Origin: Chthonomonas calidirosea
Lineage (GTDB): Bacteria; Armatimonadota; Chthonomonadetes; Chthonomonadales; CAJBBX01
Assembly: GCA_020722705.1 (NCBI GenBank)
Contig: DYKI01000003.1
Span: forward strand, 62,001 to 126,000
Reading direction: 5' to 3'
Length of the DNA: 64,000 nucleotides
Part shown: piece by piece, positions 1 to 64,000 of the stretch
How positions within the stretch are numbered: position 1 is the first letter of the stretch
Layout of the letters: every line of letters begins with the position of its first letter
The notes under the pieces: model-generated
What the model was told of the DNA's origin: nothing
Seen by the model: only the letters and a program-made list of their open reading frames with translations
The model's database searches: none
Position numbers and translations under genes: made by a program

Positions 1-263
1 CGTTCTCGATTCCCGCTATGCCCGGCTGGACAGCGACTCTGGACAACAGGCATGCCGACATAGTTCGCGTCAATGGCGCTTTCCTGGGTGTGGTCGTTCC
101 GGCCGGAGAACACACGGTTCGATTGCGCTATAGGCCGGCAGCCTTCCGAATCGGCCTGTTCGGTACACTCATGGGGGTGATGGTCCTCGCTGCAATAGGC
201 ACGGCTGGGGCAATCGCCATGCGTCGCCCTGCTGGTACACTAGCACAGTCCCGCACCCCCTAG
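1..263 (+). CDS. YfhO-like membrane protein, C-terminal end (5' truncated)
   Basis: Only the last 86 codons are inside the window; the frame is open from base 3, so the true start lies upstream. What is visible is a small beta-rich domain (PGWTATLD, then VPAGEHTVRLRYRP), one hydrophobic helix at about residues 50-72 counting from the edge, and a short basic tail. This ending is typical of the large polytopic YfhO family, whose members are implicated in glycosylation of cell-wall polymers. The internal ATG at 18 is not a start, because the conserved domain runs through it. The next gene begins 7 bases downstream, so the two may be cotranscribed. The family call rests on this C-terminal signature alone. 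Confidence 0.6.
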   Translation, partial: FSIPAMPGWTATLDNRHADIVRVNGAFLGVVVPAGEHTVRLRYRPAAFRIGLFGTLMGVMVLAAIGTAGAIAMRRPAGTLAQSRTP

Positions 264-270
264 AGCGCAT

Positions 271-678
271 ATGCACATATCGAGCGTGATGCGAGCCCAT
301 GTCGTCACGGTGACCTGCGATGCAACGCCGGCCGCAGTCGCCGATGTCTTCGCCGTCTACCAACAGGCCGTTGTGCCGGTCGTTGACGCCGCCGATCGGC
401 TGATCGGTTCGATCAGGCCCGGTACGCTGCTCCGTCGGCTCGCATCGCTGAAGGCGGGCCGGCTTCTCGATACCAAGGCCGCCGAGCTTGCGGATACCGG
501 TGTTCCGACAGCGTGCTGTGACGATGACGCGCTCGCGGCGGCTGCGCGGATGCTGGACGGTCAGCATGAGGCCATTGTTGTTGTGGATGACGGCAAGGTG
601 GTTGGGTTGGTCGGCGTACCCGAAGCGTGCAGGATCCTTATCGAATCCATGACCGAGGCAAATCAGGCTGTCGGGTGA
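271..678 (+). CDS. CBS-domain pair protein
   Basis: A 135-residue protein made almost entirely of two CBS domains (about residues 1-60 and 70-130). Typical signs are the opening HISSVMRAHVVTV, the VPVVDAADRLIGSI segment and the second-domain AIVVVDDGKVVGLVGV. CBS pairs bind adenine nucleotides or SAM and act as regulatory modules. There is no attached enzyme or channel, so it would have to act on a partner. It lies 30 bases upstream of the branched-chain amino-acid importer operon, so energy-state control of transport is possible, but that is inference. The ATG start has no strong Shine-Dalgarno sequence. Confidence 0.8.
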   Translation: MHISSVMRAHVVTVTCDATPAAVADVFAVYQQAVVPVVDAADRLIGSIRPGTLLRRLASLKAGRLLDTKAAELADTGVPTACCDDDALAAAARMLDGQHEAIVVVDDGKVVGLVGVPEACRILIESMTEANQAVG

Positions 679-707
679 GTCCCGGGCAGTCGCAAAGGGA
701 GTTAGCG

Positions 708-1892
708 ATGAAACGGATGGTGAACGCGACTACCGCCGCACTCTGCATCGGCTTAGCGCTGATGTGGCTCGGCGGCTGCAAGAAGAGCACCTCATCAGGC
801 GACCAGGACACTTCGGAGATTATCGTGGGGGAGTATGCCTCGCTTACAGGCACAACGGCCACATTCGGCAACTCCACGCATCGCGGAACACAGATGGCCA
901 TTGACGACGCCAACGCTGCCGGCGGCGTCAACGGGCGCAAACTGCGGTTGGTCACCGAGGACGATCAGAGCAAACCCGACATCGCCCGTACCGTTGTGAC
1001 AAGGCTGATCACGCAGGAGAAAGCGGTAGCCATCCTTGGGGAAGTGGCCAGTACCCGCTCGATGGCGGCGGCGCCCGTATGCCAGCAATACAAGGTTCCG
1101 ATGATCTCGCCATCCTCGACGAACCCCGCGGTCACTGATGCCGGTGACTACATCTTCAGAGTCTGCTTCACCGATGACTTCCAGGCGGCAGTCGTCGCGC
1201 ACTTCGCCTATGACCAGGGCTTCCGTAAGGTCGCCATCTTCAAGGATATCAAGAACGATTACAGCGTTGCGTTTGCCGCCAACTTCGGAGCGGAGATCAA
1301 GCGTCTGGGCGGCACTGTTGCGGCCGAGCAGTTCTTTCAGGAGGGCGACACCGATTTCAAGGCTCAACTCACAACGCTGGCTTCAGCCAAGCCTGACGCG
1401 GTGCTTGTTCCGGGCTACTATAGCGAGGTGGGCACCATCGCTCGCCAAGCCCGCGAGGTTGGCTTGAAGGCCCCGCTGCTGGGCGGCGACGGTTGGGACT
1501 CACCGAAGCTGGTTCCCGGCGCAGGTGGCCCTGGGGGCGCGCTCGAGGGGTGCTTCTTCAGCAACCATTACTTCTCGTCTGAGCTCAAGGAAGAGGTCAC
1601 GCAGACCTTCCTCGGGGCCTTCAGGAAGAAGTATCAGCTCGATCCTGACGCCCTGGCAGCTCTCGGTTATGACGCGGCCCGTCTGCTTGTGGATGCACTG
1701 AAGCGGGCAGGCACCACTGATAGGGCGAAGCTGCGCGACGCAATCGCGGCCACCAAGGACTTCCCAGGGGTGACCGGGAAGATCACGCTCGACGCGAAGC
1801 GGAATGCCCGCAAGGCGGCGCTCATTCTCAAGGTGGAAGGAGACAAGTTCCGCGTATACAAGTCGTACACGCCGGAGCAGATTGGGCAGTAG
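708..1892 (+). CDS. livJ: Branched-chain amino-acid ABC transporter, substrate-binding lipoprotein
   Basis: A 394-residue periplasmic-binding protein of the LivJ/Leu-Ile-Val family. The N-terminus is a lipoprotein signal (MKRMV, a hydrophobic stretch, then LGGC with the lipidated Cys at residue 24), so the mature protein is tethered to the membrane outside the cytoplasm. The body has the type I binding-protein pattern: GEYASLTGTTATFG at the start and repeated Rossmann-like lobes ending near the C-terminus. The start chosen is the ATG at 708, just behind AAAGGGA; a longer open frame from 627 only adds sequence overlapping the CBS gene. It heads the livJHMGF cluster. Exact ligand (Leu/Ile/Val or another amino acid or amide) cannot be told. 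Confidence 0.9.
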   Translation: MKRMVNATTAALCIGLALMWLGGCKKSTSSGDQDTSEIIVGEYASLTGTTATFGNSTHRGTQMAIDDANAAGGVNGRKLRLVTEDDQSKPDIARTVVTRLITQEKAVAILGEVASTRSMAAAPVCQQYKVPMISPSSTNPAVTDAGDYIFRVCFTDDFQAAVVAHFAYDQGFRKVAIFKDIKNDYSVAFAANFGAEIKRLGGTVAAEQFFQEGDTDFKAQLTTLASAKPDAVLVPGYYSEVGTIARQAREVGLKAPLLGGDGWDSPKLVPGAGGPGGALEGCFFSNHYFSSELKEEVTQTFLGAFRKKYQLDPDALAALGYDAARLLVDALKRAGTTDRAKLRDAIAATKDFPGVTGKITLDAKRNARKAALILKVEGDKFRVYKSYTPEQIGQ

Positions 1893-1894
1893 TC

Positions 1895-3004
1895 GTGCAG
1901 TCCTTTCTCCAGCAAGCCGTCTTTGGCATACAACTGGGCAGTCTGTATGCTCTGATTGCCATAGGATATACGCTTGTATACGGAGTGCTGCGCCTCATCA
2001 ACTTCGCCCACGGGGACGTTTTCATGGTGGGCGCCTTTGTGTGCTACTACGCATGCACGCGCTGGCTGCCATTCCGCGACCTTGCGACCGACCCATCGGC
2101 TGCATCGGCCAACGTCGCCCTTGCCGCCCTGGTCCTCGTCATGGCAATGGTGGTGTGTGCCGCGCTGGGCGTGTTGATCGAGCGATTTGCCTACAGACCT
2201 CTGCGCAACGGCCTGGGAGCGGCCGATGCCCATTTCTGGGGCCTGGTGATTGCACTCCCGTTCGCATTGTCCATCGGTAAGCTTACGCAACCCATCGCGA
2301 TTGCGGCACTGATCGTCATCGGCATCGTCTTCGGCTATCTCCTCAGGCCCGTGGTGTTCTGGATCGCTCATCGGTCCATTCGAACCACCTCGCGCCTCAA
2401 CGCGCTCATCACCGCAATCGGAGTGTCCTTCGTTCTGGAGTACGGGGGGCTGCTCGTTGTCGGAGCGGACCCGAACTTTGTGCCCAATGTCGTCCCGGAG
2501 AAGGTGTACCAACTGCCCGGCGGTGTGCGGATCGGCACCGCTCAACTGGCGATCCTGGCCGTTTCGCTGATCTTGATGGCTGTGCTCCGCTATATCGTCG
2601 TGTACACACGTCGAGGCAAGGCGATGCGGGCTATCGCTCATGACATTGAGGCAGCAAAGCTGATGGGCATAGATACCGATCGCGTTATCTCGTTTACGTT
2701 TGCGCTTGGCGGCGCGCTCGCCGGCGCCGGCGGAGCGCTCGTGGCGGCCCTCACGCACGTCAAGATCACGCCGCTGTTCGGCCTTCTGCCCGGCATCAAA
2801 GCTTTCGTCGCAGCCGTCCTTGGCGGTCCGGGAAGCATTCCGGGGGCGGTGCTTGGCGGTCTGTTGATGGGCCTTGCCGAAGCGTTTGTGGCCGGATCGC
2901 AGTTCTCGGCTTTCAGGGACGCCATCGCCTTCTGCATCCTGATCGTCCTCCTGCTCGTCAGACCCTCCGGGCTGCTTGGACGACACGTCGCCGAGAAGGT
3001 TTAG
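1895..3004 (+). CDS. livH: Branched-chain amino-acid ABC transporter permease LivH
   Basis: A 369-residue polytopic permease with the LivH signature near the N-terminus (GSLYALIAIGYTLVYGVLR, then INFAHGD). It forms the membrane channel with LivM. The EAA-type loop that docks with the ATPases lies around RAIAHDIEAAKLMGID. It is longer than the usual roughly 290-300 residues because of extra hydrophobic sequence between about 60 and 150. The start is GTG, two bases after the livJ stop, which implies tight translational coupling. Confidence 0.92.
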   Translation: MQSFLQQAVFGIQLGSLYALIAIGYTLVYGVLRLINFAHGDVFMVGAFVCYYACTRWLPFRDLATDPSAASANVALAALVLVMAMVVCAALGVLIERFAYRPLRNGLGAADAHFWGLVIALPFALSIGKLTQPIAIAALIVIGIVFGYLLRPVVFWIAHRSIRTTSRLNALITAIGVSFVLEYGGLLVVGADPNFVPNVVPEKVYQLPGGVRIGTAQLAILAVSLILMAVLRYIVVYTRRGKAMRAIAHDIEAAKLMGIDTDRVISFTFALGGALAGAGGALVAALTHVKITPLFGLLPGIKAFVAAVLGGPGSIPGAVLGGLLMGLAEAFVAGSQFSAFRDAIAFCILIVLLLVRPSGLLGRHVAEKV

Positions 3005-3009
3005 CCGCT

Positions 3010-4050
3010 GTGGTTTGGTTCCTAGGCAGGGTCGGAGCAATAGCGCTGCTTGGCGCTTGTCTGGTCGGCGTAAGCCGCTGGTTGACCGACAACATAGAGA
3101 CCTACTACTTCCTGGTGTTGATTCAGTGCGGGATTGCGGCGGTGCTCGCGGTCAGCCTGAATCTCATCAACGGCATCACGGGTCAGTTCTCGATCGGGCA
3201 TGCCGGGTTCTACGCCGTTGGGGCGTATGTCGGCGCTTCCTGGACCATGCTCTGGCGGCCGCAGGTTGTGGAGAGGGTACCGTGGCTGGCGACCGGCGAT
3301 CTGACCGGTGACATCGCGAATCTTCTGATCGCGCTTGTGCTGGGCAGTGTGGCAGCAGCGCTGACCGGCGCAGTTGTCGGTACCCCTTCGTTGCGCCTTC
3401 GAGGCGACTACCTGGCGATCCTGACGCTGGGCTTCGGCGAGGTCATCCGTGTCGTTCTGCTCAACATCGACTCCGTGGGAGGCGCCAGAGGGCTTGCGGG
3501 TATCCCAACCCTGGTCTCCTCGGGCAATCTGGCAGCCTTCTGGGTGTTCGGGCTCCTCATTGCAGTCGCCACACTGACACGCAACCTGATGCTCTCGACG
3601 TGCGGTCTGACGTGGCTCGCCGTGCGCGAGGACGAGGTCGCTTCGGATGCGATGGGCGTTGACACGACACGCGTGAAGGTTACGGCCTTTGTGGTCGGAT
3701 CGGGCTTTGCAGGCGCTGCAGGCGTGCTGTATGCCCACTTCTTCACTGGCATCAGTCCGGACATCTTCGGCATGGACGTGTCCATCATGATCACCACCAT
3801 GGTGGTTCTCGCGGGAACGGGGAGCGTGACCGGCGCGATCATTGCCGGCATCGTCCTCACCGCCCTCCCGGAAGCGCTTCGTTTCCTGAAGGACTTCAAA
3901 GAATACCGAATGGTGCTCTTCTCGACGGCCCTGATTGTGATGATGCTGACGAGGCCGCAGGGCATTCTGGGACACTCGGAGTTGGGCTTCGGGTCATTCG
4001 TGAGGTTCGCGAACCGTCTGCGCCGCGGACATCGGAGATCGGCGGGTTGA
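3010..4050 (+). CDS. livM: Branched-chain amino-acid ABC transporter permease LivM
   Basis: A 346-residue partner permease with about ten hydrophobic segments. The LivM signature is clear: SLNLINGITGQFSIGHAGF at about 55-75 and the cytoplasmic ATPase-docking loop REDEVASDAMGVDTTRVK at about 212. It pairs with LivH to form the transmembrane pore. It starts with GTG five bases after livH and overlaps the next gene by four bases. Confidence 0.92.
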   Translation: MVWFLGRVGAIALLGACLVGVSRWLTDNIETYYFLVLIQCGIAAVLAVSLNLINGITGQFSIGHAGFYAVGAYVGASWTMLWRPQVVERVPWLATGDLTGDIANLLIALVLGSVAAALTGAVVGTPSLRLRGDYLAILTLGFGEVIRVVLLNIDSVGGARGLAGIPTLVSSGNLAAFWVFGLLIAVATLTRNLMLSTCGLTWLAVREDEVASDAMGVDTTRVKVTAFVVGSGFAGAAGVLYAHFFTGISPDIFGMDVSIMITTMVVLAGTGSVTGAIIAGIVLTALPEALRFLKDFKEYRMVLFSTALIVMMLTRPQGILGHSELGFGSFVRFANRLRRGHRRSAG

Positions 4051-4817
4051 ACGATCTTCTCGTCACGCACGACATGACACGGTACTTCGGCGGCCTGGCG
4101 GCCGTGTCCGGTGTCAATCTGCGCGTTGCCGATGGCGAGCTTGTCGGGCTCATCGGCCCCAACGGGGCCGGCAAGACGACCGTATTCAACCTCCTGACGG
4201 GAGTGTATGTGCCGACCTCAGGACGGATCGTCTTCGATGGTGCGACCGTCAATGGCATGAGACCGTACCGGATGGCAAGGATCGGGATAGCGAGAACGTT
4301 TCAGAACATCCGGCTCTTCAAGGTCCTGACGGTTCTGCAGAACGTGAAAGTGGCTGCGGCTCTCCGGGCTAGACAATCGTTCCTTTCTGCTGTGCTGCGA
4401 ACGCCGGCTCAGACCCGCGATGACCTTCGCATTCACGGCGAATGCATGCGCCTGCTTGAGCGCCTTGATCTTGCCCAGCATGCCGACAGCCGCGCCGACT
4501 CGCTCCCCTATGGAGTGCAGCGCCGCCTCGAGATCGCTCGTGCGCTGGCCACCAACCCTCGGCTTCTGCTGCTGGATGAGCCTGCCGCAGGCATGAATCC
4601 CAACGAGAAATCGGACCTGATGGCACTGGTCCAGAGGCTTCGAGACGAGTTTCGCTTGACGGTCTTGTTGATAGAGCACGACATGAGGGTGGTCATGGGC
4701 ATCTGCGAGCGGATCTATGTTCTCGACTACGGCGAGGTGATTGCCGAAGGCACGCCGGAAGCGATTGCGGGTGATCCCAAAGTGATAGCCGCCTATCTGG
4801 GGACCGAGGAAGCCTGA
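4047..4817 (+). CDS. livG: Branched-chain amino-acid ABC transporter ATPase LivG
   Basis: A 256-residue ABC ATPase of the LivG type. It has Walker A GPNGAGKTT (about residues 37-45), the family-specific RTFQNIRLF just before the signature region, a degenerate signature YGVQRRLEIARAL, Walker B LLLLDEPAAGMN, and the switch histidine in LLIEHDM. The PAAGMN motif separates LivG from LivF. The start is TTG sharing its TGA with the livM stop (TTGA), a coupling arrangement seen at several junctions in this window. It forms a heterodimer with LivF. Confidence 0.93.
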   Translation: MNDLLVTHDMTRYFGGLAAVSGVNLRVADGELVGLIGPNGAGKTTVFNLLTGVYVPTSGRIVFDGATVNGMRPYRMARIGIARTFQNIRLFKVLTVLQNVKVAAALRARQSFLSAVLRTPAQTRDDLRIHGECMRLLERLDLAQHADSRADSLPYGVQRRLEIARALATNPRLLLLDEPAAGMNPNEKSDLMALVQRLRDEFRLTVLLIEHDMRVVMGICERIYVLDYGEVIAEGTPEAIAGDPKVIAAYLGTEEA

Positions 4818-5524
4818 TGCTGGTTATCGAGCGCCTGGAAGTCCGCTACGGAGCGATCCGAGCGCTCCGGGGCATTGACGTCGAGGTGCGTCAGGGAGAG
4901 ATTGTCACGCTGATCGGGGCGAACGGCGCCGGCAAGAGCACCGCCATTCGTGCCATTTCGGGCCTTGTGACGCCGTCTGCGGGGCGCATCGTCTACCACG
5001 GTGAAGACATCGCGCATCAGCCCGCTCACGTGCTGGTGAGGCGGGGAATCTGCCAATCGCCTGAAGGACGCAGGATCTTCGCCAATCTATCCGTAAAAGA
5101 AAACCTCGAAATGGGCGCCTACGTCAACGACGGTCCACGCGCCTCGATCAGGACGGAAATGGAACGCGTCCTCGAAATGTTCCCCAGGCTGCGCGAGAGG
5201 ATAGGTCAGTTGGGGGGCACACTATCTGGCGGCGAGCAGCAGATGCTTGCCATAGGCCGTGCGCTGATGTCACGGCCGAAGCTGTTGCTCCTCGATGAGC
5301 CATCGCTTGGGCTTGCTCCGTTCCTTGTTCAGCAGATATTCTCCATCATCCGCGACATCAACGCACAAGGTGTTACCGTCCTGCTCGTCGAACAGAATGC
5401 CTATCAGGCGCTTCGGCTTGCCCACCGGGCGTATGTGCTGGAAACTGGGGCCGTGACCATGCATGGGCGCGCGGAGGAGCTGTTGATGGACGAAGGCATT
5501 CGACGTGCGTACCTTGGCAAGTGA
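4817..5524 (+). CDS. livF: Branched-chain amino-acid ABC transporter ATPase LivF
   Basis: A 235-residue ABC ATPase: Walker A GANGAGKSTA, Q-loop region CQSPEGRRIF, canonical signature LSGGEQQMLAIGRAL, Walker B LLLLDEPSLGLAP and the switch region LLVEQN. PEGRRIF and PSLGLAP are LivF hallmarks. The ATG overlaps the livG stop by one base (TGATG). With it the importer is complete: one binding protein, two permeases, two ATPases. Confidence 0.93.
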   Translation: MLVIERLEVRYGAIRALRGIDVEVRQGEIVTLIGANGAGKSTAIRAISGLVTPSAGRIVYHGEDIAHQPAHVLVRRGICQSPEGRRIFANLSVKENLEMGAYVNDGPRASIRTEMERVLEMFPRLRERIGQLGGTLSGGEQQMLAIGRALMSRPKLLLLDEPSLGLAPFLVQQIFSIIRDINAQGVTVLLVEQNAYQALRLAHRAYVLETGAVTMHGRAEELLMDEGIRRAYLGK

Positions 5525-5554
5525 TCAGGCACGCCGGGGCAGAGAGTTGGCCAG

Positions 5555-6367
5555 GTGACAAATACCGAACGGAGTGCCCTTATCGGGTTCGCACTTGCGT
5601 GCCTGTGGTCGGCGGCTCTTACGGGCCGCGCGCGCTCGGCCCTGCATCGCTATACCCGAAGTATCGCCCCTGAGGCGCGGATCAGGACAGGTGTCGTGCC
5701 TGCCGGTCCTCTCGGCTCGCTGATCGGCAGGGCGTCGCTGGCAACGGTAGACGTCCAGGGTGGGGAGATCAGTATGCTTGTGACCCCGCTTGCTGCGCCG
5801 ACAGGCCCGTTTCGAGTTTGCGTTCATCGCACCGAGCTGCGGGGTTCACGGACCTCTGCCCTCGGTCTGCCGGTGCATCGCCTGCGCATCGTTCAGGCAG
5901 ACAGCGTTCTCGATGGTGGGCGGCTTATTCTGAAGCGGGAGTTGGGTGTCATTCGCACCGGTCTCATGGGTGTTGAAGTTGTCATAGACGCACACTCGCT
6001 TGCGCGCGTGGTCGAGCGGCGCATGCCGACGGTCTCGGACGTTACCGTGGTGCTGGCCGACAACAGGGTCTGCATTCAGGGCCGAAGCTCTGCACCTCGA
6101 GGTGCGGTCACGCTGGTGGCCGAAGTGGCATCCTACAATGGCGATCAGATCGTGCTTCGAAACGGCAGGCTGTGGGTGGATGTAAACGAGGTGCCGACCG
6201 GATTGGCCGCCATGATGATTGGGGCTATGAACCCGGTTTTCTCGCTGCGAGACACACTGGGTCCGGGCACCAACATCGCTATACGAAAGGTACAGGTGTC
6301 CGAGGGCGTCGTCCGAGCGGTGCTCGGCGGGCTATCCATCGGAACAGGGAAGTCAGCAAGACAATGA
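5555..6367 (+). CDS. LmeA-like (DUF2993) lipid-binding protein
   Basis: A 270-residue protein with an N-terminal hydrophobic segment (about residues 8-22, probable signal or anchor) and then the beta-rich fold of the DUF2993/LmeA family. Supporting pieces are GGEISMLVTPL, LILKRELGVIRTGLMGVEVV and the VEVVIDAHSLARVVE region. Family members bind phospholipid outside the cytoplasmic membrane; in mycobacteria LmeA affects mannan elongation. It starts with GTG 30 bases after livF, and its stop overlaps the gcvT start (ATGA), so it is coupled to the glycine-cleavage genes despite no obvious shared function. The family call is moderate because the sequence is divergent. Confidence 0.6.
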   Translation: MTNTERSALIGFALACLWSAALTGRARSALHRYTRSIAPEARIRTGVVPAGPLGSLIGRASLATVDVQGGEISMLVTPLAAPTGPFRVCVHRTELRGSRTSALGLPVHRLRIVQADSVLDGGRLILKRELGVIRTGLMGVEVVIDAHSLARVVERRMPTVSDVTVVLADNRVCIQGRSSAPRGAVTLVAEVASYNGDQIVLRNGRLWVDVNEVPTGLAAMMIGAMNPVFSLRDTLGPGTNIAIRKVQVSEGVVRAVLGGLSIGTGKSARQ

Positions 6368-7464
6368 GCACAACAGGCGACCTGAATAGAACACCACTTT
6401 ATGACGAGCACGTGGCGCTGCGCGCGAGGATGGTCCCATTCGCGGGCTGGGAGATGCCGGTCCAGTACACCGGTGTCATTGAGGAGGCGCGGGCCGTGCG
6501 AACGCATGTCGGGATGTTCGACATCAGCCACATGGGGCGCGTTCGGGTCAGAGGTGCCACGGCAGCCGCCGGTCTTCAATCGGTGACCACCAACGACGTT
6601 GCCGCGCTGGCACCCGGCAAGGCCCAGTACTCTCTGATACCTTTCGAGGCAGGTGGTATCGCCGATGACATCATCGTCTACATGCTGGCCAACGAGCAGT
6701 ACCTGGTTGTCGTCAATGCGGGCAACACCGCACGCGACATAGAGATACTGCGCAACGTAGAGTCACTGAGTGGGATCATGAACGATGAGACGGCGGAGAC
6801 CTGCATGATCGCCGTGCAGGGGCCTGAGGCCGCTGCCTTGCTTCAGGGGAGCTGCTCGACGGACCTGACCGCCGTCCCGCGGTTCGGTGTCATTGCGGCC
6901 CGGGTGTATGGCATTCCTGCCACGCTCTGCCGAACCGGTTACACCGGCGAGGACGGCTTTGAAATCATTGCCGCCTCAGGGGACGGACATACGCTGTGGC
7001 GGGCGCTATCCGCGAGCGGTGCAGTCCCATGCGGTCTAGGCGCGCGCGACAGCCTGCGCACAGAGGCCGGCTACCCCTTGTACGGACATGAGATATCTGA
7101 GACGACTACTCCTGTCGAGGCCGGGCTCATGTGGGCGGTCAAGCTTGACAAAGGCGACTTCGTAGGGCGTGCCGCCATCGCCGAAGCCAAAGCTCGGGGT
7201 CCGGAACGCAAGCTGATGGGCATCGTGATGGGCGACCGAGCTATACCCAGACAGGGCTACACCGTTGCCCAGAATGGATCAGAGGTCGGCGTCGTGACCA
7301 GCGGCGCCTTTTCTGCAACGCGCAGCATAGCGCTGGGTATGGCATACATTCGCAGCGACGTGGCCCGAGCAGGGCGGAGGGTGGGCGTGATCGTGCGCGG
7401 CACGCCGCATGAGGCCACATTGGTACCGAAGAAGGATCTCATGGCCTGGGTACCGGACAACTGA
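6364..7464 (+). CDS. gcvT: Glycine cleavage system T protein (aminomethyltransferase)
   Basis: A 366-residue T protein. It transfers the methylene group from aminomethyl-lipoyl-GcvH to tetrahydrofolate and releases ammonia. Diagnostic stretches are TPLYDEHVALRARMVPFAGW, GMFDISHMGRV, IAVQGPEA, RTGYTGEDGFEI and the C-terminal barrel SGAFSATRSIALGMAYI. The ATG at 6364 overlaps the previous stop by four bases and places the conserved TPLYDEH near residue 9, as in the family. It leads gcvT-H-PA-PB-lipoate ligase. No glycine riboswitch precedes it. Confidence 0.95.
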   Translation: MSTTGDLNRTPLYDEHVALRARMVPFAGWEMPVQYTGVIEEARAVRTHVGMFDISHMGRVRVRGATAAAGLQSVTTNDVAALAPGKAQYSLIPFEAGGIADDIIVYMLANEQYLVVVNAGNTARDIEILRNVESLSGIMNDETAETCMIAVQGPEAAALLQGSCSTDLTAVPRFGVIAARVYGIPATLCRTGYTGEDGFEIIAASGDGHTLWRALSASGAVPCGLGARDSLRTEAGYPLYGHEISETTTPVEAGLMWAVKLDKGDFVGRAAIAEAKARGPERKLMGIVMGDRAIPRQGYTVAQNGSEVGVVTSGAFSATRSIALGMAYIRSDVARAGRRVGVIVRGTPHEATLVPKKDLMAWVPDN

Positions 7465-7483
7465 TTGGGGAGGGGAAAACGCA

Positions 7484-7873
7484 ATGGAGTTGCGTGACGA
7501 CCGGCTGTACAGCCGTACGCACGAGTGGGCCAAGACCGAGGACGGTATCGTGATCGTCGGCATTACTGATCACGCGCAATGCGAGTTGGGCGACGTAGTC
7601 TACGTGGAGCTTCCGGCGGTAGGCAGAGAGCTCGGGCAGGATGAGGTGTTCGGCGCAGTTGAGTCGGTCAAGGCGGTCTCCGACCTGTATGCACCGATTG
7701 CGGGAACTGTAGTTGCGGTCAATGATGACCTTCCATCGAAGACCGAACTCGTCAATGAGGATCCATACGGAAGCGGGTGGATGGTGAAACTCGAGATGGC
7801 GGCGGGCGCATCTCTGGACCACCTCATGTCACCAGCCGAGTATGAAGCGTTCGTTCAGGAGAGCGGTCATTGA
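7484..7873 (+). CDS. gcvH: Glycine cleavage system H protein
   Basis: A 129-residue lipoyl carrier. The lipoylated lysine is K63 in the motif ESVKAVSD, inside the usual hairpin followed by LYAPIAGTVVAVND. It shuttles the aminomethyl group between the P, T and L proteins. ATG at 7484 follows a strong GGGGAGGGGA Shine-Dalgarno, and the length matches the family. Its stop is shared with the TTG start of gcvPA. Confidence 0.96.
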   Translation: MELRDDRLYSRTHEWAKTEDGIVIVGITDHAQCELGDVVYVELPAVGRELGQDEVFGAVESVKAVSDLYAPIAGTVVAVNDDLPSKTELVNEDPYGSGWMVKLEMAAGASLDHLMSPAEYEAFVQESGH

Positions 7874-9231
7874 GCTACACGCCGCACACGCCCGAGGACC
7901 GCGCCGCGATGCTGGAGGCGATTGGCGCGGCGTCGGTTTCCGACCTCTTTGCGGACATCCCGACCAGTGCCAGGCTTCAGTCACCGCTCCGGCTTCCGGG
8001 TCCGCTATCGGAGATGGAACTCCAGCAACACATGCGCGGTCTCGCGCATCAGAACCTGGACACCGGCAAGTTGGTGTGCTTCCTCGGCGCAGGAGTTTAC
8101 GACCATTTCGCCCCGGCCGTTGTGGATGCGGTGATCTCACGCGGTGAGTTCGCCACGTCGTACACGCCCTATCAGCCCGAGTTAAGTCAGGGGATGCTGC
8201 AGTCCATCTACGAGTTTCAGTCGCTCATATGCGGGCTCACGGCGATGGACATGGCGAATGCCTCCATGTATGACGGCGCGACCGCCATGGCTGAAGCGGC
8301 CCTGATGCTGTGCGCCGTCACAGGCCGGAACGAGGTCGTCGTTTCTCGGGCGGTGCATCCACACTACCGACAGGTACTCCGTACGTATTGCGATGCATCG
8401 GCAGTGAACCTCGTCGAGTGCGGTTTCAGCGACGGACGAACCGACAGCGCGAGTTTGGCGCATTCCGTAAGCGACAGAACTGCGTGTGTCGCCATCCAGT
8501 ACCCGAACTTCTTCGGATGTGTGGAGGACCTCGCTGCGCTGACAGATGTCGCCCAGCGTCACGGTGTGCGCAGTGTTGTTGCGGCCGATCCGGTTGCGCT
8601 CGGACTCCTCAGGCCGCCCGGGGAGTTCGGTGTGGACGTTGTGGTAGGTGAGGGCCAGGGGCTCGGGGCACCGATGGGTTACGGGGGGCCGTTGCTGGGG
8701 TTCTTCGCCTGCAAGTCCGAATACCAGCGCAGGTTTCCCGGCAGGATTGTTGGCCTGACCCATGACTCGGAAGGCCGACGCGGATTCACGATGACGCTGC
8801 GCACCCGTGAGCAGGATATCCGACGTGAGAAAGCCACATCCAACATATGCACGAATGAAGCGCTCGTAGCGCTGGCAGCGACGGTGCATCTTTGCGCATT
8901 GGGGCCGAGGGGCCTTCGGGATGCGGCCACCCTCTGCCTTCAGAAAGCGCACTACGCACACGACAGGATGGCGGAGTTGCCCGCGCTCCGGCCCTCATTC
9001 CCGGCGCCGTTCGTCAAGGAGTTCGCCGTTGCTGTGGATACTCGACGGCCCGTCCGCGACCTGTGTCGGTCCATGGTCGGTCGCGGGTTCCTCGCCGGCT
9101 ATCCGCTTGACGAGGCCTACCCGGAGCTGCCCAATCATCTCCTCGTCGCCGTGACCGAACGCCGAACCAGAGACGAGATTGACGCGTTTGTTCAAGCGCT
9201 GAACGCCGAGCTTCCGGGAGGTGCATCATGA
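7870..9231 (+). CDS. gcvPA: Glycine dehydrogenase (decarboxylating) subunit 1
   Basis: A 453-residue alpha half of the split P protein, as in Gram-positive and many thermophilic bacteria rather than the single-chain type. Signatures are the N-terminal YTPHTPEDRAAML, FLGAGVYDHFAP, TSYTPYQPELSQGMLQSIYE and GGPLLGFFA. This subunit has an aminotransferase-like fold but lacks the cofactor lysine, which is in subunit 2. The start is TTG overlapping the gcvH stop. It forms a heterotetramer with GcvPB and decarboxylates glycine onto GcvH. Confidence 0.95.
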   Translation: MSYTPHTPEDRAAMLEAIGAASVSDLFADIPTSARLQSPLRLPGPLSEMELQQHMRGLAHQNLDTGKLVCFLGAGVYDHFAPAVVDAVISRGEFATSYTPYQPELSQGMLQSIYEFQSLICGLTAMDMANASMYDGATAMAEAALMLCAVTGRNEVVVSRAVHPHYRQVLRTYCDASAVNLVECGFSDGRTDSASLAHSVSDRTACVAIQYPNFFGCVEDLAALTDVAQRHGVRSVVAADPVALGLLRPPGEFGVDVVVGEGQGLGAPMGYGGPLLGFFACKSEYQRRFPGRIVGLTHDSEGRRGFTMTLRTREQDIRREKATSNICTNEALVALAATVHLCALGPRGLRDAATLCLQKAHYAHDRMAELPALRPSFPAPFVKEFAVAVDTRRPVRDLCRSMVGRGFLAGYPLDEAYPELPNHLLVAVTERRTRDEIDAFVQALNAELPGGAS

Positions 9232-10685
9232 GCGAGCCGCTTGTCTTCGAGAAGTCTGCCGTCGGCAGAAGAGCTGTCACGCTGCCGGACTGCGATGTCC
9301 CTGAAAGGTCTCCCGAAGAGCTGCTCGGTCCCGGAGCCATCAGGGAAACGTTGCCGTTGCCCGAGATCTCGGAGTTGGAGCTGGTTCGTCACTTCACCAG
9401 GCTGTCACACCGCAACTATGCGATAGATCTGGGTTTTTACCCGCTCGGATCGTGCACGATGAAGTACAACCCAAAGGTCCATGAGAGCATCGCCCGCATG
9501 CCCGGGTGGATTGGAATCCATCCGTTGCAGCCGGATGAGACCGCTCAGGGAGCGCTGGAGCTCATCCACCGAACAGAGCGGATGCTCGCCGAGATCGCCG
9601 GAATGGAGGCAGTTTCGCTTCAGCCGGCAGCAGGCGCGCATGGCGAGCTGCTCAGTATGATGATGCTGCGCGCCTACCATCGCCACCGTGGCGAACCTGA
9701 GCGTCGGACCATACTCGTGCCTGAATCTGCCCACGGAACCAATCCGGCAAGCGCTGCCCGGTGCGGCTTCGAAGTACGCAGCATTCCTGCCGGTGACGAT
9801 GGTCTCACCGATGTTAATGCCCTCAAACGCGCCCTCGGCGATGGTGTTGCCGGCTTGATGCTCACGAATCCGAACACGTTGGGTCTGTTTGAGCGGAATG
9901 TCGAGGAGATATGCTCGCTCGTCCATGCGGCCGGCGGGCTTATGTACTGCGACGGCGCCAATATGAACGCCATTGTCGGTGTGGCGCGCCCGGGTGATAT
10001 GGGTTTCGATGTGATGCACTTCAACCTGCACAAGACGTTCTCGACCCCTCATGGAGGCGGCGGACCGGGGTGCGGCGCGATCGCGGTTGGCAAGGAGCTC
10101 GAACCGTTCCTGCCCGTGCCGCGCGTCGAGGCGCATGGGGATGACCGCTATGTGCTGGATTGCGACAGGCCCTTGTCGGTCGGGCGCGTCCACTCGTTCC
10201 ATGGCGCATTTCTGGTCGCGGTTCGTGCCTACGCGTATATCCTGTCGCTCGGCGCCGCCGGGTTGCGGGATGTTGCGGAAACCGCTGTGCTCAACGCGAA
10301 CTATGTCCGATCGCAACTGCGGGAGCGCTACGACATACCCTATGACCGGACCTGCATGCATGAGGTTGTCGTTTCGGCCTCGCGTCAGAAGGCGCAGGCG
10401 GGAGTGCGGGCGCTGGACATCAGCAAGCGCCTCATGGACTACGGCTTCCATCCTCCGACGAACTACTTCCCGCTCGTGGTGCCTGAGGCCCTGATGATCG
10501 AGCCGACCGAGACTGAGACCAAGGAGACGCTCGACGCGTTCTGTGATGCCATGACCGCCATCGCAAGTGAGTGTGACGCAGAGCCCGAGACGGTCAAGGC
10601 CGCCCCTCACTCGACCGTGGTATCCCGCCTGGATGAGACGGCCGCCGTCAAGCAACTGAACGTGAGGTGGGCAGGATCGGCATAG
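9228..10685 (+). CDS. gcvPB: Glycine dehydrogenase (decarboxylating) subunit 2
   Basis: A 485-residue beta half of the P protein carrying pyridoxal phosphate. The Schiff-base lysine lies in FNLHKTFSTPHGGGGPG. Other family marks are LGSCTMKYNPK, HPLQPDETAQG, SAHGTNPASA and VLNANYV. The ATG overlaps the gcvPA stop by four bases. With gcvPA, gcvH and gcvT the pathway is complete except for the L protein (dihydrolipoyl dehydrogenase), which is not in the window. Confidence 0.95.
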   Translation: MSEPLVFEKSAVGRRAVTLPDCDVPERSPEELLGPGAIRETLPLPEISELELVRHFTRLSHRNYAIDLGFYPLGSCTMKYNPKVHESIARMPGWIGIHPLQPDETAQGALELIHRTERMLAEIAGMEAVSLQPAAGAHGELLSMMMLRAYHRHRGEPERRTILVPESAHGTNPASAARCGFEVRSIPAGDDGLTDVNALKRALGDGVAGLMLTNPNTLGLFERNVEEICSLVHAAGGLMYCDGANMNAIVGVARPGDMGFDVMHFNLHKTFSTPHGGGGPGCGAIAVGKELEPFLPVPRVEAHGDDRYVLDCDRPLSVGRVHSFHGAFLVAVRAYAYILSLGAAGLRDVAETAVLNANYVRSQLRERYDIPYDRTCMHEVVVSASRQKAQAGVRALDISKRLMDYGFHPPTNYFPLVVPEALMIEPTETETKETLDAFCDAMTAIASECDAEPETVKAAPHSTVVSRLDETAAVKQLNVRWAGSA

Positions 10686-11449
10686 GCAGAGGGTCGCCCT
10701 GGCGGTTGCTCTTAACGGGGAAGGGCAGTCCAGCGGGGAATATGGCGCTCGATGACGCGATTCTCGATGCGGTTGTGGAGCGCCGATCATGTCCCACTGT
10801 ACGCATCTATACCTGGGACGGGACAGCCGTGTCGGTGGGGCGCTTCCAGGTCGCCAGGGCAACGCTCCGTTGCGCTTTCCTCAGCCGTTGCTCCATTCCT
10901 GTCGTCAGGCGGCCTACCGGAGGCCGTGGTGTGCTTCATGGAGGCGATCTGACGGTGGCGGTGGCGGCTCCGGTTCACGCGCTCTCCCAGGCGGATTCGA
11001 GCGTTATGGGCTCCCATTTCGTGGTGATGGATTGCATCGCCGCCGCCATGCGCAAACTGGGCGCCAAGGCCCTGGTTGGGTCGGGTATGGACCACGCCCG
11101 TCATGGCGATTGCTTTGCGTCGTCGTGCAGGGCGGACGTCGTTGATGCCGATGGAGCGAAGCTCGCCGGAGGCGCGCAGACGAGGCGTCGTGAGTGCCTG
11201 TTGGAACAGGTATCCGTTCGGTGGCGACCCTCGGCGGTGCGACCGGAGGAGGTGTTCGTCGGCGGTGCACCCACTTCAGTCTATCCTTTCGAGGATGTCC
11301 CGGAGGAGGAGCTGATTGCGTCTGTTGTGTCCGCACTCGAAGGCACGCTCGCCACGGACCTCGAACGCGGTACACTATGTGAGGCAGAGGTCTCTCAGAC
11401 TGACCTCCGCGCGTCGGAGTACGTCGTTGACTTGAGTCCGCTCATGTGA
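10667..11449 (+). CDS. Lipoate-protein ligase A family protein
   Basis: A 260-residue member of the biotin/lipoate ligase fold. It opens WRLLLTGKGSPAGNMALDD, and has VVRRPTGGRGVLHGGDLTVAV, the strand-turn expected for lipoate binding, and the lysine motif AKLAGGAQ. It would attach lipoate or octanoate to the H protein; its position directly after gcvPB supports GcvH as a target. The likely GTG start lies inside gcvPB (19-base overlap). LplA-type ligation, LipM-type octanoyl transfer and LipL-type amidotransfer cannot be separated by eye. A promoter for the next operon sits within its last codons. Confidence 0.8.
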   Translation: MGRIGIGRGSPWRLLLTGKGSPAGNMALDDAILDAVVERRSCPTVRIYTWDGTAVSVGRFQVARATLRCAFLSRCSIPVVRRPTGGRGVLHGGDLTVAVAAPVHALSQADSSVMGSHFVVMDCIAAAMRKLGAKALVGSGMDHARHGDCFASSCRADVVDADGAKLAGGAQTRRRECLLEQVSVRWRPSAVRPEEVFVGGAPTSVYPFEDVPEEELIASVVSALEGTLATDLERGTLCEAEVSQTDLRASEYVVDLSPLM

Positions 11450-11455
11450 TATCAT
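11427..11455 (+). promoter_or_regulatory. Probable sigma-70-type promoter of the response-regulator operon
   Basis: TTGACT (11427-11432), a 17-base spacer and TATCAT (11450-11455). It overlaps the end of the lipoate-ligase gene and lies about 65 bases before the response-regulator start, so that gene can be transcribed apart from the gcv run. Confidence 0.6.
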
Positions 11456-11518
11456 CGGCGCAACTGCTTTGGACACAAGTGCGTTCCGCTGTGCCTGCGA
11501 AGGGAGATGCACGTTAGC

Positions 11519-11926
11519 ATGGCAAAGAAGATTCTCGCAGTAGACGACGAAAAGGCCATCGTTCGCCTGGTTCAGGTAAACCTGGAGCGAGAGGGCTACG
11601 AAGTGGTGACGGCCTATGACGGCCGCGAAGCCCTTGAGAAGGTCGCCAGCGAACGGCCGGACCTCGTTGTCCTCGACGTGATGATGCCGTACATGGACGG
11701 TTTCGAGGTCCTTCAGCAGCTCAAGAAGGACCCAAACACGCGCGACATTCCGGTAATCATGCTGACCGCGAAAGCGCAGGATGCCGACGTTTTCAGGGGC
11801 TGGCAGTCCGGCGTAGACTGCTACCTGACGAAGCCCTTTAACCCGATGGAACTGAAGGCCTTCGTCAAGCGTGTCTTCAAGTCCCTTGACGACGAGCAGG
11901 AAGGCGACCGACGTATTCAACTGTAG
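11519..11926 (+). CDS. Stand-alone response regulator (receiver domain only)
   Basis: A 135-residue CheY/PilH-like receiver with no output domain. Acidic pocket D9-D10, phosphoacceptor D53 in VVLDVMMP, switch T83 in MLTA and K105 in YLTKPF are all present. It would work by protein-protein contact after phosphorylation by an unlinked histidine kinase. ATG at 11519 is preferred over the one at 11507, because the AGGGAG at 11501-11506 abuts the latter. A single-helix membrane peptide follows 27 bases later in the same unit, ended by a hairpin. Confidence 0.9.
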   Translation: MAKKILAVDDEKAIVRLVQVNLEREGYEVVTAYDGREALEKVASERPDLVVLDVMMPYMDGFEVLQQLKKDPNTRDIPVIMLTAKAQDADVFRGWQSGVDCYLTKPFNPMELKAFVKRVFKSLDDEQEGDRRIQL

Positions 11927-11953
11927 TCGGAAAGCAGGCCGAGCAGATACGCA

Positions 11954-12187
11954 ATGTCCAACTTCCATCAGATAGAGCGTGAGAACCGGCACCAGACGGC
12001 CCTGCTGTTCGGCTTCGTGGCCGCCGCAGCGGGCATAGCCGTGGCGTCATACCTGTATTGGTGGCGCATTCGGTCCATGCATCGCGATCAGACCCCGCTG
12101 GCCACCGTCGGAGACATCCTTGCCGAGTGCCACGCCAAGATGCGGGAGATTCAGGGCCATCTGTCGGCATTGAACGACACGGTCTAG
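11954..12187 (+). CDS. Small single-helix membrane protein, unknown function
   Basis: A 77-residue protein. A short polar N-terminus is followed by one strongly hydrophobic helix (about residues 15-37, ending YLYWW), then a basic step and an amphipathic, probably helical tail (DILAECHAKMREIQGHL). I recognise no family. It is 27 bases after the response regulator, with no terminator between them, so it may be a membrane anchor or adaptor for that protein. The ribosome site is weak. The coding frame is credible because of its spacing and amphipathic pattern, but homologues would have to confirm it. Confidence 0.6.
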   Translation: MSNFHQIERENRHQTALLFGFVAAAAGIAVASYLYWWRIRSMHRDQTPLATVGDILAECHAKMREIQGHLSALNDTV

Positions 12188-12217
12188 GCACAGTCGGCGT
12201 CATTGACACATGCTTGG

Positions 12218-12247
12218 CGGGCTGTCCGGTTTTCGGGCAGCCCGTTT
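12218..12247 (+). terminator. Probable rho-independent terminator after the response-regulator unit
   Basis: CGGGCTG (12218-12224) pairs perfectly with CAGCCCG (12238-12244), and TTT follows. It lies 30 bases after the small membrane protein. The T tract is short, so it may be only moderately efficient. Confidence 0.55.
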
Positions 12248-12409
12248 GCATGTCGGGGCGCGCATTTCGCAGCCACAGGGAGGGGCCGGTCGTTCGCCAT
12301 CTCTGTCCGCCGTTCGCTGAAGAGCGAAAGCGATGAGACGCGAAAGCCTGATGGCCGCGTCAACACGAAGGATGGCGTTCACACGTCGTCCGTAACGACG
12401 ACCACGAAG

Positions 12410-12482
12410 CGCCCCCGGCAGGAATCGAACCTGCGGCCAACTGCTTAGAAGGCAGCTGCTCTATCCTCTGAGCTACGGAGGC
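12410..12482 (-). tRNA. tRNA-Arg (anticodon UCU)
   Basis: The minus strand folds into a complete 73-base cloverleaf: acceptor GCCTCCG with CGGGGGC, D arm GCTC/GAGC, anticodon loop CTTCTAA on a five-pair stem, and T arm GCAGG-TTCGATT-CCTGC. Anticodon UCU reads AGA/AGG. The CCA end is not encoded. It is 5 bases downstream of tRNA-Gly on the same strand, probably in one transcript. Confidence 0.95.
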
Positions 12483-12487
12483 AAGTC

Positions 12488-12561
12488 TGGAGCGGGAGAC
12501 GAGAATCGAACTCGCGTCACCTGCTTGGAAGGCAGGAGCTTTACCATTAAGCTACTCCCGC
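12488..12561 (-). tRNA. tRNA-Gly (anticodon UCC), CCA encoded
   Basis: The minus strand gives a 71-base cloverleaf (12491-12561) plus an encoded CCA (12488-12490): acceptor GCGGGAG/CTCCCGC, anticodon loop CTTCCAA on stem CCTGC/GCAGG, and T arm with TTCGATT. Anticodon UCC reads GGA/GGG. It is the first gene of a two-tRNA unit. The neighbouring tRNA-Arg lacks an encoded CCA, so the genome is mixed in this respect. Confidence 0.95.
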
Positions 12562-12599
12562 TCGCGCTCGGACCTCCGATCTCGATCCGAGCAACAATC

Positions 12600-12608
12600 A
12601 GTATATCA
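12600..12608 (-). promoter_or_regulatory. Extended -10 promoter for the tRNA-Gly/tRNA-Arg unit
   Basis: On the minus strand TGATATACT forms an extended -10 (TG-N-TATACT), about 39 bases before the tRNA-Gly 5' end. No good -35 is at 17 bases; a TTGACT lies too far upstream. It sits between the oxidoreductase stop and the tRNAs. Confidence 0.5.
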
Positions 12609-12627
12609 CACGCGGCGCTTGCTCGGG

Positions 12628-13650
12628 TCAGTCAATGGTGCCGACTTTCGCAGGATGGCCGCTCGCGGCCGATTCATCCAGTGCATAGCAGACCTGATGG
12701 GTCTTTGCCGCGTCCTCCAGGTTCAGCGAGGATTCGACGCCGTCGGCGATGCACTCGATGAAGTGGTTGATCTCGCCGCGGAACGGGTGGTGGGTCACGT
12801 CGCCGCTATCGGGGCGGATGGTGGGCACCTCGACCCAGTCTGTCTGGCCGGCAAAGTAGTCCGTGGCATAGATCCTGTTGTCGCGGATGGTGCCGGACGT
12901 GCCCAAGAGGTCTATGTTGAACGCGTACGGCGAGCGAACGTCAAAGCTGGCTGACACCTTGCCGACAGCTCCATTGCGGAACTTCAAAATGCCGACAATG
13001 TTGGTGTCGTACTCGTAGTCGGGGTTGTGTTTGTTGCTGTAGGCACAGACCTCGGTCACCTCGTCCTGCACGAAGTAGCGTATGGCGTCCACCGCGTGAA
13101 TCCCTGCCGAGAGCATGGCACTGCCGGCGACGGCCTTCTTCACGTTCCAGACGTACTGCTTGTACTGAGGGCCTATGTTATGCCAGTAGTCAACCTCAGC
13201 ATAGAAGACATCGCCGATGGCGCGCCTCGCCAGCAAATCCTTGATCAGCATGAACTCGGGGTTCCAGTGCAGGACGAAGCTGACGACGGTGCGAACGCCT
13301 GCAGCTCGGACGGCATGGAGCATGCGTGCAAGCGACGCGCCGTCATTTGCGACCGCCTTCTCAATCAGCATGTGCTTCCCTGCCTGTGCACCGGCCACTA
13401 CATTATCGGGATGCTGGTCAGGCGGAGTGCAGATCGAAACCGCATGGACGTTCGGATCGGACAGCATCTCCTCGTAGGAGCCATAGATCCGTGCATCCTC
13501 TACTCCGGCCTCCTGAAGACGCGCCACTGCAGCCTCGGGCGTTCGGCTGTAGATACCCACAACCCTGGCCATGGGGTTGGCGCAGTAGGCCTTGATGTGT
13601 TCGCTCGACACCCATCCGGCCCCAAGGATGCCGACACCGATATTACCCAT
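12628..13650 (-). CDS. Gfo/Idh/MocA family oxidoreductase
   Basis: A 340-residue NAD(P)-dependent dehydrogenase. The Rossmann motif GVGILGAGWVSSEH is at residues 4-17, the EK motif (LIEKAVA) at about 95-101, and the C-terminal alpha/beta substrate domain contains the GDVFYAEVDYWHN and SAGIHAVDAIRYF segments. Members oxidise or isomerise sugars and cyclitols; the substrate cannot be read here. ATG at 13650 follows GGAGGAATCCGG. It is monocistronic, flanked by tRNAs and the hairpin repeats, and transcribed divergently from metK. Confidence 0.88.
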   Translation of the reverse strand: MGNIGVGILGAGWVSSEHIKAYCANPMARVVGIYSRTPEAAVARLQEAGVEDARIYGSYEEMLSDPNVHAVSICTPPDQHPDNVVAGAQAGKHMLIEKAVANDGASLARMLHAVRAAGVRTVVSFVLHWNPEFMLIKDLLARRAIGDVFYAEVDYWHNIGPQYKQYVWNVKKAVAGSAMLSAGIHAVDAIRYFVQDEVTEVCAYSNKHNPDYEYDTNIVGILKFRNGAVGKVSASFDVRSPYAFNIDLLGTSGTIRDNRIYATDYFAGQTDWVEVPTIRPDSGDVTHHPFRGEINHFIECIADGVESSLNLEDAAKTHQVCYALDESAASGHPAKVGTID

Positions 13651-13711
13651 CCGGATTCCTCCTTCTAACGTTTGCCAACCGGGAGGGACGGCGTCCCCGC
13701 CGTCTGTAATC

Positions 13712-13798
13712 GGGGTCATCGAGGACGATGGCCCTCCCGAGGGGTCATCGAGGACGATGGCCCTCCCGAGGGGTCATCGAGGACGATGGCCCTCCCAC
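13712..13798. repeat. Three tandem 29-base hairpin repeats (REP-like)
   Basis: Three head-to-tail copies of a 29-base unit (13712-13740, 13741-13769, 13770-13798). Each contains GGGTCATCG-AGGA-CGATGGCCC, a nine-pair stem with a four-base loop. Just upstream (13688-13707) is another palindrome, GACGGC-GTCCCC-GCCGTC. The block lies in the divergent region between the oxidoreductase and metK. Confidence 0.85.
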
Positions 13799-13833
13799 AG
13801 GTTCGCCGCCTCCGGTCCGGCATCCTCTTGCAG

Positions 13834-13863
13834 TTGACACGGATTGACGTGCGAGGGTATTGT
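13834..13863 (+). promoter_or_regulatory. Promoter of the SAM riboswitch-metK transcript
   Basis: A consensus -35 TTGACA (13834-13839), an 18-base spacer and TATTGT (13858-13863). Transcription would begin near 13870, about 30 bases before the riboswitch aptamer. Confidence 0.65.
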
Positions 13864-13902
13864 CTTGGCGTCATCCAATGTGCAGAGCGCATGGGTGGCG
13901 GC

Positions 13903-14008
13903 CTTATCAAGAGTGGCGGAGGGACCGGCCCGACGATGCCACAACAACCACCCCGTTTGCCGGCGGGGCAGGTGCTAAGTCCGGGCAGCGATGTTGCTGC
14001 GAGATAAG
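13903..14008 (+). ncRNA. SAM-I (S-box) riboswitch aptamer
   Basis: All S-box landmarks are present in order. P1 is CTTATC (13903-13908) with GATAAG (14003-14008). The core has AAGAG and GGAGGGAC-GGCCCGA, with P2 GTGGC/GCCAC. P3 is CCCCG/CGGGG, the strand AGGTGCTAA-TCC follows, and P4 is GCAGC/GCTGC. It binds S-adenosylmethionine. It is followed by a terminator and then metK, so it should switch the SAM synthetase off when SAM is plentiful. Confidence 0.96.
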
Positions 14009-14038
14009 GGGGCAAAGGCGATATCCATCGGATTATCT

Positions 14039-14067
14039 AAAGCCCCTTTCGTTGGAGAGGGGCTTTT
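14039..14067 (+). terminator. SAM riboswitch expression-platform terminator
   Basis: AAAGCCCCTTTC (14039-14050) pairs with GAGAGGGGCTTT (14055-14066), loop GTTG, then a T run to 14067. AAGGGG at the 3' edge of the aptamer (14006-14011) can pair with CCCCTT (14043-14048) in the terminator arm. This gives a plausible antiterminator that competes with P1. Confidence 0.9.
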
Positions 14068-14095
14068 GCGTGCGTCAAGCAGCCCCCCGGGAATC

Positions 14096-14124
14096 GGGGT
14101 CATTGGGGACGATGACCCTCCCAC
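14096..14124. repeat. Degenerate fourth copy of the hairpin repeat
   Basis: GGGTCAT pairs with ATGACCC around a short loop. Relative to the three tandem copies, the change turns a T-G wobble into a T-A pair, so pairing is kept. It lies between the riboswitch terminator and the metK ribosome-binding site. Confidence 0.7.
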
Positions 14125-14166
14125 ATCACGCCTTGGATACATCCGGCGATGCTCAGGAGGAGCACT

Positions 14167-15333
14167 GTGGCAGAGAACTACCTATTCACTTCGGAGAGCG
14201 TTACTGAGGGGCACCCCGACAAGCTCGCCGATCAGATCAGCGACGCAGTCCTTGATGCGCTGCTGAAACAAGACCCAAAGGCGCGAGTTGCGCTCGAGAC
14301 GCTGTTGACAAGGGGACTCGCAGTGGTTGCGGGCGAGTTGACCACGTCGGCCTATGTCGAGATCGCGGATGTCGTTCGCGCCACTATCAACGAGGTCGGC
14401 TACACGAAGACGGAATACGGCTTCGAGGGAGACACCACCGGCGTCATGCTGGCGATACAGAAGCAGTCCGGCGACATCAACCAGGGAGTGGACCGCAGCT
14501 CGTTGGAGGAGCAGGGGGCCGGCGATCAGGGCATGATGTTCGGCTTCGCTTGCGATGAGACCGACCAACTCATGCCGTTGCCCATCACTGTGGCCCACGC
14601 GCTGACACGGAAGTACAGCGAAGTCCGTAAAGCCAAGCCGGAGCTCGGACTAAGACCGGACGGAAAGTCGCAGGTGACGGTAGCCTATGTTGACGGGATG
14701 CCCGACCACATAGACACCATCGTGATGGCCGCGCAGCACGATGATACGCCGGGTCTCCTCGCCGGCATCAAGGATCTGGTCATAGACGAGATAGTGAAGC
14801 CGGTTCTTGGGGCGTTTCCCCAGCTCGTGAAGGGAAACATCAAGTATTATGTGAACCCCACCGGCAAGTTCGTTACAGGCGGCCCCCAAGCCGATACGGG
14901 CGTCACAGGCCGCAAGATCATCGTGGACACCTACGGGGGCTACGCCCGCCACGGAGGCGGAGCGTTCTCCGGCAAGGACCCATCGAAAGTGGACCGATCG
15001 GCAGCGTATGCAGCTCGGTACCTGGCCAAGAACGTCGTGAAGGCTGGACTTGCGAAGAAGTGCGAGATTCAGGTGGCCTATGCGATTGGCGAGCCGAAGC
15101 CGGTAAGCATCTACGTGGACTCGTTCGGGACGGGCAAGATCCCCGACAATCAGATCTCCGCCCGGCTCCAGGATCCCTCAATCATAGACCTCAGGCCTGG
15201 TCTGCTTATCCAGCGGCTGGATTTGCTGAACCCCGCGCGGGTGTGCTACCGCGAGACCGCCAAGAACGGGCATTTCGGCAATCCGGCGTTTCCATGGGAG
15301 GCGACCGATCTGGCAGCCGCGCTGGCAGGCTGA
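14167..15333 (+). CDS. metK: S-adenosylmethionine synthetase
   Basis: A 388-residue enzyme making SAM from methionine and ATP. Family motifs are [19 protein letters not shown] near residue 14, [12 protein letters not shown] at about 117, and [19 protein letters not shown] at about 260, the glycine-rich nucleotide loop. The GTG at 14167 follows AGGAGGA at good spacing and gives the usual N-terminus ([16 protein letters not shown]). An in-frame upstream ATG would precede the ribosome site. It is controlled by the SAM-I riboswitch directly upstream and ended by the hairpin at 15361. Confidence 0.97.
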
Positions 15334-15360
15334 TCCCAGCAGTATCGGCAGGATCGAACG

Positions 15361-15387
15361 GGAGGGAGCCGGTCAGCTCCCTCCTTC
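15361..15387. terminator. Bidirectional terminator between metK and the TPR gene
   Basis: GGAGGGAGC (15361-15369) pairs perfectly with GCTCCCTCC (15376-15384), with a six-base loop. It lies exactly in the convergent gap between metK and the minus-strand operon. The T tracts are weak on both sides. Confidence 0.65.
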
Positions 15388-16252
15388 ACACATCCCAGCC
15401 CGATCCTCGCCGCCGGGGATTTCGGGCGCCAATGTTCGCATCGGCAAGCCCGATCACATACACAATGCCTATGGCTGCTATCAGGGCGGTACTCGTGGGT
15501 GTCAGCCCGATCGCCTCTCCTGCAAAGCCCAGAGGTGACCAGAGGAGCGCAACGATCAGAGCCAGGGTTACCAGCGCCAGGACCAGTCCTTTCGCGGTTT
15601 CACCATTATAGTATTGGCCGGCCCCCGGACATACCGCCGACAGCAGGACTGCCAGGTACGGGTTTTTCGGCTCAACGGCGAGGCTCATCGGGGAGGCCAT
15701 CCGATCCTGCATGAGGACGAGCTCGGCGTACTTGCGTTCGGCCGACCGTCGCGACGGGTCGGCCTCGCCCGAGCGACGATATGCGGCAACGGCATCGTCA
15801 ACGCGTCCCAGCGCCTGCAGAATGTCGCCGAGCATCTCCAGTGCAGCAGCATCGTGCGGACATCGGTCAATGGCGGCATGGCAGGCCTGAAACGCATCTT
15901 CGAAGCGACCGCGTCGCCTTGCGATGTGAGCCTCGCGAAGCAGCCGTTCCGCCTGTTCGACGTCGGCTGGGGAGGGCTCCCGAAATGGCGGAAAGGTCAG
16001 GGATGGGTGCGGCTCGAAGGGCTTGGGGGCGAGTGGAACGGTAACTTCCGGTTTCGCATCGGTCAGGATCGGTGTCGGGGAAGGCACCGAGGCAGTCTTC
16101 AGCAGCCTGGAGATCTCATCAGGCGGAATACCTCGATCGGCCAGAATGCGGGCCAAGGAGGCATCGTCCAGTGGTGCGCCGGACGCGCCGGCATGCTCCG
16201 CATCCGCGGCAGCGTGTGCGTTTGCCGGGGCATGCTCGTCGGAATCAGACAT
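15386..16252 (-). CDS. TPR-containing membrane protein, unknown function
   Basis: A 288-residue protein in three parts. There is an Ala/Glu/Pro-rich N-terminus (1-95) with the short helical motif DDASLARILADRGIPPDEIS, a TPR region (about 97-175; DAFQACHAAIDRCPHDAAAL and its repeat), and a C-terminal membrane part (about 195-275) beginning PGAGQYYNGETAKG. The PGxGQxYNG motif is common in small two- or three-helix membrane modules of unknown role. It overlaps the end of rsfS by eight bases and closes the minus-strand operon. No enzymatic motif is visible. Confidence 0.75.
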   Translation of the reverse strand: MSDSDEHAPANAHAAADAEHAGASGAPLDDASLARILADRGIPPDEISRLLKTASVPSPTPILTDAKPEVTVPLAPKPFEPHPSLTFPPFREPSPADVEQAERLLREAHIARRRGRFEDAFQACHAAIDRCPHDAAALEMLGDILQALGRVDDAVAAYRRSGEADPSRRSAERKYAELVLMQDRMASPMSLAVEPKNPYLAVLLSAVCPGAGQYYNGETAKGLVLALVTLALIVALLWSPLGFAGEAIGLTPTSTALIAAIGIVYVIGLADANIGARNPRRRGSGWDV

Positions 16253-16667
16253 GCGGTATGGACTCCGTGACCGCCTCGGTCGGGCTTCGCTTCACCCCGC
16301 GTTCAACCTCCGGTTCGCCCCCCCGGGCCGACAGGTCAAGGCGCGGCGCCTCGGCCCAGAACGCTTCGAGGTCGTAGTATTCCCGCTGATCCGGCGCCAT
16401 CACATGCGCGACCACATCCTGGTAGTCCATCAGCACCCACCGTGCGTGGTCGTAGCCTTCGATGCGGATGCCGCCTGCGCCCGCATGCTTCATCTGTTCA
16501 ACGATATGGTCTGTGATCGTTCGTATATGAACGGACGAAGTGCCCTCGCACACGAAGAAGTAGTCTGTCATCAGGGTAAGCCCGCGCAAATCCAGGAGCG
16601 TTGGGTTGCGCGCCTGCTTGGCATCGGCGGCTTCAACGATCAGGCGCACTTTTTCTTCGGATGTCAT
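16245..16667 (-). CDS. rsfS: Ribosomal silencing factor RsfS
   Basis: A 140-residue RsfS/Iojap protein. The conserved core covers residues about 1-110: VRLIVEAADAKQARNPTLLD, LMTDYFFVCEGTSSVHIRTI and the terminal DYQDVVAHVMAP-REYYDLE-W pattern. RsfS binds uL14 and blocks subunit joining in starvation. The last 30 residues are a basic, non-conserved tail. ATG at 16667 is chosen because the conserved domain starts there; AGGAGGT lies 13 bases upstream. Confidence 0.92.
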   Translation of the reverse strand: MTSEEKVRLIVEAADAKQARNPTLLDLRGLTLMTDYFFVCEGTSSVHIRTITDHIVEQMKHAGAGGIRIEGYDHARWVLMDYQDVVAHVMAPDQREYYDLEAFWAEAPRLDLSARGGEPEVERGVKRSPTEAVTESIPHV

Positions 16668-16732
16668 TGGGGTGACGACTACCTCCTGTGCCAGTTGGCC
16701 ACGCCATAGTATGAGGTTGGACGGCCGCAAAG

Positions 16733-17536
16733 TCAATCCGTCCTATCGGAAGTATCCGACGCGAACCACACCCGATGAACAGCACGGTAGCGATCATCGG
16801 AAATGCGCTCACGCGCGATCTCGCGGCCCCGAACAGTGTGTGTTCTGTAGGTGACGACTCTCCATCCGGCATGTGCAGCCGACTGCGGCTGCGATGTATG
16901 ACGAACAAGCGGCGACTGGGGTTCGACAACCACAATGCGCCGCGGCGCCTCGCGCTCGACGATGCGCGTCACGATTCCCACAGCGACCTTCGGCGGATGC
17001 TTTCCCATGAGCGCGACAGTCAGGTAATCCCGGGTGATGCGGCAGCGGATAGCGATGGGGTGCGGACCCGGATTGCGGAACCGGAGATCTAGGGTGTCGA
17101 AGGCGACGGCGGCATCTCGCCCCGGCGGCACATAGGTTGGAGCTACGGCGTGAGGGTGCCGTTCGACGATAGGCAGATCGGCAAGCAGCGCGGCGTTGTA
17201 GAGAGCGGTCGAAACTTGACAGACACCGCCGCCCACGGCGCGCACCAGAACGCCCTCGTTGCTGACTGGAGCCTTGCGATATCCTGCCTCCGCTGTCCAG
17301 TTCCCCACGCAGCGATTATAGGAGAATGTGCCGCCCGGCGGCACCTTTGCGCCATCCAACGCACGGGCGGCCAGGATCGCGTTATGCCGCTGTGATGCCG
17401 TCCTGCGGGCGAGGCTCGTCGTGAATGCCGCCAAGGTCCTATCGCGCTGAGGCTCCGGTCTGCGAAGGAGGAGCAGACCCATTGCCCCGATGCAGGCCGT
17501 GAACGCGACGAGGGCATAGCCCGATCGCGCCATCAT
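16733..17536 (-). CDS. VanW family protein
   Basis: A 267-residue protein with an N-terminal membrane anchor (about residues 6-24) and a VanW domain (about 60-190). It has the hallmark GGTFSYNRCVGNWTAEAGY, then GGGVCQVSTALYNAAL and ERHPHAVAPTYVPPGRDA. VanW proteins occur in vancomycin-resistance clusters and widely in cell-envelope loci, but their activity is not established. The ATG overlaps the alpha-2-macroglobulin stop by four bases (ATGA), tying it to that gene. No other van resistance genes are nearby. Confidence 0.88.
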   Translation of the reverse strand: MMARSGYALVAFTACIGAMGLLLLRRPEPQRDRTLAAFTTSLARRTASQRHNAILAARALDGAKVPPGGTFSYNRCVGNWTAEAGYRKAPVSNEGVLVRAVGGGVCQVSTALYNAALLADLPIVERHPHAVAPTYVPPGRDAAVAFDTLDLRFRNPGPHPIAIRCRITRDYLTVALMGKHPPKVAVGIVTRIVEREAPRRIVVVEPQSPLVRHTSQPQSAAHAGWRVVTYRTHTVRGREIARERISDDRYRAVHRVWFASDTSDRTD

Positions 17537-20500
17537 CGGACTGTTACCGCTTGAGCCGCGGTCTCCACACGCACATCCGGATTGTACATGCATTCGAGGC
17601 GAGCCGGGAGCGCCGTCGTCCGACCAGGCGCCTGAGTCCGCACGTAGTACTCCAGGATGTGCCTGCCAGGCGGCACCCGGCGTGCGAAGAACACGATCCT
17701 GTCGTCGCGCACATCTGTTGACGAGTACCATTCGCTCCATTCGGCATCTACATCGCCGCGAGCGCTGGGCTCCGCGCCGGCAGGAAGCGGGTCTGTCACC
17801 ATGACGTACGGCAGTTCCCTTTGTGTTTGGATGACGATACGCCGCCTGAGGACAGTCCTTGATGGTACGTAGCTTCCCATCGGTTTGTAATACCGGACGG
17901 CTCCCCGAAACGGGAGCCTGGCTTGAGATAGGACCTCGAAGCTACGAGTCAGCCTAACATAGGGGGCAGATGACAGCGGCCGATCCATGGCGCCTGCGGC
18001 CTGTGTGCGGACCATCAGCGAGTAGTAGGCATTGCCGCCGGAGATGGGCACGAGCTGCAGGGAGTTTGGCCCGCGCTGCAGCGGGATGCCCGTGAGGCGG
18101 AATATCTGCTCGCCCATCGCCCGCTCGGCGCTGAACGGACTCCGCCGAACATCCTTGCCATTGACGAGCAAGCGGAGTCCTCCGGAGCGCGCCATCTGGT
18201 CAGGGTGACGTTCGGCGTACGTGCAGATCGCTGCTACGACAAACGCGGTGTCGCGCGTGCATGCCCATGAGGCATCGGTTCGCCTCAGCATCATGTAGCG
18301 GATGGCGCGCTCGGCAATCTCCGTGTGTTGCGATGCCGTGATGAGCGCCCGGATCGCCAAGGACGTGGCTACGGTCCGATTCCATTCATACCCGGCGGGG
18401 TCTGTCCGCCCCGGCCACCAGGCGAGTGCGCCGTCACCTTTGACTTGCGCGAGGAGCCGGGTCATATAGCGTGCGAGACCTGGCGGCTCAGAGCGAAGCG
18501 TGTGGGAGCGAAGCGTGTGGGCATCGGACAGTCGAGACGCATGAAGACGGTGTGCCGCCATGATCGCGCAGGCCAATCCGGAAGCGCTCATGCGGTCGGG
18601 ATCCAGGCGGTGCAGCGCGTTGACGCCGGACTCTGCGAGAGCCAGCGCTGCGAATGCTCGGGCATCCTGATCGTGGGTCTGGTTGGATAGGCGAGCAAGA
18701 GCGGTTCGGGCTTGCTCCGCCATGCCTCTCGGCAGCGAGTAGCCTGACCGACGGGCGGCTGACACACCCATCAGGGCATAGGCCGTGAGCCACAGGTCGC
18801 CGGGATCGCTTTCGAACCACCCCCAGCTTCCATCCGGCTGCTGCATCTTGCGAAGGCGCGTGATGCCATTGCGTACGGCGTCGGCGAGCTCGCTGGCGAA
18901 ACGGGTGCCAAGGGCCGCCTTGAGCGACTGCGGCGAACCGGCCGGCAGTTGCTTGAGCGTGTTTGCGGCGAACAGGGCAGGATAGAACGCGCTCACGGTC
19001 TGTTCCACGCACCCGTACGGGAACGTTCTCAGGTACCGAAGCGCTTCCGGGATCGCTGCCAACGGACCTGGTGCAAGCCGCAATGTGATTGCAGCTCGGG
19101 CAGCGCCTTCGGGTGTGTCGAATCGGTGGATCGGGCCGGGGCCTATCCCAGTCTGACCCGCAAACACGTGCGTAACCTCGCGCGCGTTGGGCTTGATCTC
19201 AACCGGCAGCTCGATGGCGTCCGCCATTCGCGGGGCATCTGCCGTCCAGGCGTCGGCCCTGATGCGAGCCGTCCCGGGTCCTGCTGCGGTGGCAAACCAG
19301 CTTGCGATCGCGCTGCCGCGTGCCGGAACCTCGACCTGCTGTATCGGAGCGCCTTCAATCAGCAGGCCTTTCGCCGAAACCCTGACCGAGGCTAGACGCG
19401 GCACCATGCCCGCGTTGGCGACGCCTGCTGTCACACGGACACGATCCCTCTCTGTCAGGAACCTCGGCAGATCGAGCCGCACATGGAATGGCAACGTAGA
19501 GATCAGTTTGGCGGTGCCATAGCCGAACTGCGACCCTGACGTGTGGGCGATTGCCGTCACCCGCCATGTCGTGATATTGTCTGGGAGGCGGGCACGGATC
19601 CGGGCATTTCCCAGGTTGTCGGTCATCACGTGCGGCACCCAGGCGGGCGTATCCTCAAAACGCTTTCTGGCCACGATATTCGGGATGCCCTTGTCGCCGC
19701 TGTAGAGCCGCTCCTCACAGGAATGCCACGTGGTGACCATGCAGTACGTCTCTGGGTAGAACGTGTCCAGGATGGCCTCGGGATCATCCTCCATCAGGCT
19801 GTAGATCGCTTCGTCCACGACGGCTGCCGAGGCCTCGGCGCGCACGGGCTTTCCACGGTGATCTCTGATGTGGATGGCGACCTCTGCCGTCGTTCCTGGC
19901 CTGTACTGGCCTGAACCCGGGGCGACTTGGACATCGAGCTTGCGCGACGGTATGTCCACACGCAACACCGCAGTGGTTGACGCAAGGCGTTTCCGGAATA
20001 TGCAGGCGACATTCACTTCGACACGCGGCCCATAGGCTGAGCGCATGGGGACACGGACCACTGTGCTCCGAGACCTCAGGGGCACGGTCGTGATGTCGTA
20101 AAGCGTTTCTCCCTCGATGGTCAGGAGAGCCACCGCACCGACCCGGTTGGAGTTGATCAGCAATCGCGCGACATCGCCCTCCTCGTACCGCCGTCTGTCG
20201 GCATGAACGCTAAGGTCGCCGTACTCTGTGGCCACATCGCCGCCACGATCTGTCACACACCAAAGGTGCGTTTGAACGCTGACGCTCCGGCCCTGTGGAT
20301 CAACCGCCCGGACCTCCGCCTTGATCTCACCCGGTCTGCTTGCTGCGAACGCCAGCCGTGCTCGACCCATCGGATCGGTCTTGCCGGTGACTGAACCTAT
20401 CGGCGTGGACGTGATGCGAGAGCCGTTCGTCATCTGCCTGCTGAAAGCGAGCGTGATCGGAAGCGATGCAGCGGGTCTTCCCGACAGGTCGGTCGCTCTG

Positions 20501-22320
20501 ATGACAAATGCAGTGGGGCGGTTGGGGGCCATAACGTAGCCATCGGGCTGCAGGAACAAACGCAACGATCCCGGAAAGACACGCGTCTCGGCATCCACCT
20601 CAACCGACCTGCCGTTTGGATCAACCACCTCCACGTGGACAGTCATCCGATGGCCGTGGGCTGACTCCGGATTGCTGACCACATTGGAGGGCAAGCGGAG
20701 AGTTGCCCGACCATCTTGATCGAGATTGGCTGTGGCCGTGACATCAACAATGCCATAGTCCGGCGGCTCCATCCATTCGGGCGTCTCGGTTAGCTCTTCG
20801 TCCTCGTTGAGCCCCTCCCAGTCCCACAGGGGTGACCAGGAAGTCGAGTAGCGTACGGCTGCGCCGGCCAGAGGAGCGCCGTAGTAATAGGAGGCCTTGA
20901 TCTCAACCTCGACCGTTTCGCCCGCGACGTACGCTGCGCGCGCCGGCTGTGCGGTGACGCTGAACTCGGGTTTTCTGTAGGATGCCACGGTGAAGTCGTA
21001 GGCGTCCAGGTTGCCCGCAGCCTCAGCGAAGATCGTGCATGGGCCGCTTGGCGTCTCAGGGCTCAGAGTGAGACGACCGGAGAACGAACCGTAGCGATTG
21101 ACGATGAACGTCCGATCAGTGAGGATGACACCCTCGGGGTCTTCGGCGCGCAGCTTGATCGGCATTCCGGACGGTACCGAGTATGTAGGACCGGGACCTC
21201 TGCGCGTGCGCGCGATGCCCTTGAATCGGACCTCCTGTCCGGGTCTGTATACAGGCCTGTCCGTGTAGACGAACACCTTGGTGGACTCGGGCCTGGGCCA
21301 CGCGTCGTAGCCACAGGCGAACGCATAGCTGCCGCCCATCTGGGCCACAGCGCATGACCATTGGTCGTCCGGGTCTGTCGCCGGCAGTGAGGGCGCTCCG
21401 TCAAGACGTGCCAAACCCGTGCTGTCAGCGATGCTGCGGACAAGGGGGCGTCCTGACGAATACAGGGTTACCCTCGCGCCGGGCGTGGGCTCGCCGGTCT
21501 TCAAGTTGGCCACAAACCCGTGCGCACGCTGCCCGATCTTCTTCACGATGAGCGCGAGATCGGTTACCGCGATACCGAAATACGCCTGCGAGTCGCCATA
21601 GCGAGCAATGACACAGTAGAACCCCGCATTGAGCTTGCCAAGTGCCAGACGATGCTCGAAATGGCCTTCGACATCAGCGAGATTCGAGTTGACCGACACC
21701 GTACGGACAAGGGACGAATGCTGGGCAACTGCGCGGGGAACCTGGGCTGGCCGCGACCAGGTTCCAAAGACGTCTCGAAACGCCGTGAACCCTTCAGGTC
21801 GGCGCAGCAGATCAGGGATGTCCAGCCGGTACAGCTCGATGTACGGTCGTCCGGCATCGGGCTCGACATAGCCGCCAATAGTAATGTAGGCGGTTTCGCT
21901 CGGCAAGTAGGTGCCCGCTGTGGACGAACAGGTCAGCGGCTCAAGGGTTCGGTTGAGACGCAGCACAACGGGAGTGGCCGTCGCCTCATCAACTTCGATG
22001 CGAGGCACCGACAAGCCGTGGGCTGGCGAACTTGCAGTCAGGGTATATGCGCCGACAGGGACGGCATTCAGCTCGAAACTGCCGTCCGCGCCGGTCCGGG
22101 TCGAGCGCCTGTAGGAACCTTCCGTGTCGCCCATGGAACTGACCCAGATTGTCGCACCCGGCAGGGGCTGCAAGTCCTGGGTGTAGACACGGCCAATGAC
22201 TCTCCCGATGGGAGGTTCGGTAATGGCCGCCAACGCCATCAGCGCCGCGATCATGGCGATGCCGGCCGTCATGGCCAACCTTTCGGCCCAACGAACGTTA
22301 GGCCCAGAACCCGAATCCAT
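17533..22320 (-). CDS. Alpha-2-macroglobulin family protein
   Basis: A 1595-residue envelope protein. The order is an N-terminal membrane anchor or signal (about 14-34), then a carboxypeptidase-regulatory-like beta domain (RVYTQDLQPLPGATIWV). MG domains follow, with the MG2 hallmark FVYTDRPVYRPGQEVRFKG, then the bait-type central region. The thioester motif PYGCVEQ (Cys about 1104, coding bases 19009-19011) sits in an alpha-alpha toroid, and the receptor-type domain is C-terminal. Bacterial homologues trap proteases or act in envelope defence. There is no lipobox, unlike E. coli YfhM, and no PBP1C gene alongside. The ATG at 22320 follows AGGAG by eight bases and is preferred over a GTG at 22329. 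Confidence 0.9.
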   Translation of the reverse strand: MDSGSGPNVRWAERLAMTAGIAMIAALMALAAITEPPIGRVIGRVYTQDLQPLPGATIWVSSMGDTEGSYRRSTRTGADGSFELNAVPVGAYTLTASSPAHGLSVPRIEVDEATATPVVLRLNRTLEPLTCSSTAGTYLPSETAYITIGGYVEPDAGRPYIELYRLDIPDLLRRPEGFTAFRDVFGTWSRPAQVPRAVAQHSSLVRTVSVNSNLADVEGHFEHRLALGKLNAGFYCVIARYGDSQAYFGIAVTDLALIVKKIGQRAHGFVANLKTGEPTPGARVTLYSSGRPLVRSIADSTGLARLDGAPSLPATDPDDQWSCAVAQMGGSYAFACGYDAWPRPESTKVFVYTDRPVYRPGQEVRFKGIARTRRGPGPTYSVPSGMPIKLRAEDPEGVILTDRTFIVNRYGSFSGRLTLSPETPSGPCTIFAEAAGNLDAYDFTVASYRKPEFSVTAQPARAAYVAGETVEVEIKASYYYGAPLAGAAVRYSTSWSPLWDWEGLNEDEELTETPEWMEPPDYGIVDVTATANLDQDGRATLRLPSNVVSNPESAHGHRMTVHVEVVDPNGRSVEVDAETRVFPGSLRLFLQPDGYVMAPNRPTAFVIRATDLSGRPAASLPITLAFSRQMTNGSRITSTPIGSVTGKTDPMGRARLAFAASRPGEIKAEVRAVDPQGRSVSVQTHLWCVTDRGGDVATEYGDLSVHADRRRYEEGDVARLLINSNRVGAVALLTIEGETLYDITTVPLRSRSTVVRVPMRSAYGPRVEVNVACIFRKRLASTTAVLRVDIPSRKLDVQVAPGSGQYRPGTTAEVAIHIRDHRGKPVRAEASAAVVDEAIYSLMEDDPEAILDTFYPETYCMVTTWHSCEERLYSGDKGIPNIVARKRFEDTPAWVPHVMTDNLGNARIRARLPDNITTWRVTAIAHTSGSQFGYGTAKLISTLPFHVRLDLPRFLTERDRVRVTAGVANAGMVPRLASVRVSAKGLLIEGAPIQQVEVPARGSAIASWFATAAGPGTARIRADAWTADAPRMADAIELPVEIKPNAREVTHVFAGQTGIGPGPIHRFDTPEGAARAAITLRLAPGPLAAIPEALRYLRTFPYGCVEQTVSAFYPALFAANTLKQLPAGSPQSLKAALGTRFASELADAVRNGITRLRKMQQPDGSWGWFESDPGDLWLTAYALMGVSAARRSGYSLPRGMAEQARTALARLSNQTHDQDARAFAALALAESGVNALHRLDPDRMSASGLACAIMAAHRLHASRLSDAHTLRSHTLRSEPPGLARYMTRLLAQVKGDGALAWWPGRTDPAGYEWNRTVATSLAIRALITASQHTEIAERAIRYMMLRRTDASWACTRDTAFVVAAICTYAERHPDQMARSGGLRLLVNGKDVRRSPFSAERAMGEQIFRLTGIPLQRGPNSLQLVPISGGNAYYSLMVRTQAAGAMDRPLSSAPYVRLTRSFEVLSQARLPFRGAVRYYKPMGSYVPSRTVLRRRIVIQTQRELPYVMVTDPLPAGAEPSARGDVDAEWSEWYSSTDVRDDRIVFFARRVPPGRHILEYYVRTQAPGRTTALPARLECMYNPDVRVETAAQAVTVR

Positions 22321-22321
22321 G

Positions 22322-23818
22322 TCATCCACTCCTGCGAAACCGTGTCCGTGCGAACTCAGACGCTAAGGCAAGAGCAGCGGACGCACCCCCGATGAGCGCG
22401 ATCAGCCTTGCCCTGTCAAGGCGTGTCAGCTCGCTGTATGAGGCGCCGAACTCAGTGAACTGCAGGAGCGAGAAAATGCCCCCCACCGCAATCAGAACGA
22501 CTGTCATGGGCTCCAGCCCCTCGTCTGCAGCGCGGGCCCAGAGTACGGCGAGCCCAATGCCTACGATCAGCGGGAATACCGCCTTCGGTCCCCATATTCC
22601 GATGATCAGCGCCGGCCATAGCAGAGCCGCCAGCGCAGCGATAGGACCGCGCCATGTGGCCGAAGCGGCTGACCACCGTGCCAGCACGGATGGGACGAAG
22701 AGCCCGAGCAGAAACATGACGATCGCATAGTGATCCGACAGCGTGAACGGTCGGGTCAGCGACGAATAGCGCTCGATCGCAACGCGCGAGGCCGCTATTG
22801 CGAGGATCATGGCTGCAGGACCGAGAAACGCCTCACGTGTCCTCTCCGGCCGACCATCATCGGGCCTTGATGCGGCGACCAGAAGGCCGGCGTAGGCTGT
22901 CATGCCAATGCCGGTGACTGCTACGCCTAGCCCGGCCATGAGCTGGAACGCAGACAGAGCTGCGGCGGCGGCAACCAATGCGGCAATGGGGGCATATCCC
23001 ACGGACCTGCCACCTGTGGAGACCAATGCGCCAATCACCGATCCTGACAGGAGCCCAAGGATACTGCACCAGAACAGCCCTTCGGGGAACTGCGTGCCGG
23101 GAAGCGGTGCGGCCACGCGGAGAACAACCGCCCAGGCGGTGAGACCTACGCTCAGGGCGGCCAACGCTCCAGGCAGCGCCAGAGATGCGGTGGCGGCGTA
23201 CCTGGTGCACACGGCACCGATGAGAAGCGCCAACGGAACACTGCCGCCGATAGCGAGAGACGAGGCAGCCCAGAGACGCGCGTGAGCCGCTGTCGCTCCC
23301 CGGAACGCAGAGAGCGCACACGCAAGCGCGAGGAACCCGGCGAAAACTGTTGCCGTCGCAAACACTCCGGCGGCTGATCGCGTGTCGGCTCTGGGCTGCC
23401 GGAGACCGATAGCCTGTGCAACGGTAACCCATCCGAGCATCAGCCCCATGAGCGCGTCGAGACGTTGCGACCAGAGCGTGACGACAACGGTTGCGACCGG
23501 CGCTACACCTGCAGCCATTGCGGCGGCACAGGCCAGGATCGCGCGCGAGCGGTCTGTCGGGTCACGCACAACGGCCGCGGCATTGAGGGCCAGAACGGCG
23601 CCGACAGCGCCCAGAGCCACCCCCCACCCAAGACCTTGTCCGGCATGCCACGGAGCACGTTCCGGGAGCGCGACCACGAATCCGAGGGCAGCCAGAATCA
23701 GTCCGAGCGCGCTGGACCGCGCATTGAAGACAGCAGTGTCGGGCCTGAGGACGGCCACCACACCGGCACAAAGCAAGAGAGCAGCGACGCCTGCGGACCA
23801 AACCAGGGCGGTTTCCAT
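22322..23818 (-). CDS. Polytopic membrane protein, unknown function
   Basis: A 498-residue, very hydrophobic protein with roughly 14-16 membrane segments and short Arg/Asp-rich loops. No transporter or enzyme signature is apparent. A loop around residues 315-325 (RPDDGRPERTRE) and IERYSSLTRPFTLSDHYAI are the most distinctive soluble parts. ATG at 23818 follows GGGGGAA. Its stop lies within bases of the alpha-2-macroglobulin start, so the two are surely cotranscribed, with VanW next. That suggests an envelope role, but function is unknown. Confidence 0.75.
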   Translation of the reverse strand: METALVWSAGVAALLLCAGVVAVLRPDTAVFNARSSALGLILAALGFVVALPERAPWHAGQGLGWGVALGAVGAVLALNAAAVVRDPTDRSRAILACAAAMAAGVAPVATVVVTLWSQRLDALMGLMLGWVTVAQAIGLRQPRADTRSAAGVFATATVFAGFLALACALSAFRGATAAHARLWAASSLAIGGSVPLALLIGAVCTRYAATASLALPGALAALSVGLTAWAVVLRVAAPLPGTQFPEGLFWCSILGLLSGSVIGALVSTGGRSVGYAPIAALVAAAAALSAFQLMAGLGVAVTGIGMTAYAGLLVAASRPDDGRPERTREAFLGPAAMILAIAASRVAIERYSSLTRPFTLSDHYAIVMFLLGLFVPSVLARWSAASATWRGPIAALAALLWPALIIGIWGPKAVFPLIVGIGLAVLWARAADEGLEPMTVVLIAVGGIFSLLQFTEFGASYSELTRLDRARLIALIGGASAALALASEFARTRFRRSG

Positions 23819-23858
23819 GCATTCCCCCCGTCTTGTGCGTCATATCGAGCACATCAAC

Positions 23859-23887
23859 ACCGTATCAGAACATTGGGCAGCAGTCAA
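23859..23887 (-). promoter_or_regulatory. Possible promoter of the alpha-2-macroglobulin operon
   Basis: Minus strand: TTGACT (23887-23882), a 17-base spacer and TGATACGGT, an extended but weak -10 at 23864-23859. It lies about 45 bases before the polytopic-protein gene and next to a divergent promoter. Confidence 0.4.
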
Positions 23888-23897
23888 GAGGTCAGTC

Positions 23898-23926
23898 TTG
23901 TCATCGGCGAGCCGAATCGGTATGAT
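23898..23926 (+). promoter_or_regulatory. Promoter of the R3H-ATPase/tmk operon
   Basis: TTGTCA (23898-23903), a 17-base spacer and TATGAT (23921-23926). The predicted leader is about 60 bases, ending at the ATG at 23994. Confidence 0.6.
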
Positions 23927-23993
23927 GAACTCACTTACGGTGCACATCTTCGTGTTTCCGGCTGCCGATGGCCTGTCGCGCACACATTGAGGC

Positions 23994-25619
23994 ATGCATT
24001 TGAAACAACAACGCATCACTGACAATCTAGCTCAACTGCTGGAGGTCCTTCCGCCCGCTGTGCGGGATCCGCTGGAACGCCTGTCGTCACTTGACGATCT
24101 GCTGGAGATCGTGACCGACCTCGGTAGAGTGGCTGAGGCTCGGTTTCCCGGTCGAGTGGTTGAGCTCGGCACTACGCCTGTGGGCGAGTTTGAGCTTCAA
24201 TACGTCGTTGAGCGAATAGGGGAGTTCGGCAAGGACAACCGGGCCGGCATTGAGCGCACCCTGCACCGGATATCAGCCATCAGAAACCGAATGGGCAAGA
24301 TCGTGGGCCTGACGTGCAGGATCGGGCGCGCCGTCTACGGCACGATTGACATCATCCAGGATGTCGTGGAGAGCGGCAAGAGCATCCTCCTTCTGGGCAG
24401 ACCGGGCATGGGGAAGACCACCAAGCTCCGCGAGGTTGCGCGCGTTCTGTCGCTTGAGGCGCGCAAGAGGGTGGTCATCGTGGACACTTCCAATGAAATC
24501 GCCGGCGATGGCGACATACCGCATCCGGCGATCGGACGTGCACGACGGATGCAGGTGGCGGAGCCTGCCCTGCAGCACGCGGTGATGATCGAGGCGGTAG
24601 AGAATCACATGCCTGAAGTTGTCGTCATTGACGAGATCGGGGTCGAGGCGGAGGCCTTCGCTGCGCGGACGATCGCGGAGCGGGGAGTTCAGCTCATCGG
24701 CACCGCACATGGCAACAGCCTCGAGAACCTGCTGATGAATCCAACTCTAAGCGATCTGGTCGGCGGTATTCAGGCGGTGACCCTTTCGGACGATGAGGCG
24801 CGGCGTCGTGGCACACAGAAGACAGTGCTGGAGCGCAAGGCGCCTCCGACATTCGATGTTGTCATCGAGATCATGGATGTGGACAAGCTTGCCATACACC
24901 ACGAGGTTGGGGAGACCGTGGATCGCATGCTCCGCGGTCAGCGTGCCCGACCTGAGATACGCATCCGCAACGCCTACGGAGATATCGAGGTTCTTCAACG
25001 CGATGCCGGGTCACCTTCGGTCGGCGTGATGGCAGATGAACGCCTGCGCGATCGGGAACGCGAGGCCGGCCCCTTCGATACGATCGGGCGCGCCGAGGAT
25101 GCCGAAGAACCTCCTGCAGGCTCTCGCGATCGGCAGAAGTCCCTGCGCCATCCTCCGAGGACAATCCGCGTGTTCCCCTATGGCATCAACCGAAGCCGAC
25201 TGGACCGGGCCATACTTGACGGAGGTCACCCGGCCGTCGTGACACGGGACATTCAGGATGCCGATATCGTGATTGCCCTGAAATCGAGTTACCGTCGAGA
25301 GCCCCCCAAGATGCGCGAGGGCGCGGCCCGGAAACTTCCCACGTACGTGGTGAAGAGCAACACGTACTCTCAGATCGCCACGGCCATGCGCGATGCGTTC
25401 CAGTCTGACGTGTTCGAGAAGGGCGACACGCAGGACGCGCTTCGTGAGGCCGAGGAGGGGGCGCGTCGTGCGAAGGAGACGGGCGAGCCTGTCGAGCTTC
25501 GCCCTCAGAACTCCTATGTGCGCCGGCTGCAGCACCAGATCGTCGAGCGCGAGGACTTGCTTTCTGAGAGCGTGGGGACCGAACCCCGACGCCGCGTTCG
25601 TATCCTGTCCAACGCATGA
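23994..25619 (+). CDS. R3H domain AAA ATPase (Ycf45/SpoIIIAA-like)
   Basis: A 541-residue cytoplasmic protein. It has an N-terminal helical region and then a SpoIIIAA/Ycf45-type ATPase core with Walker [10 protein letters not shown] (about 135-143) and Walker B VVVIDEIG (about 206). The arginine-containing [12 protein letters not shown] segment follows. The C-terminal part has a linker, a DNA/RNA-binding-like region ([19 protein letters not shown]) and a final R3H domain (about 480-541). Homologues in cyanobacteria and plastids (Ycf45) and spore formers are poorly characterised. The stop overlaps tmk (ATGA). A nucleic-acid-linked ATPase role is inference from R3H. Confidence 0.85.
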
Positions 25620-26281
25620 GCGGCTGGAGCCCGCACGGGCAGAAGCCTGGCAGTTCGCGCGGGCTGTTTGTTACGTTTGAGGGGATCGAAGGATCAGGCA
25701 AGACGACGCAGTCGAAGCTCCTGGCCGAGGCCTTGGCGGCACGGAACATGCCTGTTGTGCTGATCCGTGAGCCGGGCGCAACGCCCATGGGGGAGACCGT
25801 CCGAGCGTTGCTGCTTGATCCGAAGGTGGCCATCTGCCCCAAAGCTGAGACGCTCTTGTTCCTGGCGGCACGCGCCCAAAACGTGGCGGAGCGAATACGC
25901 CCGGCGCTCGAAGAGGGCACTACGGTGATCTGCGACAGGTTTGCGGATTCCACTCTTGCCTATCAGGGGTACGCACGATGCGGCGACATCTCGACCATTC
26001 GTGTCCTCAACGATTACTCCACCGGTGGCCTCTGGCCGGACCTGACTATCCTCCTGGACCTCGATCCCGGCACAGGGCTTAGCCGTCAACAGAATCGCAA
26101 CCGGATGGAAGATGAGCCCCTATCGTTTCACGAACGGGTCAGGTTCGGGTACCTTCATGAGGCGAGATCCGAGCCGGAGAGGTTTGCGGTCCTCGATGCC
26201 GGCGAGAAGGCAGAGGAGCTTCACAGGCGCATCCTCGGTCTCGTGCTCGCGCGATTGGCGGAGCCGAGAGCCAGGAGCTGA
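25616..26281 (+). CDS. tmk: Thymidylate kinase
   Basis: A 221-residue kinase converting dTMP to dTDP. It has P-loop [12 protein letters not shown] (about 20-31), the thymidine-binding [16 protein letters not shown] (about 104-119), and an [23 protein letters not shown]-type region. There is a 17-residue extension before the core. Its ATG overlaps the R3H-ATPase stop. tmk next to darA (yaaQ) is conserved in Bacillus and relatives. The C-terminal coding end is rich in GCTGAAA/GGCTAGG-like heptamers. Confidence 0.95.
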
Positions 26282-26338
26282 AAGGCTAGGAGCGCCAGAC
26301 AAACTGCCTGGCGCAACACAGGGAAGGAGAGGTCAACG

Positions 26339-26668
26339 ATGAAGCTCGTGCTGACGGTCGTGCATGATCGCGACAAGAGCAAGATCACGGAGACGCTGCT
26401 TCGCAATGGTTTCAAGTTCACGAAGATCGGCAGTACCGGCGGCTTTCTCCGAGAGGGAAACGTAACGTTGCTGATTGGCGTTGAGGAGGACGAGCTCGAC
26501 AAGGTGCTCGGCGTGATCGGCGAAAGCTGCAAGACGCGCGAGCAGTTTGTAAACGTTCTGCCACCGGACGCTGCGCCGGTCGGCGCGTTCATGCCTTCTC
26601 CGGTGAAGGTGCTCGTTGGAGGGGCCGTCGCCTTCGTGATGGATGTCGAGCGGTTTGAACGCTTCTAA
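26339..26668 (+). CDS. darA: Cyclic-di-AMP-binding PII-like protein DarA/PstA (YaaQ)
   Basis: A 109-residue PII-like protein of the DUF970 family. Recognisable are the opening MKLVLTVVHDRDKSKITETL, GFKFTKIGSTGGFLREGNVT (binding pocket) and GGAVAFVMDVERFERF at the end. In Firmicutes this trimeric receptor binds c-di-AMP, a messenger tied to cell-wall and potassium homeostasis. ATG has GGAAGGAGAGG upstream. It stands between tmk and a peptidoglycan peptidase operon. Confidence 0.93.
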   Translation: MKLVLTVVHDRDKSKITETLLRNGFKFTKIGSTGGFLREGNVTLLIGVEEDELDKVLGVIGESCKTREQFVNVLPPDAAPVGAFMPSPVKVLVGGAVAFVMDVERFERF

Positions 26669-26710
26669 CCACGACGCTCCCTTTCCAATGGCCCTTGGAG
26701 GACCAGCCGC

Positions 26711-27082
26711 GTGATCTCGCTAGCCCTCGACTACGATGCAGATACCGACTGGCTGGGCATCTCGTTCGGCAGGCATGACGGGCTGACCCGCGAGTTCGCC
26801 CTGAATGACCACATAACGATTGTCACCGATGTGACGTTGAGCAAGGTGGTAAGCCTGGCCTTCAGCGAGTATGTCAGGATGCTCCTTGTCAGCGAGACAG
26901 AGTTCACGAACTTGCGCGACGAGGATCCCGAAGTAGTCCAGGATCTGCTGCACCTGCTGTCGGTCCCTCCCGCATCACGGCTGCTCGATCTGACAGATCC
27001 GGAGATGCTGATTGCGAGAGTGTGCGCCCCGCCGCTGGACACGATCATGGATGACAGCGGAGACTACAATCCGCCATGGTAG
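26711..27082 (+). CDS. Unknown protein, weakly DUF2283-like
   Basis: A 123-residue acidic protein. The first half (residues 4-55) has the DYDADTDWLGISFG ... DHITIVTD pattern loosely resembling DUF2283 proteins, which are short beta proteins often beside toxin or regulatory genes. The second half is helical and unrecognised. GTG follows GGAGGA at eight bases. It overlaps dacB by seven bases and follows darA by 42, so it is part of the tmk-darA-dacB unit. Function is not known. Confidence 0.65.
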   Translation: MISLALDYDADTDWLGISFGRHDGLTREFALNDHITIVTDVTLSKVVSLAFSEYVRMLLVSETEFTNLRDEDPEVVQDLLHLLSVPPASRLLDLTDPEMLIARVCAPPLDTIMDDSGDYNPPW

Positions 27083-28530
27083 GTCTCGCGCGCTCAAGCT
27101 CGCGGCTCGTCTGGTGTTGGATTCTACTGGCGTGCACGATCCGCGCTTCTGCTGCCGATGGGCGTCCGGCGCTTCTGGCCGAGATTGAGGATGCGCTCGC
27201 GGCCCCTGCGATACGCGGCGGCGTTCAGAGCATCCTCATCCAGTCCCTTGCCACGAATGAGATGTGGTACGAGCGCAATGGCGGCTTGCTGATGATGCCC
27301 GCATCGAACCAGAAGCTGCTCACTTCCGCCGCTGCTCTCCATCTCCTTGGTCCCGAGTTCCGATTCGAGACGGCTGTCCTGGCCGCGTCGAAGCCGAACA
27401 GCTCCGGTCTGGTCACCGGCGATATCGTCGTCAAGGGCAGCGGCGATCCGTTTCTGGACGACGCTGCAATCAAGGGACTGGCAAAGGCCATGCGCGCCAA
27501 CGGGGTCCGGGCCATCAGCGGCGGCGTGATCGGCGATGGCAGCGCGTTCACCGACGCGGGGTACGGCGACGGTTGGGCCTGGGACGACATGACGTACTAC
27601 TACTCCGTGCCGGTGAGCGGTCTCAACGTCAACTCAAACGTGATACGCGTGCGCGCTCTGCCCGGCAAGAGAGTTGGTGACCCTGCCGTTCTGGTCGTGA
27701 CGCCGACCGATCGGTACGCCGAGGTGAGGTCGAAGGTGACCACCGCCGCAAAGGGGGTTCGGCCCAGACTGACGGTTTACCGGCGGCTGGGTCTCGACGT
27801 GGTGGACGTAACGGGGCATGTAGCCGTCGGCACCAAGGCTGACGGAGCGCCATCGGCATCGGTTTCTGTCCAGAACCCGCCGCTCTATGCTGCGATGAGA
27901 CTTGCCGAGGTACTCCGCGCTTCCGGCGTCTCCGTGGCAAGGGCTCCCAGGGTCGGCATCGCCGGCCATCAGCATCGGATCGTGCTTGCGAAGCACACGA
28001 GCCCGCCGCTCTCCGAGATGATCGTGCGACTGAACAAGCCGAGTGACAACCTGGCGGCCGAGTGCCTTCTGCGGGCCATCGGCTTGGCGAAATCGGGTAC
28101 GGGATCGGTCGCTGCGGGTCGTAAGGCCGTTTTCGAATGGTTCACCTCAATAGGAATGGACACCGGCTCACTCATCATGATGGACGGTTCAGGTCTGTCC
28201 AGACAGGATTACGTGACCGGACGGAACCTTCTGGCGCTTCTTCACCACATGCACGGGCATCGGCATGCGAACGCATTCCAGGCGTCACTGCCGATTGCCG
28301 GTGTGGACGGAACCCTCAGGAACCGGATGAAGGGAACCCCGGCCGCCGGCAACTGCCGCGCGAAAACGGGCTACGTGTCCAATGTGAGCTCATTGAGCGG
28401 CTACGTCACAACCGCAACCGGCGAGCCGCTTGTCTTCGTGATCCTGATGAACAACCATCCATGCAGAAATGCGGAGGCGACGGCGGTTCAGGATCGCATC
28501 GTGAAGGCGCTCGCGTCGTATCGTGACTAG
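27076..28530 (+). CDS. dacB: D-alanyl-D-alanine carboxypeptidase/endopeptidase (PBP4)
   Basis: A 484-residue penicillin-binding protein with a signal peptide (about 1-27, ending ASA). All three serine-peptidase motifs are present: S77-N-Q-K80, SDN (KPSDNLAAE) and KTG (CRAKTGYVSN). The large insert between motifs one and two is typical of class C PBP4/DacB. It acts outside the membrane on peptidoglycan stem peptides. It overlaps the preceding gene. Convergent nadA ends 23 bases away. Confidence 0.93.
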   Translation: MVGLARSSSRLVWCWILLACTIRASAADGRPALLAEIEDALAAPAIRGGVQSILIQSLATNEMWYERNGGLLMMPASNQKLLTSAAALHLLGPEFRFETAVLAASKPNSSGLVTGDIVVKGSGDPFLDDAAIKGLAKAMRANGVRAISGGVIGDGSAFTDAGYGDGWAWDDMTYYYSVPVSGLNVNSNVIRVRALPGKRVGDPAVLVVTPTDRYAEVRSKVTTAAKGVRPRLTVYRRLGLDVVDVTGHVAVGTKADGAPSASVSVQNPPLYAAMRLAEVLRASGVSVARAPRVGIAGHQHRIVLAKHTSPPLSEMIVRLNKPSDNLAAECLLRAIGLAKSGTGSVAAGRKAVFEWFTSIGMDTGSLIMMDGSGLSRQDYVTGRNLLALLHHMHGHRHANAFQASLPIAGVDGTLRNRMKGTPAAGNCRAKTGYVSNVSSLSGYVTTATGEPLVFVILMNNHPCRNAEATAVQDRIVKALASYRD

Positions 28531-28557
28531 CCTGAGGGTACGGCAGCGTAACTCAGG
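28531..28557. terminator. Weak inverted repeat between dacB and nadA
   Basis: CCTGAG (28531-28536) pairs with CTCAGG (28552-28557) across the convergent gap. There are six pairs, a long loop and no T tract, so it may be only a weak bidirectional terminator. Confidence 0.3.
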
Positions 28558-29644
28558 TGATATCGAGCATTCTCTGCAGCGACAGGCGTGCGTCGGCCTT
28601 GATGTCAGACGGAACCACCACCCGGTTCACCATACGGCCCTCGACGAGGTTCTCCAGCGCCCAGACGAGGTATCGAGGATGGATGCGGTACATGGTGCTG
28701 CAGGGACACACGATTGGATCCAGGCAGAACACGGTGCGGTCGGGCAACTCATCCTGCAGTCTGCGAACCAGGTTGATCTCGGTCCCGACCGCCCACGTGG
28801 AACCGGGCTCGGACGCACGGATTTGCCGGATGATGTACTCGGTGGAACCAAACAGGTCGGCGGCTTGGACGACGTCGAGCGAGCACTCGGGGTGAACGAT
28901 GACCCGGACGCCGGGATGCTCAGCCCGCGCTCGGTTGATCTGCTCGACCGTGAATCGCTGATGGACGCTGCAATGGCCCTTCCAGAGGATGATGCGGGCT
29001 CTCCGCATTGCCTCCGGCTCGACTCCCCCCATCCTGAGGCCGGGATCCCAGAGGACCATGTCCCGTTCAGGATCGAGGCCCATTGAATACGCTGTGTTCC
29101 GGCCAAGGTGCTGGTCGGGGAAGAAGAATGCCTTCTCCGCCCTGGAGAGCGCGTATTCGAGCACCTTGCGCGCGTTCGTTGATGTACAGCACGAACCCCC
29201 ATGTTTGCCGACGAAGGCCTTCAGGCTGGCCGCCGAGTTCACGTAGGTGATGGGCATGATGGACGCGGTCCCGACGACCTCGCTGATCTGTTCCCATGCC
29301 GCCTCAACTTCGGACAATCTGGCCATGTCGGCCAGCGAGCAGCCCGCCGACATGTTCGGCAGCACCACCGCCTGATCGTCCCGCGTCAAGATGTCCGCAG
29401 ACTCCGCCATGAAGTGCACACCGCAGAATACGAACATCTCCGCTTGCTTCTCATCGGCAGCGAGCTGCGAGAGCTTCAGGGAGTCCCCACGATAGTCGGC
29501 CCAGCGGATGATCTCGTCGCGTTGGTAGTGATGTCCAAGGATCACCAGACGCGGACCGAGGGTGTGCTTGGCTCGGGCGATCCGCTCGGCAGACTCGTCC
29601 GGCCCGAGGTGCATGTACTCAACCGGCAACGGTGCTTGGAACAT
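28553..29644 (-). CDS. nadA: Quinolinate synthase A
   Basis: A 363-residue iron-sulfur enzyme condensing iminoaspartate with dihydroxyacetone phosphate to quinolinate in NAD synthesis. Substrate motif ILGHHYQRDEI (about 35) and FCGVHFMAESADIL are intact. Cluster cysteines are C102 (MSAGCSLAD), C254 (HPECSLDVV) and C312 or C314 (DPIVCPCSTMYR). No nadB or nadC is adjacent. It follows uppS on the same strand with a 68-base gap. ATG at 29644 has only a weak ribosome site. Confidence 0.95.
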   Translation of the reverse strand: MFQAPLPVEYMHLGPDESAERIARAKHTLGPRLVILGHHYQRDEIIRWADYRGDSLKLSQLAADEKQAEMFVFCGVHFMAESADILTRDDQAVVLPNMSAGCSLADMARLSEVEAAWEQISEVVGTASIMPITYVNSAASLKAFVGKHGGSCCTSTNARKVLEYALSRAEKAFFFPDQHLGRNTAYSMGLDPERDMVLWDPGLRMGGVEPEAMRRARIILWKGHCSVHQRFTVEQINRARAEHPGVRVIVHPECSLDVVQAADLFGSTEYIIRQIRASEPGSTWAVGTEINLVRRLQDELPDRTVFCLDPIVCPCSTMYRIHPRYLVWALENLVEGRMVNRVVVPSDIKADARLSLQRMLDIT

Positions 29645-29712
29645 GGTTCGGATTGCTCTTTCGAAGGAGATGCTCGTCTCTTATTACGAGAGAATGCAGC
29701 AACGAGTCTCGG

Positions 29713-30441
29713 CTACTCGACGACAGCGCCAAATCGCCGGGTTCGCTTGCCGAACGCCTCCAGCGCCTCCATCAGCAGTTCCGGGGTGAAGTCCGGCCAG
29801 AAGACGGGAGTGACCCACATCTCGGCATAGGCCGATTGCCAGAGGAGGAAGTTCGATAGGCGCAGCTCACCGGCGGTGCGGATCAGCAGATCGGGGTCGG
29901 GGATATCAGGTGCGTAGAGACGCCTCGCAATCTCGGCCTCGTTGATGTCACCGACGTCTATCTGTCCGTCGCGGACAGCTTCGGCGATACGGCGTACCGC
30001 ATCGGTAATCTCGGCGCGGCCGCCGTAGTTGATGGCAAGGCTGAACGTCATCCCTGTGTAGTGGCGGGTGCGTTCCATCGCGATTTCAAACTCGCGCTGA
30101 AGATCAGGCGGCAGATCGGGAATGCGGCCGATGACGCGAACTCGGATGCCGTTCTGGACAAGTTCCTCGATCTCCGCGCGCATGGCAGCGGCCATCAGGG
30201 ACATCAGCCCGGAGACTTCACCCTCAGGCCTCCGCCAGTTTTCGGAAGAGAATCCATAGACTGTCAGGTACCGCACCCCAAGATCATCAGCGGCGTAGAC
30301 AATGCGTTTGAGTGTGCGGTAGCCCTGCCAATGTCCCTCGATGCGCTCCAGACCGCGGCTCCGTGCCCACCTGCCATTTCCGTCCATGATGACGGCAACG
30401 TGGGTGGGCACGGAGTTCGGTGAGAGGGAGGGTTGCGTCAT
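29713..30441 (-). CDS. uppS: Isoprenyl (undecaprenyl) diphosphate synthase
   Basis: A 242-residue cis-prenyltransferase making the C55 lipid carrier for wall polymers. Catalytic D20 is in VIMDGNGRWA; others are TVYGFSSENWRRP, INYGGRAEI, DLLIRTAGELRLSNFLLWQ and YAEM-VTPVFWPDF. RTAGE in place of RTSGE/RTGGE is a mild substitution. It is last in rpsB-tsf-pyrH-frr-uppS, a common bacterial order. Confidence 0.95.
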   Translation of the reverse strand: MTQPSLSPNSVPTHVAVIMDGNGRWARSRGLERIEGHWQGYRTLKRIVYAADDLGVRYLTVYGFSSENWRRPEGEVSGLMSLMAAAMRAEIEELVQNGIRVRVIGRIPDLPPDLQREFEIAMERTRHYTGMTFSLAINYGGRAEITDAVRRIAEAVRDGQIDVGDINEAEIARRLYAPDIPDPDLLIRTAGELRLSNFLLWQSAYAEMWVTPVFWPDFTPELLMEALEAFGKRTRRFGAVVE

Positions 30442-30464
30442 TGTTCAGCCGGGTGAGGAAGCGC

Positions 30465-31025
30465 CTATACCTCGAGCAGTTCCTGTTCCTTGATCTTGCC
30501 GGCCTTATCAATCTCGGCTATATAGTGATCGGTGAGCTTCTGAAGCTTCTCCTGCGCGCGCTTCTCGTCGTCTTCGCTGCATTCTTTGTTCTTGGTAAGC
30601 GTGCGCAGTTGGTTATGGCACTCGTGTCTGACGTTACGGATGGCGGCATGCCCCAGCTCGATCTTCTTGTGAAGCAGTTTGATGAGCTCCTTGCGGCGCT
30701 CCTCTGTCAGCGGTGGAATGCTGAGCCGTATCGCCGTTCCGTCGTTGTTGGGCGTCAGGTTGACATCGGACTTGAGGATGCCCTTCTCGATGGCAGCCAG
30801 GTTGTTTCGGTCAAAGGGGGTAATCAGCAGTTGGCGTGGGTCCGGTACCGTAATGCTGGCGACCTGCTGAAGCGGCAGGTCGGAACCGTAGGCCGTGACG
30901 ACTACGTGCTCCAGCATGGCAGGATTGGCGCGACCCGTCCGAATGAGCGTAAACTCGTGTCGGGTGGCCTCGACGCTCCTGGTCATCTTGCTTTCGGCCG
31001 ACTGCAGTAGTTCGTTGACTGGCAT
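30465..31025 (-). CDS. frr: Ribosome recycling factor
   Basis: A 186-residue RRF splitting post-termination ribosomes with EF-G. It has the usual length and pattern: RTGRANPAMLEHVVV near residue 30, the hinge AYGSDLPLQQVASI, LLITPFDRNNLAAIEKGI and RLSIPPLTEERRKELIKLL. Followed by uppS after 23 bases; pyrH is upstream by two bases. Confidence 0.97.
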   Translation of the reverse strand: MPVNELLQSAESKMTRSVEATRHEFTLIRTGRANPAMLEHVVVTAYGSDLPLQQVASITVPDPRQLLITPFDRNNLAAIEKGILKSDVNLTPNNDGTAIRLSIPPLTEERRKELIKLLHKKIELGHAAIRNVRHECHNQLRTLTKNKECSEDDEKRAQEKLQKLTDHYIAEIDKAGKIKEQELLEV

Positions 31026-31027
31026 CG

Positions 31028-31744
31028 TTACCTCCGTACTATAGTCCCTGTACCTTCACCGAGCAGCGCTTCTTTGACGCTGCCCGGGCGGTTCACATCA
31101 AAGACCACAATCGGCAGCCCGTGCTCCTCGCAGAGTGCGAACGCAGCTACGTCCATCACGCGAAGCCGCCGCTCGATGCATTCCTTGTATGTCACCTCGG
31201 CGTACTTGCGAGCCGAAGGATCGGTCCGCGGGTCGCGGTCGTATACACCGTCCACATTCGTCGCCTTCAGGACCGCGCCGGCGCCGATTTCGAGGGCGCG
31301 CAGGGCGGCGGCAGTGTCCGTCGAGAAGAACGGGTTGCCGGTGCCGCCTGCCAGGATGACCACTCGTCCTTGCTCAAGATGCCGGATTGCGCGCCGTCGG
31401 ATGAACGGTTCGGCGAACTCGATCATGGCGATGGCGGTTTGGACCCTGGTGGCCACGCCGAGCTTCTCGAGGGCGTCCTGCATCGCGATGGCGTTCTGCA
31501 CTGTGGCCAGCATGCCCATGTGATCGGCTGCAACGCGCTGCATACCGGAGGCGGCTGCAACGTGCCCGCGCATCACATTGCCGCCGCCGACCACAACGGC
31601 GATCTCGACACCGGTATCGGCGGCATCGGCAACTTCGCGTGCAAGGCGCGAGATTGCCGCGGGATCGAACCCGAAGCTCTGGGTCCCCGCCAGGGCCTCG
31701 CCGGAGAGCTTGAGCAGCACTCGGCTCCAGCGCGGGCCGTGCAT
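31028..31744 (-). CDS. pyrH: UMP kinase
   Basis: A 238-residue amino-acid-kinase-fold enzyme phosphorylating UMP to UDP. Family features are VLLKLSGEALAG (residues 9-20), GGGNVMRG (usually NIWRG), ILAGGTGNPFFSTDTAAAL and ATNVDGVYDRDPR. Its ATG immediately abuts the tsf stop. It sits in the standard tsf-pyrH-frr order. Confidence 0.96.
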   Translation of the reverse strand: MHGPRWSRVLLKLSGEALAGTQSFGFDPAAISRLAREVADAADTGVEIAVVVGGGNVMRGHVAAASGMQRVAADHMGMLATVQNAIAMQDALEKLGVATRVQTAIAMIEFAEPFIRRRAIRHLEQGRVVILAGGTGNPFFSTDTAAALRALEIGAGAVLKATNVDGVYDRDPRTDPSARKYAEVTYKECIERRLRVMDVAAFALCEEHGLPIVVFDVNRPGSVKEALLGEGTGTIVRR

Positions 31745-32584
31745 CTACTCCTGTCCCACGACGAACAAGCGGAACGTGACGGGAGTCAAGCCTGCTTCGG
31801 CGAGCATCTTACCGACCGTCTTCGTGGTGTCCCGAACGAAAGGCTGATCAACAAGGCAGACTTGCTCATAGAACTTGCCGATTCGGCCCTCAACAATCTT
31901 GGGGACAGCCGCCTCCGGCTTACCCTCAAGGCGCGTCTTTTCGGCCAGGACTTCCCGCTCATGCTGAAGGACATCGGCCGGCACATCGTCCCTGGTTAGG
32001 TACGTGGGTTTGGCCGCCGCGATGTGCATCGCAGCGTTGCGGGCCGCCTCCTGATGGGACGCGTTGGTCTCGTCCCCCAACACCGAAAGAACAGAAGCGA
32101 TCTTGTTGGTCACACGGTGCGCATAGACGGTGACGAAGCCCTCGGGTTGGGCCTGTACGACGTCGCACCGGCGAACGAGGATGTTCTCCCTGAGGCGCGA
32201 TACGAGGCCTTCCATCAGACTGCGGACCGTTCCGCCATCCGCTGACGCTTGCATCAGTGTCTCGACGTCACCGATTCCCTGGTCGGCAGCGATTTCGGCG
32301 AGCGTCTGGGCAACCTGTCGGAACTCATCGTTTCGCGCGACGAAGTCCGTTTCGCAGCACAACTCGACAAGGGCTGCTCGGTTCGACTTCGTGGCAACAG
32401 CCACGACACCTTCCCTCGTTGCACGTCCGGCCCGCTTTTCGGCCCCTGCCTGACCACGAACGCGCAAAAGGTCCAGAGCCTTCGCGATATCGCCATCGCA
32501 CTCGACCAGGGCTTTCTTGCACTCCATCATGCCGACGCCCGTCTGTTCGCGGAGTCGGCTCACCATTTGGGCGGTAATCTCCAT
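31745..32584 (-). CDS. tsf: Elongation factor Ts
   Basis: A 279-residue guanine nucleotide exchange factor for EF-Tu. The N-terminal UBA-like domain has REQTGVGMMECKKAL, and the core has ALVELCCETDFVARN. ATG at 32584 follows GAGGAG and gives the standard N-terminus (MEITAQMVSRLREQ). A longer open frame upstream is only leader. It lies 75 bases after rpsB. Confidence 0.96.
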   Translation of the reverse strand: MEITAQMVSRLREQTGVGMMECKKALVECDGDIAKALDLLRVRGQAGAEKRAGRATREGVVAVATKSNRAALVELCCETDFVARNDEFRQVAQTLAEIAADQGIGDVETLMQASADGGTVRSLMEGLVSRLRENILVRRCDVVQAQPEGFVTVYAHRVTNKIASVLSVLGDETNASHQEAARNAAMHIAAAKPTYLTRDDVPADVLQHEREVLAEKTRLEGKPEAAVPKIVEGRIGKFYEQVCLVDQPFVRDTTKTVGKMLAEAGLTPVTFRLFVVGQE

Positions 32585-32659
32585 CGTTGCTCCTCTGTCG
32601 CGCAATGCTCCGAGTCGGTTCCATGATCGGACATGCGTGACCATTGGGTGTATCGCGGG

Positions 32660-33526
32660 CTAAATCAGGCCGCTGTCCTCATCGCGGAGTCTGGCGCTCT
32701 CACCGACGCGGCGTGCCATCGCAGCGTACTCGTCTTCCTCGTCGCCGAGAATCACACTGTCCTCTTCGATGTCGGGTGCAGTCGTGATCTCAGCGAGGCT
32801 TTCGTCTACCGAAGTGACCGGAGCCTCGGCCTCGCGATCCCACTGGTCCTGTTTCACTTCGATGACCGCATCGGCGAGCTTTCCGCAGATCAGCTTGATT
32901 GCGCGAATGGCGTCGTCATTTCCAGGGATCACGAAATCCACTTCGTCGGGATCGCAGTTGGTGTCAACAATGGCGATCACGGGGATACCCAGCTTTCGAG
33001 CTTCGGCGACGGCGATGTGCTCCTTTTTCAGGTCCACGACGAAGACGGCTTGAGGCAAACGCGCCATGGTCTTGATGCCGCCGAGGTAACGTTCGAGACG
33101 CTGGCGCTCCTCCATGAGGCCTTTGGCTTCCTTCTTGGTCAGCTTCTCGAAGATGCCTTTGGCCTCCATCTCATGCAGCTCGGCGAGCCTCTGAACACGA
33201 GTCTGGATCGTGCGGTAGTTGGTGAGCATTCCGCCAAGCCAGCGCTGGTTCACATAGTACTGACGACAGCGCTTGGCCGACTCCTCGATGGCGTCCTGTG
33301 CCTGCTTCTTGGTGCCCACGAAGAGGAGACTGCCGCCGGCTTGCATCGTCTCCTGCACAAACCGCTGCGCGGCATCGAACAGCTTCAGGGTCTGGTGCAG
33401 GTCAATGATGTAGATGCCATTGCGCGCGCCGTAGATGTACCGCTTCATCTTCGGGTTCCAGCGACGCGTCTGGTGCCCGAAGTGAACTCCTGCTTCGAGG
33501 AGTTCCTTCATCGTGATTGCTGCCAC
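32660..33526 (-). CDS. rpsB: 30S ribosomal protein S2
   Basis: A 288-residue uS2. Typical stretches are [50 protein letters not shown] and [20 protein letters not shown]. The acidic C-terminal extension (about 235-288) is longer than in E. coli. The start is GTG behind GGGAGGT; a second GGGAGG lies 20 bases further up. It heads the operon driven by the promoter at 33642-33670. Confidence 0.97.
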
Positions 33527-33641
33527 GTTCGTACCTCCCGGTTAGGTGCCTCCCGGCGAGTGTGCGGAGAAGCAGCACGTCTCTATGGACGCGACCCTGC
33601 AACTCCTGTGCGCCGGTGCGGATTTGCCTCTTGGCCCGCAG

Positions 33642-33670
33642 AGTATACCCGACCCGAGCGTGGGCGGCAA
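33642..33670 (-). promoter_or_regulatory. Promoter of rpsB-tsf-pyrH-frr-uppS
   Basis: Minus strand: TTGCCG (33670-33665), a 17-base spacer and TATACT (33647-33642). Transcription would start near 33635, giving a leader of about 110 bases before the rpsB GTG. S2 autoregulates its mRNA in E. coli, but I recognise no known leader motif here. Confidence 0.7.
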
Positions 33671-33764
33671 TCGCGAGACTTCAGAGGAGCGCAGCGACTG
33701 TCGCCTTTGGCAACGCAACCTGTTGGCGCATGGTACCGTAGTACACGCCGAGGGACACAACAAC

Positions 33765-35051
33765 ATGGCATCGGTTCAGGAACTCATTGAAGCGGGACTT
33801 GCCCACGGGCGCGCAGAGCGTTGGTCCCAGGCCGCGGACTGCTTCAGGCGGGCCGTCGCATGCGACCGAGACAATGCGGAGGCCGTATTCCGCCTTGGAT
33901 GGGCTCTGTGGCATCTGTCACAGGTGCATGAGCCGAGTTTGGCCGACCTGGGCATCGGCTACCTTGCTCAAATCGCCGGGATTGAGCCGGTAGCCAAGTC
34001 GCGCGCTCGCAAGTTCGCCGCCCACAAGCGGCTGGTGAACGAGGCGGCTCACTGGCTCAGAGAGTCGCTGGCTCGCAATCCAAATGACGCGCGATCTCAC
34101 TTCTACCTCGCTCGTGCCATGAAGCGCCTCGGGTATCGGGATGACGCGGTCGCGATGGCGCGTCGAGCAGCCGAGATCGAGCCTGACAACAAGCGCTACG
34201 CTTCCCTGCTGGCAACCCTCGCTGGAGGTCCCATTGATCCGCTCAAGCAGGTGTTCACGGGCACAGAGACGCCTGCGCCGAGACGACGCGCCTTGACCTG
34301 GGACGATGTGATCCTTTCAGCCAGGACGAAGCGCGAACTGCGGCAGGTTCAGCTCATGTTGGAGAAGCCCGATGCCGCAAGGGAGCTTGGCGTAGATCCG
34401 CCGACAGGCATACTGCTGAAGGGTGCGCCCGGCACCGGCAAGACGACAACCGCCCGAATCCTGGCTGACGAGGCGAAGTGCCGGTTCTTCTCCATCACTC
34501 CGGCGGACATCAATCAGATGTTCGTCGGGGAGTCTGAGAAGCGGGTTCGCGATCTGTTCGCCGAGGCCCGCGCAGCGGCGCCCTCGATCATCTTCATTGA
34601 CGAGATAGACGCGCTCCTGCCGGCGCGGCAGGGCGGCGTCGCCGTGCACTACGACAAGGTCGTCAATCAGTTCCTGCAAGAAATGGACGGAATGACGCCG
34701 AACCAGCGGGTGCTCATCGTGGGGGCCACCAACCGCGAGGATATGCTCGATCCTGCAGTCCGGCGCGGGGGGCGTTTGTCGCGGGAGATCGAGATACCTC
34801 TGCCGGATCAGGAGGGCCGTCTCGCTCTTCTGACACTGTTCACTCGCGGCGTGAAGCTGGGCAGCGATGTTGACCTGGCCCAAATCGCAGCAGGCTGTCC
34901 GGAATGGTCGGGCGCCGATCTCAAGGCCCTCGTCAATGAGGCGGGTCTTCAGGCACTGATCCGCATCGAAGACGGCAACGGCGAAGGACAAGAGCGCAGA
35001 CTCGTGGCCTCAGATTTCGCCGAGGCGAAAGCGACCCTCGAAGGCCGTTGA
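33765..35051 (+). CDS. TPR-AAA ATPase
   Basis: A 428-residue protein. Residues about 1-150 form TPR-like helical repeats (WSQAADCFRRAVACDRDNAE; YRDDAVAMARRAAEIEPDN). Residues 170-428 are a classical AAA module: Walker A GAPGTGKTT, pore-loop region INQMFVGESEKRVRD, Walker B IIFIDEIDALLPAR, sensor ATNREDMLDPAVRRGGRL and the helical lid. The ATPase resembles FtsH/spastin AAA domains but has no protease or membrane segment. It may remodel a substrate bound through the TPR. ATG at 33765 follows GAGGGA. It is divergent from rpsB and upstream of a tRNA and trpE. Confidence 0.82.
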   Translation: MASVQELIEAGLAHGRAERWSQAADCFRRAVACDRDNAEAVFRLGWALWHLSQVHEPSLADLGIGYLAQIAGIEPVAKSRARKFAAHKRLVNEAAHWLRESLARNPNDARSHFYLARAMKRLGYRDDAVAMARRAAEIEPDNKRYASLLATLAGGPIDPLKQVFTGTETPAPRRRALTWDDVILSARTKRELRQVQLMLEKPDAARELGVDPPTGILLKGAPGTGKTTTARILADEAKCRFFSITPADINQMFVGESEKRVRDLFAEARAAAPSIIFIDEIDALLPARQGGVAVHYDKVVNQFLQEMDGMTPNQRVLIVGATNREDMLDPAVRRGGRLSREIEIPLPDQEGRLALLTLFTRGVKLGSDVDLAQIAAGCPEWSGADLKALVNEAGLQALIRIEDGNGEGQERRLVASDFAEAKATLEGR

Positions 35052-35118
35052 TGCGAGGCCGACCGGTTGACGTCATTCCACCGCGCCTGTATACTCAAGC
35101 AGACGCCGGAAGTCGCTC

Positions 35119-35192
35119 GCCCTGGTAGTCCAACCGGCAGAGACAAGCGACTTAAAATCGCTGCAGTGTGGGTTCGAATCCCACCCAGGGCA
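35119..35192 (+). tRNA. tRNA with UAA anticodon (Leu), short variable arm
   Basis: A 74-base cloverleaf: acceptor GCCCTGG/CCAGGGC with discriminator A, three-pair D stem GTC/GAC, anticodon stem AGCGA/TCGCT around CTTAAAA (anticodon UAA), five-base variable loop GCAGT, and T arm GTGGG-TTCGAAT-CCCAC. UAA decodes leucine UUA, and A73 suits leucyl-tRNA synthetase, but normal tRNA-Leu has a long variable arm that is missing here. CCA is not encoded. It is a real tRNA-like gene; the charged amino acid is less certain. Confidence 0.8.
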
Positions 35193-35232
35193 CTCAGCGA
35201 CCGCGTGACTGCCTTGAACACAGACCGAAGCG

Positions 35233-36714
35233 ATGGCCTCTTACACTCCCGATCCGGATACATTCCGCAAGCTGGCCGAGCCTCACTGCATCGTGCCGGT
35301 GTGTCGCGAGATACTGGCCGACCGGCTGACACCGGTGTCGGCGTTCGAGCGCATCTCCGGAGGCTCGCCTTCTTTCCTGCTTGAGAGTGTCGAGGGAGGG
35401 GAGAGGCTTGCCAGATACTCGTTCCTTGGAACTGACCCGGAGTGCATCATTCGGGTTCGGCAAGGTCAGTCGGTACGGCTGGCAACCGACGGTACCGAGA
35501 TCGTCGAGGCGGGCCAACAGGATCCGCTGGCGTCCTTGAGGGCCGAGCTGGGCATGCGCCGTTGGGTCGAAGCATCGGAGATGCCCAGGTTTGCAGGCGG
35601 GGCCGTCGGATTCCTTGCCTACGATGTGGTGCGAAGCTTCGAGCCCATTCCCTCTTCGTCGCCTGACGTTCTCGGTCTCGACGACGCAGCGTTCATGGTG
35701 ACGCGATCGGTGCTGGCCTTCGATCACGTTCGCCACCGGATCATCATCATATGCAATGCCATTGTGGAGACCGATCCGGATGCGGCCTACGCGGACGCCC
35801 TGAACCGTATAGACGAAATCGCCCAAGCGCTTCGCGCACCCTATGCACCTTCGGAGCCCGTTCATAACGCTCCTTACGGGCCATGCTCGCAGAGCATGGA
35901 GCGTGACGCCTATGAGCAGGTTGTTGAGAACTGCAAGAGGTACATCGAGGCCGGTGACGCATTCCAGATCGTACCGTCTGTGCGGTTTTCCGTTCCGGTC
36001 AGTTGCAGCTCGTTGGAGCTGTACCGTGCCCTCAGATCCATCAATCCGTCGCCGTACATGTACTATCTCGACTTCGGGGACATGCAGATCGTCGGCTCGT
36101 CGCCTGAGATCCTGGCGACCATTGAGAACCGACGTGTCACGGTGCGGCCGATAGCCGGCACGCGGCCCAGGGGTGCCGACGAAGCCTCGGATCGCGCACT
36201 CGCAGAGGAGCTTCTGGCGGATCCCAAGGAGCGCGCCGAGCACATCATGCTTGTTGATCTTGGACGAAATGACGTTGGTCGTGTCTCGAAGTACGGCTCG
36301 GTGCGTGTTGACGACTTGATGACCATTGAGCGCTATTCGCACGTGATGCACATTGTGTCGAATGTTTCCGGGCAGTTGAAGGATGGACTGACCGCATTCG
36401 ACGCGGTGAAAGCCTGCTTCCCCGCGGGAACCCTGACCGGAGCCCCGAAGGTCCGCGCGATGGAGATCATCGAGGAGCAGGAACCGTCGCGGCGCGGGCT
36501 GTATGGCGGCGCCGTCGGCTACTTCAGCTTTCGGGGCGATGCCGATTTCGCCATTGCCATTCGCACCATGCTCGTGAAAGATGGCGTAGCACATATCCAG
36601 GCTGGGGCAGGCATTGTTGCCGACTCGGTTCCCTCTCGCGAGTACGAGGAATGTGTCAACAAGGCAAGCGCCATGCTGGCAGCCGTCCGCATGGCCCACG
36701 AGGGTCTGGAATGA
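35233..36714 (+). CDS. trpE: Anthranilate synthase component I
   Basis: A 493-residue chorismate-using subunit. N-terminal tryptophan-feedback region includes SPSFLLESVEGGERLARYSF. Catalytic C-terminal half has NPSPYMYYLDFGDMQIVGSS, RPIAGTRPRGAD, LVDLGRNDVGRVSKYGSV, FPAGTLTGAPKVRAMEII and GLYGGAVGYF. It works with TrpG to make anthranilate. It leads the trp operon; no leader peptide/attenuator, T-box or trp repressor site is evident in the 40 bases before it. Confidence 0.96.
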   Translation: MASYTPDPDTFRKLAEPHCIVPVCREILADRLTPVSAFERISGGSPSFLLESVEGGERLARYSFLGTDPECIIRVRQGQSVRLATDGTEIVEAGQQDPLASLRAELGMRRWVEASEMPRFAGGAVGFLAYDVVRSFEPIPSSSPDVLGLDDAAFMVTRSVLAFDHVRHRIIIICNAIVETDPDAAYADALNRIDEIAQALRAPYAPSEPVHNAPYGPCSQSMERDAYEQVVENCKRYIEAGDAFQIVPSVRFSVPVSCSSLELYRALRSINPSPYMYYLDFGDMQIVGSSPEILATIENRRVTVRPIAGTRPRGADEASDRALAEELLADPKERAEHIMLVDLGRNDVGRVSKYGSVRVDDLMTIERYSHVMHIVSNVSGQLKDGLTAFDAVKACFPAGTLTGAPKVRAMEIIEEQEPSRRGLYGGAVGYFSFRGDADFAIAIRTMLVKDGVAHIQAGAGIVADSVPSREYEECVNKASAMLAAVRMAHEGLE

Positions 36715-36792
36715 GACCGAGCGAGGTTTCGATGCGTTGCGGATCCAACCGCAGACCCGCGTACGGTCCGCGACGGTGGTGAGGTGCAGGGC

Positions 36793-37356
36793 GTGGTCCT
36801 CGTAATAGACAACTACGACAGCTTCACGTACAACCTGGTCCAGTATCTTGGCGAGATGGGGTGTGATGTGCTCGTTCAGCGCAATGATGCTGTGACGGCA
36901 GACGACATTGCCCGCCTTCAGCCCGAGCGCATTGTCATCTCACCCGGACCCTGCACGCCAAACGAGGCCGGGGTTTCCGTCGAGTGCATCCGGCGCTTCT
37001 GGACTCGGATACCTATCCTTGGCGTGTGCCTTGGTCACCAGAGCATCGGCCAGGCGTTTGGCGGAGAGGTTGTGCGCAACACCAGAATCGTCCATGGAAA
37101 GACCTCGTGGGTCAAGCACGACGGCTCCGCCCTCTTCGAAGGATGCGCCAATCCTCTGGAGGCTGCGCGCTATCACTCCCTGGTCGTTCGACGCGAGACA
37201 CTGCCTGACTGCCTGGTCGTCAGCGCCGAGACGGCCGAAGGGGAGATCATGGCACTTCGTCACCGGTCGCGCCCCGTCGTCGGCGTTCAGTTCCATCCGG
37301 AATCGATCCTCACGCGCGAGGGAAAGCGCATGCTCGCCAACTTCCTCCGTATGTAA
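36793..37356 (+). CDS. trpG: Anthranilate synthase component II (glutamine amidotransferase)
   Basis: A 187-residue class I glutamine amidotransferase. It has [18 protein letters not shown] at the N-terminus, nucleophile Cys in [16 protein letters not shown] and the His-Glu pair in VQFHPESI. The GTG at 36793 is preferred over the GTG at 36784, because it reproduces the family N-terminus and has GAGGT seven bases upstream. It feeds ammonia to TrpE. It follows trpE by 78 bases. Confidence 0.95.
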
Positions 37357-37414
37357 CAGCCGTTGAGCTGTCGGGCCTCAGGGCGAGCCTCCGCTGGGGT
37401 ATGATTTCACCGCA

Positions 37415-38524
37415 ATGGGTGAGCATGCAAGGCGAATCGAAGCTCTGCAGCAGGCGCTGACGGCCAATGGCTGCATCGGTGCCGTTGTGGCGGCCACGGA
37501 TCAGATGCGCTACCTGGTAGGGTGGGCGGAGCCGCCTGGCGAGCGGATGCTGGCTCTCGCAGTGCCCGCAATCGGCAGCCCATCGCTTCTTGTTCCCGCG
37601 CTGTACGAAGACGATGCGCGCGCGCGTGTGCACGGAGTGCCTGTCGCATCGTGGCATGACAGCGTCGGCTGGACAGGCGAGATGGCCGCGATGCTCGATG
37701 GATGGACGAAAGGCGTGGTCGCCATAGACGACGAGCTGGCGGCCGGTCACCTCTTGTCCCTGCAGGCGATGTTGCCGGGCACGTCATGGAAGCCCCTGGG
37801 ATGGCTGATGGCGACGTTGCGCGGAGTCAAATCCGCGGATGAGATCGCCCGAATGGAACGATCGGCGCAGGTTGCGGATTCCGTCTTTGAGACGATCGTG
37901 ACGGAGTTTCGGCCGGGAGTCTCGGAGAGGGAAGTCCAAAGCCGCATCATGGACGAGTTCTCCCGTCGCGCTGCGAGTTCTGCGTGGGCGATTGTGTGCT
38001 TCGGGCCGAACACCGCATTGCCGCACCATCATTCGGGCGACAGGCGTCTGCAAGCAGGCGACATGGTGATCCTCGACCTCGGCTGCTGCTTCGACGGGTA
38101 CCAATCGGACATCACGAGGACAGGATGTTACGGGCGTCCGACCGACGAGGCTCGCGAGGTTTACGCGATCGTCCATGAGGCACACATGGCGGTTATGGCT
38201 GCGGCTCGGCCCGGCGTCACCTGCGAGTCTGTGGACGCGGCGGCGCGTGAAGTGATCCGTCGTCATGGATATGGCGATCGTTTCATTCACAGAACGGGTC
38301 ATGGCATCGGGCTCTCGACGCATGAACCTCCGAACCTTGTTGAGGGTGACATGACGGAAATCAGGCCTGGAATGTGTTTCAGCAACGAGCCCGGCATCTA
38401 CCTGACAGGTCGGTTCGGAGTACGGATCGAGAACATCATCACGGTGGTACCTGATGGTGCTCGGAGCCTGAATGCGCCGGCGCCCAGCATGCTGCCGGAC
38501 TGGAGTGGTGACGACCTCCTATGA
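37415..38524 (+). CDS. pepP: Xaa-Pro aminopeptidase (M24 family)
   Basis: A 369-residue metallopeptidase with an N-terminal creatinase-like domain (1-130) and a pita-bread catalytic domain. Metal ligands are visible: LDLGCCFDGYQSDITRTG (two Asp), THE-context HRTGHGIGLSTHEPP (His), FSNEPGIY (Glu) and GVRIENI (Glu). It cleaves N-terminal residues before proline. It is set inside the trp operon; its stop overlaps the trpD start (ATGA), so it is translationally coupled there despite an unrelated function. Confidence 0.92.
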   Translation: MGEHARRIEALQQALTANGCIGAVVAATDQMRYLVGWAEPPGERMLALAVPAIGSPSLLVPALYEDDARARVHGVPVASWHDSVGWTGEMAAMLDGWTKGVVAIDDELAAGHLLSLQAMLPGTSWKPLGWLMATLRGVKSADEIARMERSAQVADSVFETIVTEFRPGVSEREVQSRIMDEFSRRAASSAWAIVCFGPNTALPHHHSGDRRLQAGDMVILDLGCCFDGYQSDITRTGCYGRPTDEAREVYAIVHEAHMAVMAAARPGVTCESVDAAAREVIRRHGYGDRFIHRTGHGIGLSTHEPPNLVEGDMTEIRPGMCFSNEPGIYLTGRFGVRIENIITVVPDGARSLNAPAPSMLPDWSGDDLL

Positions 38525-39552
38525 TACGAGAAGCGCTTTCCAAGATCGTTGGTCGTGAGAGCCTGACTGAGCAGGAGTCATACGATCTGCTCTGCTTCCT
38601 GATGGATGGAAGCGCCACACATTCCCAGATCGGCGCAGTTCTCGCTGCGCTTCGGACCAAAGGCGAAACCGTTGATGAGCTCACCGGGTTTGCCCGTGCG
38701 CTCCGAGATCGCGCGAGGCGCGTGAGGTCATCGCGTCGTGTCCTGGTGGACACCTGCGGTACCGGAGGAGATGCTTCAGGGACGTTCAACGTTTCGACGG
38801 CGGCGGCCTTTGTCGTGGCAGCAGCCGGTTTCGCCGTCGCCAAGCATGGCAACCGAGCGGTGTCCGGTCGGTGCGGCTCGGCGGATGTGCTCGAAGCGTT
38901 AGGCGTTCGCCTCGACCTCAATGAAGAGCAGATCGGCCGATGCATTGACGAAGTGGGCATCGGCTTCATGTTTGCCCCATACCATCACCCGGCTGTCCAG
39001 GCTGTCACGCAGCCGAGGCGCGAGCTCGGCATCCGCACCGTTTTCAACGTCCTCGGGCCGCTTGCCAATCCTGCCGGGGCGACTCACCAACTCGTCGGTG
39101 TTTTTGACGAGGCTCTGTGCGAGAAGGTCGCTGAAGTTCTTGGCCGCCTGGGCTGCGAGCGGGCTATGGTCGTGCATGGACTGGAGGGTCTCGACGAGAT
39201 TTCTATCGTCGGACCGACGCGCATGGCGATCCTCCAGCACGGCAGGGTCATGATGGAAACGCGGATTCCTGCAGAGTTCTTTCTGGTTCCGTCGAGCCTT
39301 GACAAGCTTTCAGCAGGAACGACGGCCGCTGAGAACGCCGACATTCTCCGGGACGTGCTCGGGGGCGCTAAGGGACCGAAGCGGGATATGGTGGCTGTGA
39401 ACGCGGCCGGCGCGCTAATGTTGACGGGGATCGCGGAAACCTGGCGAGAGGGTATTGCTCTGGCTCACAGCATGATGGACTCAGGCAAGGCGCTAACGGT
39501 GATGGAACATCTGGTCGCCTTCACGAACGCGTGTGCGCCCAATGAGGCGTGA
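38521..39552 (+). CDS. trpD: Anthranilate phosphoribosyltransferase
   Basis: A 343-residue enzyme transferring phosphoribose to anthranilate. Key motifs are DTCGTGGDASGTFNVST (PRPP loop), KHGNRAVSGRCGSADVLEALG, FMFAPYHHPA, NVLGPLANPAG and VVHGLEGLDE. ATG overlaps the pepP stop. It is a separate protein, not fused to TrpG as in E. coli. Confidence 0.96.
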   Translation: MIREALSKIVGRESLTEQESYDLLCFLMDGSATHSQIGAVLAALRTKGETVDELTGFARALRDRARRVRSSRRVLVDTCGTGGDASGTFNVSTAAAFVVAAAGFAVAKHGNRAVSGRCGSADVLEALGVRLDLNEEQIGRCIDEVGIGFMFAPYHHPAVQAVTQPRRELGIRTVFNVLGPLANPAGATHQLVGVFDEALCEKVAEVLGRLGCERAMVVHGLEGLDEISIVGPTRMAILQHGRVMMETRIPAEFFLVPSSLDKLSAGTTAAENADILRDVLGGAKGPKRDMVAVNAAGALMLTGIAETWREGIALAHSMMDSGKALTVMEHLVAFTNACAPNEA

Positions 39553-39564
39553 GGTGAGGCCTCG

Positions 39565-40377
39565 ATGAGCGTGCTGTCGGAGATCCTGGCGGACAAGCGG
39601 GCCGAACTGGACCGTGCACGCCGGGCGGTACCGCTTGGGGCGCTCGAACGGGAGTTGGAGTCTGCTCCGCGTCCGCGCGACTTTGCAGGGGCGATTGCCG
39701 GAGCCGCCGCTCCTGCGCTGATCGCTGAGGTGAAGCAGGCCTCACCCTCACGAGGGGTCCTGCGGTACGACTTTGATCCGGTCGCGCTGGCGAGAGCCTA
39801 CGACCTCAACGGAGCGCATTGCGTCTCGGTGCTGACGGAGACGATGCACTTTCAGGGCCATCTGGACCATCTCCGAGCGGTTCGCAAAGCCATCTCGCTG
39901 CCGGTGATGCGCAAAGACTTCCTCTTCGACGAATACCAGATCGTCGAAAGCCGTGCAGCGGGAGCGGATGCGGTGCTGCTGATCGTGGCGGCATTGCCCG
40001 CGCAGGACCTGCGGCATCTCCTTGCCGTTTCGCATGCGCTCGGGATGGCCGCATTCGTGGAAGTGCATAACGCGGAGGAACTGGATGAGGCCGTGGCAGC
40101 GCAGGCGCGTCTCATCGGCATCAACAATCGTGACCTGCACGTGTTTCGCACGGATATCAACACGTCGCTCAAGCTTGCTCCGCTGGTGCCGCGAGACAGG
40201 CTGATCATCAGCGAATCGGGTATCCGATCACGGGCGGATATGCTCAAGCTGGCAGCAGCAGGTGTGCACGGTGCGCTCGTCGGCGAGACCTTGATGCGGG
40301 CTGCCGATGTCGGCGCCAAGGTCAGGGAGCTTCTCGGAACCGATGACGCTGACGTACAGGCGAAGATCGAAGGCTGA
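39565..40377 (+). CDS. trpC: Indole-3-glycerol phosphate synthase
   Basis: A 270-residue TIM-barrel enzyme. Motifs are ALIAEVKQASPSRG (catalytic Lys region), SVLTETMHFQGHLDHL, LPVMRKDFLFDEYQI, IGINNRDLHVF and ISESGIRSRADML; GALVGETLMRA closes the phosphate site. It is not fused to TrpF, which follows after 72 bases containing CTGAAGG-type heptamer sequence. Confidence 0.96.
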   Translation: MSVLSEILADKRAELDRARRAVPLGALERELESAPRPRDFAGAIAGAAAPALIAEVKQASPSRGVLRYDFDPVALARAYDLNGAHCVSVLTETMHFQGHLDHLRAVRKAISLPVMRKDFLFDEYQIVESRAAGADAVLLIVAALPAQDLRHLLAVSHALGMAAFVEVHNAEELDEAVAAQARLIGINNRDLHVFRTDINTSLKLAPLVPRDRLIISESGIRSRADMLKLAAAGVHGALVGETLMRAADVGAKVRELLGTDDADVQAKIEG

Positions 40378-40449
40378 CGGCTGGGGGGTGAAAGCCGACA
40401 GGACCGTGGCGCCAATCGGGAAGCCCAAGGCTGAAGGCTCGAGGCGGAC

Positions 40450-41091
40450 ATGACACGAGTCAAGATTTGCGGCGTCACACGTGTCGAGGATGCTGCCGCG
40501 GCCGTGGGGTGCGGAGCGCATGCCCTCGGTGTCATCCTCGTTGAGGATACGCCCCGTTACCTTGGCGATCGGCCGGAACTGATCAGGCAGATCGTGCGCG
40601 CCGCAGGGCCCTACGTAACGGTTGTTGCCGTGGTCCGCGCTCTATCGCACGTCATGCGCTTCGACGCGTTCGGGTTCGGAGCCGTCCAATACTACCAGGA
40701 TGACATGGGCGCGGAATGGGTGGGGGGGCTTGCGCGGATTCGTGTCGTGCGCGTCGGAGATCCGAATGCGCCCGTGAGCGATCTAGGGGCGGATGACGCC
40801 ATCCTGCTGGACAGCTATGACCCGAACCGGCTGGGAGGCGCTGGGCGTATCTTTGATTGGCAGGCCGGAGCGCGGATCGCCGGCATGATCGGGCTTCCGA
40901 CCGTCGTTGCCGGAGGGTTGAATCCCGCCAACGTGGGTGAGGCCATCCGCGCCATCAGGCCCTATGCCGTTGATGTCTCGTCGGGTGTCGAGTCGGCTCA
41001 GGGCATCAAGGATCCGGGGCTCGTGCGCAGCTTCATTGAGGCGGTTCAGCGCGCAGACGCCGACCTTCGTGAGCAGGAGCGCAACCGTTGA
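40450..41091 (+). CDS. trpF: Phosphoribosylanthranilate isomerase
   Basis: A 213-residue TIM barrel. It opens TRVKICGVTRVEDAAAA with the catalytic Cys (KICG). It has GVILVEDTPRYL, an altered middle, GGLNPANVGEAI, and the phosphate-site YAVDVSSGVESAQGIKD with the catalytic Asp. The ATG follows GAGGCGG. Its TGA is shared with the TTG start of the next gene. Confidence 0.95.
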   Translation: MTRVKICGVTRVEDAAAAVGCGAHALGVILVEDTPRYLGDRPELIRQIVRAAGPYVTVVAVVRALSHVMRFDAFGFGAVQYYQDDMGAEWVGGLARIRVVRVGDPNAPVSDLGADDAILLDSYDPNRLGGAGRIFDWQAGARIAGMIGLPTVVAGGLNPANVGEAIRAIRPYAVDVSSGVESAQGIKDPGLVRSFIEAVQRADADLREQERNR

Positions 41092-41579
41092 GAGCGAGAA
41101 CCAAATACACCACAGCGTTGGTGCTGGTCGCCGCGGGCATTGCGGGCTTGGTGCTGCAGTCGGTTGTCCCTCCTTCCGAACTGGCCAAGAAGGGCGTCCG
41201 GACGCTGGGCGAGGTGCTGTTCAAGGACAGTCGCCCGGGGGCTGACGGGTCATTCACCTACCTGGTGACTTTCGTCTACCCGGATGCGTCTCAACGCAAT
41301 CATCAGGTGACGCGGGTCGTGCCTGACAAGGGCACATGGGATCGGCTGAAGGCGGGTCAGGAGGTAAAGGTGCTGTACATGCCGGACCGTCCGGATGAGG
41401 CCTCGATCGCCGGCGCTGAGGGTCTGGCAAGGCCCCATGCCGCCGCATATGCGTTTGTCAGTTGGACCGCCATCGTCGCCGGTGTGGTTCTGGCTGTCCT
41501 GACATTGCGGTCCAATGAAGCCGCCGCCAAGGATGCCGGACCTGCATCGCCAAAGATAACACGAGGAAATCGAACCTGA
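41088..41579 (+). CDS. DUF3592-like membrane protein
   Basis: A 163-residue protein with two membrane helices (about 8-24 and 118-140) enclosing a soluble beta domain. The domain ([31 protein letters not shown] ... [22 protein letters not shown] is the region, residues 39-102) matches the DUF3592 pattern, with its VxYxPxxP ending. Function is unknown. It starts with TTG overlapping the trpF stop and ends overlapping the trpB start (TGATG), so it is locked into the trp operon. Confidence 0.7.
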
Positions 41580-42775
41580 TGCACGATGCTGGACGGCGCA
41601 AACCCGGGCGATTCGGACCCTATGGCGGGCGTTACGCTCCGGAGACGCTCATGCCGGCCCTGCTGGAGCTGGAGCGCGAGTACCGGAATGCGCGACGTGA
41701 TCCGGCATTCCGACGTGATCTGAACGAGCTGTTGCAGGAGTATGTGGGCCGGCCCACACCTCTGTATACCGCTTCACACCTGACGGCTCGGATCGGTGGG
41801 GCCACGATACTGCTCAAGCGTGAAGACCTGTGCCACACGGGCGCGCATAAGATCAATAACGCGCTGGGTCAGGCACTTCTGGCGCGGCGCATGGGTAAGC
41901 CGCGCGTGATCGCCGAGACCGGGGCCGGACAGCATGGCGTGGCAACGGCAACGGCTTGTGCCCTTCTGGGACTGGATTGTACGGTGTACATGGGCACGGA
42001 GGACATGGCGCGTCAGGCGCTCAACGTGGATCGGATGAGGCTGCTTGGCGCGACCGTCGCTCCTGTAGATGCAGGGCTTCGGACCCTGAAGGAAGCCACA
42101 AGCGAGGCCATGCGCGACTGGGCGTCATCGGTACGCACCACGCATTACATCATCGGCTCAGTGGTCGGCCCGCATCCCTTCCCGTCCATCGTTCGCGACT
42201 TCCAATCGGTCATTGGACGGGAGGCTCGGCGCCAGGTCATTCGGCAATATGGCAGACTTCCCGATGCAGTCGTAGCGTGTGTGGGAGGCGGTTCGAACGC
42301 CATCGGGGTGTTCAGGCCTTTCATCACCGACAATGTGCGCTTGATCGGCGTCGAGGCAGCCGGCAAAGGGCTTGACACCGGAGAGCATTGCGCTTCGCTG
42401 GGACTGGGGCGTCCGGGAGTGCTCCATGGTACCTACAGCTACCTTCTCCAGAACGCCGACGGACAGGTGGCGAACACACATTCGGTATCGGCCGGGCTTG
42501 ACTATCCCGGTGTGGGGCCGGAGCACGCTTACCTGCGCGATACCGGGCGGGCCAAGTATGTCAGCGTCACTGACGATCAGGCGCTGGAGGCGCTGGCGTT
42601 GCTCGCGCGCACCGAGGGACTGATCGCGGCGCTCGAATCGGCCCACGCGGTTGCCCACTCATTCGAGGTGGCTCGGTCACTTGGCCCCGGCGGACTCATC
42701 ATCGTCAATCTTTCAGGCCGCGGAGACAAGGACATGGACACGGTCGCCGCGTGGATGAAGTCGTCTGAGGCTTGA
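41579..42775 (+). CDS. trpB: Tryptophan synthase beta chain
   Basis: A 398-residue TrpB1-type subunit joining indole with serine. Signatures are [33 protein letters not shown], the cofactor lysine in [43 protein letters not shown] and the serine-binding [17 protein letters not shown] overlaps the previous stop by one base. It pairs with TrpA downstream. Confidence 0.97.
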
Positions 42776-42786
42776 GGAGAGGTGGC

Positions 42787-43653
42787 GTGGCGCGAGATGG
42801 GGAAGGCGAAAAGGTGACGGGACGGAGGCGGTTTGCCCCCATGGCAAGCGGCGGCAGGATAGAGAGCGCGATTCGTGCAGCCCACGCCGAAGGGCGTTGT
42901 GCGCTGATCTGCTACCTGACCGGCGGCGACCCATCGCTGGAGGTGACCGAAGCCCTGGTGTGTGCCATAGCCGATGCGGGAGCCGATGTGGTGGAGCTCG
43001 GCATACCGTTCAGCGATCCTGTGGCCGACGGTCCGACCATACAAGCGTCGAGCCACAGGGCGCTGGCCGGCGGCACGGATGTCCGAGGCATTCTGCAGTG
43101 TATCGCGAACGTCCGGTCGAGATGCTCCGTACCCATCGTGGCCATGTCGTACCTGAACCCGATTCTGAGTTTCGGCCTGGATCGCTTCGCCGAGACCGGC
43201 TCCGAAGTCGGACTCGACGGTGTTATCATGACCGATCTGCCTGCGGAGGAGTCGAACGAGTGGATCGCAACCGCGCGTCGTTCGCACCTTGACACCATCA
43301 TGCTTGTGACGCCGACCAGCACACCTGAGCGGCTTCGAGCCTCGGCCAAGCGCGCCACCGGCTTCCTGTATTGCGTATCGCGCCTGGGTGTCACCGGTAC
43401 CAGTCAGAACGTCTCGCGCGACGCAACCGAACTCCTTGAACGTGCGCGGTCTGTTGCCCGGTGTCCGGTCTGCCTTGGATTCGGCATCTCGTCGCCGGAG
43501 CACGTGCGTCAGTTGGCGAATGTGAGCGACGGCCTTGTCGTCGGCAGCGCACTGGTCGCTGCGGTGGCCGATCAAACGACGTTGGAGAAGAAGACGGAGG
43601 CAGCCTACGCACTCGTTGCCGACCTCCGTCATGCGACCAGTCGGTCCCGATAG
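42787..43653 (+). CDS. trpA: Tryptophan synthase alpha chain
   Basis: A 288-residue TIM barrel releasing indole from indole-glycerol phosphate. Catalytic Glu is in VELGIPFSDPVADGPTIQ, catalytic Asp in GVIMTDLPAEE, with GVTGTS and GFGISSPEHV at the phosphate end. Start is uncertain. GTG at 42787 has AGGAG at seven bases; TTG at 42772 would overlap the trpB stop; ATG at 42841 would give the usual family N-terminus. The stop lies in a copy of a 15-base repeat. Confidence 0.93.
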   Translation: MARDGEGEKVTGRRRFAPMASGGRIESAIRAAHAEGRCALICYLTGGDPSLEVTEALVCAIADAGADVVELGIPFSDPVADGPTIQASSHRALAGGTDVRGILQCIANVRSRCSVPIVAMSYLNPILSFGLDRFAETGSEVGLDGVIMTDLPAEESNEWIATARRSHLDTIMLVTPTSTPERLRASAKRATGFLYCVSRLGVTGTSQNVSRDATELLERARSVARCPVCLGFGISSPEHVRQLANVSDGLVVGSALVAAVADQTTLEKKTEAAYALVADLRHATSRSR

Positions 43654-43659
43654 AATCGG
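43645..43659 (+). repeat. 15-base repeat, copy 1 (trpA stop)
   Basis: TCCCGATAGAATCGG, containing CCGAT-AGA-ATCGG, a small hairpin. The identical 15 bases recur at 43739-43753, just before recO. The trpA TAG lies inside this copy. Confidence 0.7.
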
Positions 43660-43738
43660 CGTGCCCATAGTGAGGCGGCCGGCTAGCGGCGAACCGTCGC
43701 CAACGGGAACCGACACGAGCATCATGGCAAGGCGCGGA

Positions 43739-43753
43739 TCCCGATAGAATCGG
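43739..43753 (+). repeat. 15-base repeat, copy 2 (before recO)
   Basis: An exact second copy of the element at 43645-43659. TAGAAT within it is one base from a -10 consensus and lies 20-25 bases before the recO ATG, though no matching -35 is visible. Confidence 0.6.
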
Positions 43754-43769
43754 AACAGGTGGATGGCCT

Positions 43770-44531
43770 ATGCGCGCGCACCCTCTAACCTGTTTGGTTT
43801 TGCGGAAACGCGATTTGGGCGAGCGTGACCGGATTGTCACGCTGTTGTCGCGCGAGCGCGGCAAGCTGGATGCTGTCGTCAAGGGAGCTCGCAAGCCGGG
43901 GAGTAAGTCCTCTGGAGCCAGTGAGGTCTTCACTGAGGCCAGGGTGCAGTATTCAGACGGGAGATCGCTGGGCATCGTCACACAATGGGACATCGTTCGT
44001 CCGTACGCGGAACTGAGGACGAATCTGGGAATGCTGGCCAGGGCAGCTTACATGTGCGAGGTCACTGAGCGCATGGTGGGCGAGGGAGAGCCCTGTCCGG
44101 AAACCTATGATTTGCTCAGCGCCGCTCTGACCCTCCTGCAGATGGCACATGGCGATCCGGACACCGTGGTCAGGGCGTTCGTGGTGCGTCTGCTGGGCGA
44201 GCGAGGATACGGGCTGAGCCTCGACGTGTGTGTGCGGTGCGGCGCCGCACTGGAACCAGGCAGGGGTCTCGCGCTCAGCCCGGCGTTAGGTGGTGTGCTG
44301 TGCGTGAGATGCAGTCCTTCGGCCGCCGATCGCATTCGCCTTGACAGCGACGTGATGCCGGCGCTGCGCGATCTGGCGGGCGCTTCACTTGAGCGCCTGG
44401 CCCATCTGACCCTGTCGCCAGCGGCCGGCAATCAGACCGACCGATGCTTGCGTGCTTGCCTTCGCTATCGCTGCGAGAGCGACATCCGCAGTGAACGCTT
44501 CCTGTCGCTGGTTCGGGATGGGGAAGCCTAA
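43770..44531 (+). CDS. recO: DNA repair protein RecO
   Basis: A 253-residue RecO with an N-terminal OB fold (LVLRKRDLGERDRIVTLLSRERGKLDAVVKG region, residues 10-40, including the basic ARKPGSKSSG), then a helical domain and a zinc site CVRCG ... LCVRC (about 150-177). It loads RecA in gap repair with RecF and RecR. The ATG follows a short gap holding the second 15-base repeat. Next gene begins two bases downstream. Confidence 0.92.
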   Translation: MRAHPLTCLVLRKRDLGERDRIVTLLSRERGKLDAVVKGARKPGSKSSGASEVFTEARVQYSDGRSLGIVTQWDIVRPYAELRTNLGMLARAAYMCEVTERMVGEGEPCPETYDLLSAALTLLQMAHGDPDTVVRAFVVRLLGERGYGLSLDVCVRCGAALEPGRGLALSPALGGVLCVRCSPSAADRIRLDSDVMPALRDLAGASLERLAHLTLSPAAGNQTDRCLRACLRYRCESDIRSERFLSLVRDGEA

Positions 44532-44533
44532 GC

Positions 44534-45457
44534 TTGGACGCGCCGAAGATAGCCGTGTTCTCGACGCCGCTCGTTTCCACGTGGGTCCTCGACGATACAC
44601 GACGGATACTGTTCGATGCGGGGGACGGCGTATCCGCGATGCTGGATGCCAGGGTGCATCGCATTCGTGCGGTAGCGTTGACGCACGCTCACCGTGACCA
44701 CTGCTCGGGACTGCTGCAGCTACTCAACCTGACCGGAGAAACGGGGGACATGTCGGTGATGTACCCTGAAAGCAGCGGAGCGCTCCGTGCTTTGACAGGC
44801 TTCCTGGCGAACTTCGATTCCCGCAGCACGGGCAAGGTCAAGTGGCTGCCGACCGGCCCAGGTTCGGAGATCCCGATTGAGCCCGAACGTCACTTCATTC
44901 GAGCCTTTCCTACTGAGCACTACCCAAAACAGGAGGCGTCACGACACCTGAGTCTGGGCTACCAGGTTGTCAGGATGGTTGACAAGCTGAAGCCGGAACT
45001 CAGCGGCCTGTCCAGGCCGGAGCTCGACGCGCTTCGACTGCAGCATGGCAGGGAGTACATTACGCAGACAGTCGAGGACATACTGCTCAGCGTCACGGGA
45101 GACACCACGCCTCTGGATCCCTCGATCTTCGCAGGGTCAAGAGTTCTGCTCCACGAATGTACGTTCCTGGACATCGAGGAGTCGCGCGACATGGCGAAGC
45201 GCGGCCACCCTCATTCGGCGCTCGATGATGTGATCCGCACGGCCGCAGATGCGGACGTTGACTATCTCGGCCTCTACCATATCTCCCGACGGTACGAAGA
45301 CAGCACGATTCTTCAGACAGTCAGAGAACGCGCTTCAAGCGCCCGCCTGAGGTGCTCGGTCAGCGTGGCTCTTCCCGGTCGCCTCTATGACGATCTTTTC
45401 TCGGTGCGGGTGTGGGATGGAGCGGCTTCATCTGGCGAGAAGGTGGTCGGCCGTTGA
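44534..45457 (+). CDS. Metallo-beta-lactamase-fold hydrolase, RNase Z-like
   Basis: A 307-residue protein with the metal motif LTHAHRDHCSG (HxHxDH), a second histidine in PTEHYPKQ, an aspartate in SVTGDTTPLD and a late LLHECTFLD ... HPHSALDD ... LYHISRRY. This order resembles RNase Z, which trims tRNA 3' ends; since two of the three tRNAs here lack encoded CCA, such an enzyme is expected. The exosite arm is short, so another MBL-fold role is possible. The start is TTG. Confidence 0.75.
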   Translation: MDAPKIAVFSTPLVSTWVLDDTRRILFDAGDGVSAMLDARVHRIRAVALTHAHRDHCSGLLQLLNLTGETGDMSVMYPESSGALRALTGFLANFDSRSTGKVKWLPTGPGSEIPIEPERHFIRAFPTEHYPKQEASRHLSLGYQVVRMVDKLKPELSGLSRPELDALRLQHGREYITQTVEDILLSVTGDTTPLDPSIFAGSRVLLHECTFLDIEESRDMAKRGHPHSALDDVIRTAADADVDYLGLYHISRRYEDSTILQTVRERASSARLRCSVSVALPGRLYDDLFSVRVWDGAASSGEKVVGR

Positions 45458-46056
45458 CGCCTCTTCCCGTAGCGGCATTTGAGCGCGAGACGCCGGAAGT
45501 GGCTCGGTACTTGATCGGTTGCCTCTTGATCAGCCGGGTCGGCGGCATCGCGACCGGTGGACCGATCGTCGAGACCGAAGCGTACGGGAAGGATGATCCT
45601 GCCAGCCATGCCTATCGCGGCCTGACACGCCGAAACGCAACGATGTTCGGTCCTCCCGGGCACGCCTACGTCTACAGAAGTTACGGAGTGCACTGGTGCC
45701 TGAATGCGGTGACCGGCCCAATCGGAACGGGGGAGGCCGTCCTGATCAGGGCGATTGAGCCGGTGTTCGGCATCGAGACGATGATCGCGCGTCGGGGCCG
45801 CGATCGCCTTCGCGATCTGTGTTCAGGGCCCGGCAAACTGTGCTCAGCGCTTGGGATTGACGGCGGCCTGGACGGCGTACCGCTCTCCAGCGATCTCCTG
45901 ACCATCTACCCGCATGCCGACAATGGGAGCGGAGTGGTATCTTCAGTAAGGATTGGGATATCGGCTGCCAGGGATCGGCTATGGCGGTTCACCGCACGTG
46001 GATCGCCCTATGTTTCGCGCACGCCCAGTCGTGAGGTTCCGGTAAGTGTCCGTTAG
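45454..46056 (+). CDS. 3-methyladenine DNA glycosylase (AAG/MPG family)
   Basis: A 200-residue glycosylase removing alkylated purines. It has the catalytic Glu region GGPIVETEAYGKDDPASHAY, RNATMFGPPGHAYVYRSYG with the intercalating Tyr area, and GEAVLIRAIEP and SGPGKLCSALGI. The chosen TTG overlaps the preceding stop (TTGA); a longer frame would invade that gene. It overlaps the DUF92 gene by 11 bases. Confidence 0.92.
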   Translation: MTPLPVAAFERETPEVARYLIGCLLISRVGGIATGGPIVETEAYGKDDPASHAYRGLTRRNATMFGPPGHAYVYRSYGVHWCLNAVTGPIGTGEAVLIRAIEPVFGIETMIARRGRDRLRDLCSGPGKLCSALGIDGGLDGVPLSSDLLTIYPHADNGSGVVSSVRIGISAARDRLWRFTARGSPYVSRTPSREVPVSVR

Positions 46057-46888
46057 CCCGTTGTCCATGGCAATCGGCGTTGCCTCATCAGTCGTCGTCT
46101 GTGTCATTGCGTGGAGGCTTCGCGCCCTATCGGTTTCAGGCTGTGCGGCCGGCGTCGCTGTGGGGACAATCATCATGGGCATGGGCGGCGTCGCTTTTGC
46201 CGCTCCGCTCGTGGTGTTCTTCGTGACATCGAGCGCGTGGTCCCGCTGGAGGCGTGCCGATCGCGGCGCAGACAGAGGTCAGGCACGCGACGCCTCGCAG
46301 GTCATCGCGAACGGGGGAGTTGCGGCGCTGATTGTGCTTGTTGCGGCTGCCATGCCCCCCGAAGGTCGTCCGACAACGCGCGACTGGTTCCTCATTTACG
46401 TTGGAGCGCTCGCGTTTGCCAACGCCGACACCTGGGCCACCGAGGTCGGATCGAAACTCAGCCGGTCCGCGCGTTTGATCACGGACTGGTCAAAGGTCGG
46501 GTCCGGAACCAGCGGCGGTATCAGTCTTGTGGGCACATTGGCCGCGCTCATGGGCTCAGCTATCGTGGTTCTGTCTGCATATGCCGTCTGGCCCATTGCT
46601 GCGACCACTCTGCAGTGGCGTATGGATCTGGCGGAGGGCCTCGCCGTGACCTGGGCAGGTTTCATGGGCTCCCTGGCGGACAGCCTGCTCGGAGCCGCGA
46701 TCCAGGCGCAGTATGGTTGTTCTAAGTGCGGGCGGCGATGCGAGGAACCGGAGCATTGCGGAATGCCTGCCAGACTGGTGCGGGGCGTGCGTTGGTTTGG
46801 CAATGGCGCCGTCAACTTCGCTGCATCCATCGCGGCGGCGGCATTCGCGTGGTATCTCCTTCGCGCGTTCGCATGGCCGGCGTACTGA
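46046..46888 (+). CDS. DUF92 family membrane protein
   Basis: A 280-residue membrane protein with about six to seven helices and the DUF92 (TMEM19-like) hallmarks GALAFANADTWATEVGSKLS and VGSGTSGGISLVGTLAAL. FMGSLADSLLGAAIQAQY follows, then a Cys/His cluster (CSKCGRRCEEPEHCG). GNGAVNFAAS is near the end. Members include phytyl-phosphate kinase-like (VTE6) proteins, but the bacterial role is not settled. GTG start overlaps the glycosylase gene. Its stop lies in a heptamer repeat. Confidence 0.88.
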   Translation: MSVSPLSMAIGVASSVVVCVIAWRLRALSVSGCAAGVAVGTIIMGMGGVAFAAPLVVFFVTSSAWSRWRRADRGADRGQARDASQVIANGGVAALIVLVAAAMPPEGRPTTRDWFLIYVGALAFANADTWATEVGSKLSRSARLITDWSKVGSGTSGGISLVGTLAALMGSAIVVLSAYAVWPIAATTLQWRMDLAEGLAVTWAGFMGSLADSLLGAAIQAQYGCSKCGRRCEEPEHCGMPARLVRGVRWFGNGAVNFAASIAAAAFAWYLLRAFAWPAY

Positions 46889-46912
46889 AGGCTGAAAGGC
46901 GAAGGCTGGAAG
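46885..46912 (+). repeat. Degenerate heptamer array (CTGAAGG type)
   Basis: Four consecutive 7-base units: CTGAAGG, CTGAAAG, GCGAAGG, CTGGAAG. The array spans the DUF92 stop and provides the purine-rich ribosome site and first base of the following GTG. Related to the array at 49874-49908. Confidence 0.65.
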
Positions 46913-47697
46913 TGATCACGCCGCAACACAACCAGTTTCGGGCAGTTGCACCGTGGTACGACTTGCTAATGGCTGACGTGCCCTACGACATGTGGCTGCG
47001 GTATGTGTTGTCCCTCTACCATCTCCACAGGCCAGATACCGCACGACCGGGTCCCGTCAACGTACTCGATCTCGCATGCGGCACCGGTTCGATGGCGATC
47101 CGTTTTGCGCGAATGGGGTGTTCTGTTGTCGGGGTTGACATCTCCGATCAGATGGTCAGAGTCGCCGAGGAGCGGGCGGCCACTCAGAACCTCCGCGTTG
47201 ATTTCCTAACCGCGGATGCGGCCGATGTGGACCTCCCGTCGGGTCATTTCGACCTCTGCGTCTCGCTGTTCGACAGCCTCAACTACATCACGGAGCCTCT
47301 TCGTCTGCAGTCCGCGTTCGTCCGTGTCGCACGCGCCCTTGACAGGGACGGCGTGTTCGTCTTCGACATGAATACTGCGTACGCTCTGCGCAACCGCTTC
47401 TTTGATCAGGAGGATTTGCGCGCCGCCTCGGCCATCCGCTACCGGTGGCGCAGCAGCTTCGACGAGGACAGCAGGTTGTGCACCATCCATATGGACTTCT
47501 GGACCGGCCCCGAAGGCCGCCATGAGGAAATGTTCGTCGAAGTGCACGTCCAGCGGGCATATGAAAGCCAAGAGGTCGAGACGATGCTGAATGCAGCGGG
47601 TTTCGGGCGCGTCAGCGCCTACCACGCGTACACCTTCGACCGGTGTACCGAAACCACGGACCGGGCCTACTACGTCGCCACAAAGGAGCCTGTATAG
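46912..47697 (+). CDS. SAM-dependent methyltransferase (class I)
   Basis: A 261-residue methyltransferase. Motif I is NVLDLACGTGSMAIRFA, followed by VVGVDISDQMV (motif II acid) and FDLCVSLFDSLNYI. The C-terminal half (RWRSSFDEDSRLCTIHMDFW) matches small-molecule methyltransferases with a beta-strand cap. The substrate is unknown. The GTG at 46912 puts a compact family-like N-terminus (ITPQHNQFRAVAPWYDLL) first; an ATG at 46873 would overlap DUF92. Confidence 0.85.
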   Translation: MITPQHNQFRAVAPWYDLLMADVPYDMWLRYVLSLYHLHRPDTARPGPVNVLDLACGTGSMAIRFARMGCSVVGVDISDQMVRVAEERAATQNLRVDFLTADAADVDLPSGHFDLCVSLFDSLNYITEPLRLQSAFVRVARALDRDGVFVFDMNTAYALRNRFFDQEDLRAASAIRYRWRSSFDEDSRLCTIHMDFWTGPEGRHEEMFVEVHVQRAYESQEVETMLNAAGFGRVSAYHAYTFDRCTETTDRAYYVATKEPV

Positions 47698-47699
47698 CC

Positions 47700-48413
47700 G
47701 TGAAGATCGCCATAGATGGCCCTGCGGGCGCCGGCAAGAGCACCGTCGCACGTGCAGTCGCACGACGGCTTGATCTGACGTACGTTGATACGGGAGCGAT
47801 GTATCGTGCCGCCGCGCTCGCCTGTATCAGAGCCGGAGTTTCCGTAGATGACGGCGCTGCCATCGCTGCGTTGATCGGATCACTGGATATTGACCTTGCA
47901 ACGGCATCGGACGGCAGACCCGTTGTCCTTCTGGAAGGCGAAGACGTCACGGATGCCATCAGGTCTCCGGAAGTCACTCGCTACGCGAGTCCGCTTTCGG
48001 CTCATTCGGTTGTTCGTCGAGCGCTTGTTTCGCAGCAGAAGGCCATGGCTCGCCACCGAGACGTGGTGATGGAGGGGCGCGATATCGGCACGGTGGTCTT
48101 GCCCGATGCGGATGTCAAGGTCTTCTTAACCGCATCGGCTTCGGTTCGCGCCGCCCGTCGGGCGCGTGACCTCGCAGAGGCCGGACATGCCGCGGATGTG
48201 GCCGCGGTTCAGGCGGGCATCGAGGAGCGGGATCGTCGCGATTCGTCAAGGGCCGACTCGCCGCTGCGTCGAGCCGACGACGCGGTTGAGATCGTCTCGG
48301 ACGAACTGACGGTGGATGAAGTGGTGGATCGTGTGGTCGAGATGGCGCTCGCGAAAACCGAGGGGACACGGCAGAGCACATCGCGCCGAATGCCGACGGA
48401 GCGAGCCGCGTGA
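47700..48413 (+). CDS. cmk: Cytidylate kinase
   Basis: A 237-residue CMP/dCMP kinase. It has P-loop AIDGPAGAGKSTVARAVA, YVDTGAMYRAAALACI, RSPEVTRYASPLSAH and VMEGRDIGTVVLPDAD. A basic tail of about 25 residues is extra. The GTG at 47700 has AGGAG eleven bases upstream. It overlaps plsC by four bases; cmk-plsC adjacency is common in bacteria. Confidence 0.95.
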   Translation: MKIAIDGPAGAGKSTVARAVARRLDLTYVDTGAMYRAAALACIRAGVSVDDGAAIAALIGSLDIDLATASDGRPVVLLEGEDVTDAIRSPEVTRYASPLSAHSVVRRALVSQQKAMARHRDVVMEGRDIGTVVLPDADVKVFLTASASVRAARRARDLAEAGHAADVAAVQAGIEERDRRDSSRADSPLRRADDAVEIVSDELTVDEVVDRVVEMALAKTEGTRQSTSRRMPTERAA

Positions 48414-49051
48414 CGCTTCTGTATCGCACGGCTCGCGACGTCGCACGGTTGGCGTTCAAGCTCGCCGGGCGCACGAGGGTCATCGGCTACCGCAATCTGC
48501 CGCTCGAGGGCGGAGTGGTGGTCGCGTGCAACCACGTAAGCTATCTTGACCCTCCGCTGGTGGGGTCAACGATCCTTCGTGAATGCACGTTCATGGCGCG
48601 GCACGATCTGTGGGATCGCCCCTGGATGGGAAAGCTGATCAGCCGCCTGAATGCGTTCCCCGTGAGGCGCAACACGGCGGATCGTGCATCCATCAGGGAG
48701 GCCGTCGGCATCCTCAATCGTGGCCTTGTGCTGGTGCTGTTTCCGGAAGGGACGCGCAGTCCCGATGGGCTGCTGCAGGATCCTCAGCCGGGGGTGGCCA
48801 TGATCGTGCAGAAGGCCGGCGTTCCCGTCATACCGACTGCTGTGATCGGTCCGGAGAAGATGCTCCCCGTAGGCAGCCACTTGCCTCGAGTGGCGCGATT
48901 GACGGTGGCGTTCGGAAGTCCGGTGGTGTTCGGACGAGACGCCGGTCGTGAGCAGATACTTGACACGATCATGGACGGCATTGCTGCCCTGCTGAAGGAG
49001 CATCGTCCGGAGATGCCGACAGGACGCGAGAGCCGTTCGTCCGTCGGGTAA
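48410..49051 (+). CDS. plsC: 1-acyl-sn-glycerol-3-phosphate acyltransferase
   Basis: A 213-residue membrane-associated acyltransferase making phosphatidic acid. Block I is ACNHVSYLDPPLVG (NHxxxxD), block II region MGKLISRLNAFPVRR, block III LFPEGTRSPDG and block IV VPVIPTAVIG. GTG start overlaps cmk. The last 83 bases overlap the convergent SelB-like gene. Confidence 0.94.
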   Translation: MTLLYRTARDVARLAFKLAGRTRVIGYRNLPLEGGVVVACNHVSYLDPPLVGSTILRECTFMARHDLWDRPWMGKLISRLNAFPVRRNTADRASIREAVGILNRGLVLVLFPEGTRSPDGLLQDPQPGVAMIVQKAGVPVIPTAVIGPEKMLPVGSHLPRVARLTVAFGSPVVFGRDAGREQILDTIMDGIAALLKEHRPEMPTGRESRSSVG

Positions 49052-49424
49052 TGCCGGCCCGGTCGAGACACTCGAGCAGCGGGATGGCATGCTTGCGCGT
49101 CACGCCCGTCAGGTCGCGGAAGCGTGATGGGGACAGCGAGCCCGCACTCTTGATCTCGCGGATCGCTATGTCGCGCGCCTTGGCCAACGCGTCGGCATGG
49201 AAGGCAAGCGTCGGGCCTGCGGACACCATCGTTCCTTGCTGCTCCGCCAGCGCCAGCATCGCATGGATGGCGCTGATGGGCACCTGAAGAGCATGCGCGG
49301 CTTCACGAACCGATGGGGGCGCGAAGAGCGCCTCTCGATAGAGCGCTTCAACGCGAGCCAACAGCGCTGCTTGCCGGGCGGTGAGCTGGTTGCGCAGGTC
49401 AGACGGCGCGCATGATGGGCGCAT
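48969..49424 (-). CDS. Orphan SelB C-terminal winged-helix domain protein
   Basis: A 151-residue protein made of two winged-helix repeats like the end of SelB, the selenocysteine elongation factor. Residues 10-75 (LTARQAALLARVEALYREAL; VREAAHALQVPISAI) match WH3, and residues 85-140 (LSPSRFRDLTGVTRKHAIPL then LLECLDRAGITRR) match the SECIS-binding WH4. The GTPase part is absent; the bases upstream are ribokinase coding sequence. It could be a gene remnant or a stand-alone nucleic-acid-binding protein. ATG at 49424 lies six bases after rbsK, and the frame is intact. Its 3' end overlaps plsC by 83 bases. Confidence 0.7.
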   Translation of the reverse strand: MRPSCAPSDLRNQLTARQAALLARVEALYREALFAPPSVREAAHALQVPISAIHAMLALAEQQGTMVSAGPTLAFHADALAKARDIAIREIKSAGSLSPSRFRDLTGVTRKHAIPLLECLDRAGITRRTNGSRVLSASPDDAPSAGQQCRP

Positions 49425-49429
49425 GGAGC

Positions 49430-50416
49430 TTAGCTGTCTGTCACAGTGCGCGGGCCTGATGCCAGGAAGGCATGCACCTCCTGGGCAGTGGGCAGCGAAG
49501 GCTGCGCCCCCAGTCTCGTCACGGACACCGCGGCCGCGGCGGAAGCGAATCTGCATGCTTCGGCAAGCGCCGTTAGCTCCACAGCGTGCTCCGATGACAG
49601 CGTTCCGCTCCGAACCAGCGACACGGCCAGCGCAGCGGTGAAGCAGTCTCCGGCGGCGGTAGCGTCCACGGCGTCCACGCTGAACGCATCAACGACCACC
49701 GCTCCGTCGGACGTGGCCGCGAGCGCCCCGCGATGCCCGAGCGTCACGACTGCATTGAGCGCACCCAGCTCGATGAGCCGATCCGCCGCCCTACGGGCCG
49801 TTTCGGCGTTCTGAACCTCAATGCCGGTGAGAGCGCCGGCCTCAGTCTCATTCGGCGTCACGCATGCAACTCCCTGAAGGCTGAAGGCTGAAGGCTGAAA
49901 GCTGAACGCGGGAGCGGGATTCAGCACGACCGGAACACCTCTGGACCGGGCGGCGCGAATGGCATGGGCGACCGTCGGCAGCGGGATTTCACATTGCAGA
50001 ACGATACAGCCGAGGTCCTGCGCCCGATCGAGTGCCAGGTCAACATGTTTGGCGGCAACCGACATGTTGGCCCCCGGCGCAACGGCAATGGCATTCTGGC
50101 CGGACGCATCAACGGCGATCAAGGCAACGCCTGAGTGGCCGCCCGGGTCTACCTGAAGCCCGTCAATGTTGATGCCTTCATCCGCAAGGACCTGGCGGGT
50201 TCGGGTTCCGAACAGGTCGTCCCCGACGCATCCTACAAAGAAGACGTCAGCCCCTAGACGCGCGGCTGCCACCGCTTGGTTGGCTCCTTTGCCCCCGGCA
50301 ACCATGACGAAGCTGCCTCCCAGCAGAGTCTCGCCTGGTCGCGGTATGGTGGGCACCTTCACCACCATATCGGTGTTGGCACTGCCTATGACCATAATGC
50401 GGACGGATGATTCCAT
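49430..50416 (-). CDS. rbsK: Ribokinase (PfkB family)
   Basis: A 328-residue sugar kinase. It has MVIGSANTDMVVKVPTIPRP, the PfkB-1 motif VAGGKGANQAVAAARLGADV, and GVALIAVDASGQNAI. It then has LNPAPA ... TPNETEAGALTG and the catalytic loop VDAVDATAAGDCFTAALAV with the base Asp. Between LNPAPA and the TPNE motif is an unusual AFSFQPSAFSLQ segment, encoded by a heptamer repeat (49874-49908). ATG at 50416 follows GGAAGG. It lies 16 bases after the DUF6785/6784 gene, suggesting a sugar-salvage link. Confidence 0.92.
   Translation of the reverse strand: MESSVRIMVIGSANTDMVVKVPTIPRPGETLLGGSFVMVAGGKGANQAVAAARLGADVFFVGCVGDDLFGTRTRQVLADEGINIDGLQVDPGGHSGVALIAVDASGQNAIAVAPGANMSVAAKHVDLALDRAQDLGCIVLQCEIPLPTVAHAIRAARSRGVPVVLNPAPAFSFQPSAFSLQGVACVTPNETEAGALTGIEVQNAETARRAADRLIELGALNAVVTLGHRGALAATSDGAVVVDAFSVDAVDATAAGDCFTAALAVSLVRSGTLSSEHAVELTALAEACRFASAAAAVSVTRLGAQPSLPTAQEVHAFLASGPRTVTDS
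49874..49908 (+). repeat. Heptamer array inside rbsK (CTGAAGG x3 plus two variants)
   Basis: On the plus strand: CTGAAGG three times, then CTGAAAG and CTGAACG, 35 bases. It is read antisense within the ribokinase gene, where it encodes part of AFSFQPSAFSLQ in a surface-loop position. Confidence 0.85.
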
Positions 50417-50432
50417 CGGCCTTACCTTCCGT

Positions 50433-52424
50433 TCATTGCCAGAACTGATACGTAGGCACCCCAAAGACGATGCCGTAGATATTCCAGAGGCTCCCGACGA
50501 CGAACTGGCCGAGTATCAGCCCCAGGAAGAATGGGACGGTTCTCTGGAAGCCCGATCTTCCGGAGTAGCGCAGGATGACGATCTTGAGCAGCCAGGCGAT
50601 CAGCAGAGGCATCCAGACAAGGTTGATTTCCCAACTGGCGGTCACGGCATATCCGAGAGGATGAAACGGCCACCAGGTGTAGCGCACCCGCATGAACTGC
50701 AGGAATAACGCCAGTATCAGCCCAACCCCAATGGCTATCCCGGCAGGCGGACTGTCGAGCTGTGGGCTCTTCAGCCACCCCTCGAGGCGCGTGTACGCTT
50801 CCGGCCCAAAGCTCGGCACCGACTTGGCGCGGGCGCCATAGTCATACATCAGGTGCAGCACCGCCCAAAACGCGACCACCGAGGCAATCACGCCGAACAC
50901 GGCCAGCCCCCAAAACCATCGCTTGTAGTCGCTCCGGGCCTGCTCGGCAAGCTTGAACGACTCCAACTGGTGGGGCATAGGGTGGGAGCGATAGGCTCGG
51001 TTGAACCACCAGAACAGAGCGAAGACGGTCAGTTGGCCGGGTGAATAGACCCTCTGGCCGAAAACCTCCGTCAAGATCGAGTCCGGTCCGGTGAAATGCA
51101 GATCGTGGACGGGAGTGCCCATTTCGGCACGCATACGCGTAATGGCGACTGCGAGCGCAAAGTAGATTGCGAAGACCGCGATGGGCAGCCAGGGCCCCAT
51201 GCCCATGACGCTGGTCATCCACACAAGCGCGCCCATGCCCGCCAGTATGCCAAGCAGGGCGAAGCGATAGGACACAGGCTCATTGCGATCATCGAGCTCA
51301 GACGGGCGCCCCAGAGCGCGCCGCATGACCTGGGTGAGGTATCCGCGGCTGAGCCACACCGATGTGGCGCAGAACGCCATATAAGCGCCGAAAGCCTGGT
51401 TGAACGTGTAGGGGAAGCGCGGATCCTGGTCCCATGCCATTGCCGAAGCGGTGACGAGCTGCATCTTCCAGAAAATGTAGAAGAACCACGCAGAGAAAAG
51501 GAAGTCCACTGGCATCAGGATCCCGAGGCCGATGATCAGCGGATAGAACGACAAGGGTGTCCAGCCGATTGCGTTCCATGGCTTCTGGGTGACCCACTGT
51601 GCAAGATCGTAGAAGCTCTGACCGCGGCCAGGAGTGAACACCGTCGGTATACCGGGGTAATAGACGTTCAGGCTGTTGATGGTGTCAATGGTGCCGGCTA
51701 GGACGAAACCGGCCCAAAGCAGGCGGTTTCGAAACAGACCGGTCCGTGGCGCGAAGGAGTTTTCGTTGGTGATCTGGAGCGGCAACTGCGCGATCGGGTA
51801 ACTCAGGCGCTCGTTCTCTGTCCATTGCCGACGAAGGATGGCATTGACGCATAACATGACGAAGAGCAGTGCGCCGACAAACACCGTCCAGAAGCCGACA
51901 ACAGGCGCCCATGCGCGTATGTAGTGCCACCGATACAGCGTATCGTTGCCCAGGTAGTAGCCTCTGATGATCTCCTTGTCGGTCATCATGGCAAAGGAAG
52001 GAAGATGCTTGTCAATGAACAGCGCATGCCAGTTGTTGGCTGCGTCGGCGAACTGGTAGGGCCACGACAGGGTCGGCACGAGAACCTGATACATGTCGTG
52101 ACCGCAAAGACATGAGCCTATCGCCAGTACCGAATAGATGAACAAGAGTTCGGCTCTATTGAGTGCCAGACGCGGAAACCGAACGGCGATACCGCGGTTG
52201 AGCAGCGTGAGGATCAGGAGGATGAAGACGATATTGAAGAACAGTGAGATGGTCGTGGGGTGCGCCGAGTAGCGAACCACCTCCATCTGAACGACCCAGT
52301 ATGCGTTGAGTGGGAGCAGGATCAAGCACGCGATCACCGCCTTGACCGTAACCGCGCGCACCGACCGCTGATCTTGTCGCGATGGCGGGGCGGGGGCGGG
52401 TTCCGTCCTGGCTTCTGCGCTCAC
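50433..52424 (-). CDS. DUF6785/DUF6784-type polytopic membrane protein
   Basis: A 663-residue membrane protein with about 14 helices, reminiscent of oligopeptide-transporter-like proteins. It has a short charged N-terminus (1-25), a first helix (LILLPLNAYWVVQMEV), and motifs such as ENERLSYPIAQLPLQ and WFFYIFWKMQLVTASAM. Long loops include MRAEMGTPVHDLHFTGPDS, and the C-terminal TWWPFHPLGYAV belongs to the DUF6784 part. This pair is common in Armatimonadota and Planctomycetota; function is unknown. The GTG at 52424 has GGAG nine bases upstream; longer frames run into ispA. Confidence 0.8.
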   Translation of the reverse strand: MSAEARTEPAPAPPSRQDQRSVRAVTVKAVIACLILLPLNAYWVVQMEVVRYSAHPTTISLFFNIVFILLILTLLNRGIAVRFPRLALNRAELLFIYSVLAIGSCLCGHDMYQVLVPTLSWPYQFADAANNWHALFIDKHLPSFAMMTDKEIIRGYYLGNDTLYRWHYIRAWAPVVGFWTVFVGALLFVMLCVNAILRRQWTENERLSYPIAQLPLQITNENSFAPRTGLFRNRLLWAGFVLAGTIDTINSLNVYYPGIPTVFTPGRGQSFYDLAQWVTQKPWNAIGWTPLSFYPLIIGLGILMPVDFLFSAWFFYIFWKMQLVTASAMAWDQDPRFPYTFNQAFGAYMAFCATSVWLSRGYLTQVMRRALGRPSELDDRNEPVSYRFALLGILAGMGALVWMTSVMGMGPWLPIAVFAIYFALAVAITRMRAEMGTPVHDLHFTGPDSILTEVFGQRVYSPGQLTVFALFWWFNRAYRSHPMPHQLESFKLAEQARSDYKRWFWGLAVFGVIASVVAFWAVLHLMYDYGARAKSVPSFGPEAYTRLEGWLKSPQLDSPPAGIAIGVGLILALFLQFMRVRYTWWPFHPLGYAVTASWEINLVWMPLLIAWLLKIVILRYSGRSGFQRTVPFFLGLILGQFVVGSLWNIYGIVFGVPTYQFWQ

Positions 52425-52500
52425 CGATCTGGCTCCGACCGCCGGTCCACGATGCACAGGCCGGCGCCGCGCCGAACAGCGTCGCGGCTGAGCGGACGGG

Positions 52501-53412
52501 TCACAGATCGCGCTCCACAACATACTTGGCGAGCGCGCGGAGCGGATCGGCGCGCTCGTCCAGTCCTTCCAGGGCCTCCACTGCCATCTCGGCGGCGCGA
52601 GCTGCCCGCTGTCGGCTCTCAGCAATGCCGAACAGACGCGGATAGGTGGCTTTGTTCCTGCTTTCGTCGCTTCCGACAGGTTTGCCGATCAGCTTCTCAT
52701 CACCGACAACATCCAGGATATCATCGGCGATCTGAAAGGCCAGGCCGAGGTGGCCGCCATAGCGCTTCAGCCTCTCAATGGTCGGTTGATCTCCACCGAC
52801 GAGCATGGCACCGACAACGCATGAAGCTTCGAGCAGCGCCCCGGTCTTGTGCGTGTGGATATACCTGAGCGCCTCCGGCGATACATCGTGTCCTTCGGCT
52901 TCCATGTCGGCGACCTGGCCGCCGACCATGCCCCAGGTGCCCGAGGCGCGGGCAATCAGCCGCATAGCTTCCACAACACGTTGACTGGCTTCGGATACCG
53001 AGCCGACGTCGCCTGTCAAACGCGCCGCGTTGGACGCAACCAGCTCGAACGCGAAGGCAAGGAGGGCATCGCCAGCGAGCAGCGCGATGGCCTCGCCGAA
53101 CACGATATGACTGGTCGGACGTCCGCGGCGCGTGTCATCGTCGTCCATGCAGGGCATATCGTCGTGGATCAACGAGAAGGCATGGATGCACTCCAGGGCG
53201 CACGCGGTGGGCATGACATGATGAGGGCTGCCGCCGGCAGCTTCGGCCGATGCGATCACCAGGATGGGACGAAGCCGTTTGCCAGGTGCCAGTACGCTGT
53301 ACCTCATAGCCTCATGCAGCTTTCCCGGCGGCTCGTTGGCAGGCGGCAGATATTGGTCCAGGGCTGCTTCGACAAGATCGCGCCGGACGCGCATGAAGTC
53401 GGCGAGGTGCAT
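52501..53412 (-). CDS. ispA: Polyprenyl (farnesyl/geranylgeranyl) diphosphate synthase
   Basis: A 303-residue trans-prenyltransferase. The first Asp-rich motif is HDDMPCMDDDD (D84, D85, D90) followed by TRRG, and the second is FQIADDILDVVGD. GKRLRPILV binds the diphosphate. The two-residue insertion in the first motif (DDxxxxD) is the bacterial FPP-synthase type. It provides precursors for UppS (29713-30441) and quinones. ATG start; a TATAAT lies 32 bases upstream. It begins ispA-DUF6785/6784-rbsK-SelB-like. Confidence 0.92.
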   Translation of the reverse strand: MHLADFMRVRRDLVEAALDQYLPPANEPPGKLHEAMRYSVLAPGKRLRPILVIASAEAAGGSPHHVMPTACALECIHAFSLIHDDMPCMDDDDTRRGRPTSHIVFGEAIALLAGDALLAFAFELVASNAARLTGDVGSVSEASQRVVEAMRLIARASGTWGMVGGQVADMEAEGHDVSPEALRYIHTHKTGALLEASCVVGAMLVGGDQPTIERLKRYGGHLGLAFQIADDILDVVGDEKLIGKPVGSDESRNKATYPRLFGIAESRQRAARAAEMAVEALEGLDERADPLRALAKYVVERDL

Positions 53413-53443
53413 TGATGCTCCATCACAACGGTGATTGGAGTTT

Positions 53444-53449
53444 ATTATA
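53444..53449 (-). promoter_or_regulatory. Possible -10 element of the ispA operon
   Basis: A perfect TATAAT on the minus strand, 31 bases before the ispA ATG. No convincing -35 lies 16-18 bases upstream. Confidence 0.4.
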
Positions 53450-53555
53450 GTGGTTCCTTGGTTCAGCCGTCTACAGCCCCTGCCTTGAGCCGCTGCTTGG
53501 CGGGCGCCTCGGGCTGCCGCTCGATTACGCTTGATGCGGGTAAACTCTTTCGGCC

Positions 53556-53912
53556 ATGAACGAACAAGTCGCTAAGCTCCAAGTGTTTCCGAACCCAAAG
53601 CCGGACCGGGATTACACGATCCGCCACACTTGCCGTGAGTTCACATCGGTATGCCCGATCACCGGCTTGCCGGATTTCGGCACGATCGTCGTCGAGTATG
53701 TGCCTGGAGAGTCCTGCATCGAGCTCAAGTCGCTGAAGTACTACCTTTTTGCGTTCCGTCAGCAGGGGATCTTCTACGAGAGTGTCGTGAACCGCATACT
53801 TGATGACCTCGTCGCTGTTTGCAGGCCCAAGCGTATGCGTGTGCGAGGGACGTTCAACGTTCGCGGCGGCATTCGGTCTCGCGTGACCGCTGAATACGAG
53901 CGACAGGACTAG
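53556..53912 (+). CDS. queF: 7-cyano-7-deazaguanine reductase QueF (type I)
   Basis: A 118-residue NADPH-dependent nitrile reductase making preQ1 for queuosine. The catalytic Cys is C33 in TSVCPITGLPDFG and the family motif ELKSLKYY is at residues 56-63. The short length is the homodecameric type I. No preQ1 riboswitch is seen in the 143 bases upstream. queD follows by 10 bases; queC and queE are not in the window. Confidence 0.95.
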   Translation: MNEQVAKLQVFPNPKPDRDYTIRHTCREFTSVCPITGLPDFGTIVVEYVPGESCIELKSLKYYLFAFRQQGIFYESVVNRILDDLVAVCRPKRMRVRGTFNVRGGIRSRVTAEYERQD

Positions 53913-53922
53913 CCCGCCCCGT

Positions 53923-54294
53923 ATGTACGCGTTGATCGTCAAGACCACATTCGAGGCGTCGCACGTCATTCCCGGTCATACCGGCAAGTGCGCCCGCCTT
54001 CATGGACACACTTACCGTGTTGAGGCCGAGTTCGTCGGCGAAGCGCTCGATGAACTCGGAATGGTTCAGGATTTCTCTGCGCTTCGGAAAGCGCTCGATG
54101 ATCTGTTGCCGGACCATCGGCACCTCAACGACGTCCTCGATGTGGCCCCAACGGCAGAGAACATCGCTCGCTGGATATACGAGCGCCTTGAAATGTCAGG
54201 CCTTCCCGTCACCTCTGTCACTGTATGGGAGACAGACCGCTACGGATGCCGCTACACACCATCGCCAACCAGCGTAAACCAAGGAGGTCGCTAG
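53923..54294 (+). CDS. queD: 6-carboxytetrahydropterin synthase QueD
   Basis: A 123-residue PTPS-fold enzyme turning dihydroneopterin triphosphate into 6-carboxytetrahydropterin, the first dedicated step to queuosine. Zinc histidines H14 (FEASH), H27 and H29 (RLHGH), catalytic C23 (GKCARLHGH) and the HRHLND motif are present. The WETDRYGCRY segment near the end binds the substrate. It ends two bases before the transhydrogenase start; the next gene's AAGGAGGT lies in its last codons. Confidence 0.95.
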   Translation: MYALIVKTTFEASHVIPGHTGKCARLHGHTYRVEAEFVGEALDELGMVQDFSALRKALDDLLPDHRHLNDVLDVAPTAENIARWIYERLEMSGLPVTSVTVWETDRYGCRYTPSPTSVNQGGR

Positions 54295-54295
54295 A

Positions 54296-55477
54296 GTGGT
54301 TATCGGCGTGCTTCGCGAGATGTGCCCGGGTGAACGGCGCGTTGCCCTGGTTCCCTCGTCCGTCGCTCCCCTGCGCAAGGCAGGACACGATGTCATCGTT
54401 GAGAGCGGTGCAGGCCTCTCGTCCGGTTACTCCGACGAGGCGTACTCGGATGCAGGCTGCGCGGTTGCTGCGACCAGAGCCGAAGTGCTTGCGCGGTCGG
54501 ATGTGCTGGTTCAGGTTCGTGCGATCGGCGCGAATCCCGCTCACTGGCAGGAGGATGCCCCCCACATCAGGGCGGGTACCGTGGTGGTAGGCCTGATGGA
54601 CCCGCTGGGCTCGGCGGACGCACTGGCCGCGGCTGCGCCTCACGGCTGGACGGCCTTTGCCCTCGAGATGCTTCCCAGGATTACCCGGGCGCAGTCCATG
54701 GATGTCCTGTCGTCGCAGGCCAATCTGGCAGGCTACAAAGCTGCGTTGCTGGCTGCCAATGCCTCCCCAAAGCTGTTTCCGATGATGATGACGGCAGCCG
54801 GTACGATCACACCGTCGCGCGTTTTCGTTCTTGGCGCAGGCGTGGCCGGGCTGCAGGCGATCGCGACAGCAAGGCGTCTCGGGGCTGTGGTGACCGCCTA
54901 CGACGTGCGGCCTGCAGTGCGCGAGCAGGTCGAGAGCCTCGGCGCGCGATTTGCGGAGCTGGAGCTTGACGCCGCCGATGCGCAGGACGCGGGCGGCTAC
55001 GCCAAAGCGCTCGGACCTGAGTTCTATGCGAAGCAGGCGGAGCTGATGACCGGCATCCTCGCGGAGACAGATGCTGCGATCGCCACAGCGGCCGTGCCTG
55101 GCCAGAAGGCTCCGATCCTGATCACCCGGGCGATGGTCGAGCAGATGCGTCCCGGCGCTGTGATCGTAGACCTGGCAGCCGAGCGGGGAGGCAACTGCGA
55201 AGTGACCGAACCCGGCAGGACCGTCGAGCATAGAGGCGTACTGGTGATGGGGCCGCTCAACGTCGCGTCCGAGCTGCCATATCATGCGAGTCAGCTCTAC
55301 GGGCGCAATGTCGCGACCTTCCTCGGTCATATCGTGCGCGATGGGGCGGTATCAACGGATTGCGCCGACGAGATCATCGCGGGCACGCTGGTAATGCATG
55401 GTGGCGAAGTCGTTCATCCCCGTCTTCGGGAGAAGTTGGGTCTCGAAGCACGGCAGACCGGAACATCGGAGGGTTAA
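54296..55477 (+). CDS. pntAA: NAD(P) transhydrogenase subunit alpha part 1
   Basis: A 393-residue NAD(H)-binding subunit of proton-translocating transhydrogenase, related to alanine dehydrogenase. It has GERRVALVPSSVAPLRKAGH, the SSQANLAGYKAAL (RQD-type) region, nucleotide fold FVLGAGVAGLQAIATARRLG and VIVDLAAERGGNCE. GTG follows a perfect AAGGAGGT. It is separate from the membrane part, as in Rhodospirillum. The enzyme uses proton motive force to make NADPH. Confidence 0.93.
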   Translation: MVIGVLREMCPGERRVALVPSSVAPLRKAGHDVIVESGAGLSSGYSDEAYSDAGCAVAATRAEVLARSDVLVQVRAIGANPAHWQEDAPHIRAGTVVVGLMDPLGSADALAAAAPHGWTAFALEMLPRITRAQSMDVLSSQANLAGYKAALLAANASPKLFPMMMTAAGTITPSRVFVLGAGVAGLQAIATARRLGAVVTAYDVRPAVREQVESLGARFAELELDAADAQDAGGYAKALGPEFYAKQAELMTGILAETDAAIATAAVPGQKAPILITRAMVEQMRPGAVIVDLAAERGGNCEVTEPGRTVEHRGVLVMGPLNVASELPYHASQLYGRNVATFLGHIVRDGAVSTDCADEIIAGTLVMHGGEVVHPRLREKLGLEARQTGTSEG

Positions 55478-55482
55478 CTGCC

Positions 55483-55788
55483 TTGGACAGCCTTGTAGCA
55501 AGCTTTTACGTCTTCATCCTCGCAACGTTCCTGGGCTTTGAGGTCATCCGACGCGTGTCGCCCTTGCTCCACACTCCGCTGATGTCCTTGACGAATGCAA
55601 TCTCGGCCATCAGCCTCGTCGGGTCCATCGTGATCCTGGGCGAGCAACGCACCACGCTCACGACCGTGCTTGGCGCCATTGCGGTTACGGCTTCCATGAT
55701 CAATGTCGTCAGCGGGTTTCTGATAACGGATCGCATGCTCAAGATGTTCAAGCAGCGGCCTTCTGCGCGGAAAGGTAAGGACGCCTGA
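55483..55788 (+). CDS. pntAB: NAD(P) transhydrogenase subunit alpha part 2
   Basis: A 101-residue small membrane subunit with three helices. The signature is FYVFILATFLGFEVIRRVSP followed by PLMSLTNAISAISLVGSI and a C-terminal helix ending FLITDRMLKMF. The TTG at 55483 has GGAGGG nine bases upstream; frames further up lie inside pntAA. It overlaps the pntB ATG by one base. Confidence 0.93.
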   Translation: MDSLVASFYVFILATFLGFEVIRRVSPLLHTPLMSLTNAISAISLVGSIVILGEQRTTLTTVLGAIAVTASMINVVSGFLITDRMLKMFKQRPSARKGKDA

Positions 55789-57218
55789 TGCCGGCAGCAC
55801 ATGCGGCAACCGCCGCCGTCACTGGGACATCGGTCTTGACTCAGATCAGCTACCTGATCGCCGCGGCCCTGTTTGTCGTTTCGCTGAAGTGGCTCAGCGC
55901 GCCGCCGACAGCTCGCCGTGGCGTTCTTGCTGGCGAGATCGGCATGCTGCTGGCGGTAGCGGGCACGCTTCTGCTGCCGGAGATTCAGGCGTTTCACTGG
56001 ATACTGCTGACGTTTTTCGTCGGAGCGGCCGTCGGGATACCGATCGCGGTTCTGATGCCGATGACGGCTGTGCCCCAACGAACGGCGCTGTCGCACTCAT
56101 TTGGCGGGCTTGCGGTTGGTCTGGTGGGAACCGCGAAGTACTACCTGTGGCTGCAGCATGAGCCTGAACGGTTGACGCACTTCGTCATGGGGGTGCTCGC
56201 CTTTGAGACAATACTGGGATACCTGACCTTCACGGGAAGCCTGATGGCATTCGGCAAGCTCCAGGGAATCCTACCGACGCGTCCGATCGTCTACCGGGGC
56301 CAGAACTTCGTCAACTTCGGGCTGCTTGGGGTTGCCATAGTCTCAAGCGTCTACCTGAACCTGCATCCGAGCGAGTTGCGGCTCTTTCCGGTTCTGATCG
56401 CGCTTTCGCTCGCCTTCGGGACCTTGCTGATCATACCGATCGGTGGGGCGGACATGCCGACGGTAATCTCGCTGCTGAACTCCTATGCGGGCCTCTCTGC
56501 GTCCGCCATGGGGTTTGTACTGGACAACAAGCTGCTGATTATCGCCGGGGCGCTGGACGGCTCGTCGGGGTTCATTCTGTCGGTGATCATGTGCCGGGCA
56601 ATGAACCGATCGTTCACCAACGTCCTGTTCGGCGCGTTCGGTGCCGTTCAGGCGCGTGCCACCGGTCCTCAGGAGGAGCGCACGGTCCGGTCGGCACAGC
56701 CCGACGAAGCGGCGTCCATTCTTGCTTCTGCGCAGTCGGTAGTCATCGTCCCTGGATACGGCATGGCCGTGGCACAGGCGCAGCACAAGGTTCGGGAGCT
56801 GTACGACCAGCTAACGAGGAGAGGCGTTGAGGTGACGTTCGGCATTCACCCTGTCGCGGGCCGAATGCCGGGCCACATGAACGTGCTGCTGGCTGAGGCG
56901 GACATTCCCTATGACCGGCTCAAGGAAATGGAGGATGTGAACTCCGAGCTGCCTCACACCGATGTCGCACTTGTCATCGGTGCGAACGATGTCACCAACC
57001 CTGCGGCGCGCACCGACAAATCCAGTCCGATCTACGGAATGCCGATCATTGACGTTGACAGAGCGCGCACGGTCATGGTGATCAAGCGGAGCATGGGCGC
57101 GGGCTTCGCCGGCATCGAGAACGAGCTCTACTACATGGACAAGACGCTCATGTTGTTCGGTGACGCCAAGGCATTCGTGGGCGACATGGTCAAAGCCATA
57201 TCGTCGGAGGGGCACTGA
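55788..57218 (+). CDS. pntB: NAD(P) transhydrogenase subunit beta
   Basis: A 476-residue subunit: eight to nine N-terminal helices (1-270) and a soluble NADP(H)-binding domain (about 300-476). SHSFGGLAVGLVGTAKYY, GGADMPTVISLLNSYAGLSA and the VIVPGYGMAVAQAQHKVREL nucleotide motif are characteristic, as is HPVAGRMPGHMNVLLAEADI. It completes the enzyme. The gene is convergent with lon. Confidence 0.95.
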   Translation: MPAAHAATAAVTGTSVLTQISYLIAAALFVVSLKWLSAPPTARRGVLAGEIGMLLAVAGTLLLPEIQAFHWILLTFFVGAAVGIPIAVLMPMTAVPQRTALSHSFGGLAVGLVGTAKYYLWLQHEPERLTHFVMGVLAFETILGYLTFTGSLMAFGKLQGILPTRPIVYRGQNFVNFGLLGVAIVSSVYLNLHPSELRLFPVLIALSLAFGTLLIIPIGGADMPTVISLLNSYAGLSASAMGFVLDNKLLIIAGALDGSSGFILSVIMCRAMNRSFTNVLFGAFGAVQARATGPQEERTVRSAQPDEAASILASAQSVVIVPGYGMAVAQAQHKVRELYDQLTRRGVEVTFGIHPVAGRMPGHMNVLLAEADIPYDRLKEMEDVNSELPHTDVALVIGANDVTNPAARTDKSSPIYGMPIIDVDRARTVMVIKRSMGAGFAGIENELYYMDKTLMLFGDAKAFVGDMVKAISSEGH

Positions 57219-57296
57219 ACCTCCGCAGGCAGGTCGCCACGCAGCAACGTTCGCCGCAAGGGTGGCGACAGTGTGTGTCCGATCGCCTGGCCGATA

Positions 57297-57345
57297 GGCG
57301 CCAAGGGGCCTGATCCGCGCCCCAAGCCGGCCACTCCTTGGCGCC
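57297..57345. repeat. Long inverted repeat between pntB and lon
   Basis: GGCGCCAAGG (57297-57306) pairs perfectly with CCTTGGCGCC (57336-57345) across a 29-base loop in the 160-base convergent gap. There is no T tract. Each arm also contains the palindrome GGCGCC. Confidence 0.65.
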
Positions 57346-57378
57346 GATCGCGCGGGTAGTTAGGTTCGCAGACGACGC

Positions 57379-59793
57379 TCAGCCGCGTCTATCGGGCTCG
57401 AGGGCGAGCTTGAGCACCTCGGCGACATCGGAAACATATTCGATGCGCAGGTGGGCCCTGACGTCTTCAGGGATGTCCTCCATCACATCCTTCTGGTTCC
57501 GCTTGGGCAGGATCACCGTTCCAAGCCCGGCTCTCCTGGCTGCCAGGACCTTCTCCTTGATGCCCCCTACCGGCAGAACCTTGCCGGTAAGGGTTATCTC
57601 GCCGGTCATGGCGATGCCGGGCCGGACTTTGCGACCCGTGAAGAGACTGGCGAGCGATGTTGCCATCGTAACACCAGCCGACGGGCCGTCTTTCGGCGTG
57701 GCGCCGGCCGGCACGTGGATATGGATGTCGTTGGATCCGTAGTAGTCGGCAGGAGCACGCAAGCGGCGAGCGTGAGATCGGACGTACGAGAGCGCAGCCT
57801 GAGCCGACTCCTGCATGACTGAGCCGAGCTGCCCTGTAATGATCAGTTGCGGAGGTCTGCCCTTCGGAGCGGCCATTGCCGTTGCTTCGATGAAGACAAT
57901 GTCGCCCCCAACAGGTGTCCACACGAGTCCGGTAGCCACTCCAGGCACCCTGACGCGCTCGTCGGCCTCCTCGCGCTCGAAACGCGGGGCTCCGAGGAAC
58001 TCCGTCACCTGCCTTGGTCCGACGGTAATGCGGCGACGTTTCCCCTCGGCGAATGCGCGCGTAGCCTTTCGGCATGCGGTCGCAATGCAGCGTTCGAGGC
58101 TGCGCACGCCTGCTTCCCGAGTGTGCCCGCGGATCATTGAGGTGATTGCCTGGTCGGTAATGGTGAGTCGTCCGGTGATGCCGTGCTCGGCCAACTGCTT
58201 GGGCACGAGGTGGCGCTGGGCGATCAGCAGCTTCTCCTCTTCGGTGTAGCCGGCAATCTCAATGATCTCCATGCGGTCGCGCAGTGGGGGCAGCACCGTG
58301 TCGAGCATATTCGCAGTCGTTATGAAAAGCACGCGGCTCAGGTCGAACGGTACCTCGAGATAGTGATCCCTGAACGATGCGTTCTGTTCGGGATCGAGCA
58401 CCTCCAGCAAGGCCGACGAGGGGTCGCCACGGAAATCCGCGGTCACCTTGTCAATCTCGTCGAGCATGAAGATCGGATTGTTGGATGCTGCGCGGCGCAT
58501 GCCCTGGATGATCTGTCCGGGGAGGGCGCCGATGTATGTTCTGCGATGTCCTCTGATCTCAGCTTCGTCGCGAACGCCGCCCAGGGATATCCGGACGAAG
58601 TTGCGGCCCAGCGCTCGGGCGATCGAGCGTCCAAGCGAGGTCTTGCCGACTCCGGGAGGACCGGCAAAGCACAGGATAGGCTGGCGCAGGGCACCCTCGC
58701 TCTTGAACCGCCTGACGGCCAAGAACTCCAGGATGCGTTCCTTCACCTTGTCCAGGCCGTGATGATCAGCATCGAGGATGGCTTTCACTTCGGTCAGATC
58801 GAGGTTGTCGGTGGTCGCGTTCGCCCATGGAAGCGCAACGAGCCAGTCTATGTACGTGCGGGCAACCGTATATTCCGGCGCTGCCGTCGGCATGCGTTGA
58901 AGGCGCTCCAGCTCGCGATTGGCTTCCTTGGCAGCCTCTTCGGGCATACCGGAGGCCTCGATCTTCTCGCGCAGCTCGTCTATCTCGCGGGTTCGGTCGT
59001 CGCCTTCGCCGAGCTCCTTTTGGATCGCCTTGAGCTGCTCGCGGAGGTAGTACTCCCTTTGCGATCGCCCCAGCTCCGACGTCACATCCGAGTGGAGCTT
59101 GCTGCCAAGCTCAAGCACCTGGACCTCGCGGGCCAGCAGGGTCATCAGCGCCTGCATGCGCTCTCTCAGCGGAATCGTCTCGAGGACCATCTGTTTCTCG
59201 GCAGTCGAGAATCTGGGCAGATGCGCTGTGACCAGATCCGTCAAGATTCCCGGAGACTCGATATTGTGGGCAAGCGCCTGAAGCTCGTCCGGCAGGTCCG
59301 GCGAGAGCGACACGGCCCGTTGGAAGAGGCTGACGATGCTGCGGCGTGCCGCTTCTATTTCGACGACCTGGTCTTCAGGAACCGTCGGCTCGGGTATGGT
59401 GCGAATCTTCACCCGGAGATAGGGTTCCACCTGTTCAGCCTCGACGATCTCGAACCGGGTGATGCCCTGAACGATCAGCCGAATGCCGTCGGGCAACTGC
59501 ATCATCATCCGGATCGCGACGGCCACGCCGATGCGGTATACATCGTCGAGTGTCGGGTTCTCGACCGACGCGTCCTTCATGGTCACGACCCCGATTACGC
59601 GGTTGCCGCCGACCACCGACTCGTTCACCATACGCACCGAGTTCTCACGTCCTACGCCCAGGGGCGATACGAGGACGGGAAACATCACGTAGTCACGCAG
59701 GGGCAGAATGTTCAGAACGTCCGGGACCGGGGTCCGCGTCACGTTGAGACCGCCAAGCTCGTCGTCAGCCGCTGTGATTGCGATGTCGCTCAT
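57379..59793 (-). CDS. lon: ATP-dependent protease Lon
   Basis: An 804-residue LonA. It has an N-terminal LAN domain (LPLRDYVMFPVLVSPLGVG at about 28-46), a coiled region (LRRE/REYYLREQLKAIQKELG), AAA module with Walker A GPPGVGKTSLG and Walker B PIFMLDEIDKV, and the C-terminal protease. Catalytic Ser is in KDGPSAGVTMATS and Lys in TGKVLPVGGIKEKVLAA. It degrades misfolded and regulatory proteins. The ATG overlaps the hsp20 stop (ATGA), forming a quality-control pair. Confidence 0.97.
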   Translation of the reverse strand: MSDIAITAADDELGGLNVTRTPVPDVLNILPLRDYVMFPVLVSPLGVGRENSVRMVNESVVGGNRVIGVVTMKDASVENPTLDDVYRIGVAVAIRMMMQLPDGIRLIVQGITRFEIVEAEQVEPYLRVKIRTIPEPTVPEDQVVEIEAARRSIVSLFQRAVSLSPDLPDELQALAHNIESPGILTDLVTAHLPRFSTAEKQMVLETIPLRERMQALMTLLAREVQVLELGSKLHSDVTSELGRSQREYYLREQLKAIQKELGEGDDRTREIDELREKIEASGMPEEAAKEANRELERLQRMPTAAPEYTVARTYIDWLVALPWANATTDNLDLTEVKAILDADHHGLDKVKERILEFLAVRRFKSEGALRQPILCFAGPPGVGKTSLGRSIARALGRNFVRISLGGVRDEAEIRGHRRTYIGALPGQIIQGMRRAASNNPIFMLDEIDKVTADFRGDPSSALLEVLDPEQNASFRDHYLEVPFDLSRVLFITTANMLDTVLPPLRDRMEIIEIAGYTEEEKLLIAQRHLVPKQLAEHGITGRLTITDQAITSMIRGHTREAGVRSLERCIATACRKATRAFAEGKRRRITVGPRQVTEFLGAPRFEREEADERVRVPGVATGLVWTPVGGDIVFIEATAMAAPKGRPPQLIITGQLGSVMQESAQAALSYVRSHARRLRAPADYYGSNDIHIHVPAGATPKDGPSAGVTMATSLASLFTGRKVRPGIAMTGEITLTGKVLPVGGIKEKVLAARRAGLGTVILPKRNQKDVMEDIPEDVRAHLRIEYVSDVAEVLKLALEPDRRG

Positions 59794-60260
59794 GACTCCT
59801 GGACAACCACCGTTCGCGCCGTTTGGGAACCTGTGCTGCGCTTCGGCAGGCAGACAACGAGGACGCCATTCGTATATCGGGCGGTGATAGCATCGCGATT
59901 GAGGCGCACGTCACCGGGGAGTGCGATTTGCCGCTCGAACGGTCCGAAGTAGATCTCCAGTTGGTAACACCGGATCCGGCCTGCGCGCTCCTCCTCCGAT
60001 TCGTGCCGATTGCCCGAGACGGTCAAATACCGGTCATCGCTCGATAGGTGGACGCGCAGCGAGGCTCCGTCAACCCCTGCCAACTCGACCTTCACGACAA
60101 TCGAGTCGGTGGTCTCGTGAAGGTCAACGCGCGGCTGCCAGAAACGCTCCGGCGGCGGCACTCCGGTCAGGAAAGCGCGCATCGCTTCATCGGCCAAGCG
60201 CTGCATCTCGCTCTCCATGCGCCTTGCGAGGTCGGTTTCGGCGCTGGTCGAAAGCTCCAT
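59790..60260 (-). CDS. Small heat shock protein (Hsp20/alpha-crystallin)
   Basis: A 156-residue chaperone. The alpha-crystallin domain spans about residues 45-145: PRVDLHETTDSIVVKVELAG at the start, DDRYLTVSGNRHE, and the closing ARYTNGVLVVCLPK (GVL motif). It holds unfolded proteins, here translated together with Lon. ATG at 60260 has GGAG nine bases upstream. A promoter with TTGACG is 36-65 bases upstream. No CIRCE element is visible. Confidence 0.92.
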   Translation of the reverse strand: MELSTSAETDLARRMESEMQRLADEAMRAFLTGVPPPERFWQPRVDLHETTDSIVVKVELAGVDGASLRVHLSSDDRYLTVSGNRHESEEERAGRIRCYQLEIYFGPFERQIALPGDVRLNRDAITARYTNGVLVVCLPKRSTGSQTARTVVVQES

Positions 60261-60295
60261 AGAGAGATGCTCCGTGTGGGGTCCGTGATACGCGT

Positions 60296-60325
60296 AGTAT
60301 GACGCGGCAGGCTGTTGATCGTCAA
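60296..60325 (-). promoter_or_regulatory. Probable promoter of hsp20-lon
   Basis: Minus strand: TTGACG (60325-60320), an 18-base spacer and CATACT (60301-60296). It ends 36 bases before the hsp20 ATG and is back to back with the mannosidase promoter. Confidence 0.5.
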
Positions 60326-60332
60326 GCGTGGG

Positions 60333-60361
60333 TTTACACGCGTAACGCGGTGCCCTATAAT
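60333..60361 (+). promoter_or_regulatory. Promoter of the alpha-mannosidase gene
   Basis: TTTACA (60333-60338), an exact 17-base spacer and a perfect TATAAT (60356-60361). The ATG at 60393 follows about 25 bases after the expected start of transcription. Confidence 0.7.
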
Positions 60362-60392
60362 GATCCATCTATCCTCGCAAGGACCCACGCCC

Positions 60393-62951
60393 ATGCCATA
60401 CACGATGCACGTCGTCTCGCACACCCATTGGGATCGCGAGTGGTACCAGCCGTTCGAGGTATTCCGCCTTCGGCTCGTTGACCTGATGGACCACTTGCTC
60501 GACATCCTTGAGACCGATCATCAGTTTCGGCATTTCAGCCTTGACGCTCAGACGATTGTTCTTCAGGACTACCTGCAGATCCGGCCTCAAGCTCGGGAGC
60601 GTATCGAAACGCACGTGCGCAGCGGCAGGCTCGGGATCGGGCCCTGGTATCAGCTCAATGACGAGTTCCTGGTCAGCGGCGAGGCCACGATCCGAAGCCT
60701 GCTGATCGGCTCAAGGATGGCCGCTTCGTTTGGTCACTGCATGAAGATTGGCTATCTTCCCGATCAGTTCGGGAACATCTCGCAGATGCCGCAGATTCTG
60801 CGCGGCTTTGGCATTGACAACGCGATCATGGGCAGAGGGCGGCAGCTTCTGGCCCCTGACGACAAGATGGAGTTCTGGTGGGCTGCCCCCGACGGCTCGC
60901 GGGTCCTTGCGTCTCTGATGGCGTACTGGTACAACAATGCCCAGTACATCCCTGCTGATCCGCAAGCGGCCCTCGCTTTCGTCCGCGGTCTTCGGGATAC
61001 GATGGCAGCTCGATCCGTTGCGTCGGATCTGTTGTTCATGAACGGCGTGGATCATCTGGAGGCGCAGCCTACCATCGGACGAACCGTGGATGCTGTATCC
61101 GATCTCCTCGCTCGGTCGGGTTCCGAAGACCGACTCGTCCATAGCTCCCTGACGGCGTACATGGATGCATTGCGTGACAGTTTGGAATCTGGCGAACAGG
61201 CTCTGGCCACAGTGACCGGAGAGCTGCGTCAGGATCGGGGCGGGGCCTGCCTTGCAGGCACGCTCTCATCACGAACCTACCTGAAGCGCGCCAACTTTGC
61301 CGCCCAAACCGCGCTCGAGTCCTATGCGGAGCGTCTGTGCGCGTTCGCACGGCTGGCAGGGTGCCCGTATCCGGCCGAGGAGCTGCGGTATGCCTGGAAG
61401 CTTTTGATGGAGAATCACCCGCACGATTCCATCTGCGGATGCAGCCTCGATCAGGTCCACGCGGAAATGATGCCTCGATTCGACCGCGTACGCCAGGTCG
61501 CCGATGTCCAGCAAGGGAAGGCGCTGGACGCACTGACCGGTCGCGATCGGACCCAGGGGGCAGCCGCGCTGCCATGCGATCTGTACGTGTTCAACACGCT
61601 GAACTGGGAACGAACCGATCCGGTTCGAGTTGCGCTGGAGTTTCCCCTTGGGGCGCCGGCGCGGACAGGGGCGGTGCGCGACGAGGCAGCCGTCGTTCGG
61701 GGCATGCGGATCACAGCCCCTGACGGGACAGATGTTCCGTTCGAGGTGATTGCCGACGAGACGTTGATCAAGGCGGTGCTGAACCCTCACGAGCTTCCGC
61801 TCGATCAATGGGTGCAGCGGCTGAGCATCGAGTTTGTCGCACAGAACGTCCCGCCGTGCGGATGCGCTGTGTACAGGCTTGAACCGGCCGGTTCGATGCC
61901 GCAGCAGGCCGCCGCATCGAGTATGGGTGAACGGCGCTGTGGGGAGCTGTATCTTGAGGACGTTGGCGACGCAGGCGATGAGTACCTGTACCGTAAGCCA
62001 CTCAACGATAGCCGTGTGGCGCTCGATCCGGCATGCGCCGACTGCAGGTCGTCATACGCGTCATCGGTTCGCTTCACAACCGTCACAGAGGCCGCGATGC
62101 GGGTACCGAAGTCTTCATCGGCTGCCGGAAGGTCCGCCGAATCCGTGGACATGCCCATTCGGGTTGAGAGAACCGAGTGGTCCGGCGTCCCGCGCGTTGA
62201 GTTCAAAGTTACGGTGGACAACAGAGCAACGGACCACCGCCTGAGGGCGGTGTTCGATGCCGGCGGCGAAGTCTGGGCCGCTTCGCCATTCGACGTGGTC
62301 CACCGATGCGCGCCGCAGGGTCCCGCAGCAGAGGGGGCAGCGCCATACCATCCGATGACGCTATGGGTGGATGCGTCAGGTGATGATGGGGAGCCGGGTC
62401 GAACGTTGATCGCGCCCGGTCTGTACGAGTACGAACCCTACCACGACAACGAAGGAAAGGTGCAACAGGTGGCGATCACGCTCCTCCGGTGCGTAGGTCA
62501 GCTTAGCGGTCGGGGAGATGGTCCTGGCATCCTGACGCCTGGCGCGCAATCCATCGGCGAGCATTCGTTTGACCTTGCAGTCGTGGAACACGACGGGAGC
62601 TGGAGCGACGCACTCGCATGGCGGCAGGCGAACCAGTTTGCGGTGCCCCTTGTGGCTGTCCAGGCTCCGCGCAATGACGATGCTGCGCCGGTTCGTTCGT
62701 TCCTGACAGTCAAGTCCGATGCGCTGATGCTCAGCGCCCTGAAGCTCGCAGAGGATCGTGACACGCTTATCGTCAGGGTCTTCAACGTCACCGATGAGCC
62801 CGTCGGCGGCGCGCAGATCACAGCGGAAGGTGCGACCGGATGGCGCAGAACGAACCTCAATGAGAGTTCCGATGGCAACTGGCTGAACGGCGGCTCAGCC
62901 ACACTCGAAATAGGGCCTAAGCAGATCGTCACGCTGGAGTTCCGAACATGA
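60393..62951 (+). CDS. GH38 alpha-mannosidase
   Basis: An 852-residue cytoplasmic glycoside hydrolase. N-terminal barrel opens MHVVSHTHWDREWYQPFE (zinc ligands H12, D14); the nucleophile is D124 in GYLPDQFGNISQMPQIL. A third metal His is in NHPHDSICGCSLDQVH. The C-terminal half is the beta-rich GH38 region (VFNTLNWERTDPVRV; RTEWSGVPRVEFKVTVDNR). There is no signal peptide. It hydrolyses alpha-mannosides such as mannosylglycerate or mannan fragments; the exact substrate is unknown. The downstream gene overlaps it by four bases (ATGA). Confidence 0.93.
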   Translation: MPYTMHVVSHTHWDREWYQPFEVFRLRLVDLMDHLLDILETDHQFRHFSLDAQTIVLQDYLQIRPQARERIETHVRSGRLGIGPWYQLNDEFLVSGEATIRSLLIGSRMAASFGHCMKIGYLPDQFGNISQMPQILRGFGIDNAIMGRGRQLLAPDDKMEFWWAAPDGSRVLASLMAYWYNNAQYIPADPQAALAFVRGLRDTMAARSVASDLLFMNGVDHLEAQPTIGRTVDAVSDLLARSGSEDRLVHSSLTAYMDALRDSLESGEQALATVTGELRQDRGGACLAGTLSSRTYLKRANFAAQTALESYAERLCAFARLAGCPYPAEELRYAWKLLMENHPHDSICGCSLDQVHAEMMPRFDRVRQVADVQQGKALDALTGRDRTQGAAALPCDLYVFNTLNWERTDPVRVALEFPLGAPARTGAVRDEAAVVRGMRITAPDGTDVPFEVIADETLIKAVLNPHELPLDQWVQRLSIEFVAQNVPPCGCAVYRLEPAGSMPQQAAASSMGERRCGELYLEDVGDAGDEYLYRKPLNDSRVALDPACADCRSSYASSVRFTTVTEAAMRVPKSSSAAGRSAESVDMPIRVERTEWSGVPRVEFKVTVDNRATDHRLRAVFDAGGEVWAASPFDVVHRCAPQGPAAEGAAPYHPMTLWVDASGDDGEPGRTLIAPGLYEYEPYHDNEGKVQQVAITLLRCVGQLSGRGDGPGILTPGAQSIGEHSFDLAVVEHDGSWSDALAWRQANQFAVPLVAVQAPRNDDAAPVRSFLTVKSDALMLSALKLAEDRDTLIVRVFNVTDEPVGGAQITAEGATGWRRTNLNESSDGNWLNGGSATLEIGPKQIVTLEFRT

Positions 62952-64000
62952 GCCTGCATATCACTGAGGTGCGCGTGATTGTCACCTGTCCGGGACGGAA
63001 CTACGTCTTCGTTAAGGTCATGACGAGCGAACCAGGGCTTTACGGAGTGGGCGATGCGACCCTCAACGGGCGGGAACTGGCCGTGGCGTCGGCTTTACGG
63101 GAGCATGTTGCGCCGCTGCTGGTTGGTCGTGATCCGGATCGGATCGAGGACACGTGGCAGCTCCTATTCCGTGGCACCTACTGGCGTGGCGGGCCGGTGC
63201 TCCAAACGGCCCTGGCCGGCGTTGATCTTGCGCTCTGGGACATCAAGGGCAAGCGTGCCGGCATGCCTCTCCACTCTCTGCTTGGAGGCAAGACGCGCGA
63301 GTGTGCCCTCGCCTACACGCATGCCGCAGGGCGGGATTTCAAAGAGGTGGAGGATCAGGTTCGGCGGGCAATGGAGCGTGGTTTCAGAGCGGTGCGCACT
63401 CAAGTTGCCGTGCCGGGCTCGATCGGAACGTATGGAACCGGCGGAGCGGGGGAGGCCGCCTCGGCTGCATGGCCATCGCCGGATGGGGAGGCAATGCCGT
63501 TCGTCGAGGCGGGCTGGGACAGCTCCCGGTACCTGCGGACGGTCCCGCGCCTCTTCGAGCATCTCCGCAACACACTGGGAGACGAAGTCGAGCTGCTCCA
63601 CGATGTGCACGAACGGCTCAGTCCCATCGAAGCATGCCGATTGGCATCGGATCTGGAGCCGTACCGGCTGTTCTTCCTGGAGGACCCACTGCGTCCGGAG
63701 CACTCTGACAGCTTCCGTGTCTTGCGGCGCTCCTCGACGACACCGATTGCGATGGGTGAGCTATTCACCAGCAAATACGAGTGCCTCCCGCTCATCACAG
63801 ACCAGCTCATTGACTACATCAGGTGTGATCTCGGGCATATCGGCGGTCTGACGGAGGCGAGGAAGATCGCCGCAATCGCTGATCCGTTCCAGGTTCGCAC
63901 GGCATGGCACGGACCGGGCGACATAGGCCCCCCGACACATGCAGCCAACGTCCACCTCGACTGCGCGATCCCAAACTTCGGCATTCAGGAGATGACGTTC
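62948..64000 (+). CDS. Enolase-superfamily sugar-acid dehydratase, ManD/RspA-like (3' truncated)
   Basis: 351 codons are visible and the frame is open to the window edge. The N-terminal capping domain (1-120) has PGRNYVFVKVMTSE and FRGTYWRGGPVLQTALAGVD. The barrel has metal ligands in ELLHDVHERLSP (Asp), FFLEDPLRPE (Glu) and PIAMGELFTSKYE (Glu), then RCDLGHIGGLTEARKIA and WHGPGDIGPPTHAANVHLD. This pattern matches the D-mannonate dehydratase/RspA subgroup. It overlaps the mannosidase by four bases, so both probably serve one catabolic route. Whether it is a high-activity mannonate dehydratase cannot be judged. Confidence 0.88.
   Translation, partial: MSLHITEVRVIVTCPGRNYVFVKVMTSEPGLYGVGDATLNGRELAVASALREHVAPLLVGRDPDRIEDTWQLLFRGTYWRGGPVLQTALAGVDLALWDIKGKRAGMPLHSLLGGKTRECALAYTHAAGRDFKEVEDQVRRAMERGFRAVRTQVAVPGSIGTYGTGGAGEAASAAWPSPDGEAMPFVEAGWDSSRYLRTVPRLFEHLRNTLGDEVELLHDVHERLSPIEACRLASDLEPYRLFFLEDPLRPEHSDSFRVLRRSSTTPIAMGELFTSKYECLPLITDQLIDYIRCDLGHIGGLTEARKIAAIADPFQVRTAWHGPGDIGPPTHAANVHLDCAIPNFGIQEMTF

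Follow-up and report, generated by a model that had tools for sequence, protein, structure and literature searches.

A conserved operon of Armatimonadota coding for an alpha-2-macroglobulin, a VanW protein and a polytopic protein, the latter a probable remote homologue of membrane pyrophosphatases

Three overlapping genes for envelope proteins

We analysed a 64,000-nucleotide stretch of a Chthonomonas calidirosea contig (DYKI01000003.1), hereafter called the window. It contains three successive genes that code for a polytopic membrane protein, a bacterial alpha-2-macroglobulin (A2M) and a VanW-family protein (Table 1). An earlier note on this DNA had described the same gene set, and all three open reading frames were confirmed, on the minus strand. 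The translational coupling that it had proposed also holds, as the A2M and VanW genes overlap in an ATGA, and the stop codon of the polytopic gene lies between the two candidate start codons of the A2M gene. The GTG start would give an overlap of 8 nt with that stop codon and the ATG start a gap of 1 nt. A longer VanW reading frame, from 17740, is an in-frame extension of the one listed. Next comes rsfS, followed by a gene for a TPR protein that likewise overlaps its neighbour. We recognised these two genes next to the trio in only two further loci (L047 and L048), and the other outer flanks vary; rsfS is a local neighbour outside the conserved unit.

Table 1. Coordinates of the genes, motifs and junctions of the operon in the window
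Feature	Position	Strand	Description
Polytopic membrane protein	22322..23818	-	498 aa; very probable mPPase fold without PPi site (pseudo-pyrophosphatase)
Bacterial alpha-2-macroglobulin (A2M)	17533..22329	-	1598 aa; GTG 22329 or alternative ATG 22320
VanW-family protein	16733..17536	-	267 aa; hydrophobic N-terminal anchor; PF04294, E 3.5e-45
A2M thioester motif YGCVEQ (Cys1107, Gln1110)	19000..19017	-	11-member alignment; column across 59 loci
VanW putative catalytic Cys106 codon (GGGVCQ)	17219..17221	-	Alignment conservation
VanW putative catalytic His129 codon (RHPH)	17150..17152	-	Alignment conservation
Polytopic/A2M coupling junction	22318..22329	-	TGA 22324-22322 between GTG 22329 and ATG 22320
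A2M/VanW coupling junction ATGA	17533..17536	-	VanW ATG 17536 overlapping the A2M stop
rsfS (ribosome silencing factor)	16245..16736	-	Pfam RsfS; TTG 16736; overlaps VanW

Judging from its domains and its CxEQ motif, the second protein is a type I alpha-2-macroglobulin of the bacterial kind. Pfam recognises the bMG10, MG2, A2M, A2M_BRD (bait region), TED and bMG5 domains above cut-off, and bMG3 falls just under it (34.3 bits vs 34.9). The thioester motif is present as PYGCVEQT, with C1107, E1109 and Q1110 invariant in an alignment of 11 members. A hydrophobic N-terminal segment corresponds to an anchor or a signal. This A2M is the only one of its genome (sole PF00207 match), which encodes two VanW proteins.

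The alignment of VanW proteins comprises 56 rows, 52 of them distinct. Cys106 is found in all 56 rows and His129 in 55, the exception being a truncated contig, and this conservation makes the two residues a putative catalytic pair. Excerpts of a 2025 review (PMC12729407) describe the identification, in 2024, of VanW activity as that of LD-transpeptidases that make cross-links in Clostridioides difficile, with a Cys-His-small-residue triad, and also mention that some VanW proteins lack this activity; the same two C. difficile enzymes are reported in the excerpted part of PMC11986978. The VanW protein of the window is thus probably an LD-transpeptidase. Pfam searches of it at E up to 1 yielded no peptidoglycan-binding domain, only a sub-threshold G5 match.

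A match to the YkuD LD-transpeptidases was not found in this genome, so the two VanW copies represent its sole recognised LD-transpeptidase family. PBP1C, for its part, was searched for by means of its BiPBP_C domain, for which E. coli and Caulobacter were among the positive controls. The absence of a PBP1C partner, already remarked on before, extends to the whole genome, with no BiPBP_C match. Across 101 genomes, this domain is above cut-off in a single one, and in four at E up to 0.001. As the VanW family includes LD-transpeptidases, the A2M has a probable wall-enzyme partner that belongs to another family than PBP1C, and as the Cys and His residues are kept, VanW could take the place that PBP1C occupies beside the A2M of E. 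coli.

A D-Ala-D-Ala carboxypeptidase (PF02113) is also encoded in the window, at positions 27076-28530. Enzymes of this type make the tetrapeptide donors of LD-transpeptidases, as stated in an excerpt of PMC11986978.

Conservation of the gene order

A2M matches are present in 83 of 101 genomes, that of the window included. We collected 59 A2M loci from 56 of the 83, among them the locus of the window and three second copies taken deliberately, and considered them testable upstream if at least 1 kb was present and downstream if at least 500 nt was present. A member of the polytopic family is encoded directly upstream of A2M in 41 of 52 loci (11 without), and VanW directly downstream in 39 of 55 (16 without). 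Among the 49 loci testable on both sides, 32 have both partners, six the polytopic gene only, one VanW only and ten neither. The latter are the three second copies, four loci of the genus g23, in which TatC is the upstream gene in both of those tested (2 of 4), and L081, L087 and L097. In two of the genomes of these last three loci (G039 and G066), the polytopic gene is located elsewhere (L263 and L264).

The linkage was also analysed starting from the polytopic protein. A profile built from 28 members (A1) matches 112 of the 291 genomes searched in Armatimonadota, usually once per genome. The resulting sample of 60 loci stems mostly from genomes outside the A2M set; 59 of them have a polytopic reading frame, and 54 have at least 500 nt downstream. 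A2M is the next gene on the same strand in 47 of these 54, and VanW follows A2M in 39 of the 40 loci in which this could be tested. One locus (L253) has the gene order A2M-VanW-polytopic with its overlaps retained. Six of the 54 polytopic genes are unlinked to A2M (L263, L264 and L268-L271). An A2M of nearly full length is encoded elsewhere in five of the corresponding genomes, and a fragment of one in the sixth (G212, 68% complete); the polytopic protein can therefore be encoded apart from A2M.

The linkage of the trio in relatives, which the earlier note had proposed as a test, is thus widespread. Start and stop codons could overlap in the -4 manner at 22 of 38 polytopic-to-A2M and 19 of 25 A2M-to-VanW junctions, and because such overlaps recur at many junctions, the linkage is more than chance. 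The three-gene operon is conserved across much of Armatimonadota, and both the neighbourhoods and the recurrent overlaps bear out that the three envelope genes form a coupled and conserved unit. The operon, its conservation and the family assignments of A2M and VanW are firm.

Of the 43 A2Ms with a polytopic family member upstream, 40 retain the Cys of the thioester. It has been lost in L068, L069 and L080, in which the A2M retains both neighbours; the function must therefore go beyond covalent trapping.

We also examined named loci, taking the best 80 of a longer list, of which 77 gave a recognised A2M reading frame. The polytopic protein adjoins A2M in 11 of these 77, all labelled as Armatimonadota or its subgroups; named loci with this pair are assigned to Chthonomonas, Chthonomonadaceae, Abditibacterium, Fimbriimonadaceae and Armatimonadetes/Armatimonadota. 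Seven loci among the best 80 have the A2M-VanW pair without an adjacent polytopic gene, and they come from Bacillota (L114, L117 and L149), Omnitrophota (L121), Obscuribacter and Obscuribacterales (L134 and L151) and Armatimonadetes (L113). In an additional Armatimonadetes locus with the pair (L108), the contig ends upstream. An AMMECR1 protein is encoded directly upstream of A2M-VanW in five of the seven (L113, L121, L134, L149 and L151), L117 has a different gene there, and the L114 sequence ends upstream. A relative of the polytopic protein is found 2-3 kb beyond VanW in L113 and L134 (98.1% and 69.4%, respectively, in hhalign comparisons with the family), and a polytopic reading frame of L151 resembles the family weakly (6.7%). 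A search of ten named-locus genomes, mostly from other phyla, yielded a single weak fragment but not the L113 and L134 copies, which a local HMM did find; the negatives of this search therefore carry no evidence.

The polytopic protein and membrane pyrophosphatases

Neither Pfam nor NCBIfam has a family for the polytopic protein of the window. The Pfam family of membrane pyrophosphatases (mPPases), PF03030, was absent among 28 members of the polytopic family at E up to 1, and the window protein itself matched 0 families. An AlphaFold2 model of the 498-residue protein, calculated from 11 sequences (that of the window and ten from named loci), has a mean pLDDT of 77 and a pTM of 0.84. It comprises 15 helices, close to the earlier estimate of about 15; two of them have 42 residues each and are probably double, which would make 17 membrane passes.

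A Foldseek search of the PDB with this model returned mPPases for all of the first 28 matches (E 7.8e-7 to 8.8e-3). VIA-align superposed it on the Na+-PPase of Thermotoga maritima with a Z score of 36.8 (455 residues aligned, rmsd 3.1). The best non-mPPase fold reached a Z score of 7.0, which is background level, and the idea that the protein is another type of transporter was rejected. The model of a Fimbriimonadales member, the second one calculated, is of poor quality (pLDDT 61.5, pTM 0.60). Foldseek ranked an mPPase first for it at an E-value of only 0.029, with unrelated folds mixed among the matches, and VIA-align gave a Z score of 27.0 (376 residues, rmsd 3.6), with the next fold at 7.3. 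Both models were built on the same 11 sequences and are therefore not independent.

Profile comparisons point in the same direction. With hhalign, an alignment of 95 polytopic proteins matched that of 30 Armatimonadota mPPases at 99.5% in global mode (E 8.3e-22) and 98.5% in local mode (E 3.8e-15, score 126). With shallower input, 28 members gave 96.1% and the window sequence alone a score of 25.5 (1.4%); the L113 and L134 relatives, compared singly with the mPPase alignment, gave 1.2% and 0.3%. As single sequences fail and the deep profile matches, the relation to mPPases depends on the family profile. Reversed profiles scored 17.1 and 18.5, and six single mPPases 41.6-67.1. The 28 other polytopic proteins used as controls are the remainder of 137 polytopic reading frames, after exclusion of 107 that an HMM assigned to the family and of two mPPases. 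Twenty-seven of them scored 21.3 or less; the other one (L134:8575, score 43.0) is probably itself a relative and stays counted among the 28 as an exception. Among the proteins dropped, that of L151 had an HMM E-value of only 5e-4 and scored 28.5 singly against the family.

No mPPase was retrieved when PDB sequences were searched by HMM, whether the query was the window protein or profile A1. A weak match to an otopetrin profile (E 0.026) spans 93 profile positions, and a search of the viral library gave no relative of the fold with an E-value of 0.001 or lower. Altogether, the structural and profile comparisons argue very strongly that the polytopic protein has the mPPase fold and is a remote homologue of mPPases. 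The statement that it has no recognisable family thus stands for Pfam and NCBIfam and fails at the level of the fold.

The features lost were determined by reference to the 52 positions at which D, E, K, R or N is kept in at least 29 of the 30 mPPases, using the global alignment. The window protein lacks 31 of them through deletion and has a different residue at 18 of the remaining 21. Among the deleted segments are those containing DVGADLVGK, DNVGDNVGD, SDNANGIFEMSG and GDTVGDPLKDT; the PPi-binding motifs DVGADLVGK, DNVGDNVGD and DTVGDPxKDT are thereby absent according to the profile alignment. The helix-6 acids D256, E259 and E262 (numbering of the mPPase L285), which presumably include the mPPase ion gate, align to Ala, Thr and Ala. 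An active pyrophosphatase was rejected on the grounds that the PPi-site segments are deleted. With its catalytic segments gone, the protein is therefore described here as an mPPase-fold homologue and was not filed as an mPPase. The earlier note had regarded a match to a well-known transporter family as evidence against its proposal, and the match found applies by descent and not by function. Two canonical mPPases are encoded elsewhere in the same genome.

In the model, the protein keeps the 16-helix core of mPPases, with one extra helix at the C-terminus. We carried the topology over from mPPases, with the N-terminus outside, the two 42-residue helices split by hand and the one extra C-terminal helix. 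Under these assumptions, the predicted periplasmic halves of the helices are better conserved than the cytoplasmic halves (1.08 vs 0.64 bits), a difference reached by only four of 131072 assignments of helix directions. The best-kept polar residues of the 95 sequences are Arg345 (89), Arg466 (87), Tyr364 (77), His363 (65) and Lys412 (58, plus 18 with Arg), together with position 469 (Lys in 54 or Arg in 33), and all of them are located at predicted periplasmic ends. The exceptions among the 40 best-kept positions are G129, P376 and the Trp at 264, deeper than mid-membrane, G70, at about the middle, and Arg493, at a predicted cytoplasmic end. No acid is among the charged residues that 60% or more of the members share. 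Loop charges lean positive-inside, with loop 0 left out of this comparison as it is inflated by untrimmed N-termini.

A possible envelope-maintenance module and its relation to known systems

Taken together, these data lead us to propose, with a probability of roughly 0.45, that the operon codes for an envelope-maintenance module of the inner membrane, with the dead-pump protein as a membrane platform or coupler in a putative complex. All three proteins would reside at the inner membrane, A2M and VanW facing the periplasm. An intruding protease would cut the bait region of A2M and be captured through the thioester, and VanW would restore the cross-links of the peptidoglycan there through 3-3 bonds, without requiring PBP1C or a classical transpeptidase. 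The basic periplasmic face of the platform might hold A2M and VanW or bind an anionic wall ligand, and the protein would thereby help localise or control its two partners. Such a module would be the Armatimonadota counterpart of A2M-PBP1C, with a different cross-linker and an added membrane subunit.

Alternatively, the polytopic protein might only help export, fold or mature A2M, for instance by protecting or forming its thioester, and stay outside the working module. Its gene directly precedes that of A2M with overlapping starts, and other A2M clusters have AMMECR1 or DUF1175 proteins in its place. However, unlinked copies exist, and the gene remains beside A2Ms devoid of the thioester Cys; we consider such a role in biogenesis unlikely.

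Two further hypotheses concern the membrane protein. Tol, Exb and Mot proteins drive their partners with the membrane potential, and the mPPase core might similarly still conduct ions or change shape to drive periplasmic partners. The retention of an ion-pump core in the membrane, despite loss of the fuel site, and the conservation of charged residues on one side are consistent with this possibility, which nevertheless appears quite unlikely: in the window protein, the helix-6 acids are replaced by Ala, Thr and Ala, and the charged residues shared by at least 60% of the members include no acid. According to the other hypothesis, undecaprenyl (pyro)phosphate or lipid II docks in a basic pocket on the periplasmic side, so that wall precursor is delivered or recycled near VanW, a pyrophosphate fold having been redirected to a lipid-linked pyrophosphate on the opposite side of the membrane. 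The predicted periplasmic ends carry the conserved residues Arg345, Arg466, Lys412, Arg/Lys469 and His363, which would fit, as would the operon shared with a probable wall enzyme. However, the Asp-rich metal-binding segments are deleted, and LD-transpeptidases act on the polymerised wall without need for a lipid carrier, which makes both the handling of a lipid carrier and the redirection of the fold decidedly improbable.

Finally, overlapping gene orders can last by descent and some copies are unlinked, but an inherited gene order with no common function is disfavoured as very improbable, given that the linkage survives low identity to the window proteins (19-34% for the aligned polytopic proteins, 30-47% for ten aligned A2Ms), differing flanks and a changed gene order (L253), and that A2M-VanW recurs in loci of Bacillota, Omnitrophota and Obscuribacter(ales) among the best 80. 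An anti-phage system known to PADLOC was rejected, as the three proteins matched 0 families at E up to 0.01.

The envelope-maintenance reading can be extended to evolution. The polytopic family might represent a second branch of the mPPase superfamily that has lost the cytoplasmic fuel site and been rebuilt to act on the side of the periplasm. Within a complex with A2M and the LD-transpeptidase, it would pass membrane energy or a wall ligand on to the protease trap and the wall cross-linker, and protease capture would thereby be coupled to wall repair. We regard this extension as speculative and unlikely to hold in full.

The open-licence literature yielded nothing on an A2M-VanW-polytopic system or on inactive mPPase homologues, and the polytopic protein is indeed an undescribed partner, as the earlier note had suggested. 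What is new here is its identity as an mPPase-fold homologue and the LD-transpeptidase link of VanW. The window VanW resembles the C. difficile enzymes LdtCd4 and LdtCd5, as presented in excerpts of PMC12729407, by its VanW domain with Cys and His residues and its N-terminal membrane anchor. It differs from them in being the operon partner of an A2M and in that no peptidoglycan-binding domain was found. Like A2M clusters with DUF1175 or AMMECR1, the operon has a partner gene directly upstream of A2M; in those clusters, however, the partner is small and probably exported, in contrast with the polytopic protein here.

The latter resembles mPPases (PF03030) such as the T. maritima Na+-PPase by its fold over 455 of 498 residues and by profile-profile homology. 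Unlike them, it lacks the PPi-site segments and the helix-6 acids, has an extra C-terminal helix and is not recognised by PF03030; members of its family are mostly of about 445-690 residues, compared with 736-884 for the 30 mPPases. Known ion pumps include no homologues of mPPases according to a 2022 review (PMC9408878), and the function of their outer helix ring is largely unknown as stated in an excerpt of PMC10897367. The polytopic protein provides the mPPase fold with a relative devoid of pyrophosphatase machinery, from which it can be seen what in the fold is worth retaining when there is no fuel.

For the A2M-PBP1C pair, an excerpt of PMC3328433 proposes a protease trap combined with wall repair, and it is this PBP1C neighbour that has linked the A2Ms of bacteria to such repair. 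The VanW protein beside A2M, a probable wall cross-linker from a different family and found across another phylum, provides an independent case for this idea and makes it testable. The operon shares with the E. coli-type A2M (ECAM)-PBP1C system the bacterial A2M domain set, the CxEQ thioester and a gene beside it for a wall enzyme. It differs in that this enzyme is VanW, in a genome devoid of BiPBP_C, and in the additional membrane protein of mPPase fold.

AMMECR1-domain genes upstream of A2M

Among the best 80 loci of alpha-2-macroglobulin (A2M) relatives, a gene for an AMMECR1-domain protein (PF01871) lies directly 5' of the A2M gene in several phyla. Five of the loci have the order AMMECR1-A2M-VanW, and an upstream AMMECR1-domain gene is also present in L112, L119, L136 and L159. 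The proteins encoded by these upstream genes are probably exported. We found no account of AMMECR1 paired with a macroglobulin in the open-licence literature.

Variation in the trio

The A2Ms of L068, L069 and L080 have lost the thioester Cys and retain their polytopic and VanW neighbours; they are natural thioester-free versions. The A2Ms of genus g23 (L091, L092, L094 and L095) form a separate lineage devoid of polytopic or VanW partners, with a TatC gene as upstream neighbour in both loci examined (L092 and L095). Polytopic family members are also encoded away from A2M (L263, L264, L268, L269, L270 and L271), and the open frames of two of these, L269 (766 codons) and L271 (837 codons), far exceed the length of other members.

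Neighbours of the operon

D-Ala-D-Ala carboxypeptidases, one of which is encoded near the operon, are described in PMC11986978 as producing the tetrapeptide donors used by LD-transpeptidases.

Neighbouring genes and a rearranged locus
Feature	Location	Strand	Remarks
Divergent neighbour gene	window 23994-25619		SpoIIIAA-like ATPase, PTPase-named and R3H domains
D-Ala-D-Ala carboxypeptidase	window 27076-28530		Peptidase_S13
AMMECR1-domain gene	L113:484-1317		before A2M, then VanW
AMMECR1-domain gene	L121:6772-7359		before A2M, then VanW
AMMECR1-domain gene	L134:176-859		before A2M, then VanW
AMMECR1-domain gene	L149:7053-7862		before A2M, then VanW
AMMECR1-domain gene	L151:7326-7931		before A2M, then VanW
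Rearranged trio	L253:1-3436	minus	A2M-VanW-polytopic, overlapping genes
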